Origin: Antennarius striatus
Lineage: Eukaryota; Chordata; Actinopteri; Lophiiformes; Antennariidae
Length of the DNA stretch: 64,000 nucleotides
Direction of reading: 5' to 3'
NCBI RefSeq assembly: GCF_040054535.1
Contig: NC_090781.1
Location: forward strand, 7,492,982 to 7,556,981
A program made the translations under genes and the position numbers. Of the stretch, positions 1-64,000 are shown one piece after another. Positions within the stretch are counted from its first letter, which is position 1. Every line of letters begins with the position of its first letter. The notes beneath the pieces were generated by a model, which was not told where the DNA came from, made no database searches, and saw nothing but the letters and a program-made list of their open reading frames with translations.

Positions 1-974
1 ACAATATCTATACTTTATTTAACTGAATATGTATAGTATATTTAATGGACATTAAAATCTTATTTGATCAGTTTGGATTCAAGCTACACACCTTAAAATC
101 CCTATAGAGAGGCTCCAAGGGTAAAAAGTAAATTCAAAAAGCATATACAAAACACACTATTAATGTTCATGTGAATTCACCTCTTGCTCACAAACTGGTA
201 ATCACCAGACAATTAAAGAGTTAACATATCTTACACGCAGTGATCTGAAGTTCTGGGTGAAGCACAATGATGTTTGCCTAATTTTTATTACACAAACATT
301 ACACATCTAATTATGCATTTCATTGTCAAGGAATAAACAATGAATGTAGATCATAATAGTCTCATAGACGAATAGAAAAGCTAACCATGAAGGTTAACTA
401 CCAATAGTAACCTGCAGCCACTAAAGACTGGAACCCGATCAAACGCATCAGTGGGCTCTGTGGAGTCAGAGGCACAACATGGCTGAGAGCTGATAGGCTG
501 CATTAGGTTAAAAGGATCTTAATGTGCAATAGATCAGTACAGAACATCATCTCAGGAAAACAACATCCATTATTAAGCAGGGTGTTGGACTAACAGAGAG
601 TGGACAGGGGTCCTGACATGCATCGGGTCTCCTCCCAACGGACGACTTCAGATCCAAGGACCAGTTAGAACCGTAACATTCAAAGCCTGTGCTTTCAGGC
701 TTACACCACTGCTGCTTGTCTCTTTGTGGGTCGGGAAGCACTGACATCTCAACACTTAAAAGAAATTGAAGCAAATGTGGTGAACATCACTTTAACAACA
801 CAAAAAATTTAGAAAAGCCTTCACTAATTGTAAACCCCTATACTGTATGTCAAAAAAATAATAATGTAAAATACAGAAATAGAAAACAGAAATCTATCTC
901 AGATAGCTTCCTGTAGATGAAGTTTCAAATTATTTGAAGTTGATGTAATTTTAAATTGTATATGTACATTTTTT

Positions 975-1278
975 TATATAGTGCTTTTCTAGTGTGACTG
1001 ACAACTCAACGTGCTTTAACCGCATTCATCCTTTCACACAATCATTGATGGAGTGGTGGTGAAAGGTACCACCTGTCCTTTAGGAGCCGTAACCATTCAC
1101 ACCATCGTTCACACACTAGTGGAACAGCCACTGGGAACAATTTGGGGTTCAGTATCTAGCTCAAGGATACTTTTTCATGTGGACTACAGGACTGGGTGAT
1201 CAAAGCATCAACCATCTGATGGTTGATGCTTTGATTATTATTATGACTGGTAAACGACCACTGAGCCACAACCACCCC
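975..1278 (-). repeat. tRNA-derived SINE, common fish type, minus orientation
   Basis: Read on the minus strand, it begins with a tRNA-like head (GGTTGTGGCTCAGTGG, A-box-like), continues through a body with CCTTGAGC and ACTGAACCCCAAATTGTTCCC, and ends in a tail with GCACTATATA. This matches the layout of an abundant fish SINE I know from many genomes. The B-box region has been changed into an 18-bp hairpin. It abuts a TAAATA array at the head end. Confidence 0.55.
1199..1235. repeat. Perfect 18-bp inverted repeat with one-base loop
   Basis: The arms 1199-1216 and 1218-1235 are exact reverse complements (left arm ATCAAAGCATCAACCATC). The hairpin sits in the degraded tRNA-like head of the SINE at 975-1278. 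Confidence 0.9.
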
Positions 1279-1389
1279 TATAAATATAAATATAAATATA
1301 AATATAATATAAATATAAATATAAATATAAATATAAATATAAATATAAATATAAATATAAATATAAATATAAATATAAATATAAATATA
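1279..1389. repeat. Microsatellite (TAAATA)n
   Basis: About 18 copies of a TAAATA unit with a few short interruptions. The open frames through it, rich in Ile/Tyr or Asn/Ile, are repeat translations and not genes. Confidence 0.95.
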
Positions 1390-2512
1390 TCCTGGGAAGC
1401 ACATCTGGTCTTTTGGCTGTCCCTGATTTGCCTATTGTACCTTCTTCAATTTACCAATTCATGTAAGGTGTCACGGTTAAGCCTTTAAAATGGTTGCTCG
1501 TGCCAAAAACAGAAATACTGAAGCAGAGTGAAGAGTGTTTAACAAAAACTGGACTTCTAGGTATTTACATACTGAAGTTAGAGTTAAAGCTGTGTGTTTG
1601 GGGTGTGGAGAGTGAATGCTGCAACTTGAATCGCTATTATGTGACTAAACACACAGAGGAATACAAAACATGACTGATGCTGACAGGGCACAAACATCAC
1701 AGGCTTTTCTAGCTAAGCTGCAAAAGCTTCACAAAAGAGATGCAGCAGCCAACATCAGCTTTGTGGTATCCTGCAGAAACACTAAAAACAGAAGGTCGGC
1801 CTTTAGAATCAGTATCAGTCATATTGGTGGTGACCTTAATATTTTTAATCCATCCATCCACCCATTTTCTTGTAGATGAGATGATCATAACCAATGATTA
1901 TCTGCTTCAATTCGTTTAAATTAAATTTCAATTGCATGTTATTAACCTGAGATCTTTGCATTGTTGGTAAATTTAATAAATCTCACCTTGATTAATTTTG
2001 CTAGTGTGGGTGGCCCAGAATTTACACACACCACATCCTTCTGACAGTGTGAAAGATATTGCTATCAACACTTTGGTAAAACTCTGTACTTGAAAATGCT
2101 CAAGAATGATCACTATTTCCAAAGGCTTAACAACCAAGTGAAACATTTTGACATCAGAGACCAAGAGGTTGACAAGAATGAACAGCTGACACGACCGACT
2201 TGAGACCAATAACAACCATTTCAGCCAGATTCACTTCCAAGGCACAAATGACAGCTCTCAAATGTTTGTACAGTACATGGACTGAAAATATCAAAAAACT
2301 CGTATCTCACTTTTATATTTTTATGTTGAATATCTCTACATCCTTGTTTCTTAAACTATAGGAAGTCATTGTGACATTGTAATTTAAAAGGCATAATGTG
2401 TACAATTTAATGGAAAAACTCAACTAAAGCTAAACTAAAGCAAAACTAAAGCTAAACTAAAAACTAGAATTAAAGAAGTCAGAGACGGCAACATCCCGCG
2501 ACTTACCCTGAC

Positions 2513-2548
2513 CTACTTTCAGGGTAGTTCAGGGCACCCTGAAAGTAG
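2513..2548. repeat. Perfect 13-bp inverted repeat
   Basis: The arms 2513-2525 (CTACTTTCAGGGT) and 2536-2548 are exact reverse complements around a 10-base loop. A second, compound palindrome begins about 30 bases further on. Confidence 0.85.
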
Positions 2549-2578
2549 TACCTGACTAGTGCATAGACTAGAGCATAT

Positions 2579-2678
2579 GGAGAAGGCCAGTGTGAGTAAG
2601 ACCCTATAACAAAGCTAGTGCTTAGGTAGATCAAAGCACTAGCTTTGATCTATGGTCCTCCTCACACTGGCCTTCTCC
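2579..2678. repeat. Compound palindrome: 18-bp outer and 13-bp inner inverted repeats
   Basis: Outer arms 2579-2596 and 2661-2678 are exact reverse complements (GGAGAAGGCCAGTGTGAG). Nested inside them, 2611-2623 and 2634-2646 are also exact (AAAGCTAGTGCTT). The single strand could fold into a two-tier hairpin of about 100 nt. Confidence 0.9.
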
Positions 2679-2679
2679 C

Positions 2680-2930
2680 TCGTCTTTCTATCTTATCCGA
2701 TTCCTGAAGGTACAAAAGTTTAAATTTGACCTTGACCTAGTTTTCTCAAGGTCAAGGTCACCATCTCATTTTCATCCCCTTTGCCGCCCGAGTAATGTGC
2801 TTTTTATTTCATCTTTCTATCTGCAATGGTTGCGAAGATATTTGGTGGACATACGAATGAATGGATGAACAAACGGACAAACGAACAAACACTGACAATT
2901 ACAATACATCATTGCTTTGAAGCGTGCTGT
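2680..2930. repeat. Dispersed fish repeat with inverted TGACCTTGACCT arms
   Basis: It contains TGACCTTGACCT at 2727-2738 and its exact reverse complement at 2749-2760, followed by ATCTTTCTATCTGCAATGGTT and a stretch of ACGAACAAAC-type repeats. I recognise the arm-loop-arm module from fish genomes as a dispersed repeat but cannot name the family. Confidence 0.5.
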
Positions 2931-4612
2931 AAAAACGACAAGAATAAAGTACTGGTGTTTATTTTTTAATTCGTTCATCTTCTTTCATCTTCTTTCATCT
3001 TCATCTTACGACAGGAAAATAATGTAATGGCTCTATGAAAGTTCCATCCTTGTCATAATCCCTACTGTAGCACTAGACTAGTGGAACAGCTCCAGACTCA
3101 GACCCTGACTGAAACAGGACAGTTTAACGGGGCAGAGTAGCAGCTCTCTCTCCTCCAGCTGACTTCATAATAACACATCTCCATGACTTTTAAAAGATTT
3201 CCAAATGGAAGGAATCAAATAATATCGGCAGCCTCATGCATTGAACGTGATATATCAGATCAAGAAACTGCATGCGCTTTGTTTTCCTATGAAAACTTCA
3301 AACCTGCCAAGCATTTTGCAACCATAGATGCCACAAACTTATTTCTTGATCATCATCGTTTTAAAAGAAATACAATTACCCCTCAGCCACCTTCAATTCA
3401 ATAAAAAAAAAATTCAACTACACATAAAATGATTAACATGTTGTGACCCCATTAATAATTCTCTGCCATGGACCGTATCATTAGGCCTTGGACCGCGTCC
3501 TTTAACATGGGACTGTTACAAACATGTCTTCCCCATCCTTCCTGTGTCCCATTTATTTCTTCCTGTCTGTGTGATTTGTGGGCTTCTGCATCTCCCTGTC
3601 CATCCACCATAAGAACCTTCACTCTACCTCCTCTCTGCTGCACAAGTAAACCTCATTATCAACCAACCCAGCAATACTTAAGACCCAGTTTCTCCTCCCT
3701 TCACCACCAGTGACAGGACCTTTGGTCCAAGGCTCGAAATAAAGTAAGTCTGAGAGTTCAGATAAAATACTCCTGTTGGAGCAGATAAAACAAACAAACC
3801 ATAGAAACCAACAGGGCAATAAGTCTCGTTAGGAGTCCCCACCATTCATAGGGAGTCATAGTCCCCTACCCTACCCCCACCCCCGCCCTCATGCAAGCCG
3901 TCATGGTGAGCTGCAGATAGGTGTAAATGGTTGTTGTGGTTTCTCAGGACAGAGTTCAATACTGCATTGTGGGTGGCTGATAGATGGTGTCTTAATCCTC
4001 CTCCTGTGTTCAGAGACAGTTTCTCAAGTTTTACAAAAATGGCTTCTTTAACTCCTCTTTCAAACCGTCTCTATTTCCCCGGGAGCACTGTTGTAAATTC
4101 CTTCACCCAAACTATCTGCCTTCATTGAGCGAGAGGCCAAGAAGGACAGCAGAATCCTCTCACCTCCAAATAAATAAGAGGCTTCAAGTTTGGGCAGAGT
4201 AGATAAGTGATGTAACTGTCGTTAATGCTAAGATGGTATTTTTTTTACTGAGTCGTTGATGTAAAACACAACAACCATTGTGCATAGTCGCTGGGATCCC
4301 CTTTCCTCTCCTTCGCTCTGCTCTGTTATTACTCCCACTCTTCCTCTCTTCTCCTACAGACACACATTCTGGTATACAGAACACGGTGTGGACCAGTGCC
4401 AGCTCCATGTGTGTAAACCTCACAGTCAACTTGACTCGCGTAATGCAACCCCCCCTCTAATGGGACGTCCTGCCCCACCTACAATTGTCCTCCCACTCCT
4501 AACCCCCCACTCCTATTCACTCCCAAGTGCACGCCGGAACACCCACTCATACACTCTCACACACATGGATCTACACTCCCCCACACACTTAGGCTTACTG
4601 TATATGCATGTA

Positions 4613-4777
4613 CAGTATTTTCCGCGCTATAAGCCGCACCTAAAAGCCTTTAATTTTCTCAAAAAGCAACAAACCTTATAATCCAGTATGCCTTATATAT
4701 GAAAAAAGTTTTCAAATTGGTCATTCATAGAAAGTGTGCCTTATAATCCAGTGCACCTTATAGTGTGGAAAATACTG
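4613..4777. mobile_element. Foldback MITE (CAGTATTTTCCGC type), copy 1, TA flanked
   Basis: The left end CAGTATTTTCCGCGCTATAAG and the right end CCTTATAGTGTGGAAAATACTG form terminal inverted repeats, with TA on both sides (4611-4612, 4778-4779). The interior also holds further copies of the TTATAATCCAGT motif. It has no coding capacity. Two more copies lie at 39170-39315 and 47997-48119. TA flanks suggest mobilisation by a Tc1/mariner-type transposase (inference). Confidence 0.8.
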
Positions 4778-7700
4778 TATTTGATTATATAATGTGGATT
4801 AATTCCTGATATAGCTGTCATGACTATTATTATTATTACTCTTTTAACAGCAACCAAATTTACCCTACACTGGCCCAAAATAATTGATGCACTGCAGAAT
4901 TATTAAACAATCATAGGTTAATTAAGTATTAAATAATAATTCAATAGAAAATTGCCTCCGATACACACAACGCCAGATTGTTAGCTCACCTTCAGTGGCA
5001 CAGCTGTGTTCACTAGGTCTGTAAATTCAATAATTTTGTTATAAAACTTGAAGCTGATACTTTTCCTTGTACCTAGAAAAAACCTGCTTGTCTGCCTGCC
5101 TGTCACATCACTGTCTTTCCTGTTAATAATGAACTGTTTAACCTAATTCTTTGACTTGTGTATTGCAGTAGGGTGATACAGTATGAAATAACAGGTCATG
5201 GAGTCGTGGTAATGCGCATGTGTCTGTCTTTGAGGCTTCCAGGGAGTGCGCAGACAGGACTGTGAGGACACCAGGTGTACATACTGTACGTCCATTTGAT
5301 TTGATCAGGGACTTCCAACTTCATTATCTCAGCATTTAGCGCTAGCATACAGCGGAGAACTGGTTCCGAATGTGATGTTCCTGCTAAAAATGATCTATGA
5401 ATCATCTAAGATCATGCAACGGTGTCGTATCAAAAGATTTCTCTGTGTCCACTTTGAGGAATGAGACCAAAAATGGAATGCTTTCCAGCGTGAAGCCAGA
5501 AGAGATGTTCCACAGTTTGTAGTCATTGGTTAAGAAAACATTACACCTTCTGTACAGAAGACAATTTGACACAACTGATGTCATTTCAGATTTTGAACAA
5601 GATTTCCCATCCTGTCATCCTCAGATTCATAGAGATCACACTGGGTAGAATGGGCATAAACACATGATTTTATTTGGCCCTCAGCAAAACACAGAGAAAT
5701 GTATCTGTCCCGTGTTTATTGAACTTAATGATGACATAATCCATTACGAATTTGCAGACAAAGCTAATGTATTCAGGCTTTCTGTTGGAAGTAAGTGTTT
5801 GCAATAATGTTATAAGAGGCACTGAATAAGAATAGACAAGCGAGTAAAGTAAGATTTCTTGTACAACAATTCCAAGTTCATGTGAACACACCAAAATGTT
5901 TTTTCTTTGTGATAAAATATGGATGAAATCACGGATGATTGTTGTTCTGCCTGGCAAAAACTAAACAAAGGGGGAAAACTACTTTCTTCCTTCCTTTCAC
6001 ATCGAAAATAAGTGTTAAACCACTCCCTTTCAACCAAAATTATCTTCCAAAACGACTCAGCTGCAGATTGTTTCTTTGCTTGAGCTGCACAGAACAAACA
6101 ATCGTTTACTAGCACTCAATGAATGTGTGCAGAATTGGCCTGATGACAGGAGCACAACGCCCAGGGAGTTTCTAAAGGAAAAGCTCCACTCCTTCCCTAC
6201 TGCTGGTTTGCTTTATTGACCCAGGTAATGGCGATAATGGATGGATCCGCATCAATGGGAAGATGAAACAGTAAGAAACTGTTTGCTTCTAATATTCACA
6301 CTCTCAAGCACAAAGCTTCAGATCGTATGGTTTAGCTGGGAAAGAGTAGATTTCTTTTAAAACCAAGAGCTCTTAATGAAACACCTCTGGCAATGTTTTG
6401 TAGAGGGAAACGGTTAACCAGCAGCATGTGGACTATGTGGGACATAAACCCAAAGCATTTACCACAAATGGACACAATTAATATCCTTATCAACAAGCAA
6501 TAAAGAAAGACTCTCAGGTCAGAGATGATCAAAAATACGTTAAAATATCCTGGTAATTCTAATTACTATTCTGTGTCAATGTTTAAGAAAAAGATACAGG
6601 CAAACGCTTTCATCTTCTTTTCAGACTGGCACAAGAATAATATCCTCTAGCCTTTTATGCTTTCTTCAGCCGTTTCCACTGGGGCTCTGGATTATGTTTC
6701 ATTACTCCTGCCAGACATAATTTTGCCAAAACAATTTGAGACATCTTCAGATTGATGGTTTAGGGTTGCACTGTCCCAGCTGAGTTCAGAAACAGAAATG
6801 GACTGCTCCATTCCTGTGTGGTGTCCTGAGAAGTCTGTTGCATGGGAACACATAAACAGAGCGCTTGAACAGCTCAAGGACAGAGATAAGACTACATGTT
6901 CCTGTGATGAACTTTCTCAACGCAAAGAACTCCTTTAGGAGCACAGTCGTTTTTGTCATCAGTTGTTACTTAACAAGCCTTAAAGAATTTGGAATTTTTA
7001 TGCAAAAAAAAACATGTTTATAACGTACTTGCAATGAGAAGACTTTCAAATATTTTTCTAATACTATCCAACCCATTCACAAATATTGAGCTGATATGGA
7101 CAGACATGGTGAAATGCCAATCTTTGATCATCTTAAACCAGGCCAAGTTAGTGGGCCTCAAGTTATGATGCTGCAGGCCACAGAAACAAGGGTGTTTATT
7201 GTCTGTGATTGTAACACAACTTCTAAAGAGTTGCACTTGTTTCGAGCACATGAAGCTGGAGACGTGGTGCCTCATCCTCAGCAAAAACTGATGACCCTTA
7301 AATGACCAAGGTCTAGTGTTGCTGCTCTTTGACCCCACTTGATTAGCAGATGTCAGATGAAGTGAATAGCATCCTTATGGAGGGTCACCTCAACCACAGT
7401 CACACACACAAGCCCTCTGATGTCATTGAGGGCTGGTCACGGATATGCACTACACAATCTGACTAACTTGTGCTAAACAACTGCACATTCATGTCATCAT
7501 AATCAAACAGAGTGTCTTCACAGATCCAGTAAGCTTGAGGGCAAGTTAACCAACATCATTAATGCTTGAGCTAATGAGCTTTAAAGATTTATACAGACAA
7601 AATCTGGCCACACACTTACAGTAACAAACAATTCCTAATAGCGAATCAATAATCTTACACAAAATTTGTCTTGATCTAACCACTATTAGATTAATTGGGA

Positions 7701-9772
7701 TGCTGAACATTCAAATCTACCATAACAACAGAAACATAAGTTTCACTGTGTGAACCTATAATCATGAACAAGTCAGATTAACATGAAAAACGCTGGCGTT
7801 GAAACCACTTTTACCATTAGATCTGAAACTAAGACCCCTCGGCCGAATTTTCATACAAAGAATTACAGAAAAAACACTGGATTTGTCCATGAATCAATTA
7901 ACTGATCAATCTCTGTATAAACTATTGATCATGCAGATAATTTAAATGTTTCCTTCATATGTCTCCTCAAAGGTGACATCCTGTGCTTTTCTTTGTCCTA
8001 AATGAAGCAAAAAAAGAGATTCCAGCAGCTAAATTGGTCAATTGGTCTACTCATGCTGTAATTATGCACACCCTCTACTGTCCATCACTGCACACATCCA
8101 ACCACTTCATCTTTTCATCAGCTTCACCAGTCTCAGCAGAGTAATCGGTCACCGCCACCAGCACCTCCACCCCATGTGAAATTAATCTTGCTGTTACTCA
8201 GGGCAGAGCGACTTTCTGATGGACTAATTAACACTTATAACATATCTTTACTTCATGTACTTGTCTCTCCTGACTGAGATTAAAGTTTACCAGTGTATTT
8301 AGGTTTTGAGCTACTGGTCAACTAAACTAAGTTTGATGTGAGAAATTACTGCTACTTTTTTGCTTTTTGATGTTACATAGTGATAAGGACTCCAAAACAA
8401 TGGGACCTGCTCTACAGAAATTTCTAATGTCTCAATGTAAACCAATGGACCATGGCCTGTTTAAGCTCACTGATTTGGTAAACATCATTCTCTCCCAGCT
8501 TTACTTCAGTGATAAATGTAAGAGTAGGGGTAGACATGGATTGAAGGTGAAGAACACCAGGACAAACAAGAAGAAAGCCAGAGAGGCACAGGAAGTAAAC
8601 TTGATAAGAGCAGACGGAGTTGGGAGAGGTAACAGGCGACGGTCAGGTTGAAGTTAAAATAAGAGTTCAGCACAAGAGACGGAAAGGTTCCTACGGGTGA
8701 GTGCACAAAAAGGTAAAGATGGAGTGTGAGTGAGAGAGGAAGTCCAGCTCAAAAAGAGGAAGGGGTGGAGGTGGAAAGACCACATTAACCTTTTGTCTTT
8801 AAAGAAACCAGTGAAGGCACAACCAGCACACACCAAAGAGCTGTGATGTGAATGCCCCAGAGCGTTGCCTCCTCGTCCACATCACATTACATAAATCTAC
8901 ACTCACATGCTTTTCTAAAAATACACATTCGTCGACACCTCACTGTACATTTCACAAGTTACCATCCAACTCTTTTTTACATCACGCAGCTTGATGTAAA
9001 GACGTCAGAGCAGCAGACGGGATGACAAACTGCAGTAGTTTTGGGGGGGTTTACACAAAATCTGCTAACCCTGAACAGCGCCAGTAAAGCCCATATCTCA
9101 CTGTCACAGACTGTGTGTGTGTGGGGGGAGGGGGGTTGACGTTGAACCAGTCACCGAATAGGCATAAAGCAAACAGAGAGCTCCTTGACCATAACCAGAC
9201 TTCTTTTGTAAGAAAATACATGGAACTACATTTATTATATAATTATACATTTCCCAGATCACATTGCTCAATATTAATGCCTCATTCTACCTACAAACAA
9301 CTAAAAGTTCTCCAAAAACACAATTCAGTTGTTATCCTTGTGTTGTGCTAAAATATATAGAGAAACTTTGGTGTCTTATCTTCTGCTTTATCCCAATAAC
9401 TAGAACAGATCAGTCAGCTGAGGACGAGCATGAACTCATCTGGAAACCAATGGAAAGCATGAATGGTGAAGTATTCTTTGTAGTTATGTACTAAAAATCA
9501 AAAATAAAAAAGGTAAAAAAGATCTTAAACAGGAAAAACAGTTCAACTTGGACATGTTTAGTTTCCAGAAGTATCAAATAGTGGAAGATATAACTTAGTA
9601 TTTAGTGAAACTAGAGAGCAGAGTTAGTTTAGAACACTTTCCTGACGACCTACTGACGCGCCTCTGTGATGCTTCTCCATCTCCAAACAGTCAGAAACAC
9701 CAAGCCCCCCCACCCCACCACCCCACCCCCCCAGCAGCGCAGACCCGCATCGAGCCGAAATGTTTCACTCAC

Positions 9773-9827
9773 CTCCCCAGACGAGAAGCAGTCCGAGCAG
9801 CAGAGAACGCGCGTCCCGACCGGCCAT
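9773..9827 (-). CDS. mcam: Signal-peptide exon 1, probably MCAM (CD146)
   Basis: The minus strand reads MAGRDARSLLLGLLLVWG and then a GT donor (GGAG|GTGAGTG), giving 55 coding bases that end in phase 1. A short basic N-terminus followed by a leucine-rich hydrophobic core is a typical signal peptide. The exon sits in GC-rich DNA. The gene identity comes from synteny: in human 11q23.3 the order and orientation are MCAM (minus), RNF26 (plus), C1QTNF5 (minus), exactly as here. MCAM is a five-immunoglobulin-domain membrane adhesion protein of endothelium and melanoma whose first exon encodes little beyond the signal peptide. The later exons are not in the window, so another secreted or membrane protein is possible. 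Confidence 0.6.
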
Positions 9828-9829
9828 GG

Positions 9830-10200
9830 TTGGTGTGTTCAGTGCGGAGGGAGTCAGACGGGGACTGGTCCAGAGAGGAGCGGCGGGTCGGCGCGGGGAG
9901 ACGGATGATGCGGGGAGGGCAGAGACCGGAGCGTGTACACTGTAAAAAATCAAACGTCTCCACCGGGAAACCCGGGTCACGGTGAACCCAAAGTAGGGCG
10001 GAATTTTTCTGGAGAAATAATTTACATGAAACAATTTGGTCTCCGCTTTTTCTGGCGCATTCACTCAGCTCCACAAACCAGTTGGTGATTAGACGATGGG
10101 TCATTGAGGTGGATATTTTTTGCAGTGGGCAAAAAGAGGAGTGACGAGGGGGGGGGGGTCTGGCGCGAGACGCAGAGGAAAGTTGTTGTCACGTGACGAC
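9830..10200 (-). promoter_or_regulatory. GC-rich promoter region of the 9.8 kb gene, with GTCACGTGAC E-box
   Basis: GC- and CpG-rich DNA surrounds the signal-peptide exon, in contrast with the AT-rich flanks. A perfect ten-base palindrome GTCACGTGAC at 10188-10197 matches the extended E-box bound by MiT/TFE and USF factors. It lies about 360 bases upstream of the start codon. The transcription start site is not identified. Confidence 0.5.
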
Positions 10201-12635
10201 ACACCTTTGTTTATCTGTTTGTTTATCAGCGAGATGGATTGAGAAGCTGTCAACGTGTTTTACAGATAGATTCTCATCGGATTCAAATCATTGATTTTGA
10301 TTTGAGTTTTTTTTGGTGACTTTTGCAATATCAGAAAAAATATGATTGATGATTCATGGTAAGCAATTCAAAAACATGATCATTAAAATGATGTACTGTA
10401 TTCCGAAAGTGTTTTTGAGTCACTTAGTGGCAACAGATTGGTAAGTCATTTAAATGTAGTGTTTTAACGTTAATAAAACCAAATCAATCATCATTGAAAA
10501 TCAGATTATTATTTAATACTCCTAAAATTCTGATGATGAACACATAATTCCAAATATAAGAAACAGTTTCAAATCAAGTAACTCTTACCTGTAATTGACA
10601 GGGATTTGTGTGTCAGAAAGTTTTGTGGTGGTATTCATTAATTGATTTTGGTTCATTTGTTTAGACTTTAAAATCCCTGCTCTTTGATACAACACATAAT
10701 TTCTGTTTTCAGCCAAAAAAAAATTTCTGATTCTCCCAAAGATTTTTATCTGTAGCCACCTCTTCAATAAAATTATGAGTAAGTAAGTACGTAAGTAAGT
10801 ATATAAATAAATAAAAAGCCTCTGTGTGCTACGTGCCAAGTTTGAACTGGACTGGTTCCCCAAACAAACATGGTACAAAAACATGAGGCCTGGCAGGGGA
10901 CATCATATCATCAAAACAAATTGACAAAGAAGCAGAGGTGCAGGGAAATGATACACAATACGGAACTGTTGACACAGACACCGTGCTGCCGTGACATGCT
11001 CGATCCAGATAGACATGATATATTTTCTCTGCCCAGATTGAGGATTAGCAAAGTACATAAACCCAGAAGCTCTAGCCTGGTAAATAATTAAAGGTAGGCG
11101 ATGAACGAGTAAAGCTCACCTGGGAGCTACTGCAAAAGGAAAACTGTTTAAATGTTAACACAAATGTGAAATAATCGAGATCACAGAGGACACAAGTTCC
11201 TATAACATCAAACTATATTATTATGGTACAAAAATGTGGTTGTTCCCGTTGAATCGCAGTAGTTTTATCAAAGGAGGCGTCCACCGAGTGTGAGCAGTAA
11301 CTTGAACACCAACTGGAAACTTAATGTAGACTGACATACAAGGTACCTAATGTACCTTTCAGTTTCTCAAGCTGTCTGTGGGGTAACATAAATCACTACA
11401 ATGTAATGGTCTTCGATCTCGTGTGAACTGTCACTGTCTGTTGGAAACAGTTCAAAGAATGGTGGGATAGTTATGCTCACTGATCTCTGTGACCTTTGCT
11501 GCTGGAAAACACCTCGGCGTCTGCCGTCTGTGCCTGCCAAGAACATTGTCTGAGCGCAGGTCCGAGCCACATAGGAAGGAGGAGGCGGCGATACCAAAAC
11601 ATTCCTGTGAAAATCTCCAGAAGAGACAACGTCCACCGCTGAAACATAACTGGACAGTGGTGGTCTTCAGAGGAAAAGAGTTTACCAGCTGTGGTTTTTG
11701 TTTGACACTTTTTCCACATTTCCGCAGCTTTCAATGTCTGTGCAAGACAAAGAAGTCAATCACTGACCTGCAAAAAATGATTCATGTGTTCATGGACTTA
11801 ATTTAATTCCAGTTTGGGCTATTTGTTTAAGGATTTTATAATGTTCTAAAAATATCAGTTATGAGTCTTATCCACATACTGCTGTTGCCATGGTTTTCTG
11901 TTAGTCTTCTTTTGTGGCTACCAAATAAAGAGGCCATGAGAGTTTCAGGGATCAGCTTTCTTTTTGTTTAAGTCATGTGTAATAAATAACATCCTTCTGT
12001 TTGTGCTAGATTTAGTAAGTCGATAGGAAATACAATGAAAGCACCTTTCTAAAGTAACTGCGAATTACACACCAAGCCACTATCCTTTGTGATGAAAAAA
12101 ATTCAATTACTGTCTCCACAGAAGAATACTGTCTTTCACGTTTGTGTCTCATTCCTTAAAACTGCCCACTTCATTCATGTTTTTATCTTACTTGTTAGTC
12201 TCCAAGGCCAGAGCCCATGGGAAACTTCCTCATGTGCCTTTCTTGTCGTATGTACTGTATCTGAAAAAGCCTTGTTTCTTTCATAGGGACTGCTTTGTTT
12301 TGCATATCTCTCCCCTGTATAAAAATGATCACTCACTGAATTACGATTCAGTGAGACAGACAACCCAGCTGCAGGTTGATTTGCAACTCTCACCCACTTT
12401 CTGCTGCAGCAAAGTAAAATTAAATCTTCAAAGACCTTGTGATTGCCTTCATTACAGAAATTTCCACGACACATTTTCCCATCATGACCATGGAGGATAC
12501 TTTATATAGTTCTGGCAAAAAAAGAAAAATAAGAATTGTGACTTACTTTTATTCATTAATCACAACAAAGTAAGGTTTGGCGTATTGGTATACTGGTACA
12601 TACATTTACTCCATGTGTTGTGTATATCCATCCCT

Positions 12636-12694
12636 CATCCATCCATCCATCCATCCATCCATCCATCCATCCATCCATCCATCCATCCATCCAT
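12636..12694. repeat. Microsatellite (ATCC)n
   Basis: About 14 copies of ATCC, followed by TTCTTCTATTTTCTTGTAGAC. Read on the minus strand this is the usual GGAT-repeat tail of a fish retroposon; the phrase GTGATGGACTGGC about 140 bases to the right belongs to the same repeat type. Confidence 0.9.
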
Positions 12695-13150
12695 TCTTCT
12701 ATTTTCTTGTAGACAAGACAGTTGCAACTGTCTCTTCCACATCTGATTGCTAGTCAAACTGTAAGGTTTGAGTTTTTAATGAAAACCACATGGGATTATT
12801 TTTGTCTTTGCAGTTTACAGTTTTTACTGTGATGGACTGGCACCAGAACCTGGATCTGAAAACATCAGTTTCGCATAACTTTAGCTTCCTTGTCCTTTAT
12901 ATTTGATCGAGAGAAGTGACAACTACAGCCACCTCAGTACCATGCAACTATTCATTTACAAAGTCTTTCTTTAAAAAGTGAAAATACAAAAAAAAAAGAA
13001 ATTTGATTAAAAAAAATTGAACTTCTGTCATTCATTCACTGACATTCAGTCTTGGAGCATTTAAAAGCAACGCATCAAGCCACAACCTGAAGAACAAATG
13101 AGAAATGGAATTGGTTATAAACTAATTTCTGAGGCTTTGGGAGTCCGTGG

Positions 13151-13207
13151 TCACTACTGTTTTACATTTTCGTTTCTATAAGAAACAAAAATGTAAAACA
13201 GTAGTGA
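13151..13207. repeat. Near-perfect 27-bp hairpin
   Basis: The arms 13151-13177 and 13181-13207 are reverse complements at 26 of 27 positions, separated by a three-base loop (ATA). It lies just before the Tc1-like transposase relic. Confidence 0.9.
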
Positions 13208-13689
13208 ACTTTCATTTGAGTAATTGGCAATGAAAATCAACCTAAAAACACACTGACGACTCATTGTAGATGTCATTAAAGAACCCAGGACGACATCCAA
13301 AGAAGTGCAGGCCTCACTTGCCGCAGCTAAGGTCAGCGTACCTGATTCCACAATAAAAAAAAGAAGATGGGCAAAATGGGAAAGCTCCAAGGAAGAAAAC
13401 CCACTGTTGAGCAAATAACAACAAACACACATGTAGGATTTACTGAAAAACATTGTAATGAGCTCCAAGACTTTCTGGTAGGTGTGTGTCCACTTAAAAC
13501 TAATCAACTTTTAATAAAAATAACATGGCAGCACATAAACATGGTAGCGGGATTGTGATGGTCTGGGGCTGCTTTGCTACTTCAGGACCTGGACATCTTA
13601 GCCTGATTGAATTTTAGGTTTAGGACACAATTACTTTTTCACATTGGTGACATAGGTTTTAGATGACGTTTTAGCTTCATAAACTGGTG

Positions 13690-13905
13690 ATTTATCGAGG
13701 GTGTACCCTGCCTCCAGGCCAGTGTCAGATGGATTAGGCTCCAGCATAAACCAGTGACCCAGATTAGGACAAACAGCTGAAGACAAGGTATTTACTGATT
13801 ATTGATTGTCTTCAAGAAAATGAATGAATGAATGAATGAATGAATGAATGAATGAATGAATGAATGAATGAATGAATGAATGAATGAATGAATGAATGAT
13901 TGATC
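13690..13905 (+). repeat. Retroposon tail ending in (GAAT)n, inserted in the Tc1 relic
   Basis: The phrase GGGTGTACCCTGCCTCC, then GGATTAGGCTCCAGC and a TGAATG array is the familiar 3' part of an abundant fish retroposon. The array at 13821-13899 is its tail. Tc1-like sequence lies on both sides, so this insertion is younger than the transposon. Confidence 0.65.
13821..13899. repeat. Microsatellite (TGAA)n
   Basis: About 19 uninterrupted copies of TGAA at the end of the retroposon fragment. Confidence 0.95.
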
Positions 13906-16900
13906 ATTTGAAAACTCCATTTTTTTATTCACTTGAAATGTCTTTTTTTTGTTAAAGTGATGATCTGAAAGATACAGACAACAGTATACAGTATATTAAA
14001 CTTGACAAAACAATAGCAAGTCCATTTGGATGTGAAATTTAAGATAAAATTTTTGCCCTTTTTTTTGATAGGATGCATACAGGAAATGGACATGAAGAGG
14101 ACATTTGGGAATACCAGAGGCGATGCCTTTGGGAATTAGACTGAGAAAGGAAATCAAAAACAGGAAATGCACCATCTCCTCCCCACAACTTTAAAAGAGA
14201 CTGCAAAGCTTTGAAGCATGTTAAAGAGCATGTTTGTCAGCCTGATGAAAGACTCCAGCTATAACACCTAAAAACTTCCAAATGAACACACGATAACATT
14301 TATAACCTCTTATTCTCTCAATAGTTTAATAGGAGCAGAAACTGGATCTTACTTGGTAACTGATTAGTATTTCATATATCTATGCTCCATAGTAGCAGTT
14401 TTTCAACACATGGAACAGAGACTTATTTGTTCTCTGGGTGAGTCGGATGAGAAGACGCATACCACTCTCATGCCTTTTCAGTATGAAGCTACAGATAGTA
14501 TTAAGACAAGAAAACAGAGATAAACCCCAAGACACGCTCCATCTAAGGGTGACAAATGGATCAGAGCCAGGTCAAACCCAGCTACCTGTGACTGTGGTGC
14601 TTGTAAAGCTTTCCTCTAATTCTTTGGAAGCAGAAAAGACACCGTTTCTTGGCTGTGAACATTGATTTCCTGCCTTGGGTGTGAAATTACTCGTCATTAC
14701 ATTGCCAAACTTTGGGACAATCAGCATCTCTAAAGTCCTACTCTGTGAAATTTTAGTCTGTTTTTGACTATAAAAAAAATATCCCTTGACTAAATTTAGA
14801 GTTTAGAATTTCAACTTTGCCATTTGTCATGCAGCATGGAATGGGAGTAAGGAGCAATCATGTCCTGCCCCTCCTAATTTGTCATCAGACAGCCAGATGA
14901 CTTCCTTTTAATCTGCCACTATCAGGCTCTCCCACATTTGAAGCAGATGGGTTGAAATTCCAGAAGTCTTTAAGGTGTGTCTTTTAGGTGTGTGTTTTAG
15001 CCCAAATCACACTTCCTCCTTGGTTCGAGCACTTGGACCTTACCTCTGCAGGTAGGTTGTTCTTGTGTAGGATAGTGTGTCCAGTTTCTTTAGGGGGTCA
15101 ATGGGTAATGATCATCTAGCCCTTCAGACGACCCTTTAGACAGAGGGTCTCAAAATGAACTCAACTGACTGAAACTTATTCTTTATCAAACAGAATGCCT
15201 GGAAACTACATAATCAATAATGTTCAACTGATACTTATAAATGAAGCTAATGCATCTGCATATAAAATACATAACCGCTCAACTACTGCTCTGTCATAAT
15301 TTGCAGTTTCATTCAGATGTGGTTGTTTTTCCTGAGCTGTGAAGGATCCACAGACCCGACTTTACTGCACATCACTTAACATTTACAGCATAAAGAATGA
15401 ACCAATAACATCCAGTATCATACAGCATATTCTGGGTTTTGGAGGTGCTGACAGGCAGATTCATTTTAAGTGTGAGCAGACCCAGTCTGGCTGTTTCCCT
15501 CTGCTTCCAGTCTTTATGCTGAACAATGCAGCTTTTGTTTGTAACTCTACACTTGTCCTGTAGCGCCTGGTATTCCCCCTCTCATCTCATTATGAGCAAG
15601 AAAATCAATTAGAATATTTTTCCACAGTGTCAAACAATTTGCTTATGTGCAATTTATCAAAATTAAAAACAAGTGTATAATTTATGTGACATATTTACTT
15701 TACTTGACAGTTTTTTTTAATTCTTTATAGTCCAGAAAAAAAACAACAACAACAACATTTTACTGCGCTCTGGAATAGCTCATTCTATCAAATAAATAAT
15801 TTTACTTTGTATGTTAATCCCTCCTGGTGCTTTCGCTTCTGTACCTTAAGTTTTGTGAAATTGTGAGGGTACAACTGTAACATCTTGACAGAGCATTTTT
15901 ATGGTAGTAAAACGTATGACCGACTCTTCCACCATGGGTTCAAATCCAGATACTCTTCTCAAGATTGTTTTCACCCTCTACTTTAGCTTTAAACTTTTCC
16001 ACTTCTGATGCCCGTGTCCTTACCATGGACCCCTGTGTGCAACCATTCCTTTGTGACTGATGGATATACACAGCTTTTGTTTATCTTACCAGGGCTCTCA
16101 GTGCTCTGCTCATGGGCTAAGGAAAAGCTGGAGGAAGGAAGGAAAGGCAAAGAAGTCATTCTTTCCAAGCTTTCAGGACCAGACTGAGACCAAGTTGTTT
16201 TGGGGGTTGTCTGCCCAGCATGAGAGACATCTATTGTCAGATTAGTTCCAGAGGATGGGGGGCTTTTGAACATGTACTTGTATGGAGAGGGGACATGGGG
16301 AGAGTGGGAGTAAAATTTGAATTTCTGCTAAACTACGTCACACCAGCAAAGAATGTGACAAAGAGACACTTTGATAGCTTCATGGGACCAGGATTGAGCA
16401 TAGCTTCTCCATGGTGATTATATGTATTAGGGAGCATTAATCACTGTAAATCTATCCACCGACATGTTTCATTAACTTCAGAGTCACCACAAAGCGCATA
16501 AAGTTCTTTGTTGTGTCTAAAATTTTTGTCTAAAACCTTATTTTCCTTAAGCTATTTGATGGTTCCTGGAGGGGTTGATTTGTAAAAAATTTCAAAATAG
16601 AATCAACTACAGTCCCGGCAGAAAACAGGAATTTATGTATGATGGTAAATGGCATGGTTGAATATTTTTAGACTGTCTTGGGAAGCAGTGGTTTATGGAA
16701 CAGAGTGAAGAAACAGGTGAGGTGAGCTTCTTAACGTCTAGACAGCAGAGAGATCTGAAAAAATAAGTGTCATGGATGTGGTTTGGACACAAATGCAGTA
16801 TTTTTAATCTAAATAAAATCCTACAATATAATATAAATAATATAAATAAAATCCTACACCAGGAATGGACAAACAGGCATAACCGACCAGCAATCCTGAC

Positions 16901-19848
16901 AAGTAGGACAAGAAGCTACAATCTGGCAGCGAGCTGAAGTCTGAGCAGAGCTCAGTGAGTAAGTGGAGCCTCAGTGGAGATGGAAGCAGGTGGTGCAGCA
17001 ACACAGGTGACAGGAATGAGTGGGATGAGTGGGAGTGAATTCAGCATACAGAGGAATGTATGCTTGATATATTTTATATTTCTGATGAGACACACCAGTG
17101 TAGCGTTGGTGTCGGTCCCAAGCCTGTATAAATAGAGAGGTAGGGACAGGAAGGACATCCAGAGGAATACTATTGCCAATTCAAATATCCAGATCCCAAA
17201 TACAATACCCATACCAGATCGGGCGAGGCCCAGGTTATGGATAATAGCCACTCATACTGTTCACAAACAATGTGCCAGTGGAAAATATGCTACTGTAGGG
17301 CGGAGTAAGAAAAGAGGAAGGCATCCTATCCTCTAACCGTGGCCAGCAGATGAAGTCGGGTGTAGGACTGTCCATGCACTATGATGTTTGAAGTCAGGAA
17401 CAGGAGAAATAACAGCTAGGAGAAAGGATGATGTGGGTGGAGCTGCCAGGCGAGAGGAGAAGAAGATAAGAAGTAAGGAGATTGATGGATGTAGTGAGGG
17501 AGGACACACAGGTGACTGGTGTGAGGAAGCAGGATACAAGAGACGGATGGTGGAAGACGATGATCTGCTGTGGTAAACCCTAACAGGAAACCTGTCAAGA
17601 GGACAGGAGGAGAAGAAGACGAGGATGTTATGTTTTACTTCATGGAAGTCATTACACAAGTCATTACACAATAAGTAATAACATAGTAGGTGCATCAGGA
17701 GACACAGATGTCTGTGATTTATTAATATTCATTTTTATATTAGACAGAGGCACTCAATATTATTATAATAATGAATATTTATGTTGTAAATTAGAGCCCA
17801 AATACTTTTTCAATTAATTTATTAATCCACAAATTAAGAAAATGAAGATTTGACAGTTCTAAAAGCTCACAAGTGATATGTGCTGCAATAATTGCTAAAT
17901 AATATCAGTTTGGCCTTGAAAAAAATAAGTAATTTGACAAAATGACAAATTAATTACGAGAATAATCATTAGACTTCATGAAATCCAAGTAGCAATTTTC
18001 TGTTATTACCTTTTGCAGTAATCATTGTACAGTAAATTTAAGAGCTTTTTAGTCATGACATTAACTGGCTCATCAGCTCGTGAACAGCTTCCAGATATAG
18101 TTAGTGATACTAAGAAGGCAACTCAAATAATAGAAATGTCGCTCTAAGGAAAGATCACAGGTTGAGTCATCTCATTTTTATCTCTCACATCGTTAACATC
18201 ATTACTGTGTCTTATATATCATACGTTTGTTCCCCCCATGTCTCATGTTTCCGTCTGTCTTTCTACACGTGGTGTGTCAGTAGGCTTGAAATGTAAAATT
18301 GTTATTCAATCTCTTTGTTGAGAGATTGGAAACCGTTTGGTCTGTAATGTAAAAGATAAACTTTTTTTAAAAATCTGGATATTAAAATATGTAGTTTGAT
18401 AATTATGAAAACCACAAAACTAAATGCGCTAACTTTGATGCATAAGATCAGAGGTTGTGTTAATTAAAATTTTAACTTTGCAGATTTAATAAACTAATAT
18501 TGCAAAAACTACAACTGAGGTTTAACCGTTTGTTCTACATTGGCAGCATGGATTGTCATTTTTAATTAAATTTTTAATTAAAAATTTTTTTTTTAATTAT
18601 TTGTCTTGTTTCATCTCTTTTATACAAGGTGAATCATGTGTTATTGGATGAGTGATAGGTACTGATTCAAATAAAACTTAATAGCCCAGTATTTTATACT
18701 GGGTTATCTATCACAGGCACATGTTCAAAGGCACATAATTACACTTCAATGCAAGACCAAATTACTAGTACTTTTTCTCAATTATTTTATCAATAAGATA
18801 AACCATAAGCCACAAATATCCACACAGATAGATTAAAAAATTGATTTCATACCAGCTGCTGTGAATGGCTACCAGAAGCAGTGTGAGAACAGATGTTTTA
18901 AAATAGAAAGGCAGAGAAAGATGAGTTGAAGTGGAACAGATGATGACGTTTCTTTCTGGTGAGAAGCTCAAATACTCTAAACCGTTCATCTGTGTGGCTT
19001 CTAGGACATGTAGGACAAAGACCAACGGGCTGGTTGGTTCTTCTGTCTCCATTTGTATCTTATTTTTATTTATATTTTTTTTATTACAGAATATAATTTG
19101 CTCATAGTATTCAAACAGCTCTGAGAAGACAAGTTCCAAGTCAAAACTGGCAAATGGCTGAAATATGATGTCTCAATGTTCCTGGTTTGGGTCGCTCTGC
19201 CAGCTGGTGTTAATGTGACACAGGCAACACAATGATTTCCAACACATCTGGAAACAAATGTCTGAAAACTAGCTTTCATCAATGACAAGTCAAAGGAAAC
19301 GCATCATTGTGTTGTATCTCTTTACAACACGTATACAAAAGCTGCTTAAACATTCAAACATATTTTAGATACTGTCTGAACAGAAAACAAAAGGAAGATG
19401 ACTACAGGTCTGCTAAAAGAAAAGAGAGGTGTTTTGTGACCATAAAGGGGGAAAAGAGATAAAGAGAACTAAAGAAGACCTTTTATAGCTTCTTACACAC
19501 TCATACATATCATTGTTGTATGATTTAATGCAAAAACAAGTGTGTTTTGTCAAGTGTCCAGAGGTACAGAACAGGATTTCCCATGATTGAATTGACAGTT
19601 TCCCTTTGCAAGGAACGGATCAGATGGGGAGGATGAGGTATAAGGCGAGGAAGGAAATTTAGTTGATATTGTTCGGGACTCCAGTTGGTGTGTTTCATTG
19701 TTACTGAAGTGGCTGAGGTAATGGGAGAGTGTGGCTCAGTGAGTAAGACTGTGTTCATGTGAATGGAATGGAACCCAAGTGACTCATGAAAGGTCACGAA
19801 TAATCAGGAATCGTAAAAATTGGACTTCAGTTTTTGTCTTTGTCTATA

Positions 19849-19859
19849 ACACACACACA

Positions 19860-19924
<65 letters not shown>
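19849..19924. repeat. Microsatellite (AC)n
   Basis: About 38 AC units with one GCGC interruption near the left end. An oppositely oriented GT array lies 326 bases to the right. Confidence 0.95.
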
Positions 19925-19926
<2 letters not shown>

Positions 19927-20021
19927 CACTACATACATGTCCTACATGCATGCAAAGTTTCTAAGAAGATATTTTTTAAACTCATTCTAAAAGGATTGAA
20001 ATTTGGTACATAAACTGGAAT

Positions 20022-20392
<371 letters not shown>

Positions 20393-20462
20393 ACGGGCCT
20401 GTACACTTATATACTTGTGTGACTAACAGCAAAATTAATAACACTGAAGTGGACAAATCATT

Positions 20463-20695
20463 TCCCCTGGGGCATATATGTCAAAGTCAAGGCCCTGGGG
20501 CCAGATCTGAGAGCAGAGGGTTGAAGGCAGAGTGCATGTTCACTAAGGTAAAAGGCAAACCTGTGCGTCTTCTGTTTGGAGAAAGTTTGGCTGTAATGAA
20601 AGAAATAAAATGCACCATGAAACGTCTCAGAAGCACACAGGAAGTTCGTTTTTGTCTTGTGTGCCTGTTGAAAAATGTTTTCACTTCAAATTACT
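20463..20695 (+). pseudogene. hAT-type transposase N-terminus relic (GTF2IRD2/ZBED-like)
   Basis: The text TGTCAAAGTCAAGGCCCTGG resembles the end of a fish hAT element. Downstream, the plus strand encodes FTKVKGKPVRLLFGESLAVM, which resembles the zinc-finger N-terminus of the hAT-derived GTF2IRD2/ZBED family but lacks its expected cysteines. The frame loses similarity soon afterwards. A related start occurs at the right end of the window. Confidence 0.5.
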
Positions 20696-20726
20696 GACAG
20701 ATTCATAAGAAAATATTGCTTTATTC

Positions 20727-21253
20727 TAGGGCCGTCAGTTTAACGCATCAATTAGATTAATTAATTACGCTGCAAATGAACGCGATATAAATTAATCGCG
20801 AGTGGCAAGTCAATGCGCAAGCATTTTAAATTTGAGGGACCCGAAGGATGCAGTGACGTCCCTTGAGCGACTATTCAAAACCAGGGTGACTGACAACAGA
20901 GATGGATGAGACACAGGAGAGCGAGGCAAGCCCACTCGGACTTTTGGGCGGAAAGTTTATTTATGAAAAGAACACGCAATTGACTAGTGGGGCAGTAGTT
21001 GCTCGGAGGTAGAGTAATCGTCTTGAAGACGGATCGAGTCCCGCTCCCGCCAGAATATCTGTCGGAGCGTGAAAAGTCTTTTATTCTTGGTGTATTCTAT
21101 TGATTAGTCATGCACTACAATTTTGCAATGTCCTAGAATTCAAACTCTTTATTTGGGGGCCTTTAGCAGGTATGAGATTAAAATGCAATTAATTCGATTA
21201 ATTAATTACAAAAATCTTGTAATTTTTTTTTTTTTAATCGCCTGACAGCACTA
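20727..21253 (+). mobile_element. Nonautonomous hAT-type element with 8-bp target duplication
   Basis: The ends are TAGGGCCGTCAG and CTGACAGCACTA, imperfect terminal inverted repeats, flanked by an exact 8-base duplication CTTTATTC (20719-20726 and 21254-21261). Subterminal TTAATTAATTA and TTAATCGC motifs are typical of a common fish hAT family. Inside, a short frame starting at 20903 (MDETQESEASPLGLL) may be a transposase N-terminal remnant, and a tRNA-like segment lies at 20988-21055. Confidence 0.8.
20988..21055 (+). repeat. tRNA-like (SINE head) segment inside the hAT element
   Basis: A-box-like GTTGCTCGGAGGTAGAG and an exact B-box GGATCGAGTCC, followed by CGCTCCCGCC. It resembles a tRNA-derived SINE head. 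I do not call a functional tRNA because no full cloverleaf with matched acceptor stem is evident. Confidence 0.5.
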
Positions 21254-21584
21254 CTTTATTCATTTAATCATTAAATAATATACACTCTTGGTTTAATAGG
21301 CTATGTGCAATCGTTTCAATATGTTTTAATAAACCTTGAACCATCCAGCCCTCGACTTGAAGCAACTTTAGTTTTCAGGCCCTTTGTGTATTTCACTTTT
21401 AACATCCCTGCTCTAGGGGGATTGATATAGTTCATGTACTTATTTCTAAACTGGAACAAAATCATAAGTTTTGTGTGTGGCTCTCTAAAACAGCGAACCA
21501 AATATCGCTATTAGAATAACTACAGTGCAGTACTGTATTTGTCACTCTATTCCTAAACCAGCCCCGCGTGCTCACGTTTTTCAT

Positions 21585-21655
21585 TCTGTGACGTAATTTC
21601 CCCGGAAGTACAGTCAGAAGCCGAATGACCCTGACCAAAACAAATATGGCGACCG
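21585..21655 (+). promoter_or_regulatory. RNF26 promoter: CRE-like, ETS and YY1 motifs
   Basis: Within 70 bases lie TGACGTAA (21589-21596, CRE/ATF-like), CCGGAAGT (21602-21609, ETS) and AAATATGGCGAC (21642-21653, the YY1 consensus). A second GGAAGT lies near 21804. This combination is typical of TATA-less housekeeping promoters. YY1 sites of this form usually sit just downstream of the transcription start, which would place it near 21630. Confidence 0.6.
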
Positions 21656-22061
21656 GCTAAGCGACGGTAAAATTATCGAACAAATTGTTATGCTGTTAGG
21701 TTTTACAAACAAAATAGTTAAGAAAAATGTTAGTTGAACTCATGGGATATTTCTGTGACGCTTTTTAACGAAAAGAAGAAAAAACAAAACCGGAAAACTA
21801 AACGGAAGTTTCTCCGTCGTTTGAACGTAAACATCCGCCTCGCCTTCACGCGTGCCTGTTAGCTCGGCGCTGGGTGCAGAGGGCAAGTAATGGTGCGTTT
21901 AACGTAACCAGCAATGGTGGTAGTGGCCGATTCAAATGCTACAGGACGAGCTAGCGCTAGCATGTCTCGCCCTGGACGAATAGAGAGGTCGTGGACTTTG
22001 CCCGGAGGACAAGCTGGGAGCTCCGAGAGGTGAGGACGCTGAGCCACAACACACAGCCACC

Positions 22062-23405
22062 ATGGGTTTGGTTCACTTGGTCATCTCCAGCGTAGGGAAA
22101 TGTCTGGACGCAGTTTGCTTGATGCTGGACGTGAACTTCCTCATCGTGCACACGGTGGTCCAAACGATCCTGGCTACAATCACGTTTGTAACCAGCCTGC
22201 CCACCCTCTTCCTCAACCTGGTGATGGACTGCGTGGACCTCCTCGTGTTCGGACTGGTGTCCGCGGCAGAAGCCACCTCAGATGTCGCCCACGGGACAGT
22301 CAGCGTGTTGTGGGGCTTGGTGCTGTCTGTGGAGGGGCTGCTGGAGAGCCTGAAGATGGTGGGGTACCTGTCCATCCACGTGGTGCTTCGTGGGAAGGAG
22401 CAGCTGTGTCGAGGTTTGCTGTCCTTGCTGGAGGGCTGCGGCATCGCCGCCAGTCTAGTCGTCTACTTGACCAACACTGTGATCAATTTTGCACTCATCG
22501 CTACCCAGAATGTTTACGTGGCAGTGGTCAATGTGTGTCAGATGCTCTCCAGTCCACTGCAGAATGTGCTGGAGCTCTTGCTCACTTCCTTCACCTTCCT
22601 GTACAGCAGCCTGGTTGGGACGTCTACTTTCCTGTGGTCACCCTGTAAGCTGGTGCTGGACTTTGTGGTTTCCCTGGTCCATATGTTCATCAGCATCTTC
22701 ATCCTGAACACCCACGGCCTCCTCCTCACCGTCACGATTGCTCTGATCACCACTGCCTACCTGAATCCAGATCAGACGCGAGCGATTGCTGTACAAGTTA
22801 TGCAGTATATCAACACTTTTCCTGCTCTGCGTAGACTTTATCTGACTCTTCACCACCTCGCTTCCACCGTGTGGGGTGCTCCAGATTTTATGCGTGGCAT
22901 CATGCTGAACCTTCCCAGGATTCTCCATCAAGTCTACCTGTTGGAAAGGGGACTGATGCAGCAGCTGTCGCAGCTCAGCAGCCAGCTAGCGTGGAGGACG
23001 TGGTTTCACGGCAACAGAGTGCGTGGCGATGGTCACCCTGGGGAGGAGCAGCGGGACCCACCGGATGGAAGATCGGGAGACACAGACCACCATGAGGTAC
23101 CGGGGTTAGTTCCCCTCTCAACAAGCACAGCCAGACAACGGAGGGAGGAGTCTTTGTCGTCTTCATCAGGCAAAGGCAGTAAACCTATGCCCACTGAAAA
23201 TCTGCTAAACCTGTTGAAGGAGCAGGAGGACAGGAAGAAGTGTGTCATCTGTCAGGACATTTCCAAGACGGTGGTGTTGCTGCCCTGCAGGCACCTGTGC
23301 TTGTGCAGAGACTGCACCAACATCCTGCTCAGGCAGCCCGTGTACCAACAGAACTGCCCGCTTTGTCGCCGCATGATCTTCAACACGATGGACGTGTATC
23401 TATGA
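22062..23405 (+). CDS. rnf26: E3 ubiquitin-protein ligase RNF26
   Basis: A single-exon frame of 447 codons, close to the human protein (433 aa, also intronless in its coding part). Residues about 20-245 are largely hydrophobic and contain several membrane spans; a variable Ser/Gly/Asp-rich linker follows (about 315-385). The C-terminus is a RING finger of the cIAP-like spacing: C394, C397, C409, H411, C415, C418, C432, C435, ending NTMDVYL. RNF26 is an ER membrane ligase known for organising perinuclear endosomes and for modifying STING. The start has a good context (GCCACCATGG) and follows a CpG-rich leader. All eight zinc ligands are present, so the protein looks functional. Its neighbours match human 11q23.3. 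Confidence 0.95.
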   Translation: MGLVHLVISSVGKCLDAVCLMLDVNFLIVHTVVQTILATITFVTSLPTLFLNLVMDCVDLLVFGLVSAAEATSDVAHGTVSVLWGLVLSVEGLLESLKMVGYLSIHVVLRGKEQLCRGLLSLLEGCGIAASLVVYLTNTVINFALIATQNVYVAVVNVCQMLSSPLQNVLELLLTSFTFLYSSLVGTSTFLWSPCKLVLDFVVSLVHMFISIFILNTHGLLLTVTIALITTAYLNPDQTRAIAVQVMQYINTFPALRRLYLTLHHLASTVWGAPDFMRGIMLNLPRILHQVYLLERGLMQQLSQLSSQLAWRTWFHGNRVRGDGHPGEEQRDPPDGRSGDTDHHEVPGLVPLSTSTARQRREESLSSSSGKGSKPMPTENLLNLLKEQEDRKKCVICQDISKTVVLLPCRHLCLCRDCTNILLRQPVYQQNCPLCRRMIFNTMDVYL

Positions 23406-23880
23406 GGGACCAGTGACAGTGGGTCTGAGTGGGTTGGAACACACAGAACAGACTTCATATTTTTCTACTTTTGCGATGATGATGATGATGATGATGATGT
23501 ATGTCCATTTTGGAGTTTGTGTTGAGTAATAGGTCTGGTAATAGGGCACATTTTTGTTCTTGAAAATAGTAAAAACTTCATTCCATCTTTCAGTACTTTC
23601 CAAATGTTATTGTCTGACTCTTGAATTCAGTTACACACTTATTTTGACTAAAGCTACCAGTTTTCAAAAACTGTAAAATGAACAGTAAAAACATTACCAA
23701 GTACATGGAATTTATTTTACTTCATAGATAATACTTGTTTGTAATACCAATTATTCATTATGTATTTTTGTGGATTTATTATCAGTAGCAAAGAGAATGC
23801 TATCAGACAAATCATTTAAATTTGGGTTTGAAAACAATCTAAAAACATAAAAATAAAGTGAACGTGCTCTGAAAGTAAAC
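23406..23880 (+). other. rnf26: RNF26 3' UTR with polyadenylation signal
   Basis: The text after the stop codon contains a (GAT)n stretch near 23475-23499. An AATAAA at 23852-23857 followed by GTGAACGTG is the likely polyadenylation signal. The end is inferred. Confidence 0.55.
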
Positions 23881-26800
23881 TACATGCTATCTTTATGTAG
23901 AATGAATGAAATTGACGTCATTATAATTTCAATCATTCAAGGATTAAAATACCATTACTACAGTCTTCTGCCATTCACAGGTTTTTTGTTTTATTTTACT
24001 AGTTGTTAGCAGCAGTGCTCATTAGAAGTAGAAACTGCTCTCAAAAGTGGAAAAAAAAATTTTTTTTGTTTTTAAACACTGCCTGCGCTGAGGCTTTCAT
24101 ATCCATCATATTTTCTGGGATGGGTTTGGGATGCTGGCATTGAAGTTAAAATGTTCTAGTTTTGCCATGTTGACAGTCAGGTCTTGTCGTGATGGTAACC
24201 CCGTCTCTGATGCTGAAACGTTTCCCCTGAAAATGTGCTTTCCATTAGCTAAAAAAAAAATCCAACTTACACCATACTTTAAGTGATTCTTCTCTGTGTA
24301 AAGACATTATTCTAAGAGGGACCATGTTTGTTTTGTCATGATTATTCTATAAATGACGGCCACCGGTTGTAGACCTAAAGAGGAAAAGAACAGAGCTAAA
24401 GGGGACAAAAGGTTTTCTATATTTAGGGGAAGTGATATTGAATCAAAATGAAGGATACGTCATATCCCAGTCTGACCCGATAAAACACAGCTATATCTGT
24501 TTATTTGTTCTATTGATAGGACTTATTCCAGTCTTCCATTAGAAGCATGTGTCAGTCACCACCAACACACAATCCATAAAAGGTTTACTCTTTCCTTTGT
24601 AATTGTGATAAAACAGGTTTGTGTTGAATAAAAGGAGTATAAACTAATAATGATTTACAATTTCATTAGCTTTTGCTTCACATTTGTTGCAAGCAAGCCT
24701 GAAGTGATATTGATTAGCCTTTGAGTTTACGGGGCGTCAGTGTGTCACCACCACCATTCATTTTAGTTTTGTTTCTCCTAAGTGTTCAGTGACTTGAAAA
24801 AATGACATTTATTATTTGTGACCATACTTTTATACCAGTTACTCTCTTCATACCTGTAGTTTATATGACACAGTGCACATCATATGAAACAATGTGATTT
24901 AAAGACATGAATGTATTTTCATTTTTTTCGTTTTTGTAAATGGTATGACTGCAACATCCCTGGATGATCTGTTATAATAAAAATAAAAAAAATCTCTATT
25001 CTGAGCTCCATCACAGTTATGTGCCTAGAATGATGATGAAGTGCAGACATGTTTGAGCAAAATATGTATAATATGGAATGGATGTGACTGAAAAATAATC
25101 CTTTAAACATTAAATTTTATTGCAATGGCTGTTATGTTCTGTCTTATAAAATCCGTGTTTGGTGTGTGAACATAAAGTGGGCTTCACGTTAAAATTTTGA
25201 AAACAGGGCGAATGTTTTTGGTTGAAACATTGAAATTCCTTCCAGGCGTTCTTGACATTAGTACCTTCACTGAGTAGACCTGAAACATAATACCACACCT
25301 GCTGCTGGCCAACAGGCAGAAAAGCTTCATTTTTTATTATTATTATTATTATTGTAACACAGGATCTTCTTACTTTGACAAGTCAAAAGCTGACTACAGA
25401 ATCACATTTCCATTGGAACGTCAGACCAACAGAACCCATGTAAACTCAAGTTTTTAGCTTTGGTCACTTCTGTTCCTGACATTTTACAGTTTTCCCCGTG
25501 TTGTTTCATGATAAGAAGAAGATCTTTACAACAGCTTTCATACTGTACGTCGCTGCATCGTCCAGAGGTGCAACAGTTCATCCAGGAGCAGTAAGTTCAC
25601 TTTTTGCAACATACCTATGTGAGGATAACAGCAGTGTTTGGCTTCTGCTGAAGGATTCCAAACTGAGAAGAGGGGGACCTTAAAAGTGGTGAGGGGTTAC
25701 TCCACCAGTGCTCAGTTTTCTTAACTATTTCCAGATGCAAGGCAGATTGAATCAAAAGATACACTTGAATTAAATATTTAGGAGTTTTTTATTTAAATAT
25801 TTTCTCACTGAAAATGAAATGTGCCTTTTTTCCCCCTCATTCCCAGCTGGAGAACACCGATATATCAGCAGAAAACAAATCCACAGGCTGTTTATCGTCC
25901 TCCTGACCTCCAAGAATAACCCCAGCAGTTCTTATGTTGGTTGTAAATGAGGACAACTTTAGCAGAGGAAAGGATGTTTAATGTCAAGGGAAGAGCGAAG
26001 ATGTAATGTAGTGAATTTCTGCTCTGGGGATTTGACCTTTTCCCTCTGACCCCACTGGGCGTGTACCAGCAGCAGCGTGGGAAAATGTTAGTTTCTTGTC
26101 GAATCATTCTTTTCTCATTCAAGCTGTTAAGTTTCATCTCCATTACCGTCATTATTGCGACCACATACCAGCTCTGATCAGGGGCCATGTCCTTGTGGGG
26201 GCTCATGAAGTTCCCTGCACAGATTTTATTAAGATAGAAAATTACTGAAATTGAGTAACATTTACATAAAAATATAATTTGCTTCTATGTATTTGAATCA
26301 TACCGAGTCTTAAATCTTGGGGGGTAATTGCAATTGAAAAGAGAAGGAAAAGGGAAGCAAGGGAGGGCATGGTAGGCAGTAAAGGGCTCAGGGTACGATC
26401 TAACATTCTACCGGTGCAGAGATCTGAGTGACAGGGACGGCATTTCTTTGATTATGTTGTAATTGCTACATTTAAAAACGACAGATTAATTCCTAATGAC
26501 AATAATCTGAATAATTCTGAAGCACTAATTTGAAAAGAGCTTCACTTTATCCATCTACAGCAGTAAAATCAACTTTAGTGTCAAAGAGAGGAAATATTCT
26601 ATTATATAACACACTGTAGCAGTAAAGTGGTTTTACATTGGCATTACCACAACATAGTGTATAGATTTACTTTATTAGATTATTTTGACAATATGGTATT
26701 AGCACTATTACTGCAGGAAGGGGGGGGGTGACTACTCCCTTCATCACTGGGTAAAACAAATCACTGCCATCAAATAAAAAATGCTTTTGATGGTAAAGTC

Positions 26801-29800
26801 AAGTGAAGAACAAAGAGATAGACATATGTTTGACCTGACCTCCTCACAAACCCCAGTCAACTATTTAAGAACTTTGTTTTAGTTAATCCAGATTAACATG
26901 ATACTAGAATAGAGGCATCATATGACGACTATCTGTGCAGAGATCAAATCTGATGAGTCCTCAGGATGGACGCTTGATGATATCCATCAGGTTAGAGGGT
27001 CCGTCTAGGGGGAACCCTTGGGAGTTGAACTTTCACCTGCTGACTCAAGTGGACTACTGTTCCCTCACAAAAAGCCAGAGGGCCACTGAGATAGATGAGA
27101 TTACATGCTGTTGATTTAGTGTTGATGATTTTAAGAGCTGAAGAGCAGTTAACTAAAACTGCTCTTTGTAAGTTGTTTTGTTTTATTGGTTACTAATATT
27201 AAATCTGTGTGGTAGAATGTGACACACAAAACATCCATTAAAATTAATAGAAAATAAATAGAATTATTGCAACCATGCAAGGACATGTTTATTAAATGCA
27301 TAATAAAGTACTTTTTAGGCAGGGAGAATATCTATAAAAGCATGGAAGGCATTTACGTAGAATTTTAAAGGACTTGAATAGAAAATTGAGGAATTTTGAA
27401 ATCCAATGATAAAATTGAAGTGTGATAATGAGGTGTTGTAAAAAATAAAAAGCAGAGAGGAGTCGAATAATATGTACGTGCTATGCAATTTAAAAATTGA
27501 ACAATGCTTCTCCATGTCGGGGCATAAAGTAGCAGATCAGAAATGTATTTTATCCCTGTACAATTCAGTGCTTCATCAACAAGTATTTTAAAATCAGGTC
27601 ATTCATTGACAGACTAGAGATCTGACTGATGAGGTAATCACTTTCCTGGTCTTTAATGCTCTTCACACTACAAGTTAAGGAATCACATGATGCGTTAAAT
27701 GAAGATAACCTTGTCAATGAGTTGAAGGTGATTGGAGAGACTTAAAAAGACAATAGTCATCAGTCATCACAAAGGCTCCACTGATTAGAAGACTCCACAG
27801 CGAAGACTGGATTCATTGGAAGAGTTCCTGCAGATAGTGACGCTCACCAGTGACGTAACAGCGCCTCCTGCTGGACACACATGACACCTACACCTGCAGG
27901 CTGGCCGTACAATAGTAAAGTCTGTTACCTGGAAACCACATCCAGTCATCTGATCATGTTCGGTAACATCATTTGAACAACATTCGGAGGTACCTTCCCG
28001 TTCAAAGCAACAAGGTTATTTATTGTTCTTGACAATTTTGAAATGTTGACAACCCAAGGAAAACTTTAGACAGGGGGGGGGGGACTTTAGTTTGTGTTTG
28101 AATTATTTTAAAATATTGTCCATTTCATTTGGTGTGTTTGTACTCAGTCTTAACTCCTGTTCTTCATTCATTGTTAATATTCCACATGGTGGGGTCATTT
28201 CCCTCTGCTTTGACTGCGCGCTATTCCATGATATACGGTACAGTACAGCAGTATCTTGAAATACGAGTTTAATTTGTTCCCTGCCTGAGCTCATAAGTCA
28301 AATAACTCCTAAGTCAAACAATATTTTCTCATTTAAATTAACTAAAATAATTTTAAAATGTTACAGAAATGTGATAAAGCCCCAAACCACTCTAAGTTAT
28401 ATCTAATTTTTTTTTAATCAACCAATAGACATGCATACTCTTCCACTTCATTATTATATGTTTATAAGTTACATAAGCAATGATCAAGAATGAAAGGAAA
28501 CACAAAAGTCATGACAACACACGATTATGTTGTCATGTGGACAACACTTGGGAAAGAACAAGATGCGGTCTCACCTCATGTTATATATGTCCGCTAACCA
28601 GCAGTGGTGTCCTGAAGCACGACTCCTATCTCAGATTTTTTTCTCATTTATATGTTGTGATATGTGTATGAAAATAAAACTGCTCTTATCCTATGTTTTT
28701 CATGCAACACCTAAAAATAAAAACTAAGCAGGGTGCAATAAATTTCCATGCAAGACAGCTTTCAGTGCAAAGATTTCACACAACATTTTTAACAATACAG
28801 GAAAACTCATGATAGGGTGTAATTTTTTTAGTAACGTGTCTCCCAATCCTTGCACTTTGCAGTTGCATAGATAAAAGATGCATTTCTGGTGGGTCGCTGC
28901 TCCATCCAGTCATGGCCTGTCTCTGTCCTTCGCTCTCCTGAGGGAGCAGAGAAAGAAGGCTTTCGGCTTTTCCTGTTAAGAGTCGCCAGGGATATCATCC
29001 CCTTTTCCATTAGATTTTTTTTTTTTTTTCAGATGAACTCTCATATTTGTTTGGAAAAGTTTTGTCTGCTGGATGCCCTTCCTGCTGCAACCCTCTGCAT
29101 TTGTCCGGGGCTTGCTGTCTACCATTGAGCCACATAGAAAAACTCAATACTTTTACAAAAATATTTCAAGTGTTTAAAAAAAAAGATGTGTTGGGTAGTG
29201 AAGAAAAATATGATATGGTTACAATTATAAAGTTAAATCAACAATAGTGCATACCACTATTTATTACACAGGTATCTAATATGGTCTAGAAATTTTATTA
29301 TTTAGATTATAGAACTCTGTTCCTGACCAGCTGAATTACATACAGGCTAAAAAGGGCTGACATGGTAGAAACGGGATATTTATTTTTCAGAAATCTCTGC
29401 AACATGTAAAAATATTGCATCCCATTTTTGACACTGTCCTGTTTGGGTCATAGTCCTTCCACCTTCATATGGAACCCGGCTTGCAGTTTTTGTGTGAAGA
29501 TATTTGACTAGTATAGCTCTTGGTCGGACATTGAAGTCTAGAAAGGCTTCACCACACTGACCACCTTGATTCTGAGGAGCTGGTCCATCTTACTGTCCAT
29601 TTTTTTGTCCGTGTGAAGGAAACCAGATACTATTAGGCAAATCAGATGGACTGAACATCAGATCTTCAGGTGAATTTAGTTCCATGTGCTGCCCTTTCAG
29701 CATCCAGTGTGTCAGTTTTTCAGTGAGTACATGTTACTAGATTTCTGTTCTCTTGAATTCAGAACTGATTTTTGTACTCTTTGCATATCTTTTTGCTTAT

Positions 29801-30800
29801 CTCTCAGGATACAGTAGCTGGTGGTTTTGGACTGACTTTTTTGCACTAAACTTTATTCTGAAACACCTTGTGTTGACTCCAGTCAACTAACCATTTATTT
29901 ATTCAGTTAGGTTTGTTTTTTTAAATCGAAATATGCAGACTCAAAATGCCTGCTTGGAGTGCACAAAGTAACAGTCAAATAGAAATATAATGTTTAATAT
30001 TAATTGGTATCAAACTGTTGCTCTCAGTTTCCTTCACCCAAACATCCATTCATCCACCAATGACAGCTCTGCATTTCAGGGAGGTGATGTCGCCGCGTTT
30101 TGGCGTCAACTTGAAGCAGTTAAAAGGATTTGGAGGTTGTGAAATCACGTAGCAGCTAATAGATGTCAGCGTACAGCTGATTAACCAGCTGTTTCTCTCA
30201 TTCTGCCCTAGATGGGGAAGGTGTGGGGAGACATTTAAAACTCAGAGTGTCAACATCTCAGCTAATTATGTCAAATGTTTCCTCTTGAGTGAACTAGAAT
30301 AATTGACACACCCAGGCAAGTCAGACATGTTGTCATATTTTTGAACTTTCAGCGGTGACGGTTTGAAAACAATGACTCAACAAACTCACTGCATTGGAAT
30401 GTCACTGGAGAATCTGTTAAATTTACTGTTTGGTGAAATCATTAGACAAGACGTTAATTGTATGTTCAGTGGAAAATGAATATTGGGGTATTTACTTTGG
30501 TATGGCTTTGCCTCTGGGGATAAAAATAGAGTTTGTTGTTAAGTGTTGATTAAAATGCGACATTATTGTTGAATTATGGGTCAGAGGTGAAAAAACATTT
30601 CAGTGTGACGGTGTTTTTATGGCTGCAGCTGAAGAACAGACGGTGAATAAACCTTTCTGTTTGTTTCTGCTGGCTCTCAGGTGTCCCCAGCTGAAGTACG
30701 AACCATTAAAGTTCAACAGCTGGGTGTCTGCTTTACTTCTCACACAAATACAAATGCAGAAGCAGGAAAGAACATTTCCTTCCCCAAATTATGATATACG
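23881..30800. other. Intergenic region between RNF26 and C1QTNF5
   Basis: No gene is supported. It is AT-rich with small simple repeats (ATT repeat near 25330, poly-G near 26720 and 28072). A short dispersed fish repeat (CTGCTGGATGCCCTTCC) occurs near 29066-29150. Its right end probably contains the C1QTNF5 3' UTR, but I could not fix its limit. Confidence 0.5.
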
Positions 30801-30812
30801 TACAACCACAAA

Positions 30813-31333
30813 TCAAGCAAACACAGCAGAGTTCTTCCAGTCTGAGTACACTAGAAACCCCGTGAAGGTGCTGTCTGTCTTGCTGCTGGAGTAAAATCCA
30901 TTGTACTCCGCCATTGCCATCTGGACCCAGACCTGGTCCCCAGGGATGAGGTGGAGCAGCGAGCTTCCAGACAGAGATGCCGGTTTGGGCCAGTTGCCGA
31001 AGAACTGAAAGTAAGATGCCACCGTATGGCCGTTCTTCATCAGGTCGAACTGGAGGCTGGCGCGGTAGACTGTGGCGTGGATGACAAAGTAGTAAACTCC
31101 AGGGACTTTACAGGTGAAGCGTCCTGTCTCGGAGTTGTAGTCACCCTGCTCATTGATGATGGCCTTGTCGAAGCAGACTACGCTACCTACGGTGAGGGGT
31201 AGAGGTAGACCCTCTGATAGTTTGGCGCTGAAGGCTGATTTTGGGGCTACTGCACATTCTCCCGGCTTGCCTGCGTCCCCTTTTTCTCCAGGGTCACCTC
31301 TGTCACCGGTCAGGCCTCGCGCTCCTGTCTCAC
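30813..31333 (-). CDS. c1qtnf5: c1qtnf5 coding exon 2
   Basis: It runs from the acceptor CTCCTCAG|GTGAGACAGG to the TGA at 30815-30813. It holds the second half of the collagen stretch and the whole C1q domain. The split Gly codon (G|GT) keeps the Gly-X-Y register across the splice. Confidence 0.93.
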
Positions 31334-31645
31334 CTGAGGAGGAGGAGACAAACATGAGGAGCTACTGCGGACATGTAGGACACACACACTCATCAATAAA
31401 ACAAACAGAACACCTGGGTCTCCCGTGTCGCCTTTCTGTCCCTTCTCTCCTGGAGCTGCATCTCTCCCGTCCCTCCCATCTCTTCCCGGCTGACCAGGGC
31501 TGCCATGAACTCCAGGGGAGCCTGGGATACCTGGATGGCTGGTGCACAGACTGGGAGGAAGCTGGTGGTCGTCTACCTGTTTGGATAGATGGACGTGGAG
31601 GACAAGGAGGGAGTGTAGAAGGGGCAGCAGCCTTGGAGAGGCCAT
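30813..31645 (-). CDS. c1qtnf5: Complement C1q tumour necrosis factor-related protein 5 (CTRP5)
   Basis: Two coding exons, 31414-31645 and 30813-31333, joined at clean GT/AG sites inside a Gly codon, give 250 residues (human 243). The order is a signal peptide ([18 protein letters not shown]), a short linker, a collagen Gly-X-Y stretch of about 60 residues and a globular C1q domain from about residue 110. Diagnostic segments shared with human CTRP5 are [29 protein letters not shown] and the C-terminus [10 protein letters not shown]. The protein is secreted and trimerises; human mutations cause late-onset retinal degeneration. One Gly-X-Y register break occurs at RDAAPGEKG, where Ala replaces the expected Gly. 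In human the gene overlaps MFRP, but no MFRP exon is visible upstream here. Confidence 0.95.
31414..31645 (-). CDS. c1qtnf5: c1qtnf5 coding exon 1
   Basis: It runs from the ATG at 31645-31643 to GACCCAG|GTGTTC. It encodes the signal peptide and the first half of the collagen stretch (77 codons plus one base). An acceptor-like TTCTCAG ending at 31663 suggests that the exon begins at 31662 and that an upstream noncoding exon exists. Confidence 0.9.
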
Positions 31646-32160
31646 TGTAGCGTCACGGCTGGCTGAGAACAGAGAATATAGACAGAGCACAGTGATGGTC
31701 ATTTTGGACAAAAGTCACTTCAAATCAGACAGGATTAGCAGTTGTACATTAACAGAAAAAAATCTTAATGATAATCACCATTTTAAGATTTTTTTGAGTA
31801 CAGAAAGGATTCGCTGTTAAATCCAGTAACTTTAAATATGTTGAAACATATCTGAGAGTTGAAGTCTAATCAACACGTGGAACTGTTTATTAAAGGGGCC
31901 CTATTATGAAAATCACACAACTCCTAGAATCTGGTAAACAAACACTTCCTGCATCAATAGATGTTTGTTTTAGGAAGTCATGGCTCTGAACGACTCGAAT
32001 CGATCACATAGCGCTAGAATCCCCGTTCTTGATGTCAGACTAGGGACTCTGTGCTATTGGACAGAGTATTGGACGATATGGATTGGTTGACATGCCCAAG
32101 GGCGTGGCCGTCCCCAAGACAGAGTTCTTTGTGTGGGACGTGAGGCAGCAGTCTGTTGAA

Positions 32161-33872
32161 ATGGCGTCCGTGAGAAGGAGACATGAAAGTTGCTCAGTTG
32201 TTGATTGTACAAATCAACACCAGTGTTTACTTTTCATCCCATCCAATGAAGAACTGAAGAGACCGTGGTTGCATTTCATTTTTAATGGCTATGTGCGGCT
32301 ACATCGCTGCTCGTCTGTTTGTGTGTGGAACCACTTCACTCCAGTCTGTTTTAGCAATGAGGGTCAGTCCAGACGGGGCTTTGCCTGAGACTGATCCTCA
32401 TTCAAGGATCACTCCCAACCACACGGGACCAAGAACCTGCACCCTGGTTACAGGTAAGTCTCACCACATTTATCTTTTAGCAGTTGTCTGTTAGCATGAG
32501 TGATCGAGTTCTATTTGGCTAATTAGGTGGTACTGCTTTGTTTCGCATTTGCATGTGTGTGCGTGCACGCTCCAACACGTGTGTACATGCTGGACCTACA
32601 GTAGGTATAACACACGTAAGTTGGTCTCATATTTTTTTGTGGTTTGTTAGCATTAATGAGGTCATGTTATTCTTGGCTTTGCGTTTGAGTGCCGGACCTA
32701 CAGTATAAAGCTAAAACACACGAAAGTTGGTCTCATATTTTCTTTCCTGTTATCTGTCAGCATAAACAAAGTCAACTTATGCTAGGCTACGTAGGGAGTT
32801 GTGTTTTGTTTCGTATTGTGTGTGCGCACACGTGTCAGATTCGCTTGTTTGTTCGGCGTCATAGCGACAACGCACACAGGTCTGTCCTCCTTACCCAAAA
32901 TCAGAACATTGGTGTCCTGAAATTAGTGTCCCTTTTCCTTAAGCATCCTTTCAGCCCACAGCTTCAATGGACGTGGGGGGCCAAACTGACCCAGTGGACA
33001 CCCATACTGTTGGTACACAGCTGTCCTTCAGGACTCTTCATTCCCACTATTGAAGTAAAGGTATGTACAAGTCATATTCCATACAATATGTTTTAATAAA
33101 GTTGTTTAAATAGACTAATTTTCTAAATATAGTTGTCTATAGGTGTTAGTGAATGCACATGTGTTGATAGTAGTTCAGTAAAAAATAATATTGTTGTGTA
33201 TTAGAATATTCCAGCAAGACAGTAAGTGAAGAGTTTAGTATAAATTTTTGAGACAGATTCATGTATGTCATATATTGTTTTGGCTCCTTATGTCGTTACG
33301 TTTGGTGTACCCCTCTACAAGATCCACGTTCCAAAGGCTTTTGAAGGGACAATGCAGAGTCAAACCTCACAAGACAGAGCCAACATTCTGTTAGTGTTGT
33401 AATATTTTAATATTTCAAACAAACATGTTTTCAAATTCTGTTGGTAATTGTTCGCACCAAAACACAGTGAAAAGTAACCATACAAATAAATAAATTAGTA
33501 GCAAGTACCAGGATGTATTTTGAACACAATTTTTCTACACAAAGAAATGAATCAAACAATATCAATAACAGTAAAGATCTATCTTTGCGTTTTATTGAAC
33601 AGGTTTTGTAGCTGACATGTTGGACCTCATATGTAACAAAGTCTTGGTGGACCCCGTGCCATACACAAATGAGATGTTGTCCATTCCTCTCCCCGAGAAT
33701 CTGTCTGCCCAGTATGAGCGTCCGGACAAGGAGGAGGTCATTGCCAGCTACATGACCGGGTTCAACCAAGACTCGGTCTAAATCCAGGGTAGTGGCCTTT
33801 GTCTTCAGGAAACTCCTGGCGTATGTGAAGGACCCCACAGGCTGGGATGACGACCCGGATTCTGCGTCCTAA
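32161..33872 (+). pseudogene. Broken THAP-domain gene of the TTAA element
   Basis: Exon A starts at 32161 (MASVRRRHESCSVVDC) and shows a THAP-like pattern: C-x4-C, then a Trp in KRPWLHF and a C/H pair before FTPVCF. A small length change near 32322 spoils the canonical C-x2-H spacing and a TGA follows at 32386. A GTAAGT donor lies at 32452. Probable exon B is about 32954-33060 (CAG|CTTCAATGG to AAAG|GTATGT) with a VGTQLSFRTLHSH segment before a stop. Probable exon C starts near 33608 after AACAG; it encodes LSAQYERPDKEEVIASYM, then a one-base frameshift, then a tail ending TGWDDDPDSAS. A polyadenylation signal AATAAA is at 34054-34059. Exon joins are inference. Confidence 0.5.
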
Positions 33873-34280
33873 GTGGCCCCAGCACCAGCCAACAAAGGTG
33901 TGATAGGCCAGATGTCTGCACCGTCTACAGAAAAAGGACACAAAACTATTTATTTCACAATGTTTTCAATCCCGAGTATTACAACTGTTGTTGATTTCCA
34001 GATAGGATGGCTCTGTGTTCTCATTATTGTTATTGGATGTATTGTTTTATGTAAATAAATGCTTGTATATGTCAACAGAAATGGATTGTGAATACCAAAA
34101 AAAATTTAACATGTCTATTAATAAGATAAAAATAAAGGTGTCGCAAATACAATATATTAGACTTTGTTGTACCTACTGTATATTTGTCATGTGTTACTGC
34201 ATTAATGAAGGAATGTCTGATGAAGCAAAATAAGACATAACTAGTTTTTATTCTGTGACATTTTTAAAAGAACGACTTAC

Positions 34281-35157
34281 CGATGTATTGGTCTCAGACG
34301 TGAAGGGCCATACTCGGCCCTCAGTACGTGACCGGCCGTTTGTAGGGTGTACACGTTTAGGCACACAGGCTGGAACCCAGGATGTTGAGTCATGCACGGA
34401 ACCTCATCAACCTCCTGCAGACGGCTCCTAACCTACAGTGAAAAACATGGTAAAGGTCATTTGAATTTATAATTGTAAAAGTAGCCAAATAGAGACATAA
34501 CTTTGTGGTTTAGCTGTGAGCTTGCTACTTGTGGTATCTCCATACAGTCAGTGTCCACAGGGACACCTGTACAACAGGTGAAGACACCTCAAAATAGAGC
34601 ATATATAAAGGCATCACTGCAATATGGTTACATCATTTCACCATTAACCTGGTGTGATGGTGGCAGGTGTTAGCTCTGTGTGTCTTGTCACAGAGGACTG
34701 CCTCAAATATTTAGCAGCTTAGTAACGGGTTTAATCAATGTGATAGAAAAATAAAGTAACTTAGCCGTGAGCAGAAGCTAGCATTAGCCACATGGTAATA
34801 ACTATCAGAACCACCATCAGACTTTACTGTCACTTATAGAAATACAGCAACATTTTTGCAGTCAACACGTCCTTATATATACAAAGTACATAATAACACA
34901 GATATGACATTATTATTGTGTGATGAGAGGCGGGAGTAGAAACAAAAGTAGTTACCGGACGATGCTCCAGTCCTGTGATGACGCAGGTTACAAAACAAAA
35001 CACAACGCAGAACCAACTAAGTACCGTTCACACGTACTAACCATTCAGAAACGTCCTGCTGCAGCCGCACAGTCGGTGTTTCTTCAGGAGCCCCCGCTTC
35101 TGGGTCTGACTCAGGGTCATAAATGTACGCCGACACGACGGGTCCTCCAAACGCCAT
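34281..35157 (-). pseudogene. Broken P2X7 cytoplasmic-tail-like gene in the TTAA element
   Basis: Exon 1 (35157-35042) starts MAFGGPVVSAYIYDPESDPE and ends TGAATG|GTTAGT in phase 2. A candidate exon 2 begins at 34566 after TTGTACAG; the joined frame gives W-C-P-C-G-H and then a TGA where a Cys codon is expected. Exon 3 (34432-34281) lies between TGTAG and CG|GTAAGT and encodes CMTQHPGFQPVCLNVYTLQT. The acidic start, WCxCGxC motif and CxTQHPGFQxVCLN motif resemble the cysteine-rich cytoplasmic tail of the P2X7 receptor, a domain also present in many standalone fish and invertebrate proteins. It is a relic: a stop in exon 2, and the exon 2/3 phase is not confirmed. Confidence 0.5.
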
Positions 35158-36636
35158 AATGATAACAAACGTAACTCCGGTCAGTGTCCCGTTAGCCTAA
35201 CGCTCTCCTTCAGAGGGGCGTGGCCCAGGTGAAGGAGGCGTGGACCAGTGGAGCTCATTAACATACTGCAGCCGGAGGCCTGAAACGAAGCGTTTTGTGA
35301 GTAGCTGAGATGAGCGATTTTGAAAAGCTGATATTTAGAAGCACAGATCACTTTAGGTCAGAATATTTGGAATAGAGTCTAGTTGGACATCTGGCAGCTG
35401 AATGACATTAAGTTAAAAATACATAATATGGGACCTTTAAAGCAGGTTCAGGTTTTGGTGATACAGCGTTCTCATAGAATGTGCTCAAAGTCATAATATT
35501 AAGACAGGCTCTGTTTCGGAGAAGGCATGTGACAAGAAGTGATGGAGAAAATGGCCAGAAATAGACCCAAACAGAAAGCAGGACTTTCATTTGGCATACA
35601 TCCACTATCCAGGACACCACCCAAACTGGATTAATACCGTGACAGCATATTAAATATATTCCTGAGCCAATGATGAATCATGTCTGTTGGTTTCTGAACA
35701 GATGAGTCACATTAAAGCTTGACGAGATGCTGAAAACAAGACTTCAGAATCTCTTGAAGTCTTTCCTTTAAGTTGATTCCTGGTTTTTCCTGACGGGCCT
35801 TTTGGTCAAGTGAAGCAAACTCCTCTCAACTACAGACATTTGACTGTTTGAGTGTGAGGCAGGTGTTGCAGGACCATAAATGGAATTGATGAGCAAAACA
35901 AGAGGGCTCATTTTTTGCTATTTTTGCAACGCTGTGTTTCCTGATGGGAAGAAAGATCTTACGGTCTTGGGGACCGGAGGGCAGAGTGCGTTCCAGCTGT
36001 ATATGTATTCATAAGGATTGAAAAACGTATTTCCAGACATGGGAATAATGACGTTCATTAAAATATTAAATATGCTTCTTTTTTTTCTTTTTTTTCAAAG
36101 CTGAAAGAAAGGAATGAAAAAAGAGTGAAGCAGTAAGAAAAATTGGGGAGGGGAAAGAAATACATGTCAGCATTCCTGGCAGAGTACGGGAACGGCCAAG
36201 AGGACAAATACTGTCTGAGCAGCTGTCTGCCATGGCTTGTAAGCAAACCTCATGATTCGAAACAGATTTTCAGTCGCTGCTGAAAAAATGAGTCCACCGT
36301 TTCTAGACCACTGAAAATAGACCTAACCGCTGGTGTTTGATTAGCTGAACTCTTCATCATCTGAATGATTGAGTATGTTAGAGTCAGATCAACCACTAGA
36401 TTTTTCGTAAGACACAAATCAAAGAAATCCAGTAGATATTTATCATAGTTCAATTTACTTATACATTATTTAACCAGAAAAGTCCCAATAAGATTCTAGT
36501 TGTCTTTATCCAGGGAGTCCCACCAAGATGGCAGCATAATTATTGAAAATGGAATAAGAATAGAAAATAGACAAACAAGAAAAGAAGTCATCCACTTTAT
36601 TGTTCCTCTGTGGGAAAATTATTGTCTTACTCTTAC

Positions 36637-36715
36637 TGTATATATATACAGTATATGGACGTTGATATACAGTATATATATACTGTATATATATACTGTA
36701 TATATATATATATAA
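36637..36715. repeat. Palindromic TATATACAGTATATA cluster
   Basis: Repeated ACTGTATATATATACAGTATAT units form several overlapping self-complementary segments. Confidence 0.8.
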
Positions 36716-36780
36716 TTATTTATTTGTTTGTTTATTTTATATACACACACACAGGCACACACACAGCATGCAATTTTTAA

Positions 36781-36942
36781 TATACGCTGTGGGAGGTAGA
36801 GCGACGCCCCGAAACGAGCAGCTTGTGGGGGAGGTGAGCTGACACCTCCCACTGCCAGCTCACACTCCAAATGTTATGGGTCTTGAACCGTCAGCTTCCG
36901 GTCCCCGGTCCAAGTCTTAGTGGACTGAGCTAGTGCTGCCCC
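36781..36942 (-). repeat. tRNA-derived SINE, copy 2, minus orientation
   Basis: The minus strand reads GGGGCAGCACTAGCTCAGTC (A-box TAGCTCAGTCC) and GACGGTTCAAGACCC (B-box), then a body with GAGCTGGCAGTGGG and CAGCTCACCTCC. It matches the copy at 20022-20249 segment by segment. An AATAT array directly adjoins its head. Confidence 0.65.
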
Positions 36943-36949
36943 AAACATG

Positions 36950-37132
36950 TAATATAATACAATATGATGTAATATAATATAATATAATATAATATAATAT
37001 AATATAATATAATATAATATAATATAATATAATATAATATAATATAATATAATATAACATAACATAATATAATATAATATAATATAATATAATATAATAT
37101 AATATAATATAATATAATATAATATAATATAA
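36950..37132. repeat. Pentanucleotide array (AATAT)n
   Basis: About 36 copies of AATAT with an AACAT interruption near 37056-37066. Confidence 0.95.
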
Positions 37133-37735
37133 AGATATACAAGAAAATACTGCAACCAAATAGTCAAAATTTACTCAACTCAACTATTTCACAGATTAGG
37201 ATTATTAGGATTAAATGAGTATATAAGGATTATAAATAGACGATACGACATAAACAGTACTATTAATCAAAATCAACATCAACATGCTTAAGATAAATGG
37301 TTATTCAGTTGCATTTCTTTTGTTGATGATAGTTTATGTACAGTATATCACATTAATATATATGAAATAATGTGTGCATTTTGAGGGCTTTGATATTGTA
37401 TTTTGTACCAGGTCAGTAATCACATTTAAAAAACCCACAATGAAGAACTTTAGTAGACTGAAGGAAAACCCAGGATATACAAAAAGATTTCCAAATTGTT
37501 GTGCAGATTTCACCTAATTGTCCTAAAAGTTTATAAACTGGAGAACAGATGCAATTCATTGTTCAGGATTTTAAAAAAAGAAAAGAAAAGCTAACTCACC
37601 AGATGTGCTGAAGTCTTTGAGGGCTTCTTCTGATATTTGTAAGAATCCAGTGAAAACTGTTACGTCTGACCTCAGTGGACTAAAACTAAAGGGAAATGAT
37701 GACATCCAGTTCGAAATGTGGATCGGTGGGAGGGA

Positions 37736-37769
37736 AAGAGAGTGAGAGAGCAAGAGAGAGAGAGAGAAT

Positions 37770-37857
<88 letters not shown>
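37736..37857. repeat. Compound microsatellite (GA)n-(AC)n
   Basis: A GA-rich tract (37736-37768) is followed by about 43 AC units (37771-37857). Confidence 0.95.
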
Positions 37858-37859
<2 letters not shown>

Positions 37860-38299
37860 AGAGGAGGAGAGGGGAAAATGAAATAGCCAACAGTGAAACA
37901 CAACCATGATAAAATCAACAGGAAAGAAGATAAGAAAAGTTTTGGAGATGCTGATGAATGGAATGTTTGGACACAAGAACAGAGAGTTCAGAGGACTGTG
38001 GTCAGAAAAACTGAAAATAGGAAATTCACTTTAGGTATATCACAAACATCACTCCTAAGAAGTACAGAAAACAGACTAATACAGTCGTCAGCTGACTGAA
38101 GGAAACTGTTCCATATTCCTCTCTGTGAGTTCCATTGTCTACCTGCAGGATGAGGCTGTTTGCTCCATCTACATACTCTTCACATCCTCTCACGGAAGAC
38201 TCTACATCATCAATGTGTTTTACCTGAAATCCCTTGGCAGCAGCATTAAGGCCTTTTTTATATAAATGATAATTATTATTGTAATTATCTTCAGATCTT

Positions 38300-38348
38300 C
38301 AGATTACCACAGCTGTATCCGCCGCAGCGGGTCACGGGGAGCCGGAGG

Positions 38349-38350
<2 letters not shown>
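38300..38350. repeat. Retroposon fragment next to the AT array
   Basis: The phrase GTATCCGCCGCAGCGGGTCACGGGGAGCCGGAG occurs in abundant fish retroposons, where TATCCCAGC normally follows. Here it runs into the AT array. Confidence 0.45.

Positions 38351-38430
<80 letters not shown>
38351..38430. repeat. Microsatellite (TA)n
   Basis: Forty TA units, followed directly by a 14-bp hairpin. Confidence 0.97.
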
Positions 38431-38434
<4 letters not shown>

Positions 38435-38463
38435 CTCATAACAGCATGACTGTTATGAGTTTT
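38431..38463. repeat. Perfect 14-bp hairpin after the TA array
   Basis: The arms 38431-38444 (AAAACTCATAACAG) and 38450-38463 are exact reverse complements around a five-base loop. Confidence 0.9.
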
Positions 38464-38471
38464 GGCTATAC

Positions 38472-38540
38472 AACTTTTATTCTGAAAAAAGGAAGTATGG
38501 AACTTTTATTCTGAAAAACACAAACCGGAAGTTGTCGTTT
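38472..38540 (+). promoter_or_regulatory. fkrp promoter with tandem duplication and ETS site
   Basis: An 18-base segment (AACTTTTATTCTGAAAAA) occurs at 38472 and again at 38501, each copy followed by GGAAGT. The second context, CCGGAAGT at 38525-38532, is a strong ETS motif. GC-richer text follows, so transcription of fkrp probably starts near 38540-38620. Confidence 0.45.
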
Positions 38541-38720
38541 GTCGCTGCAGACATGAAGCGTGATGCTTTCACGGCCAAGTAGCGCAGTGTTCAGTATTTG
38601 AGCTTGTGTTGAGGGATATAGTGATGAAATACATCGAGTTATCGTGAGTTTTATTAAATGTTCGCGACAAGGTTCGAATATTAGTTAGCAATGAATTGTA
38701 ATGTCTGCGTTTGCTAACAG

Positions 38721-39323
38721 AGCTGGGGTGGATGGACCCCCATGAAGACCGGATCTAGCAGCAGGCTGAAGAGCTCCACGGTGCTCCAGCACCATCATGG
38801 CCACTGGGCTGCCAGGGAGGGTCCTGTGGAGAAACATGCATCCAGTTCCGGGGGGTGTCATGAGTGTTACTGGTATTATACTGTAGATGGTGCAGGTAAC
38901 GTTAGCTGCTGTTCGTCCAAAGGAAAATTCATAATGACTCCTAGTTTATGTTCAGGGTTTATTGTCACTCTTTATTATTCAAAATCCAAATCTAAACTGT
39001 TGTGTGTGTCATTTTTATGGTTCTCTTGGGGGGGAAGTAAAACAAATCATGTTTTCCTGTTTTTTCACAGGTTGTCTTCTTGACTGCTATCACCCTAATG
39101 GAGACCTTGAACCCACCACTCTGACTGGAGCGTTATGTTCTCCCGAGAAGAACTGGACAGTGAACAGAACAGTATTTTCCGCACTATAAGGCGCACCTAA
39201 GGGCCTTTGATTTTCTCAAAAACCGACAGTGCGTTTTATAATCCAGTTTTGAAATAGGCCATTCATTGAAGGTGCACCTTATAATCAGATGCACCTTATA
39301 GTGCGGAAAATCCTGTAGTTGCC
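38721..39323 (+). other. fkrp: Inferred fkrp 5' leader: exons 38721-38895 and 39071-39323
   Basis: An acceptor-like GCTAACAG ends at 38720, a good donor GCAG|GTAACG follows 38895, and a strong acceptor TTTTTTCACAG ends at 39070. The last leader exon runs into the FKRP start codon. FKRP in mammals also has noncoding first exons. The leader carries upstream ATGs, including a 21-codon uORF at 39135-39200 whose end lies in the foldback element. Exon structure is inferred from splice motifs only. Confidence 0.4.
39170..39315. mobile_element. Foldback MITE, copy 2, ending 8 bases before the fkrp ATG
   Basis: The left end CAGTATTTTCCGCACTATAAG and the right end CTTATAGTGCGGAAAATCCTG are terminal inverted repeats; TA follows at 39316-39317. 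The in-frame stop that closes the FKRP frame upstream (TAA near 39282) lies inside it. It belongs to the same family as 4613-4777 and 47997-48119. Confidence 0.8.
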
Positions 39324-40922
39324 ATGCGGATCAGTCTCTGCCAGGGCCTGCTGACCGGCGCCATCATCCTCAACCTCCTCATCCTCTACTATGTTTCCCG
39401 AGCTCAGCAAAAAATGATGGACAAGAGGAAGGAGCTGGGCCGGGGCGCGAGGAGGGCCTCCCTCCCAGCCTCTGGACTGGCAGGAGGCCTGGGGATGCTG
39501 GCTGGAGCTGGTGGTGACCCTGGGGTGATTGGAGGTGAAGGCCACAGTCGTGGCCCCCGTGTGACTGTTCTTCTCCGGGAGTTTGAAAACTTTGAGAATT
39601 ACGTTGGAGATGTGGCGAATTCCTTCCTTCGCCAGAGACCTGAGCTTCCTTTCCTAGCTGTGGCCGACACGTTGCCGTACCCCCCACTGGTGATTCCAGA
39701 AGGAGCGCGGCTCCTGGTGCTCTCCCCCTCCCCTGATCAGCCGCCGCAAACTCACCGGCCAGAGTTCCACGTCCAGACGGAGTTTGTGCTGCTGGTGCCT
39801 GATGGGGTGGAGCTGGAGCAACATCGCTCCGTAGAGAGGCTGATCAGGGAGCTGGAGGGTGAGGGTGGGGGGCCTGTGAGGTTGGTAGCTGCGCCTGTGT
39901 TGGCTCGATCCGCCGTTCATTGCCTCCACCTGCGGGTGAACCTCAGAGAGTGGACCGCCACCTACTCGCCAGCTGCGTCTGGCAGTAGTGGGAGTGTGTG
40001 TACGGCCTTGCAGGGAGACGCCGTGGTCCTCATGCGAACGGAGGACCTGTTCAACCTCTCCGTCCCTCTGGGACGGCCCCTCTTCTCCTCGCTCTTCGTC
40101 CAGACAGCCTTGAGGGGCTGGAAGGTGAAGCTGCTGGAGTGTCCGTGTTTCTCCTCCAACCACCGCCCCCTGTTCAGCTCCGCACACAACCAGTGGAAAG
40201 CCGACACCCGCCTCAAGGAGGCCACCGGGAAGCTGATGAGGAGCTTCGGTCTGAAGCGCCTCCTGCTGCCCGAGGGGAAGGAGCAGTGGTACGGCTGCAG
40301 CAAGGAGACGGCTCGCTGCTTTGGCACGGTGCAGGACGACACCCCCGACTACCTGTATCTGGATCGCTGGACACCCCCCTGCTGTCTGCGAGCCCTTAGG
40401 GAAACCACTAAGTATGTCATCAACATCCTGGAGTCTTCCGGTGTGCGCTACTGGCTGGAAGGGGGCACGCTGCTGGGGGCTGTCCGCCATCAGGACATCA
40501 TACCGTGGGATTACGACGTGGACCTGGGCATCTACCTGGAGGACGTGCCCAACTGTGACCACCTGAAGAACCTGGACTCGGGTTCTCTGGTGGACGCTAA
40601 CGGCTACGTGTGGGAGCGGGCCGTGGAAGGAGACTTCTACAGGGTTCAGTACAGCGAGGCCAACCACCTGCATGTCGACCTGTGGCCGTTCTATCCACGC
40701 AACGGAGTGATGACTAAGGACACGTGGACAGAGCACAAACAGGACGTGGAGTTCCCAGAACACTTCCTGCAGCCTCTGGTGCCCATGTCCTTCGCCGGCA
40801 TCACTGCCTACGGTCCCAACAACCACAGAGCCTTCCTAGAGCTCAAGTTTGGAGAAGGGGTAATCGAGAACCCCCAATATCCCAACTCTGCCAAAAAGAG
40901 GCTGGACAGAAGCAAATTATGA
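39324..40922 (+). CDS. fkrp: Fukutin-related protein, ribitol-5-phosphate transferase
   Basis: A single coding exon of 532 codons (human 495; the extra length is a Gly/Ala-rich insert at about residues 35-75 after the membrane anchor). The N-terminus [20 protein letters not shown] is a type II signal anchor. Next come a stem and an N-terminal domain with [19 protein letters not shown], then the catalytic domain. C325, C332, C353 and C354 match the human zinc-finger cysteines in spacing, and the DxD-type site lies in [13 protein letters not shown] (D396, D398, D400). The protein is a type II Golgi enzyme that adds ribitol-5-phosphate from CDP-ribitol to alpha-dystroglycan after fukutin. ATG 39324 is the first in-frame start after a stop. 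Long antisense frames are shadows. Confidence 0.97.
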
Positions 40923-41510
40923 GATACTTTTATAGCATACTGTAGTTTGTTTACCAGATGAGGCAAATATCTTTTTTTTTTTTTTTCAAAAATGACAGCT
41001 GTTAATTTTACCAAACTGAAATCCTTTCAAAAGTTCGAATGTCAGAGTCAAACACTGGATTTATGACATATCATTTGAAATCTGTATCTGTTGTAATATA
41101 CAGTACAAATATTATTGTTGTAAAGATCAATCTTTAAAAGCTACAACACAGAATCCGAGCATATGTTTTTGAAACTTTAAAACTCCATAACAGATATGTT
41201 ATTTTCCGTTTGTCTTTGTATGAATGTTATGACATTTGCCACGTAACCATGTCACTATGTCAACATGAGAATAAAGTCATCCAAAGCAGATGAATCATAG
41301 ATACTGTAAATGAAGGACAGTGTGGATTTTAATTGTTTAGACTGAGCCACCATAAAAATGGAATTTAAATATAGAATTTTTAATTCATAGTTGGTCATAA
41401 AAAGCACCAGATCCCCTGGGCAGATATCTCCTGTGCTGTTGTTTGTGTATGATACATCGTGTCGCTTCAGTTCATGAAATGGTCAATAAAAGTGTTGCAG
41501 TGTATCCGTG
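40923..41510 (+). other. fkrp: fkrp 3' UTR with two polyadenylation signals
   Basis: AATAAA occurs at 41270-41275 and at 41485-41490. The second is followed by AGTGTTGCAGTGTATCCGTGTG, a GT-rich element typical of cleavage sites. Transcription converges with slc1a5 from the other side. Confidence 0.6.
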
Positions 41511-42175
41511 TGTTCATTGACCAGTTTGTTTTTAGGAGAGACAACAAATCCAGTTTAAATACAGTAAATGTATGTGCTGGCGACTCCTCTGGGGTTTACC
41601 CTGTCTCACACCCGTAGCAAGCTGGGATAGGCTCGAGTAACACCTGAGACCCACAAGGTGGAAAATAAAGACAAAAAATGGATAATTGTAGTCGTGATTG
41701 CTTGGTTTGAACACTAGATGGCACTAAAGAGCAGTTACTCCAACTCCTCCCCTCTGATGACTGTTTGCATGTTTATGAGCATTCTTGAGCCAGATGTGAA
41801 GAACTGTTAAAAGTGTACGGTTTTACAAGAAAAACGAGAACGAAACATCACAGGAATGCAGATTGATAAAAGCTAAAGCGAGGCCACTAAACTTGGCGGT
41901 AATGTTTCTCTTCAAGTGCCTCATATGAAGTACTGGAAAGAGCATTGCTCATGCAGTCTGGGTAATGGGACACCACCGAGGCCATGTGGGATTATTTTTG
42001 GATTCAGACCCAAAGCATGTCTCACAGTCTAGTTTGATACTCTGGCACGGCCTCTGGAGTTGATTGACTGGAACATGGTGTTCTGGAGATTACAATGAGA
42101 CACTAGCATTTCAGTGACAGGATTTTAACAGTAGCAGCAAAAAAAAAAGAAAGAAAGGAAACTCATAGCCAAACA
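41511..42175. other. Gap between convergent fkrp and slc1a5
   Basis: About 650 bases separate the inferred 3' ends. A retroposon fragment (GGGTTTACCCTGTCTCAC, GGGATAGGCTCGAG) lies near 41570-41690. I see nothing else. Confidence 0.5.
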
Positions 42176-42179
42176 ATTT

Positions 42180-44542
42180 TTTAAAAAAAAGATCTTTATT
42201 TAATCTTTAATCTGACAGAACATTGAGATTAACAGCAGGAAATCTGAAGCACAGCCCCAATAAAGTCTTGACAACCATCATATCATACAACAGTACTCCA
42301 ACCAGACTGGACAGACATCCACATGGCCCATCTCGGAGAGGAATGTTAACATCTTCACAATCTTGAAACAAATGCAGTCAGTGGAAGCTGGAGTTTTCAT
42401 GACATGTGACTGTAGAGGTAAAAAGTCAACGATGATTTCATGGATAACCGTCAATGCCAAGTCTGGAAACTAGTAAAAAATAAAGCTAAGAGATGCGGTT
42501 TTGAACCCACAGAAAAAGATAACGGTTCATACTTTCAGGCCATAAGGGTGCCGTATAGCGCTTTAAACATCTAAAAGACAACATGGATAGAAGGGTTTAC
42601 CATTCAACATTAATCATATACATAGATACATAACTTTATTGCAAAATATATGCTTTTTTTAAACACAGAATTGTTAGAGTAAACCCAGTACAACTTGTGT
42701 AATCAGCAGTACAGCAACCATGAAGTCGTTTGGAGGTTTCAGAATATTTGCTGCCAGATGTGAATAGAAAACAGACACCAAATGGAAGCACCATCTACAT
42801 CTACTACCTAAAACCAAGACTGAAGAACACAAAAAAAAAAGAAAAAATTCATAGTTTCTATCATATCAAGACTCAATATACTCTTTTGACTCTGACCTGG
42901 GAAATAAATAAGAATTCTAAAACGAGTAATTAACTACAACAAGGTTTATGATTGGACAAGCTGACCTCCGCTGAAGTCCTAAGGGTTTTCAGTCGTCGAC
43001 GAGAAGCTGCCCCCCGCTTCCGGTACAGTGACAGCAGAGATACCCCTGCAGAGGAAAGACTTCACACACACCACGTGAGGCCACACCACACAAGCAGATT
43101 GTCTTTGCTTCATCATCACACGCTTTAAAACGCATTTGTGCATCTGAGACGTCAAGGTGTGTGAAACTTTAAATGTAAAACAAGGATTTTTTTTTTAAAA
43201 AAGGTGGGGGCACACCTCCCTGGAAATATCACTCAGATGGACTCTACTGGAGTTCAATGCATTCTTCTGGTTTGCTAGGTCTGTGTGATTGGTTTTTTTT
43301 GGTCTTGGAATATTAAAGCCACAGTTGAGAATGAGGTTGTGCAGGATTCCACTGTAACAGGTCCGTCTGAACAGACTGAAAAGCTCAAAGGCCGCGTGTG
43401 TGTTCAAGCATTGAGAGTCCTTGAGATCATTTGCATCGTCTTTGGGATATTGAGGACGTCTCATTCGGTGTGCATCAGATGACAAAACTTGTGACATCAG
43501 CAATGTTTGCTTTTTCTCAACGATTTTGTGCTTGAAGACCACCGTCATCAGGCAGCCAGACATAAGGTTAAGAAAAAACCAAACAAAAAAACTATAAATA
43601 CATTTTTGTGCATTTTGTCATACACACATCCTCAATCATTTACCATGCACGGAAAGAATGTTATATAGCACATATAAGACCTATTTAAATAGAACAGAAT
43701 AAATCTGCATGAAAGTGACCATAATCATGTATAACAAAATGCACAAGTGAAGTACCGACGCTTTTATATGACACTTTCTAAAACGTTCACGCCCATATCA
43801 GATTGTTTCTGAACAATTTTTTTTTTTTAAAAAAAGGTTGATACAACAAAAATATTTTCAAAGCAGTGGATTAAGGCTGGAGAATATATGTACAAACTTA
43901 ATCCTGCCAACTGAAATGGGGTGTGGCGTGGTCCGACAATTTTTAAAGTCAGGAATGTGTGCAGGTGGTTACATGGCTGTTGTGCGCTCATGCTAGTTGC
44001 AGTCAGAGTGACTCAGCCGGTGGATGAATCCATCTTGCGTCCATTTCTCACTGATGAATGTAGAGACTTGGATTATTATCAACACTAAATCAGACATTGC
44101 AAACATCCTGCACATTGCTGGTCCTGCCTCTTGATGTCGAGATCAACACCTGGTTTATACAACTTGACCACACAATGAGATTCTGGCTTTAAAATTGATG
44201 AGGGCAAAAAAATTTATATAAATAGAAAAAAATTTAAAAAATTTATGTTGAAACAGCACACTAGCCAGACTAATGTGCAATACCTCAGGAAGGAAATGTC
44301 ACTATGCATAATGTAAATTTCTGGATTTTTTCTCCTGAATCGTTGCTCTCTGCCTAGAAACATATTGCAGATGCAAAGCATTGTTTTCTCTGCGTTTTTC
44401 TCTAGCATACATGTTCGTCTGCTCTCCTCACACCCGTTTCTCCAAGGAAAAGAAAAAGAAAGAAAGCCAACTGGAACCTCAGGTTTCAGATTGCAAGGGT
44501 TTCAAATAAACAAGAAGATCATTAATGATGCCAGCAGCCGGA
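42180..44542 (-). other. slc1a5: Putative slc1a5 3' UTR
   Basis: After the stop codon at 44545-44543 the minus strand has no convincing coding frame. A polyadenylation signal (AATAAA on minus, 42195-42200) lies about 2.3 kb downstream, before the fkrp end. The long 3' UTR is an inference; a shorter one is possible. Confidence 0.45.
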
Positions 44543-44765
44543 TTACAACACAGACTCGGATGGAGCCTCCTTATCGACCTCTCCATTGCCGTGACCCTTT
44601 TTCTCCATGAGCGGTGAGTGTTCAGGAACAGGAAGCTCTCCGTCCAGCCTGACTTCTGTCAGCTCTGTTACTCCTCCTCTTTTGGCCGACCGATCTTGAA
44701 AGAACTGCAGGAGGCCGGCTCCGAAGGCATCGCCCTCTACATTCAGTACCGTGCAGGTACGATCA
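44543..44765 (-). CDS. slc1a5: slc1a5 exon 8 (last coding)
   Basis: It starts T|GATCGTACCTGC after TTTCAG, encodes [20 protein letters not shown] and the cytoplasmic tail, and ends ESVL with TAA at 44545-44543. Confidence 0.95.
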
Positions 44766-47700
44766 CTGAAATTGGAGAATATGAACGCGGTAAATCGAAG
44801 CGCCTCAAACAGCAATTTATTCATTATATGAAACTATATGAGTGCATATTTTATAGGTTTAGACAAGAGCTTTTGGAGGATGTCATAAGTGTTACTAGCA
44901 GTGACAAAGGTCTTGTACTCACACGAGCCAATCAACAGCCAGAATGAGAGAGATGTCATTGGTGGGCAGTCCGACGGCCTCCAGGATGATAGCCAGGGTC
45001 AACACACCTCCAGCAGGAATGCCTGCCGCTCCAACACTGGATGCTGTAGCTGTCACGCTAACACATTAAGAGGGAAGGCAATGTTACGGTAGCTGGTTAC
45101 GGTAGCTGCGTGGAAGCAAATCAGCAACATAATTACTGTACTCATCTTCATTCAGGATTTTTTTTGACACTTTACAAAAGACAAGCCAAAATCCTAACCC
45201 TGACAAAGTACAAAGTATTTCTACATCTCCCTCCTCATTTCCTGTGGCAAAAGAAAAGATTTACACTGAAGTTTAAAATCTTAGACATGTTTGTAGGAGG
45301 ACCACTGACTCAGTCATCCTTGTTTTGTTTTTTTTCCAGGCAGAACTTTCCACCCTTGGACTTTTAGCCATGCCTCTGGAGCAGGCAAACAGAATCTGCC
45401 GGAGAAACTCAAACTGATTTATATGGGAGTTTAGAAGAAGGCCATGAAAACCTAATCTAAAAATCAATACTGGAACATTGTGGTATGGGATCAAGTATAA
45501 ATATGTCTCTTGTTTCTAGTTAATTGCCAGACAGATGATTTCTTCACAGTCTCAAGTCCATTATTAGATTTTAAAAAGCCTGATTCAAGAACAATGAGAT
45601 AAAGATTGTTACCAGAGAAAACCTTTATTCAAAGTCTTCCTGCTCTTGAATCAAGAAATTAATAGAGGGGAAAAAATTGTATCTCAGCGTGAAGCGGACA
45701 CTATCCACCCCTGTGCCTCCCCTGAATATTTTCTGCTGTAACGTGAACGTCCAACAACGGGAACAAGACGTCAGCATGAGAAGAAACATCCAACTGTGTA
45801 AATCATAATTTTACTTGCATTTATTTTTTTTAATTCACGTGGTTTCAGCACTCACAGGATGGTGATGACTTGGATGAAGTTGAGGGGACTGTTGTTCAGC
45901 TGAGCGATGAAGACGGCGGCCACGCACTGGAACAGAGCCGCTCCATCCATGTTGACCGTCGCTCCGATGGGGAGGATGAATCTGCTGATGTGCTTAGACA
46001 CGCCGTTATTTTCCTCCACGCACTTCATCATCAGGGGAAGGGTGGCTGAGCTAAAAAGGGGGGGGGGTGAAGAATAGGTAAATGTGTGTGGAGGCAAATG
46101 GCATGTGCATCTGTGTTTGTAGAGAGAAGGCGGGTGTGTTTTTAGAACAGGAGATCCTTGGTACGTTTACAACCAGGGAGAACAAACAAGTGTGTGTGTG
46201 TTTGGGCGCAAGGGAGCCAGAGACGTAAGAGGCGTGGACTTGGTTACCTAGAGGCAGTTCCAAAGGCAGTTGCCAGCGCGGTGAATATTCCCCAGAGGAA
46301 TGTGTAAGGGTTCTTCCTTGTAATGATGAAGTAAATCCCAGGAAGCACAATGAGCCCATGGATGGCGTGCCCCACGATGCAGCACGCGATATACTTCCCC
46401 AGACTGGCAAACAGTGAACCCACATTGTCCATCTCAACAATCTTGCCCGCTACGAGGAACATGATACCCAGAGGGGCATACCTGTGGAGAGACGAGAGGC
46501 GTGTGAGGGGGGTGAGGAGGGGGGCGGTGAAGGGACAGGACAAGAAAAAAGGCTATCTCATGTTGGTTTTGTACTGGTTTTATTCTAATCCCTCCTAATA
46601 AAAAAATATGCAACTCATTCTCACCACATGATCCAGGACACCAGCACCATGGTGGCCTCGTTGAAGGAGTTGAAGAACTTGATGAGGATCTCTCCTTCCT
46701 CCCCCAGCTTCCTTAGAGCTATACCAAACACGATGGCGAACACCACCAGACCCAGAATGTTCATGCCGTCCTGGTTCGTTCCGATGGGCACCTGAGATAC
46801 GAGGTAAAACAGTCAGGACACAAATCATCGACGTGCAGACAGGTTGGTGTTCTAGTTGACCATTAATGGTCTGTTAACCTTTTCCTCACCTTTTCCACCG
46901 TGATATTGAGGTCTCCATCTGTGCCATTCTTGGTAATCAGTTTGTAGCTAGTTGCATACTGGATGGGGAATAAAAACAACTTTAAATATTCTCTTATATG
47001 AATATTTACTTTAAATGGGTTTCAAATTGTCCAAAACTTACTGATTGAAAGGCAGCAGATACCAGGTTGGAGGGGAAAATGTTTCTGTGGGGAGAGAAAA
47101 AAAAAAGAATAATATAAAACAGATGTATTAAAGATGTCTCTCCTTTGGAGAGGATACGGTTTTAATTACAGGGGTAGAAATGGAATGTTTGAGAATTTAA
47201 GAACATAAAAACCACTTTCTGTGCCTCGTTTTCATTCCTGCTGACTCCACAGACACTGATTAAAAAATATAACAGCAGAAGTCGACCGGAATCAAAAACA
47301 TTTGATTTTTGAACTATTAATTATAGGGTTAAAAAAAAAAAGAAAAAAAAACTTGCTTCTGTTTTACAGCATTTTTCCTCGATGATATCCCATAGTTAGC
47401 AGCTATATTCTGGCAAACAAATGGAATCACATGGTTGATCATGTGGAAGAGATCAAACATGAGAGATTTTAAATATTTATATCCTTCCTGGCCCCCACCC
47501 CCTAGTCCTTTATCCAAGCCTCTCTGACATATACAGTCAGGCTAAGGCCGGTCCAACTATAGGACCCCTTAAACTCACCGATATATTTAGACTAATGAGG
47601 CATTAACTTAAATCTCTTTTCATCCAAAAATTCCATTTCATTGGAACTTGTGCATCAAATTAAAACATGTGACCGCCTGCCTGCCTGACATGGAAGCACG

Positions 47701-50700
47701 AGATGTGTAACTGGATCACAAGCTGAATTATAGCTGCGCTGCAAAGCAGCAACGGAATAAAGTCCATCATGCTTTAATTGTTTAGATACTCACATGGATT
47801 TACTTAGAATTGTGTGCTTTCATTGCGCCATGCGTCATGCAGATTTGTTTTAATGCTTCGTATCTTTAACACAGATTTCAGAAAGAGTTTAAATGCTAGT
47901 TGGAAGTAAAAAAAAAAAAAAAAGTCGCAACTGAAAACAGGCAAAAATGAGTTTGTTTTTTAAACAATTTTTGTTTCTCTTTTTTGTCAGTCTGAACTTA
48001 TTTTCCACACTATAAGGCGCACCCTAAATGACCTGTTCGAAAACTTTTTTCATATATAAGGTGCATGCCAGTTGAGAAAATTAGTTTTTTAGGTGCGCCT
48101 TATAGTGCAGAAAATACTGTATTCTGAATTTGATTAGACCAACACATCTGAAAGTTCTGATGGGTGCAACAAACCCTGTAAAAGAGGAAACTTCCACGCG
48201 CAAGAGGCCACCGTGTTGTGAATGGGTACGAAAGTGTCACTAATACTTTCCATGATTACATAAAGTTACTGTGAGGAACTGGTGATTTTTCTAGATCAGG
48301 AGTCACCAAATGGTGGACCGCGGTCCGGATCCAGACCACGTGATGGTTCTGTCCGGACCCGTGACCACTCCATGATAAATTCATAAGATTAGATTTTCTT
48401 GGAGAATTTGTTCCGACGGTTGCGGCTACAGACGGCGGACGCTGCTCCTCCAGTTCATACGGTAATAACTCCACTCAGTTCAGCCAATCAGATCGTTTGT
48501 ATACCTGCTCTGTCAGCACAACAGGAAGCGAGACACCGCTACGGCAGAGCAGAGGAAGGGAGACGGTGAGGACAGCATAGCTCCAAACGAAGAAAGGTTA
48601 ATGAGGAAAACCGCTGGTTAGCAATGAGTGGACAGAGAAATTCATGTTTATTCTTCCGTCAGGCAGTTCCAAACCACCGTGTCTCATATATTCCGAACAC
48701 GTAGCATTAATTAAAAATTCTAACATGAAGCGCCGCTATGACACAAAGCACAGAGCTTTTGAGCAGTTATCCCCTGAAGCCTTTTTGGTTGACATTACAT
48801 CACATCTCAGTGAGATCAATTTAAAGCTGCAGGGCCAGAATAATTCAGTTGCTAAACTTCCCTGAAAGGTTCAACAGCTTCAGCCTTAGGCAGCAGCTCC
48901 TCCTGCTAATCCAGAATCCAAGTATTGCTCTAGACTCTCCAATGAACAGCTACATGTCTGCTTGACAATGAGTCCATTCCAACAAAGATTTACCTAAATG
49001 ACTGGCAGGCCAGTCTCATGCCCCTTTCTCTCATGGAGGAAGTTGTTTGAATTTTTCCTCTGAAATAGCCACTTTTTATTTATGCTTTCTGAAGATGTTG
49101 ATATTTTTTAATTGAAGTGCAGACCTTCAGTTCTTTAGGCTGCAAACTCTTTAAATTACAACCAAAAAAAAAGTTCAGCTCTGCTTGCACTTTATCTTTC
49201 ATTCTGAGGTGTGCGTGTATTCTTCAATCTTACATAAAGGCTTTAAATTTATTTGCCTGCGTCTACTGTTAAGTATGGTCAAAGAGCTACTTGTGCAGTC
49301 AGTTAAATAATATCCTGCATTGAAAATTGGTAACTGAAAATGTGGACATAGGGCCAGCTATAAGACACAAACTGGACTTGGGTTCGGCCCTTTTTCTAAG
49401 AGGAAATTTTAATAACTGGTTGATTAATTTAACCTCACAAAAATGAGCTACTACATGTCATCAGTGCTTCATTGCCTTGTCATAGCATACAGCGTTTCCA
49501 TCCATTTAAAATGCATCACCACTGAATATCAGGATTGTCAATCAAAAGGCAAACTCGAGTCAAAACTGCTAAAAAAAAAGTGACAAATTTAACTGATTAA
49601 TGAAAGGCTATGTCCACACGTAGCCAGATCTTCTTGAAAACGCTACATGTTTCGAAAAAATCTCCGCCAACACATAACCGCAAAAAAATATTGCATTTTC
49701 GGAAATATCTGGGGCCTAAAAGTGACTTTACATGCACTTTTTTGGTGCTGTGGTCAGGAAGAGGCGCAGAGACTCACTAACTTATTCCTAGCAGTTCCTC
49801 TGATGAGCAGCTCTCTGGAAGCAGCCTCCCTTCATGAGCCATCGGACTCAGAGCTGAGGTGAAGTCATCCGATGCTGGGCAGGAAGCCAGATGTGACGCC
49901 TAACAGCATCCTGTTCCATTGAGTAACTGAACGACTTCTTTCTCTCACTTTATAATAGATACTGTACTTGTCGAAATAGCTAGCTTGGTATGGATGTTTT
50001 AGCATTAGGAGCACCGAAAACAAAAATCTACTTTGATCGGAATTTGTTTCATTTATGGAGATCCAACTATTGCAACGTTTAATTTGAAAGTCACAGCTGG
50101 ACAGTTCATCAATCCCGGGAATAAACATTTTAACTCAAACTATAAATATTACTGTAAACATCATATCACATTTTTCCTTGTGATAAACTAATTATTTAAT
50201 GTTTTGTTCTTATGTGACCAGTAAAGACGAAACACCATGTTAAAATACTCTCGTGAGTGAAGAGGAGTTGTGTAATCGATCACCCAGTACGTCGTGACCT
50301 CAACGTGGACGATGGCAATTTTTTACCAAACTTGCGGTAATCCATGAGTGTTTGGGGAAAAACCAGTCAGAAAGCTCAGGGATTGGTTGAATCTGCATGA
50401 TGCAATCATGACACCTCAGCTTCCCGGAGCAACCACCTCATTTTTTTCTCATGATGATTTTCGGAAGCTGAAAGGGAAATTCAGCTCTTAATTTTAACTG
50501 TACTGGGAAACAACTTTATGCCCAGTGATGACCTGGATCTACAGGATGCTATGACGGATATGATAACATGTTTTGCATCGTAAAAATCTCTGGTTAATGT
50601 CATTATGCTTTCATATCTTGAAGCAACTCGTTTAACTTGACCAATAAAACCCCAGGTGACCCCTGCCCTGACTGATAGCAGTAATCCATGAACACAGACC

Positions 50701-53383
50701 GTATCTTATTTAAGCAACAAAGTAAACAAAGAATAAATGATAAGGACTGTCAACAAGGATACAGAGGAGTGGTTTCAAAGTCAAACATAATGAAAGTATT
50801 GTTAAACAGGAATGGTCTTCTAAGGTGTGTGTCTGAACAATGATCAGACCGTCTCTACGATGAGACGAGCAGCCAGTCATCATGACAGCCACAAGGTTTC
50901 CCTCCAGTCCTATGAAGATGATCTGAGGCTGCTGTTCTGTGCAGAGGCGATCATTATCAAGAATTTGAACAGGGAAATGTAGTTAAATAACAAACAAATG
51001 TTACACTGATTCTACAAGCTGATCTTACACAGCATGTCATAGCTCATCTGCCATTTATACATCAAACTTGTTGGAGCAGTTCCTTTCAGTAGATCTGTAA
51101 ATTATGGTTGAGATATTAATGTCTCATTCAAAAGTTCCTTTGCCGAGTTTCAGCAAAGCTAAAACACAGAATCGAACTTGAAATGCAGTACGTAAAATTC
51201 AAATGATGCCCAACCCTACACGTGACAACTCCATTTCAAACAAACCCTCCTTTAAATGGCATCTGCAAGAACGCCTCAGCTGGGGGCTGTGAGCAGCTTG
51301 GTGAATGCCAACCATTCCAGAGCAGCGCATCGCCATCAGCACCCAAGAGGCCAGAGGATGATGGAGTCTGAGGCGTCCACACGATGCCGGAACTTTTTGA
51401 AAACGCAACTTTTTGAAAACGATTCCAAGTCCACACGACAGCGTTTTCAAAAAAATCTCCATCCACACGTAAACGCATCAGTGCGTTTTCAAAGACGGCT
51501 ATAAGCATGCCAAACCATGTGGTGGCAGTATTGAGTCAAATTTTATCCAATAGGAATCCTCCGTGTTGTTGCGATTACGCCTTCCGTCCACACGACAACG
51601 CAGATATCCTGAGCGAAAATGAAACTTTTTGAAAACGCTGGCCTAGGTGGGTTTTTTTTTTTTAATAGCTGGGTCTGCGTTATCATGTGGACGGCCTATC
51701 CGCAACTTTTTAAAAACACTGACGTCTTGCCTTCGACGAAAAACCTCTATGACTTCATACTTATGGGCCCGTGTGTTGTGACAACAAAACACGGGAGGGT
51801 TCCTATTAAATTTGATAAATTTGATAAAATTTGACTCAATACTGCCACCACATGGTTTGGCATGCTTATAGCTGTCTTTGAAAACGCACTGATGCGTTTA
51901 CGTGTGAACGGAGATTTTTTTGAAAACGCTGTCGTGTGGACGCGAATCGTTTTCGATACGTTTTCAAAAAAATCCGTCATCGTGTGGACGGGGCCTGAGT
52001 GTAATGACCCACAGAACACCTGGATACACAACTGACCTGTACATGCAAAGATAATATGAAGGCATCTCCTCCTTTGTAAAGGAGAAGGTCAGACACACAC
52101 GTCACACAATGCAGTAACTGGTAATGTGTTCAGGTTTAACACACTTAACAATAACACACCCATCTAATGAATGGGCTGCTGGCTCAGACAAAGATCATCA
52201 GGACACTGAATAATTTTGGGGGTTAAAAAAAAAAAAAAGGTGGGTAAAAGAGGAAAAGTGCTGCTTCACAGAAGACGTTGTGTGAGACAGTACTTTAATA
52301 TGAAGCACTGTCTAAATAGACTGATGACAAACTATTGAAATCTCTTGGTCAATTGTTTGTGTACTCTGTCACCTCCCTTTGTAGCAGAAACGTGAGCCGG
52401 GACTCATAAATATGACGTGTTAAAGAAGAGCCGCCTGGATCCAATACAAGACGGAGAGAAGATCTGCATAGAATTTATTTTTGTTTTTTATCAGTTCTGA
52501 ATATTTATATCATCACACTGGAAAAGGATCTCACAGTATCAAACACACACACACACACACAAACACACCGCGTTTGACAAATTTGGCGCACACAGTCCAC
52601 AACACGTGTGTGGGGCTGGACGGCCAAAATGTGACCAAAAAACAAGTTTTGTGACGTGATTAAAATAAAACGCCGTAAAAGGACAGCAGCTATCCTCCCG
52701 GATAGCCTCGATCACCCACAAGCTGATGCAACTGCGTAAAGCCCTTACAGCACACACACGGGGAAACGACACGACACACGTGGTTTGACGAGACAGCGGG
52801 GAGAAGTCTGACGTAAAAAAAACTTATTTTACAAGTCTGGAGTTTCTTTAGGCGAAGCGGGCAGGTGTGGAACTTACCTGATCAGATCTAGGAAGGAGTC
52901 TATCACTTCTTTGGGTTCAGGGACGTTGTCGTCCAGCGCTTCGATTTTGGTTATGGACACCGACCCCGGCGCCACGATGAACGCCATCACCACCCCGATG
53001 GAGGAGGCGATCAACGTGGTCACCAAGAAGAAGAGCATGGCCCAACCACCGAGCTTCCCCAGGGCTTTAGGGTCGATGCTGGCGGCCCCGGACACCAGGC
53101 TGCACACCACCAGAGGGATGATGATCATTTTCAGCAAACGGATGAGCAGATCGCCGGGGAAGCCGATGTAGATCATCTGGGTTCTGGAGAGGGTCACGTT
53201 GCGCACGGCGAGGCCGATCAAAACTCCGATGATGACCCCCGCCACGGTGAGAATCACCAGCAGATTAGCCATCACGATCCTCCTCACCCGCCGCGACAGC
53301 GGCTCGGGAGCCTTCCTCGGAGGGCTCGTCAGTCCGTTGGCAAGCGCCTCGCCGTTAGACGTCTTTCCTTCTTCTAGGTCCAT
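44543..53383 (-). CDS. slc1a5: Neutral amino acid transporter SLC1A5 (ASCT2)
   Basis: Eight coding exons, minus strand: 52878-53383, 47042-47084, 46890-46958, 46625-46791, 46248-46481, 45856-46050, 44923-45057, 44543-44765. All junctions have GT/AG and matching phase, giving 523 residues (human 541). The family signatures are present: hairpin 1 [14 protein letters not shown], helix 7 [18 protein letters not shown], hairpin 2 [18 protein letters not shown] and helix 8 [17 protein letters not shown]. The Cys in RTCTV is the residue that marks ASCT2; ASCT1 has Thr there. The product is a trimeric, sodium-dependent exchanger of glutamine, serine, alanine and other neutral amino acids at the plasma membrane. 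The C-terminus ESVL could bind PDZ domains. Human SLC1A5 lies near FKRP at 19q13.3. Intron 1 (5.8 kb) is full of transposon remnants. Confidence 0.95.
44923..45057 (-). CDS. slc1a5: slc1a5 exon 7
   Basis: It encodes hairpin 2 and the start of helix 8 ([31 protein letters not shown]). It was found by joining splice phases; the plus-strand frame here is a shadow. Confidence 0.95.
45856..46050 (-). CDS. slc1a5: slc1a5 exon 6
   Basis: It encodes the rest of hairpin 1 ([10 protein letters not shown]) and helix 7 with [15 protein letters not shown], which coordinates sodium and substrate in this family. Confidence 0.95.
46248..46481 (-). CDS. slc1a5: slc1a5 exon 5
   Basis: It encodes [20 protein letters not shown] through the start of hairpin 1 (FGTAS). 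It is bounded by CCACAG and GTAACC. Confidence 0.95.
46625..46791 (-). CDS. slc1a5: slc1a5 exon 4
   Basis: It encodes [20 protein letters not shown] through [16 protein letters not shown]. It ends in phase 2 and the Trp codon is completed in exon 5. Confidence 0.95.
46890..46958 (-). CDS. slc1a5: slc1a5 exon 3
   Basis: A 69-base, phase-0 exon encoding [20 protein letters not shown] and VEK, the extracellular loop. It has two N-glycosylation sequons (NGT, NIT). Confidence 0.93.
47042..47084 (-). CDS. slc1a5: slc1a5 exon 2
   Basis: A 43-base exon with CACAG before it and GTAAGT after it. It encodes [14 protein letters not shown], the conserved SLC1 segment after helix 3. It is too short to show as an open frame by itself. 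Confidence 0.93.
47997..48119. mobile_element. Foldback MITE, copy 3, in slc1a5 intron 1
   Basis: The left end TTATTTTCCACACTATAAGG and the right end CCTTATAGTGCAGAAAATACTG are terminal inverted repeats; TA follows at 48120-48121. The left end has mutated. Confidence 0.7.
48290..48880 (+). pseudogene. hAT-type transposase relic with decayed BED zinc finger
   Basis: The left part (GGAGTCACCAAATGGTGGACC, CGGTCCGGATCCAGACC) resembles the end of a fish hAT element. At about 48625-48765 the plus strand encodes [20 protein letters not shown] followed by [11 protein letters not shown]. This is the BED-type finger common to ZBED-like hAT transposases, but the second Cys is replaced by Tyr and the first His by Arg. 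The frame ends soon after. Confidence 0.55.
49608..49760. repeat. Truncated copy of the GTCCACACG palindrome family
   Basis: It begins GGCTATGTCCACACGTAGCC and continues with TTGAAAACGCTACATG and CGAAAAAATCTCCG. It shares these words with the full-length element at 51371-51994. Confidence 0.5.
51371..51994. mobile_element. Long-palindrome DNA element with GTCCACACG ends
   Basis: The element begins AGGCGTCCACACGATG and ends CATCGTGTGGACGGGGCCT. The arms extend for about 170 bases: GTGCGTTTTCAAAGACGG and GCATGCCAAACCATGTGGTG in the left arm recur as reverse complements in the right arm (51836-51900). The 280-base centre contains more TCCACACGACAACGC-type motifs. There is no coding frame. I could not confirm a target duplication. 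Confidence 0.7.
52878..53383 (-). CDS. slc1a5: slc1a5 exon 1 (coding)
   Basis: It encodes residues 1-168 plus two bases: the cytoplasmic N-terminus and the first membrane helices ([39 protein letters not shown]). It ends ATCAG|GTAAGTT. Confidence 0.95.
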
Positions 53384-53630
53384 TTTCTCTGGCGTTTTGT
53401 GTGTAAAGTTAACGACGTAACAGAAAGAAAGAAATTATTACGTAAGAACAACTGTCTCTGTGATGGAACTCACTTTAATGGCGACGAACACACGCCACCT
53501 GGTCTACGTTCGCCAGTACTTTGATGTCTGTCGAGCCAGCGCCTCTTTTTACAGGAGCGGGGGAAGCCCCGCCCCCTGTGACGTAAGGAGGGGTGTGTCT
53601 GAATATGATGCAATAGGAAATACTGTACTG
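53384..53630 (-). promoter_or_regulatory. slc1a5 promoter with ATF4-type (CARE), CRE-like and GC-box motifs
   Basis: TGATGCAAT at 53606-53614 matches the C/EBP-ATF response element consensus TGATGNAAN; it lies about 225 bases before the ATG. TGACGTAA (53579-53586) and a GC box CCCCGCCCCC (53567-53576) are next to it. On the minus strand a TAAAAAG box near 53545 could serve as a weak TATA element. SLC1A5 is a known amino-acid-stress (ATF4) target in mammals. Confidence 0.55.
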
Positions 53631-56600
53631 TGTCAGTTGTCTTTCCATTATGTTATAGCGGTACATTCAATGACTGTATTTAGAGCTTACAGCTGTATGT
53701 AATATAGTAGGAAAATAACAGCGCATGGTTGTTGCTTATAGGCGTTAATTACAAATTAAATTAAATTTTAAATAATTGTAAAAAAAAATATTCCCACGCA
53801 TTTATACAGTACAGTTTTTTTTTTAATGTATATGTTGATAAATTATACAACTTTCAGGAATGCAGTGAAAGACGTCTGTTAAATATGTAAATTCAAAGAT
53901 TCACGGTTATGTTTCAGTGTGGAAGCAGATAATGTCAGGAGAAAACGTAATTTTCTAATGGCCTGAGGACCTATCTGTGGTTCTAAACTGTTCTGGAGCT
54001 GTTTGGTGGAAGACTGGTCACGTGATCGTGATTGAAGCACGAACTTGGTCAAGTTTCTCAAAGTGTGAAAAAAAAAAGGAAAACAAAATAAATACCACAG
54101 CAAGACAACCTCACAATAATGACGCATTTACAGTATAAATATATCTAAAAAAAATTGTCAGCATTGCTGTCTTTTTGACTTTTTTTTTAATTTCTGTCAA
54201 TTTTTGAAAATAAATAAAATTGAAATGTATATTTTGACTCATTTTTGGTTAAATTAGAAGCAACATCTTTTTTTTTTATATTTGACATTTTGACTGAAGA
54301 CAATCGTGTTTCCATTTCTCATCATGTAAAATGCTATTTTCACTGCTCTTTTTTTTTTTTTTTTTGGTGTATTCAAACCCACATTGGATAAGCATCACTG
54401 CACCCTACATGGTGCACGCTTTACTGCCAGATTACTGCTCAGATTGACCTGCTGCAAATCCCATGGCTGTCAAAATCTATTACGTAATCTTTAGATGAAT
54501 ACATTTGTGCATATCCATGACATGACACAGCCAAGAATGTTTAACTGTAAACTAACCGACTGTGAATCTGGTAACAATATTTCACACCGGAAATGAAAAA
54601 CACAAATCCATGCCATTTACATTGTGCATTTGCATGCGCTGAACTGGTTTGCATTATCTGGGGTTGCAGAAGAAGAGGCTTTGCCTGTACAGCTGTGGGA
54701 ACTGCCACCAGACTTTGATGTGACCTCCCTCCTCTGTCTGTTTATTTGAGCTCCTCTCAAGAACCGATCCACCATTATTAATGTGTTTAAAACATCACAC
54801 GGTGATGCATGTGGAACCACAAAGACAGCAATAACATTGGTGTAACGTGTGGCGCGCTTTGATTTTCAGGACAGATGAGCAGGACGTCTCTAGTGCGATG
54901 AAAACATGAATTAATGTATGAACTACCGTGAAAAGGTTCTGAATGGAGCAAATCTTTTTTTCTTCATTCTCAAAATTGAATACAGTTGGTGACAATGGAA
55001 GTCGGAGGTGGTAACAGCCAAAGAAAGTGTTGGTTGTTCTTTATTGGTGAGGATTGCGTCAAACTGTGGCAGCAGACAGACCCTTATTGTCTCAGATACC
55101 GAGACCTGCAGGGTTCCGAAAAAGCCAGGGGTTGGTTTACATTCAGACTACGAGCCAAACCCATTTCAAACAGGGTCCCACTGGTAGAACTTAGTGGGAA
55201 ATGCACCTTTACCAGCAGGAAATTCCCACAGGACCAGACCTCTGGCTGGTAGGACATTATCCTCTAAGTGCTGGCTTTGTTATGTCAAGAGCGTTCTTTG
55301 TTCCTCCGACTGTGAGAGTGATTGCAGGAATCACAATGAAACGCAGAACAAGACCAACGCTGAAACCCACAGGCACATGAGGGCACAGAGTTTTTCGAGA
55401 GTGGGCCCCATTTATAAAAACACGCAAATGCACACACATATTCACACACATATTCACACACAGAGACACACACATACGCACGCACACACACAACTAGACT
55501 TCTTCATGCAGATCTCTTGCAGTGGCAAAACAAACCTGTATGAATCTTCAATAATTCTAAAGCATGCAGGAGACTTGAGCAAACATTGCCACAGCAACAG
55601 GATTGATTTTTGGTTTAAATATTCCTTTCTTACATGTTGCACAAAACTTGACGATAAATATTTATGTGAGAATGAGGTGTATAGAAGTTGTGCTTTGGTG
55701 AGGAACTGGATCGATATGTATATTTTAACAGAAGGCTACTGTGAACAAACCCTTTTTTTAGGTTCAACAGACTTTTATTTACCTAGCCCTAATTTAAATT
55801 CTAATTAGACACATGAGTCATCAAAACGGTTGCCCTCAGGACTACGTCAAAGTCAGCAAAGAAAAAAAATAACATGGATCCTCTATTTTCTTATCTGGTT
55901 TCGACTCTAAAAACTCAATGATGCTCCTCTGTTCAACCAAAATTCATGAAAGTCTGTAAAGTAGTTCATGTGTTATAATACAAGACCAAAATATTTCACC
56001 AAAAACTAGACGGTAACGCAACAGTCCTGAAATAGACTGACTGTATTAATGTGACTCATCAAATGTGAAAAGTAATCAGAATCACGCAGAACTTATTATT
56101 AGTTAGACAGTCGCTGACGATAAAAAAAAACATATTCCAGTAACGTTGGTTTGTGAAAAAGTTGTAAATGTGATTATTTCCTTCCACAGAACATACCCCA
56201 CCTACCCACTCAGTCTCAAGACAATCTTTTATGTGGTTTATGAAACATGTCCAGAAATCCATATTTTGCAACATTCAAAAAGATAAAATCTTTGCCTCTG
56301 CTACATCATTTCATGCAGATCCATTTCAAACTGCAACAGGTTATTTCTTACTTCATGCCCAACTGTTCTACAAACTTTCACCAAAATCCATCTGGGAAAT
56401 TAATGCAAAACAGCTCAACCATCAGTAACAACAGAATGCATGAAAAAAAAATTCTCAGTTACTTTCTTCCTTTCTGCAGTTAATGCACTGTCTGCAGGTG
56501 TTTATTCTCAATCACCCCCCCCCCCATCTTTGTTCAGGTATTTAGATATAACAGAAAAAGTGACAATCACAGGGGTGCCAAAATGTTTGTTCTCAATTAC

Positions 56601-57424
56601 AATCACATGTTCTGTATCTTGATGAGATACCCGAACAAAGGCACACAGGTACACCAGTGTCTTGTGAGTTCTGAAACTGGGCCATGGAAAAAAGAACGTG
56701 CTGGACAACTACCCTCGGCTGTCTCAAGTATCATGAGACCACAGCTGAATGACGGCAGAATGACAAATAAAATACAAAGGCGCAGCCAGAAATGAAACCT
56801 AACACCAGCTTTTACCTCGCCGTTCCTGTAGCTGCTTACCTTTTATTTGTTTTTCACCTGGTGAGATGAAGAACTATTGAAGCGGCTGTACAAAGAGACT
56901 TGAACCGATTTAACACATTCTCAATTTATATGATTCCTCAGGGCGTGCATAAACTGACTGAATGAAAGAAAGGTGCTGCGTCACGATGAACACGCATGGT
57001 TAAACGTCCCACTAAAAGGACGCAGGTAGGAGGAAATAAATGACTACGGTAGTTCTGAGGTATGACAGAATCCTTCTCTACGTCCCCATTTTCACAAGTG
57101 TTTAACTTTATCTGACAAAGTGTGCAAATACACCAAGTTTGGTCTGTTACCACACTTTGACCACAGAAAAACTGTGACGATCACAGGGGTGCCTAAATGT
57201 AAACATTTGTTGTCTTCCAGAACCAGATATTAATAACTTTATTATGTCATTACAGTATAATGTTATTATGTCATTTGGGAGAGCGGGATTGAAGTCACTG
57301 AGACTTAAACACATCTTTCCGAACATCACAGTTTTGTAACTCGGCCAACTCACACTGTTGATAAGAAGGCTGGGCTTCATCGGTGTCGATTGCAAATTCT
57401 GGGATGAGATGGTATTTTCTGGTA

Positions 57425-57502
57425 CTGTTCAGGGGCCGTGCCAAAAGTGGAGGCGGGCCGCATTCGGCCCGGGGGCCTTAGTTTGTGGACCTCTGCTTTA
57501 AA
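57425..57502 (-). repeat. hAT element end fragment
   Basis: The minus strand reads AGAGGTCCACAAACTAAGGC followed by CCGAATGCGGCCCGCC, the familiar end of ZBED-like hAT elements in fish. Nothing of the transposase follows. Confidence 0.5.
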
Positions 57503-59914
57503 GGGTTCAATATGGGAACATTTTTAGTAGCATTGAAAAATAGATTGAAGCCCACTCGGCCACTGTAATCTGTAATCTGTGATTACAAAACCACCCGTGC
57601 CTTGAGTTTAGACCACACCATGTGCTAGTAGCTGTTTTGGGGCCTTCTAATGTTCCTCCCCACCTCCTTTTTAAACCTGACACATTCCGCTTGCAGTCAG
57701 GCTTGGCTCAAGGAACCAGTGATCCGTGAAAATATTCACTGGATGAGTTTTAGACAATAGGTAACTTAGAATTAATGTTATTAATTATGATTCTTACATT
57801 TCCCACGTGTGAACAAATTAAAGGTCAGCTGTAGAGATAAAGGATAATTCTTTAATCATCACATACATTAAAGTCAAGAACATAAAATAATGATTTTATT
57901 ATACCCTGCCTCAAGCAGGGAATATTAATCCATCTAAATCAGGTCACATCGCAGCATTCGTTCCATCACATGAGGAAATAAATTACAAATTTAGTATCAT
58001 CAGACCGTGACAGTAAAAGCATGATGTCTTCCCACTGTACATATATAAGCACATGTCTTAGGGCTGTAGCCTGTAGCCCCTTGTGAAGTTGGTTTATCTC
58101 TGTAAAAGTAGATTTAATTAAGATATTTGCATGCAGATTAATTTATGGATTATCCAAGAGGAGAATGTGAATGTAAAATGAGCGTTGGGAAAGCAGACGT
58201 GTAGTCTAAAAACACACACTTTCTGAACACAATCCTCCCACCGGACGTCTACAGGGAACACTTCGTTCTGGGCAGGACCAAGTGGACCTGAGAGCTCTGA
58301 TTCGCTGAAGGCAGCACACCCTTCTCACCACACCCCCTTCTCCTCCAGCAGGTCTCCTCAGTGCAGTCACCCCCAGCCTGTCACAGACATATGATGTAAT
58401 AACGCATGGAAGGGATCTGAATTTTTCTCTTGTCAGCAGCCTGCCCTTCTCTCTTTCTTTTGTTTAGTACCTCCGACTCTGTTCACGTTGAGTAGAATGA
58501 AAGAAAAGACACATTTGTTCTGAATCGCCCGTTGCTCTTTGTGGCTTCTGTGGATTTTAAACCAACAAGACTGCTTCATAAGTTGCGTATCATGTAATAA
58601 AGGCCCAACTCTAGGGTTCCTATACGCTTTAATACTTTTAGCCTGTATTTGAGGTGAAACATGTGGCAGTGCACACCCTTTTATAGTCAAAGCAATTCGC
58701 TTCTCTTTGCTCTCTGTCTTCTTCATATCTGCATGTGTGGACTGTACATGCTACAGCTTGTCATGAAGGAATTTTATTTTTTTTTGTCTAAACAGATTGT
58801 AAGACATAGATAAGTGTGTTCTCTGACAAAAATGTCATTGATCAAGTAGTATCACAATAGTTTGTGCATTAAACAACAAGGCCACTAAAACTCCCTCCGT
58901 GAGGGTGATTCTAAATGGTCTGAATGAAGCTGGCTTAAAGTTTGTTACTGTTTTAATTTGAAAGATATGGAGAAGTCAGAACAGCAACAAAAAATATTAT
59001 TAATGTAGATGTTAGGCAAAACACTTCAAACAAGGTGTGATCAAACCAGCTGCAGTGTATGAATAACAAGTCAGTTTCACCAAAAACAGTTTAGTGAAAA
59101 GTGAAGGAGCTCCTGTCATTGAGGCTGCTGATAGTAAAAGGTGTTACATGTGACATGTTTTTGTTAAAAAATGGACTACACTACATTTTTCTAAAAAGAT
59201 TATAACAATTTTCAATTGTTACAGACGAATCTGTAATGTTATTGATGGTGTAACACCCAGGAGAGAGTCAGAGGGTGAGGACAGAAGTCAGAGGACAGGA
59301 TGAAAATAACATGAACACATGCATCTCTGAATGCGTGACGCCATGACCACTCCTTGTCAACCGTGACTCCCATAATCTCTTGCTGCTTCTTTGTATCCAA
59401 AAATAACAGGTATACTTGTTGGGGTTTTTTTTATTACATACTGTGCATTTAAAATAATCAGCCTTAACCAAATGATTGTACCGTACATTTAACCATAGCG
59501 TTTGTTTTAATGGAGAAAACTTGGCAGATCTTGGAAAATGTGACTGCAGAGATATGTTCAGTACCTGTGTGTGTGTGTGTATTATATATTGTTTATATAT
59601 GCACACTATACATATTCATATTCGTCTTTCCATGGTGAGTAGCTGACTGTAGCTGCTCCTGTTCAGAATGAAGGTCACTGAGCTCCATAAACATGTTTAC
59701 CGACGATCTGAGAGCTGAAGGTGTGACCACTGTGTTTAGAATTTTTCTATAAGGGTGTCGAGGCAGCTGTCCTTCTCATGGCCTTGAGAAATGTGTTGTA
59801 CAAACACTCCTAAAAAAAAACCAAAAAAAAAAACCAGACATGCAAATACAATGTGCTGCTAAGCCATAGTTCATAGAGAGCCACAGAGAAACGGTCAGTG
59901 ATCGGACAACCACG

Positions 59915-60035
59915 TAGCAGCAGCTCGTGGGGTTCGGTGCCTTGCTCAAGGGCACCTAGAGTTGAACTGAAACCTCTCCAGCTGTCAGTTCACGTTCCAT
60001 ACACTGATTCAAACTGGTCTTGAACAGGCCATCCC
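59915..60035 (-). repeat. tRNA-derived SINE, copy 3, truncated, minus orientation
   Basis: The minus strand has CTGTTCAAGACC (B-box like), then GTGAACTGACAGCTGGAGAG and GTGCCCTTGAGCAAGGCACC, matching the bodies of the copies at 20022 and 36942. The A-box is missing. Confidence 0.5.
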
Positions 60036-61995
60036 CGGTGGGAACTCCTGTTTGACCTGAAATGGGATCAAATTCATGACATTGAAAGACATTTCTACTT
60101 GTGCTTCTTCATTTTTTTTCTCCCATGTGTTGAAGAAGTTCTGACGCACAAATCTAGCACCCTGAAGAATATCGGAACGATTCTGTGATGACAGACCCTA
60201 ACGAGGAAGTTGCTCACTAGAAAAATACTATTCTTTGTTTGTACTGAGGAGCTTTGACTATTGTATTGAACTGCCTCGTGTTCTATCTGCGTCCGCCCTC
60301 CCCATTCACAGACACAAACCAGTTTTTTCGGTTGCTCATCCCTGATGCTCCCGCAGGAGACGTGTTGTTGGTGTTAAACTTGACTGCTTTTCTTCTCCTT
60401 TATCACAGCACAATTTGGGTTTGGCTTATTTCTCTAAGTCTTGGTTCAAGTAACTTTTGAACTTTTGTACCGCTGGCAGTGAGCTTTGCACCCATATATA
60501 ACATATTTTAAGTGCGTCTGGCAGATTTGTGGTTAAACACCAACTGAGGTCATGAGACTGACGTTCTATAGACAATCATCTCCCTTTCATCAGACTTGGA
60601 TTTTCTCTCCGTCTCATAAAATCCAACTTTTCATTTTTAATAAGTAGTGAGTTATTTGGTGAAGATCAGTTGAACTGTGGCACGGTCTAATTTTTCCTCA
60701 GGATAAAAATTCATTTCCTCTCATTACTTCCCTGTGTAGCTGTGTATACAGTTAAGAGTTTATGTAAGTCATTGTTGATCTTTGCATTCTCTCAGTATAT
60801 TCAGTCAAATCAAATGTGCTGATCTCTGTTGTGTTGGACTGCATTTAATGAAATTATGCATTTGTTTTATTCTCATCTCCTCCAAAATCTGGATCCCTAA
60901 TAAAATGGAACAATCACCGATTCCTGAATGATCCCTTCGCAATCCCTCAGTAGATCCGCAAATAACTTTTCATTACATTTTGTTCTATCTAGATTGATGA
61001 TGGTTTAAACTTAAACCATGATGGAGCTGACGGAGTCAGGTTATAAAATTTCATTAGTCAGAGCTATTAAAGGATTCTGCTTTAAATAAAATCTTAGTAG
61101 GAGGCATTCATTCTGAGGAGCGGCAGAAACCCAAGCGATCATGTTCCTGGTTTCTAAAGTTAAAGCTGGGTTCCCTTTCTTGGTTGGTTCCATCTGGACT
61201 TCATTATCACAGTCCTTCTGGTGTGTAGATTTAAAAATAAAAATATTACTCTCTATTCCCTCCAGTCTAAACCATCTCTCCTTTGCTGCTCTTCCTTTTA
61301 ATATGTGAACCAACATGGCAACCTAATCCCCTCACTGTAGCTGATGATTCCAGTTTGCTCTGGTTTATTTCTAGAATGCTATGGGGGGGATGTTGCAGAA
61401 TGGCAACATGCTAGACAGACCAAGTATTTCTGGTCCCACTGACATTCCTAATGTCACTTAACAAATATTTTTCTACCAGATCTGAATTGCTGTTTCTTTG
61501 TCTTTTGCTCTGCAGCTGTTTGACAGTCCCAATCCTCCTCTTTTGCAAGTCATATTCAGCAAACTGACACCCACTCAAGCATGGGATTGGTTTAAGTGGG
61601 ACGTAAGCTGACGCAATAGGATCTTAACGCCCTTTTACGTCATCATTTATTGTGTAGCAGTCATTTCAGCCGTGAGCAATGTGATGGCTTTCTGTTAGCG
61701 GTAAAAAGGTAGCAATGTCTGCTTATAAAATGTCCCCAGGCATCCAGATTGTTTTGAGAACTCCACTCTGTTAAACTGTCAAAGGAGTAAGCAGTAAGAC
61801 AACTTTGCACACAGCAGGTGTGCAAAATTTTACGGTGACCATGAAGTTTAAAACAGGACTACAAATTGTAAATCAAACGAACTAAAGAAGAAACACGTCA
61901 ACAAATCAGAACTTCAACACAGAAATCACAACCACCAAGCAGAAAAGTGCCATCTGCTATCGCCCCACATTTTCCATTTTCTGTATTTGCATATA

Positions 61996-62427
61996 CAGTC
62001 AAACCTCGTTTTTCGAGCGCTTCTGTTCCCGATCAAATCGATTTTCGACCAGAAAATCCGACAATTTTACGTCTCTGAACTCGACCAAAATTCGGCTCTC
62101 GACCAAACCGAAAGAAGCCGAGCGTACCTGAACGCGACTCACTCGGGAGCCGAGTGAACTCGAATGCCCAGGATGCTTCCTCCGTAGCGCATTCGTGTTC
62201 AAAGTTCGATAGGATATCTTTTATTAAAATAAAACACAGTGTCTATTTCTACCCCTTTTTATTTATGGTAAACAGTATACAGTGCAGTTTATGGTGTAAA
62301 ATAGTAAAAAATAACCTCAGAATTATTTACATTAATTATAATGGGAAAAATAGTTTCAGATTTCAAACAACTCGCTTTTTGAACAGCCTTCTGGAACGGA
62401 TTATGTTCGAAAACCGAGGGTTGACTG
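61996..62427. mobile_element. Tigger/mariner-like MITE, TA flanked
   Basis: The left end CAGTCAAACCTCGTTTTTCGA and the right end TCGAAAACCGAGGGTTGACTG are terminal inverted repeats with TA on both sides (61994-61995, 62428-62429). The ends resemble pogo/Tigger termini. Length 432 bases; no transposase frame is left. Internal TCGACCA motifs repeat. Confidence 0.75.
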
Positions 62428-63008
62428 TACTTGCACCAGTTTAACCGTGTTTTTAGGAAACCACATGGGCATCAGCATGTGCAAACTTCCCATCATTAAC
62501 ACCATTTAGTGGATCCGAAGTCTGTAAACGTTTGCGTTTCTCAGCAGAACTCTGTTTCATCCTCCTCCTGAGATTCATTTATTTGGGGGAATCCTACATG
62601 ACTGGTTTGTTAACACTCCTTCTGCAGTTTGCACACATGTGACCCAAGCATGTCCATCCTCTTTTTATGAGTCAGACCTGAAAGAATCTTGCTGAAGGGC
62701 CTTTCACAGACACCAACAGAGATGGGGCTTTCGGTTGTAGTACCAAGGCGGAGGTCACTCAGAGAGGTCAGACTATCTAAGCCTGCGCTGTGTTGGAGAT
62801 GCCTCTGGGATGGGTGCTCAGACAAATTCCACCCGTGAGAACAATCACACTGCACGGCTCCCCTGTGACACGGACACACACACACATTCACGTATAAAGT
62901 CTGTTAAGCCAACCATCCTTAGCGATGTCTGTCTGCCATGGCTCATTCAAAACTGGAATTGCACAACACACATGGAGACACATGTGCAACCACGTTCGTG
63001 CTTGCTCG

Positions 63009-63139
<131 letters not shown>

Positions 63140-63966
63140 TGCATGAAAAAATATGGTTTGTCGAAGACACAAATACTAGTTAAAACAATCGTGCTATTTA
63201 ATACCCCTGGTTTGTTCCAAATGTGTGAATATGTAAAACCACACACATCTATTGATTTAACTAATGTACTGTACCTTCTCGCTTAGCGATTCACCATGGT
63301 AACGACAAGTGTGACCTTAGAGAGGAGGACATTCTAAAGACAGATATGAGCATTCTGAGCATGAAAGACGCAGTCCTGCAAATTAGGCTTTGATTTCTCT
63401 AGTAGAAGAGAATTGTTTTGTTGTGCCTTTATTTGCTTTTCATTGTTGCCAGGAGAATGTAAAGACAATTCTGTGTTAATGATGTGCAGCCAGATGGAAC
63501 ATAAAGCATCTCCTTCGATGTGTGTTTTTCACTGAGAAGGAAAAACCTCAGAATTGCTTCAGCATCTTCTTATGGGACTATGCAAAGTTCACTTTTCCTA
63601 AACTTAAACCTAAACCTGGAAGCATTAGTAACATACCATCTGACCAGAGTCCTTGTGGATTTCTTTGAGGATCGGTTTTGTGACACGACTCTTTGTCCAG
63701 GATTGACGCCTCTGCTGGAGAACTCCTACTTCCTACTCTGAGGATACCTTCTGGGACACATATGAATCATCTATGATCCCCTGGATGTTATTTAATTACT
63801 ATTAGAATCAGCCCGTAGGCCAGAGCCACCTGCTGGTCTTGTTCACGTACTACATTCCCCACAATGCAACAGTAGCCCACAAAGTCACTGCAGCAAGTGG
63901 GCCTCAGTTTTATTATTCACCAGAGGTCAGAGCAGAGGTTAACTTTCAGCTACCTTCTTCTAGAAA

Positions 63967-64000
63967 ATGGCTAAAAGGAAGGTGGATGCTGAGAGCAGGG
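63967..64000 (+). CDS. Start of a hAT-type (GTF2IRD2/ZBED-like) transposase frame, cut by the window
   Basis: The last 34 bases encode MAKRKVDAESR and run off the edge. This opening is characteristic of the GTF2IRD2/ZBED5-type hAT transposases frequent in fish. Only the first codons are visible, so integrity cannot be judged. Confidence 0.5.
   Translation, partial: MAKRKVDAESR

Follow-up and report, generated by a model that had tools for sequence, protein, structure and literature searches.

The closest described systems are Kolobok DNA transposons of the Kol0 lineage (Kolobok-1_XT type), which encode a DDE transposase and a second protein, KolX. In the sections of Kojima & Bao (2022, PMC9587614) considered here, KolX of Kol0 elements is assigned the "ballast" fold of P2X7, and both the P2X7 tail and Nanor are proposed to derive from it; the RR/YY ends of Kolobok are contrasted with those of piggyBac, and some piggyBac transposons are said to encode a KolX-like C-terminus as well, without most of the seven cysteines. 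The TTAA target, AGGRR termini and a THAP domain are given as Kolobok hallmarks in the relevant part of PMC6004289, and excerpts of PMC7016195 describe Nanor genes as standalone ballast proteins in fish and report a GDP-binding region for P2X7. PMC9587614 was the one relevant paper found on KolX, P2X7 and Kolobok; in the portion of PMC9319628 consulted, two of these words stand in unconnected places, with no link.

Here, we analysed 64,000 nucleotides of Antennarius striatus DNA (the window; NC_090781.1, positions 7,492,982 to 7,556,981). A sequence-only reading had proposed a TTAA-flanked transposon at 31894..35436, carrying a THAP gene on the plus strand and, convergently, a gene resembling the P2X7 tail on the minus strand. 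We found that this interval is very probably a decayed member of a Kolobok (Kol0-type) family that is abundant in the genome, seems to be mostly non-autonomous and has KolX aboard (Table 1). The copy itself is dead, with both genes broken.

Table 1. Features of the Kolobok copy in the window (positions are those of the window)
Feature	Position	Strand	Basis
Decayed copy of a Kolobok (Kol0-type) DNA transposon, 3,543 bp, without DDE core	31894..35436	.	ends, genome-wide co-occurrence, shared flanks
Left TTAA target-site copy	31890..31893	.	sequence; 16/18 distinct left flanks with TTAA at the junction, the window's included
Left terminal inverted repeat AGGGGCCCTATTATG	31894..31908	+	termini match; 13/16 identity to Xenopus Kolobok terminus
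Transposase exon 1, coding for a THAP-like DNA-binding domain; stop codon behind residue 75	32161..32453	+	CAG|GTAAGT donor; exon copies, Pfam
Remnant of transposase exon 2 with one stop; acceptor position approximate	about 32955..33060	+	sequence, other loci
Possible AATAAA signal for KolX, motif only	33591..33596	-	sequence
Transposase last exon (C-terminus), open	33603..33781	+	sequence, genome copies
KolX exon 4, encoding the C-terminal portion of the P2X7 ballast domain; stop 33762-33764	33762..33924	-	Pfam, P2X7 structures
AATAAA polyadenylation signal of transposase gene, motif only	34054..34059	+	sequence
KolX exon 3 (CMTQHPGFQPVCLNVY...)	34281..34432	-	Pfam, sequence
KolX exon 2 (38 nt) with zinc motif; short and out of frame when compared with other copies	34529..34566	-	sequence, other loci
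KolX exon 1, start codon (ATG) at 35157, acidic N-terminus	35042..35157	-	sequence
Right terminal inverted repeat AGGTCCCATATTATG	35422..35436	-	termini match
Right TTAA target-site copy	35437..35440	.	sequence

The TTAA target-site duplication typical of Kolobok is present at both ends of the window copy. Its termini, AGGGGCCCTATTATG and AGGTCCCATATTATG, are identical at 12 of 15 positions, which is weak evidence by itself because 6 of the 21,442 TTAA pairs in the window reach at least 12 matches. The left end was confirmed by the rest of the genome, since TTAA stands directly 5′ of AGGGGCCC in 16 of 18 distinct flanks, counting that of the window copy (the two exceptions are TTCA in L052 and CTAA in L048), a tally that covers only loci where the element's first 25 bases gave a match. 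With TTAA on both sides and these flanks, the proposed TTAA-flanked transposon was borne out. Read inwards, the ends begin AGGGG (left) and AGGTC (right), both RR, which is the RR...YY form of Kolobok; the AGGRR of T2-type Kolobok is found at the left end only. Among 884 TTAA ends in the window, the element's first 16 bases were the best match to a Xenopus Kolobok terminus (13/16 identical), and the right terminus was absent from the 12 best matches. The matched terminus, AGGGGATCTATCATGA, belongs with AGGGGAACTATCATGA to the Xenopus Kolobok (XKol) subfamily A5, an element listed as longer (10,282 bp; PMC6004289, Table 5); the comparison covers the termini.

A TTAA target is also used by piggyBac-type transposons, and some of these encode a KolX-like C-terminus; assignment of our element to them is nevertheless very unlikely, as its 5′-AG...CT-3′ ends have the RR/YY form of Kolobok rather than the non-RR/YY termini of piggyBac, a THAP-like domain is present, and three copies keep the motif CxCGHC...CC, whereas the piggyBac versions, as far as the cited sections of PMC9587614 describe them, lack most of the seven cysteines. 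The family is akin to the Kol0 lineage in its TTAA target, RR/YY ends, THAP-type transposase and second gene with a ballast domain. It differs in that the window copy lacks the DDE core and has both genes broken; KolX here has four exons. Kol0 membership is suggested by the ends, THAP and KolX.

On the plus strand, the exons, the splice donor and an AATAAA motif of the proposed THAP gene were found; the gene is broken and its THAP domain only weakly recognised. All 12 THAP exon copies, the 75-residue window exon included, matched PF05485 at E<=1 (best 7.7e-06); the two bit scores considered, 17.2 for L063 and 17.3 for L041, both lie under the Pfam cut-off, and the longer window frames gave no Pfam match to THAP. 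C-x4-C occurs in 12/12 copies and C-x2-H in 7/12, the window copy not being among the seven. These matches point, weakly, to a THAP domain in the transposase as in Kolobok. Stops follow residue 75 of exon 1 and lie in exon 2, the middle of the gene is missing, and the window copy could not encode a complete transposase; it was classed as non-autonomous because the DDE core is absent and exons 1 and 2 carry stops.

Pieces of that core are present elsewhere. A second-aspartate piece was detected at 15 places in the genome (30 candidates), and L064 contains, in order, GGDMRADS (with stops around it), VTDRH, the last exon and then KolX on the opposite strand. The first and second D motifs occur in L064 and L065 and the E motif in L069, labels that follow what we take to be the forms of the D/D/E catalytic motif. 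None of the loci inspected holds D, D and E together in one copy, one narrow pattern for the C/DxxH signature between the second D and E gave no match across the fetched loci, and a Pfam scan of four transposase-core pieces returned nothing useful. The main amplified form in the genome has kept the KolX gene region and discarded the DDE core.

The minus-strand gene proved to be P2X7-tail-like as proposed: the product of exons 3 and 4 matched PF20478 (P2RX7_C) with E 4.6e-13 and 49.9 bits (cut-off 23.5 bits), the unspliced exon-4 frame alone matched with E 1.9e-11, and P2X7 chains in the PDB match the gene product. Six single window frames gave no relevant Pfam family, only two sub-cut-off bacterial matches. 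The motif WCPCGH, which had been read as one stretch, exists in no single frame; it is formed when exon 1 (..GAATG) is joined to exon 2 (G TGT CCC TGT GGA CAC) in the spliced transcript, and a stop or frame break follows directly in the window copy. Of the 16 other loci with recognised splice ends, 13 have an exon 2 of 61-68 nt, against 38 nt in the window copy. The zinc motif CxCGHC...CC, broken in the window copy, is open in L020, L030 and L031 (3 of 30 inspected loci), so that both the ballast fold (PF20478) and the conserved cysteines of the second Kol0 gene are represented in the family. The ATG of KolX sits 279 bp inside the element's end, and its coding end is overlapped by 20 bp by the transposase last exon.

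KolX is homologous to the P2X7 ballast domain and Nanor, with which it shares a zinc motif of the CxCGxC type, accompanied by CC where copies are intact, and a conserved tail that ends in IRxEFPxxxGxYxGF. Unlike P2X7, it lacks the channel part and is no channel-ballast fusion (it starts at an ATG of its own, and the pieces scanned gave no Pfam match to the P2X channel family); its domain is spread over exons 2-4. A gene elsewhere in the genome (C3:8740540-8740965), which we infer from its tail to be the probable host P2X7, carries profile positions 39-192 in one exon; aligned with a KolX composite, it is identical in 33 of 124 columns.

We then asked how the two genes are distributed over the 548 Mb home genome. 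The P2X7-tail exon stands tail-to-tail with the transposase last exon in all 30 fetched loci (29 besides the window), in agreement with the proposed convergent arrangement. Lists of KolX tails and of transposase ends each comprised 150 places, putting the element at 150 sites at least; within a limit of 400 bp, convergent pairs were found at 121 of the 150 places listed and same-strand pairs at none, against a mean of 0.02 expected under random placement with every contig set at 25 Mb. Of 14 element-length loci, 8 showed both TTAA ends, and all eight hold the THAP exon, the last exon and KolX exons 1-4; since L060 and L061 share flanks, these represent seven independent insertions. The tail gene is therefore part of the transposon, given this convergent co-occurrence within the same TTAA ends.

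The P2X7-like exons could instead be a separate gene, or a nested insertion, that fell inside an ordinary THAP transposon. For this speak 29 of the 150 listed KolX tails without a listed transposase end within 400 bp, and copies without the tail, such as L006, in which a KolX piece of 13 aa is all that is left. Among the 29 unpaired transposase ends, however, are L011, L012, L014, L026 and L038, where local tblastn found the tail, and tail-less copies are as deletion derivatives would look. The sequence-only reading had named same-ended copies without the minus-strand gene, and separate boundaries around it, as refuting its claim; every both-ended locus holds the gene, and boundaries of its own were not seen. 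Together with the pairing at 30/30 loci and 121 of 150 places, this makes a separate insertion extremely unlikely, and a nested origin was rejected by the co-occurrence. Transport of a P2X7-type domain by a mobile element is thus supported, while no copy with both genes intact, as the proposal had envisaged, was seen in the loci inspected.

Purifying selection was assessed by the ratio of third-position to first/second-position differences among copies (bootstrap 95% intervals in brackets). This was 1.10 (0.70-1.49) for KolX exon 1 (22 sequences of 30 loci), 0.77 (0.51-1.04) for exon 3 (25 of 30), 1.06 (0.88-1.30) for exon 4 (28 of 30) and 0.89 (0.60-1.32) for the transposase end (30 of 30), while the THAP exon showed a slight third-position excess, 1.25 (1.03-1.49; 20 of 20). 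Codon-position bias among copies was thus absent in four of the five exons tested and only slight in the THAP exon, which gives no sign of selection on KolX during the spread of the copies. A domesticated, Nanor-like host gene with a conserved function at this locus might be considered, Nanor genes being standalone ballast proteins in fish according to the cited part of PMC7016195; yet exon 2 has lost its frame and carries a stop, the element around the gene recurs at 150 places at least, and no selection is visible on the KolX exons, and we give this reading virtually no credence. Relatives of the Kolobok copy were found in none of the viral_contigs, genome_contigs, phages and plasmids collections, which is unsurprising for an animal transposon.

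We propose that the family spread by cut-and-paste at TTAA, and that full transposase from rarer copies would bind the ends through its THAP domain and act on other copies in trans. KolX may be an accessory factor for the element, because it is kept with the transposase across the published lineage and across the family of the window element. By analogy with the GDP-binding region of P2X7, our guess is that it could partner the transposase, either by binding guanine nucleotides or as a zinc-structured protein. A further, improbable suggestion builds on the amplified form having kept KolX but not the DDE core: transposition might be helped by KolX, or its DNA, in cis, or by KolX that these copies supply in trans, which would make KolX a selfish accessory factor and not baggage. 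It would add that P2X7 captured KolX without these introns, from an intron-poor lineage or a processed copy, this part being prompted by the single-exon P2X7 tail as against the split KolX.

The KolX-Kolobok interpretation is correct and already published (Kojima & Bao 2022, PMC9587614); the present locus is a clear example of it, not a new discovery. It confirms independently, and with counts from a fish genome, that the P2X7 ballast domain is moved about as a gene of a transposon. Among the 146 P2RX7_C matches listed in the genome, 141 begin no earlier than profile position 138, as KolX exon 4 does, a count of the matches themselves. Before standalone P2X7-tail genes in fish annotations are taken for host genes, it should be checked whether they are Kolobok KolX.

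We found that the element at 31894-35436, a decayed copy of a Kol0-type Kolobok DNA transposon, belongs to a family in which a THAP-type transposase gene on one strand is regularly joined by KolX, a four-exon gene for a P2X7-tail (ballast) domain, on the other. Thirty loci of the home genome (548 Mb, 42 contigs) were picked as the best matches to the transposase last exon without regard to KolX, the window included, and all 30 had KolX exon 4 shortly downstream in the opposite orientation; exon 3 was found at 25 of them and exon 1 at 23. Among the matches listed, at least 121 of 150 transposase ends lay no more than 400 bp from a KolX tail, which was always on the opposite strand and never on the same one (66 of the better-matching 75 and 55 of the remainder), while random placement, with contigs taken as 25 Mb, would give 0.02. 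The figure of 121 is a lower bound because both lists hold only the best 150 places: L011, L012, L014, L026 and L038 were unpaired among the listed places, yet a KolX tail was present when these loci were examined.

Fourteen element-length loci were then considered, six picked for long THAP-to-last-exon spacing and eight for good pairs. KolX exon 4 was at least partly present in all 14, and both TTAA ends were found within three mismatches in eight (L060, L061, L072 and L074-L078; seven independent insertions), each with the THAP exon, the last exon and KolX exons 1-4. The co-occurrence of the two genes, which the sequence-only reading named as support for its claim, was thus found. Against the claim, copies without the tail do exist, such as L006, where the left-end region and right end are present and KolX is reduced to a 13-aa piece; tail-less copies of this kind are as expected of internal deletion derivatives. 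By eye, another element copy contains a 512-codon frame resembling a non-LTR-retrotransposon reverse transcriptase (L062:1678-3213).

Features of the window and of the home genome (C-numbers are its contigs)
Feature	Position	Strand	Remark
Transposase exon 1, THAP-like domain	32161-32453	+	PF05485 matches of exon copies
Transposase last exon	33603-33781	+	open frame
KolX exons 1-4	35157-35042, 34566-34529, 34432-34281, 33924-33762	-	GT/AG splice signals
Second-D places near a listed KolX tail	C14:16524526, C8:9239986, C2:6167183, C8:11509745		tail on opposite strand
C1q with collagen (host)	30816-31361	-	Pfam
RING finger (host)	21984-23402	+	Pfam
Fukutin-related protein (host)	39285-40919	+	Pfam
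SDF-family transporter exon (host)	52877-53434	-	Pfam

On the minus strand, the P2X7-tail likeness was confirmed: KolX exons 3 and 4 together matched P2RX7_C (PF20478) at E 4.6e-13, the unspliced frame of exon 4 did so at E 1.9e-11, and the top PDB matches were P2X7 chains (E 8.5e-06, or 6.9e-06 with exons 1-2 added and the broken stretch masked by X). The WCPCGH motif exists only across the junction of exons 1 and 2. The exons join in phase except at exon 2, where the frame is broken and which measures 38 nt. Among the 30 loci, exon 2 had recognised splice ends in 17, a match without them in seven and no match in six; in the 16 of these 17 outside the window it was 61-68 nt in 13 and 84-104 nt in three, the latter values arising where the search pattern began at an upstream repeat. 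Exon 2 was stop-free in four of the 17 (L020, L030, L031 and L034), three of which retained the full CxCGHC...CC motif. Therefore, the window KolX is broken, and intact members carry the P2X7-type motif.

The plus-strand THAP gene held up in part: the THAP-like exon is weakly recognizable and the last exon, which shares its final 20 bp with the end of the KolX coding region, is open, but exons 1 and 2 contain stops and the catalytic (DDE) core is gone. PF05485 was matched at E<=1 by 12 of 12 exon-1 copies, the window's included (best 7.7e-06); all carried C-x4-C, and seven, the window copy not among them, carried C-x2-H. PDB matches to the exon profile were THAP2 and THAP1 only, and weak (E 0.17 and 0.81). 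Intron 1 contains an imperfect tandem duplication of about 95 bp (32588-32678 and 32690-32788, 75% identical), and related repeated blocks occur there in several other copies.

Core pieces were found elsewhere in the genome: GGDMRADS, surrounded by stops, and VTDRH at one place (L064/L065), and SLEAFHS at L069, which we take, from the Kolobok pattern, to hold the first D, second D and E, respectively. The second-D piece occurred at 15 places (30 candidates) and the following piece at 37, against at least 150 scored places each for the transposase last exon (209 candidates) and the KolX tail (227 candidates). Among the matches listed, a KolX tail in opposite orientation lay no more than about 3.5 kb from four of the 15 second-D places; the other 11 had none among the best 150 of 227. 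A complete element was not seen among the copies examined. Four of the five exons examined had differences among copies that were even over codon positions, and the fifth, the THAP exon, had a slight third-position excess of 1.25 (1.03-1.49); this pattern fits drift after insertion and gave no support for selection on KolX.

TTAA flanks the element on both sides, and its terminal bases match at 12 of 15 positions, a match equalled by 6 of 21,442 TTAA pairs in the window, so that the window alone would not make a compelling case for these boundaries. In the home genome the left-end region gave at least 41 listed matches (678 first-look candidates, 40 scored), starting about 25 bases in except for the window's own. 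TTAA immediately precedes AGGGGCCC in 16 of 18 distinct left flanks, counted over the fetched loci, window included, where the outermost 25 bases gave a match, the others being TTCA (L052) and CTAA (L048); the left TTAA boundary read from the window is thereby borne out. L060 and L061 (C7:26416000-26423200 and C9:24975300-24982200) were counted once because they have flanking sequence in common, and the pair resembles a duplicated chromosomal segment more than two separate insertions. Against 13 published Xenopus Kolobok termini, the left end was the best of 884 window TTAA ends (runner-up 11) with 13/16, a score reached by 13 of 176,800 shuffled ends, and the right end was absent from the 12 best. 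By eye, the window copy lacks about 50-70 bp just inside the left end that other copies contain.

The observation is correct, and its explanation is already published. Kojima and Bao (2022, PMC9587614) describe how Kol0 Koloboks carry genes for both a transposase and KolX and how KolX has the P2X7 ballast fold; they propose that the P2X7 tail and Nanor derived from it, and note that the transposon location of ballast proteins had gone unremarked. Rump et al. (2020, PMC7016195) had catalogued standalone ballast proteins, and the Xenopus Kolobok study (PMC6004289) gives the hallmarks TTAA, AGGRR and THAP. Single-exon P2RX7_C matches covering profile positions 105-192 or 112-192 occur at C9:173588-173857 (L080; 105-192), C7:146694-146963 and C23:8970296-8970544; these are unlike the present element family and may be either further genes with a ballast domain or different Kolobok families. 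The host P2X7-type gene holds the ballast domain in one exon (C3:8740540-8740965, L079; PF20478 positions 39-192, E 1.9e-63), whereas KolX here splits it over exons 2-4. If the P2X7 tail came from KolX, the source version would have had fewer introns, or P2X7 would have lost introns.
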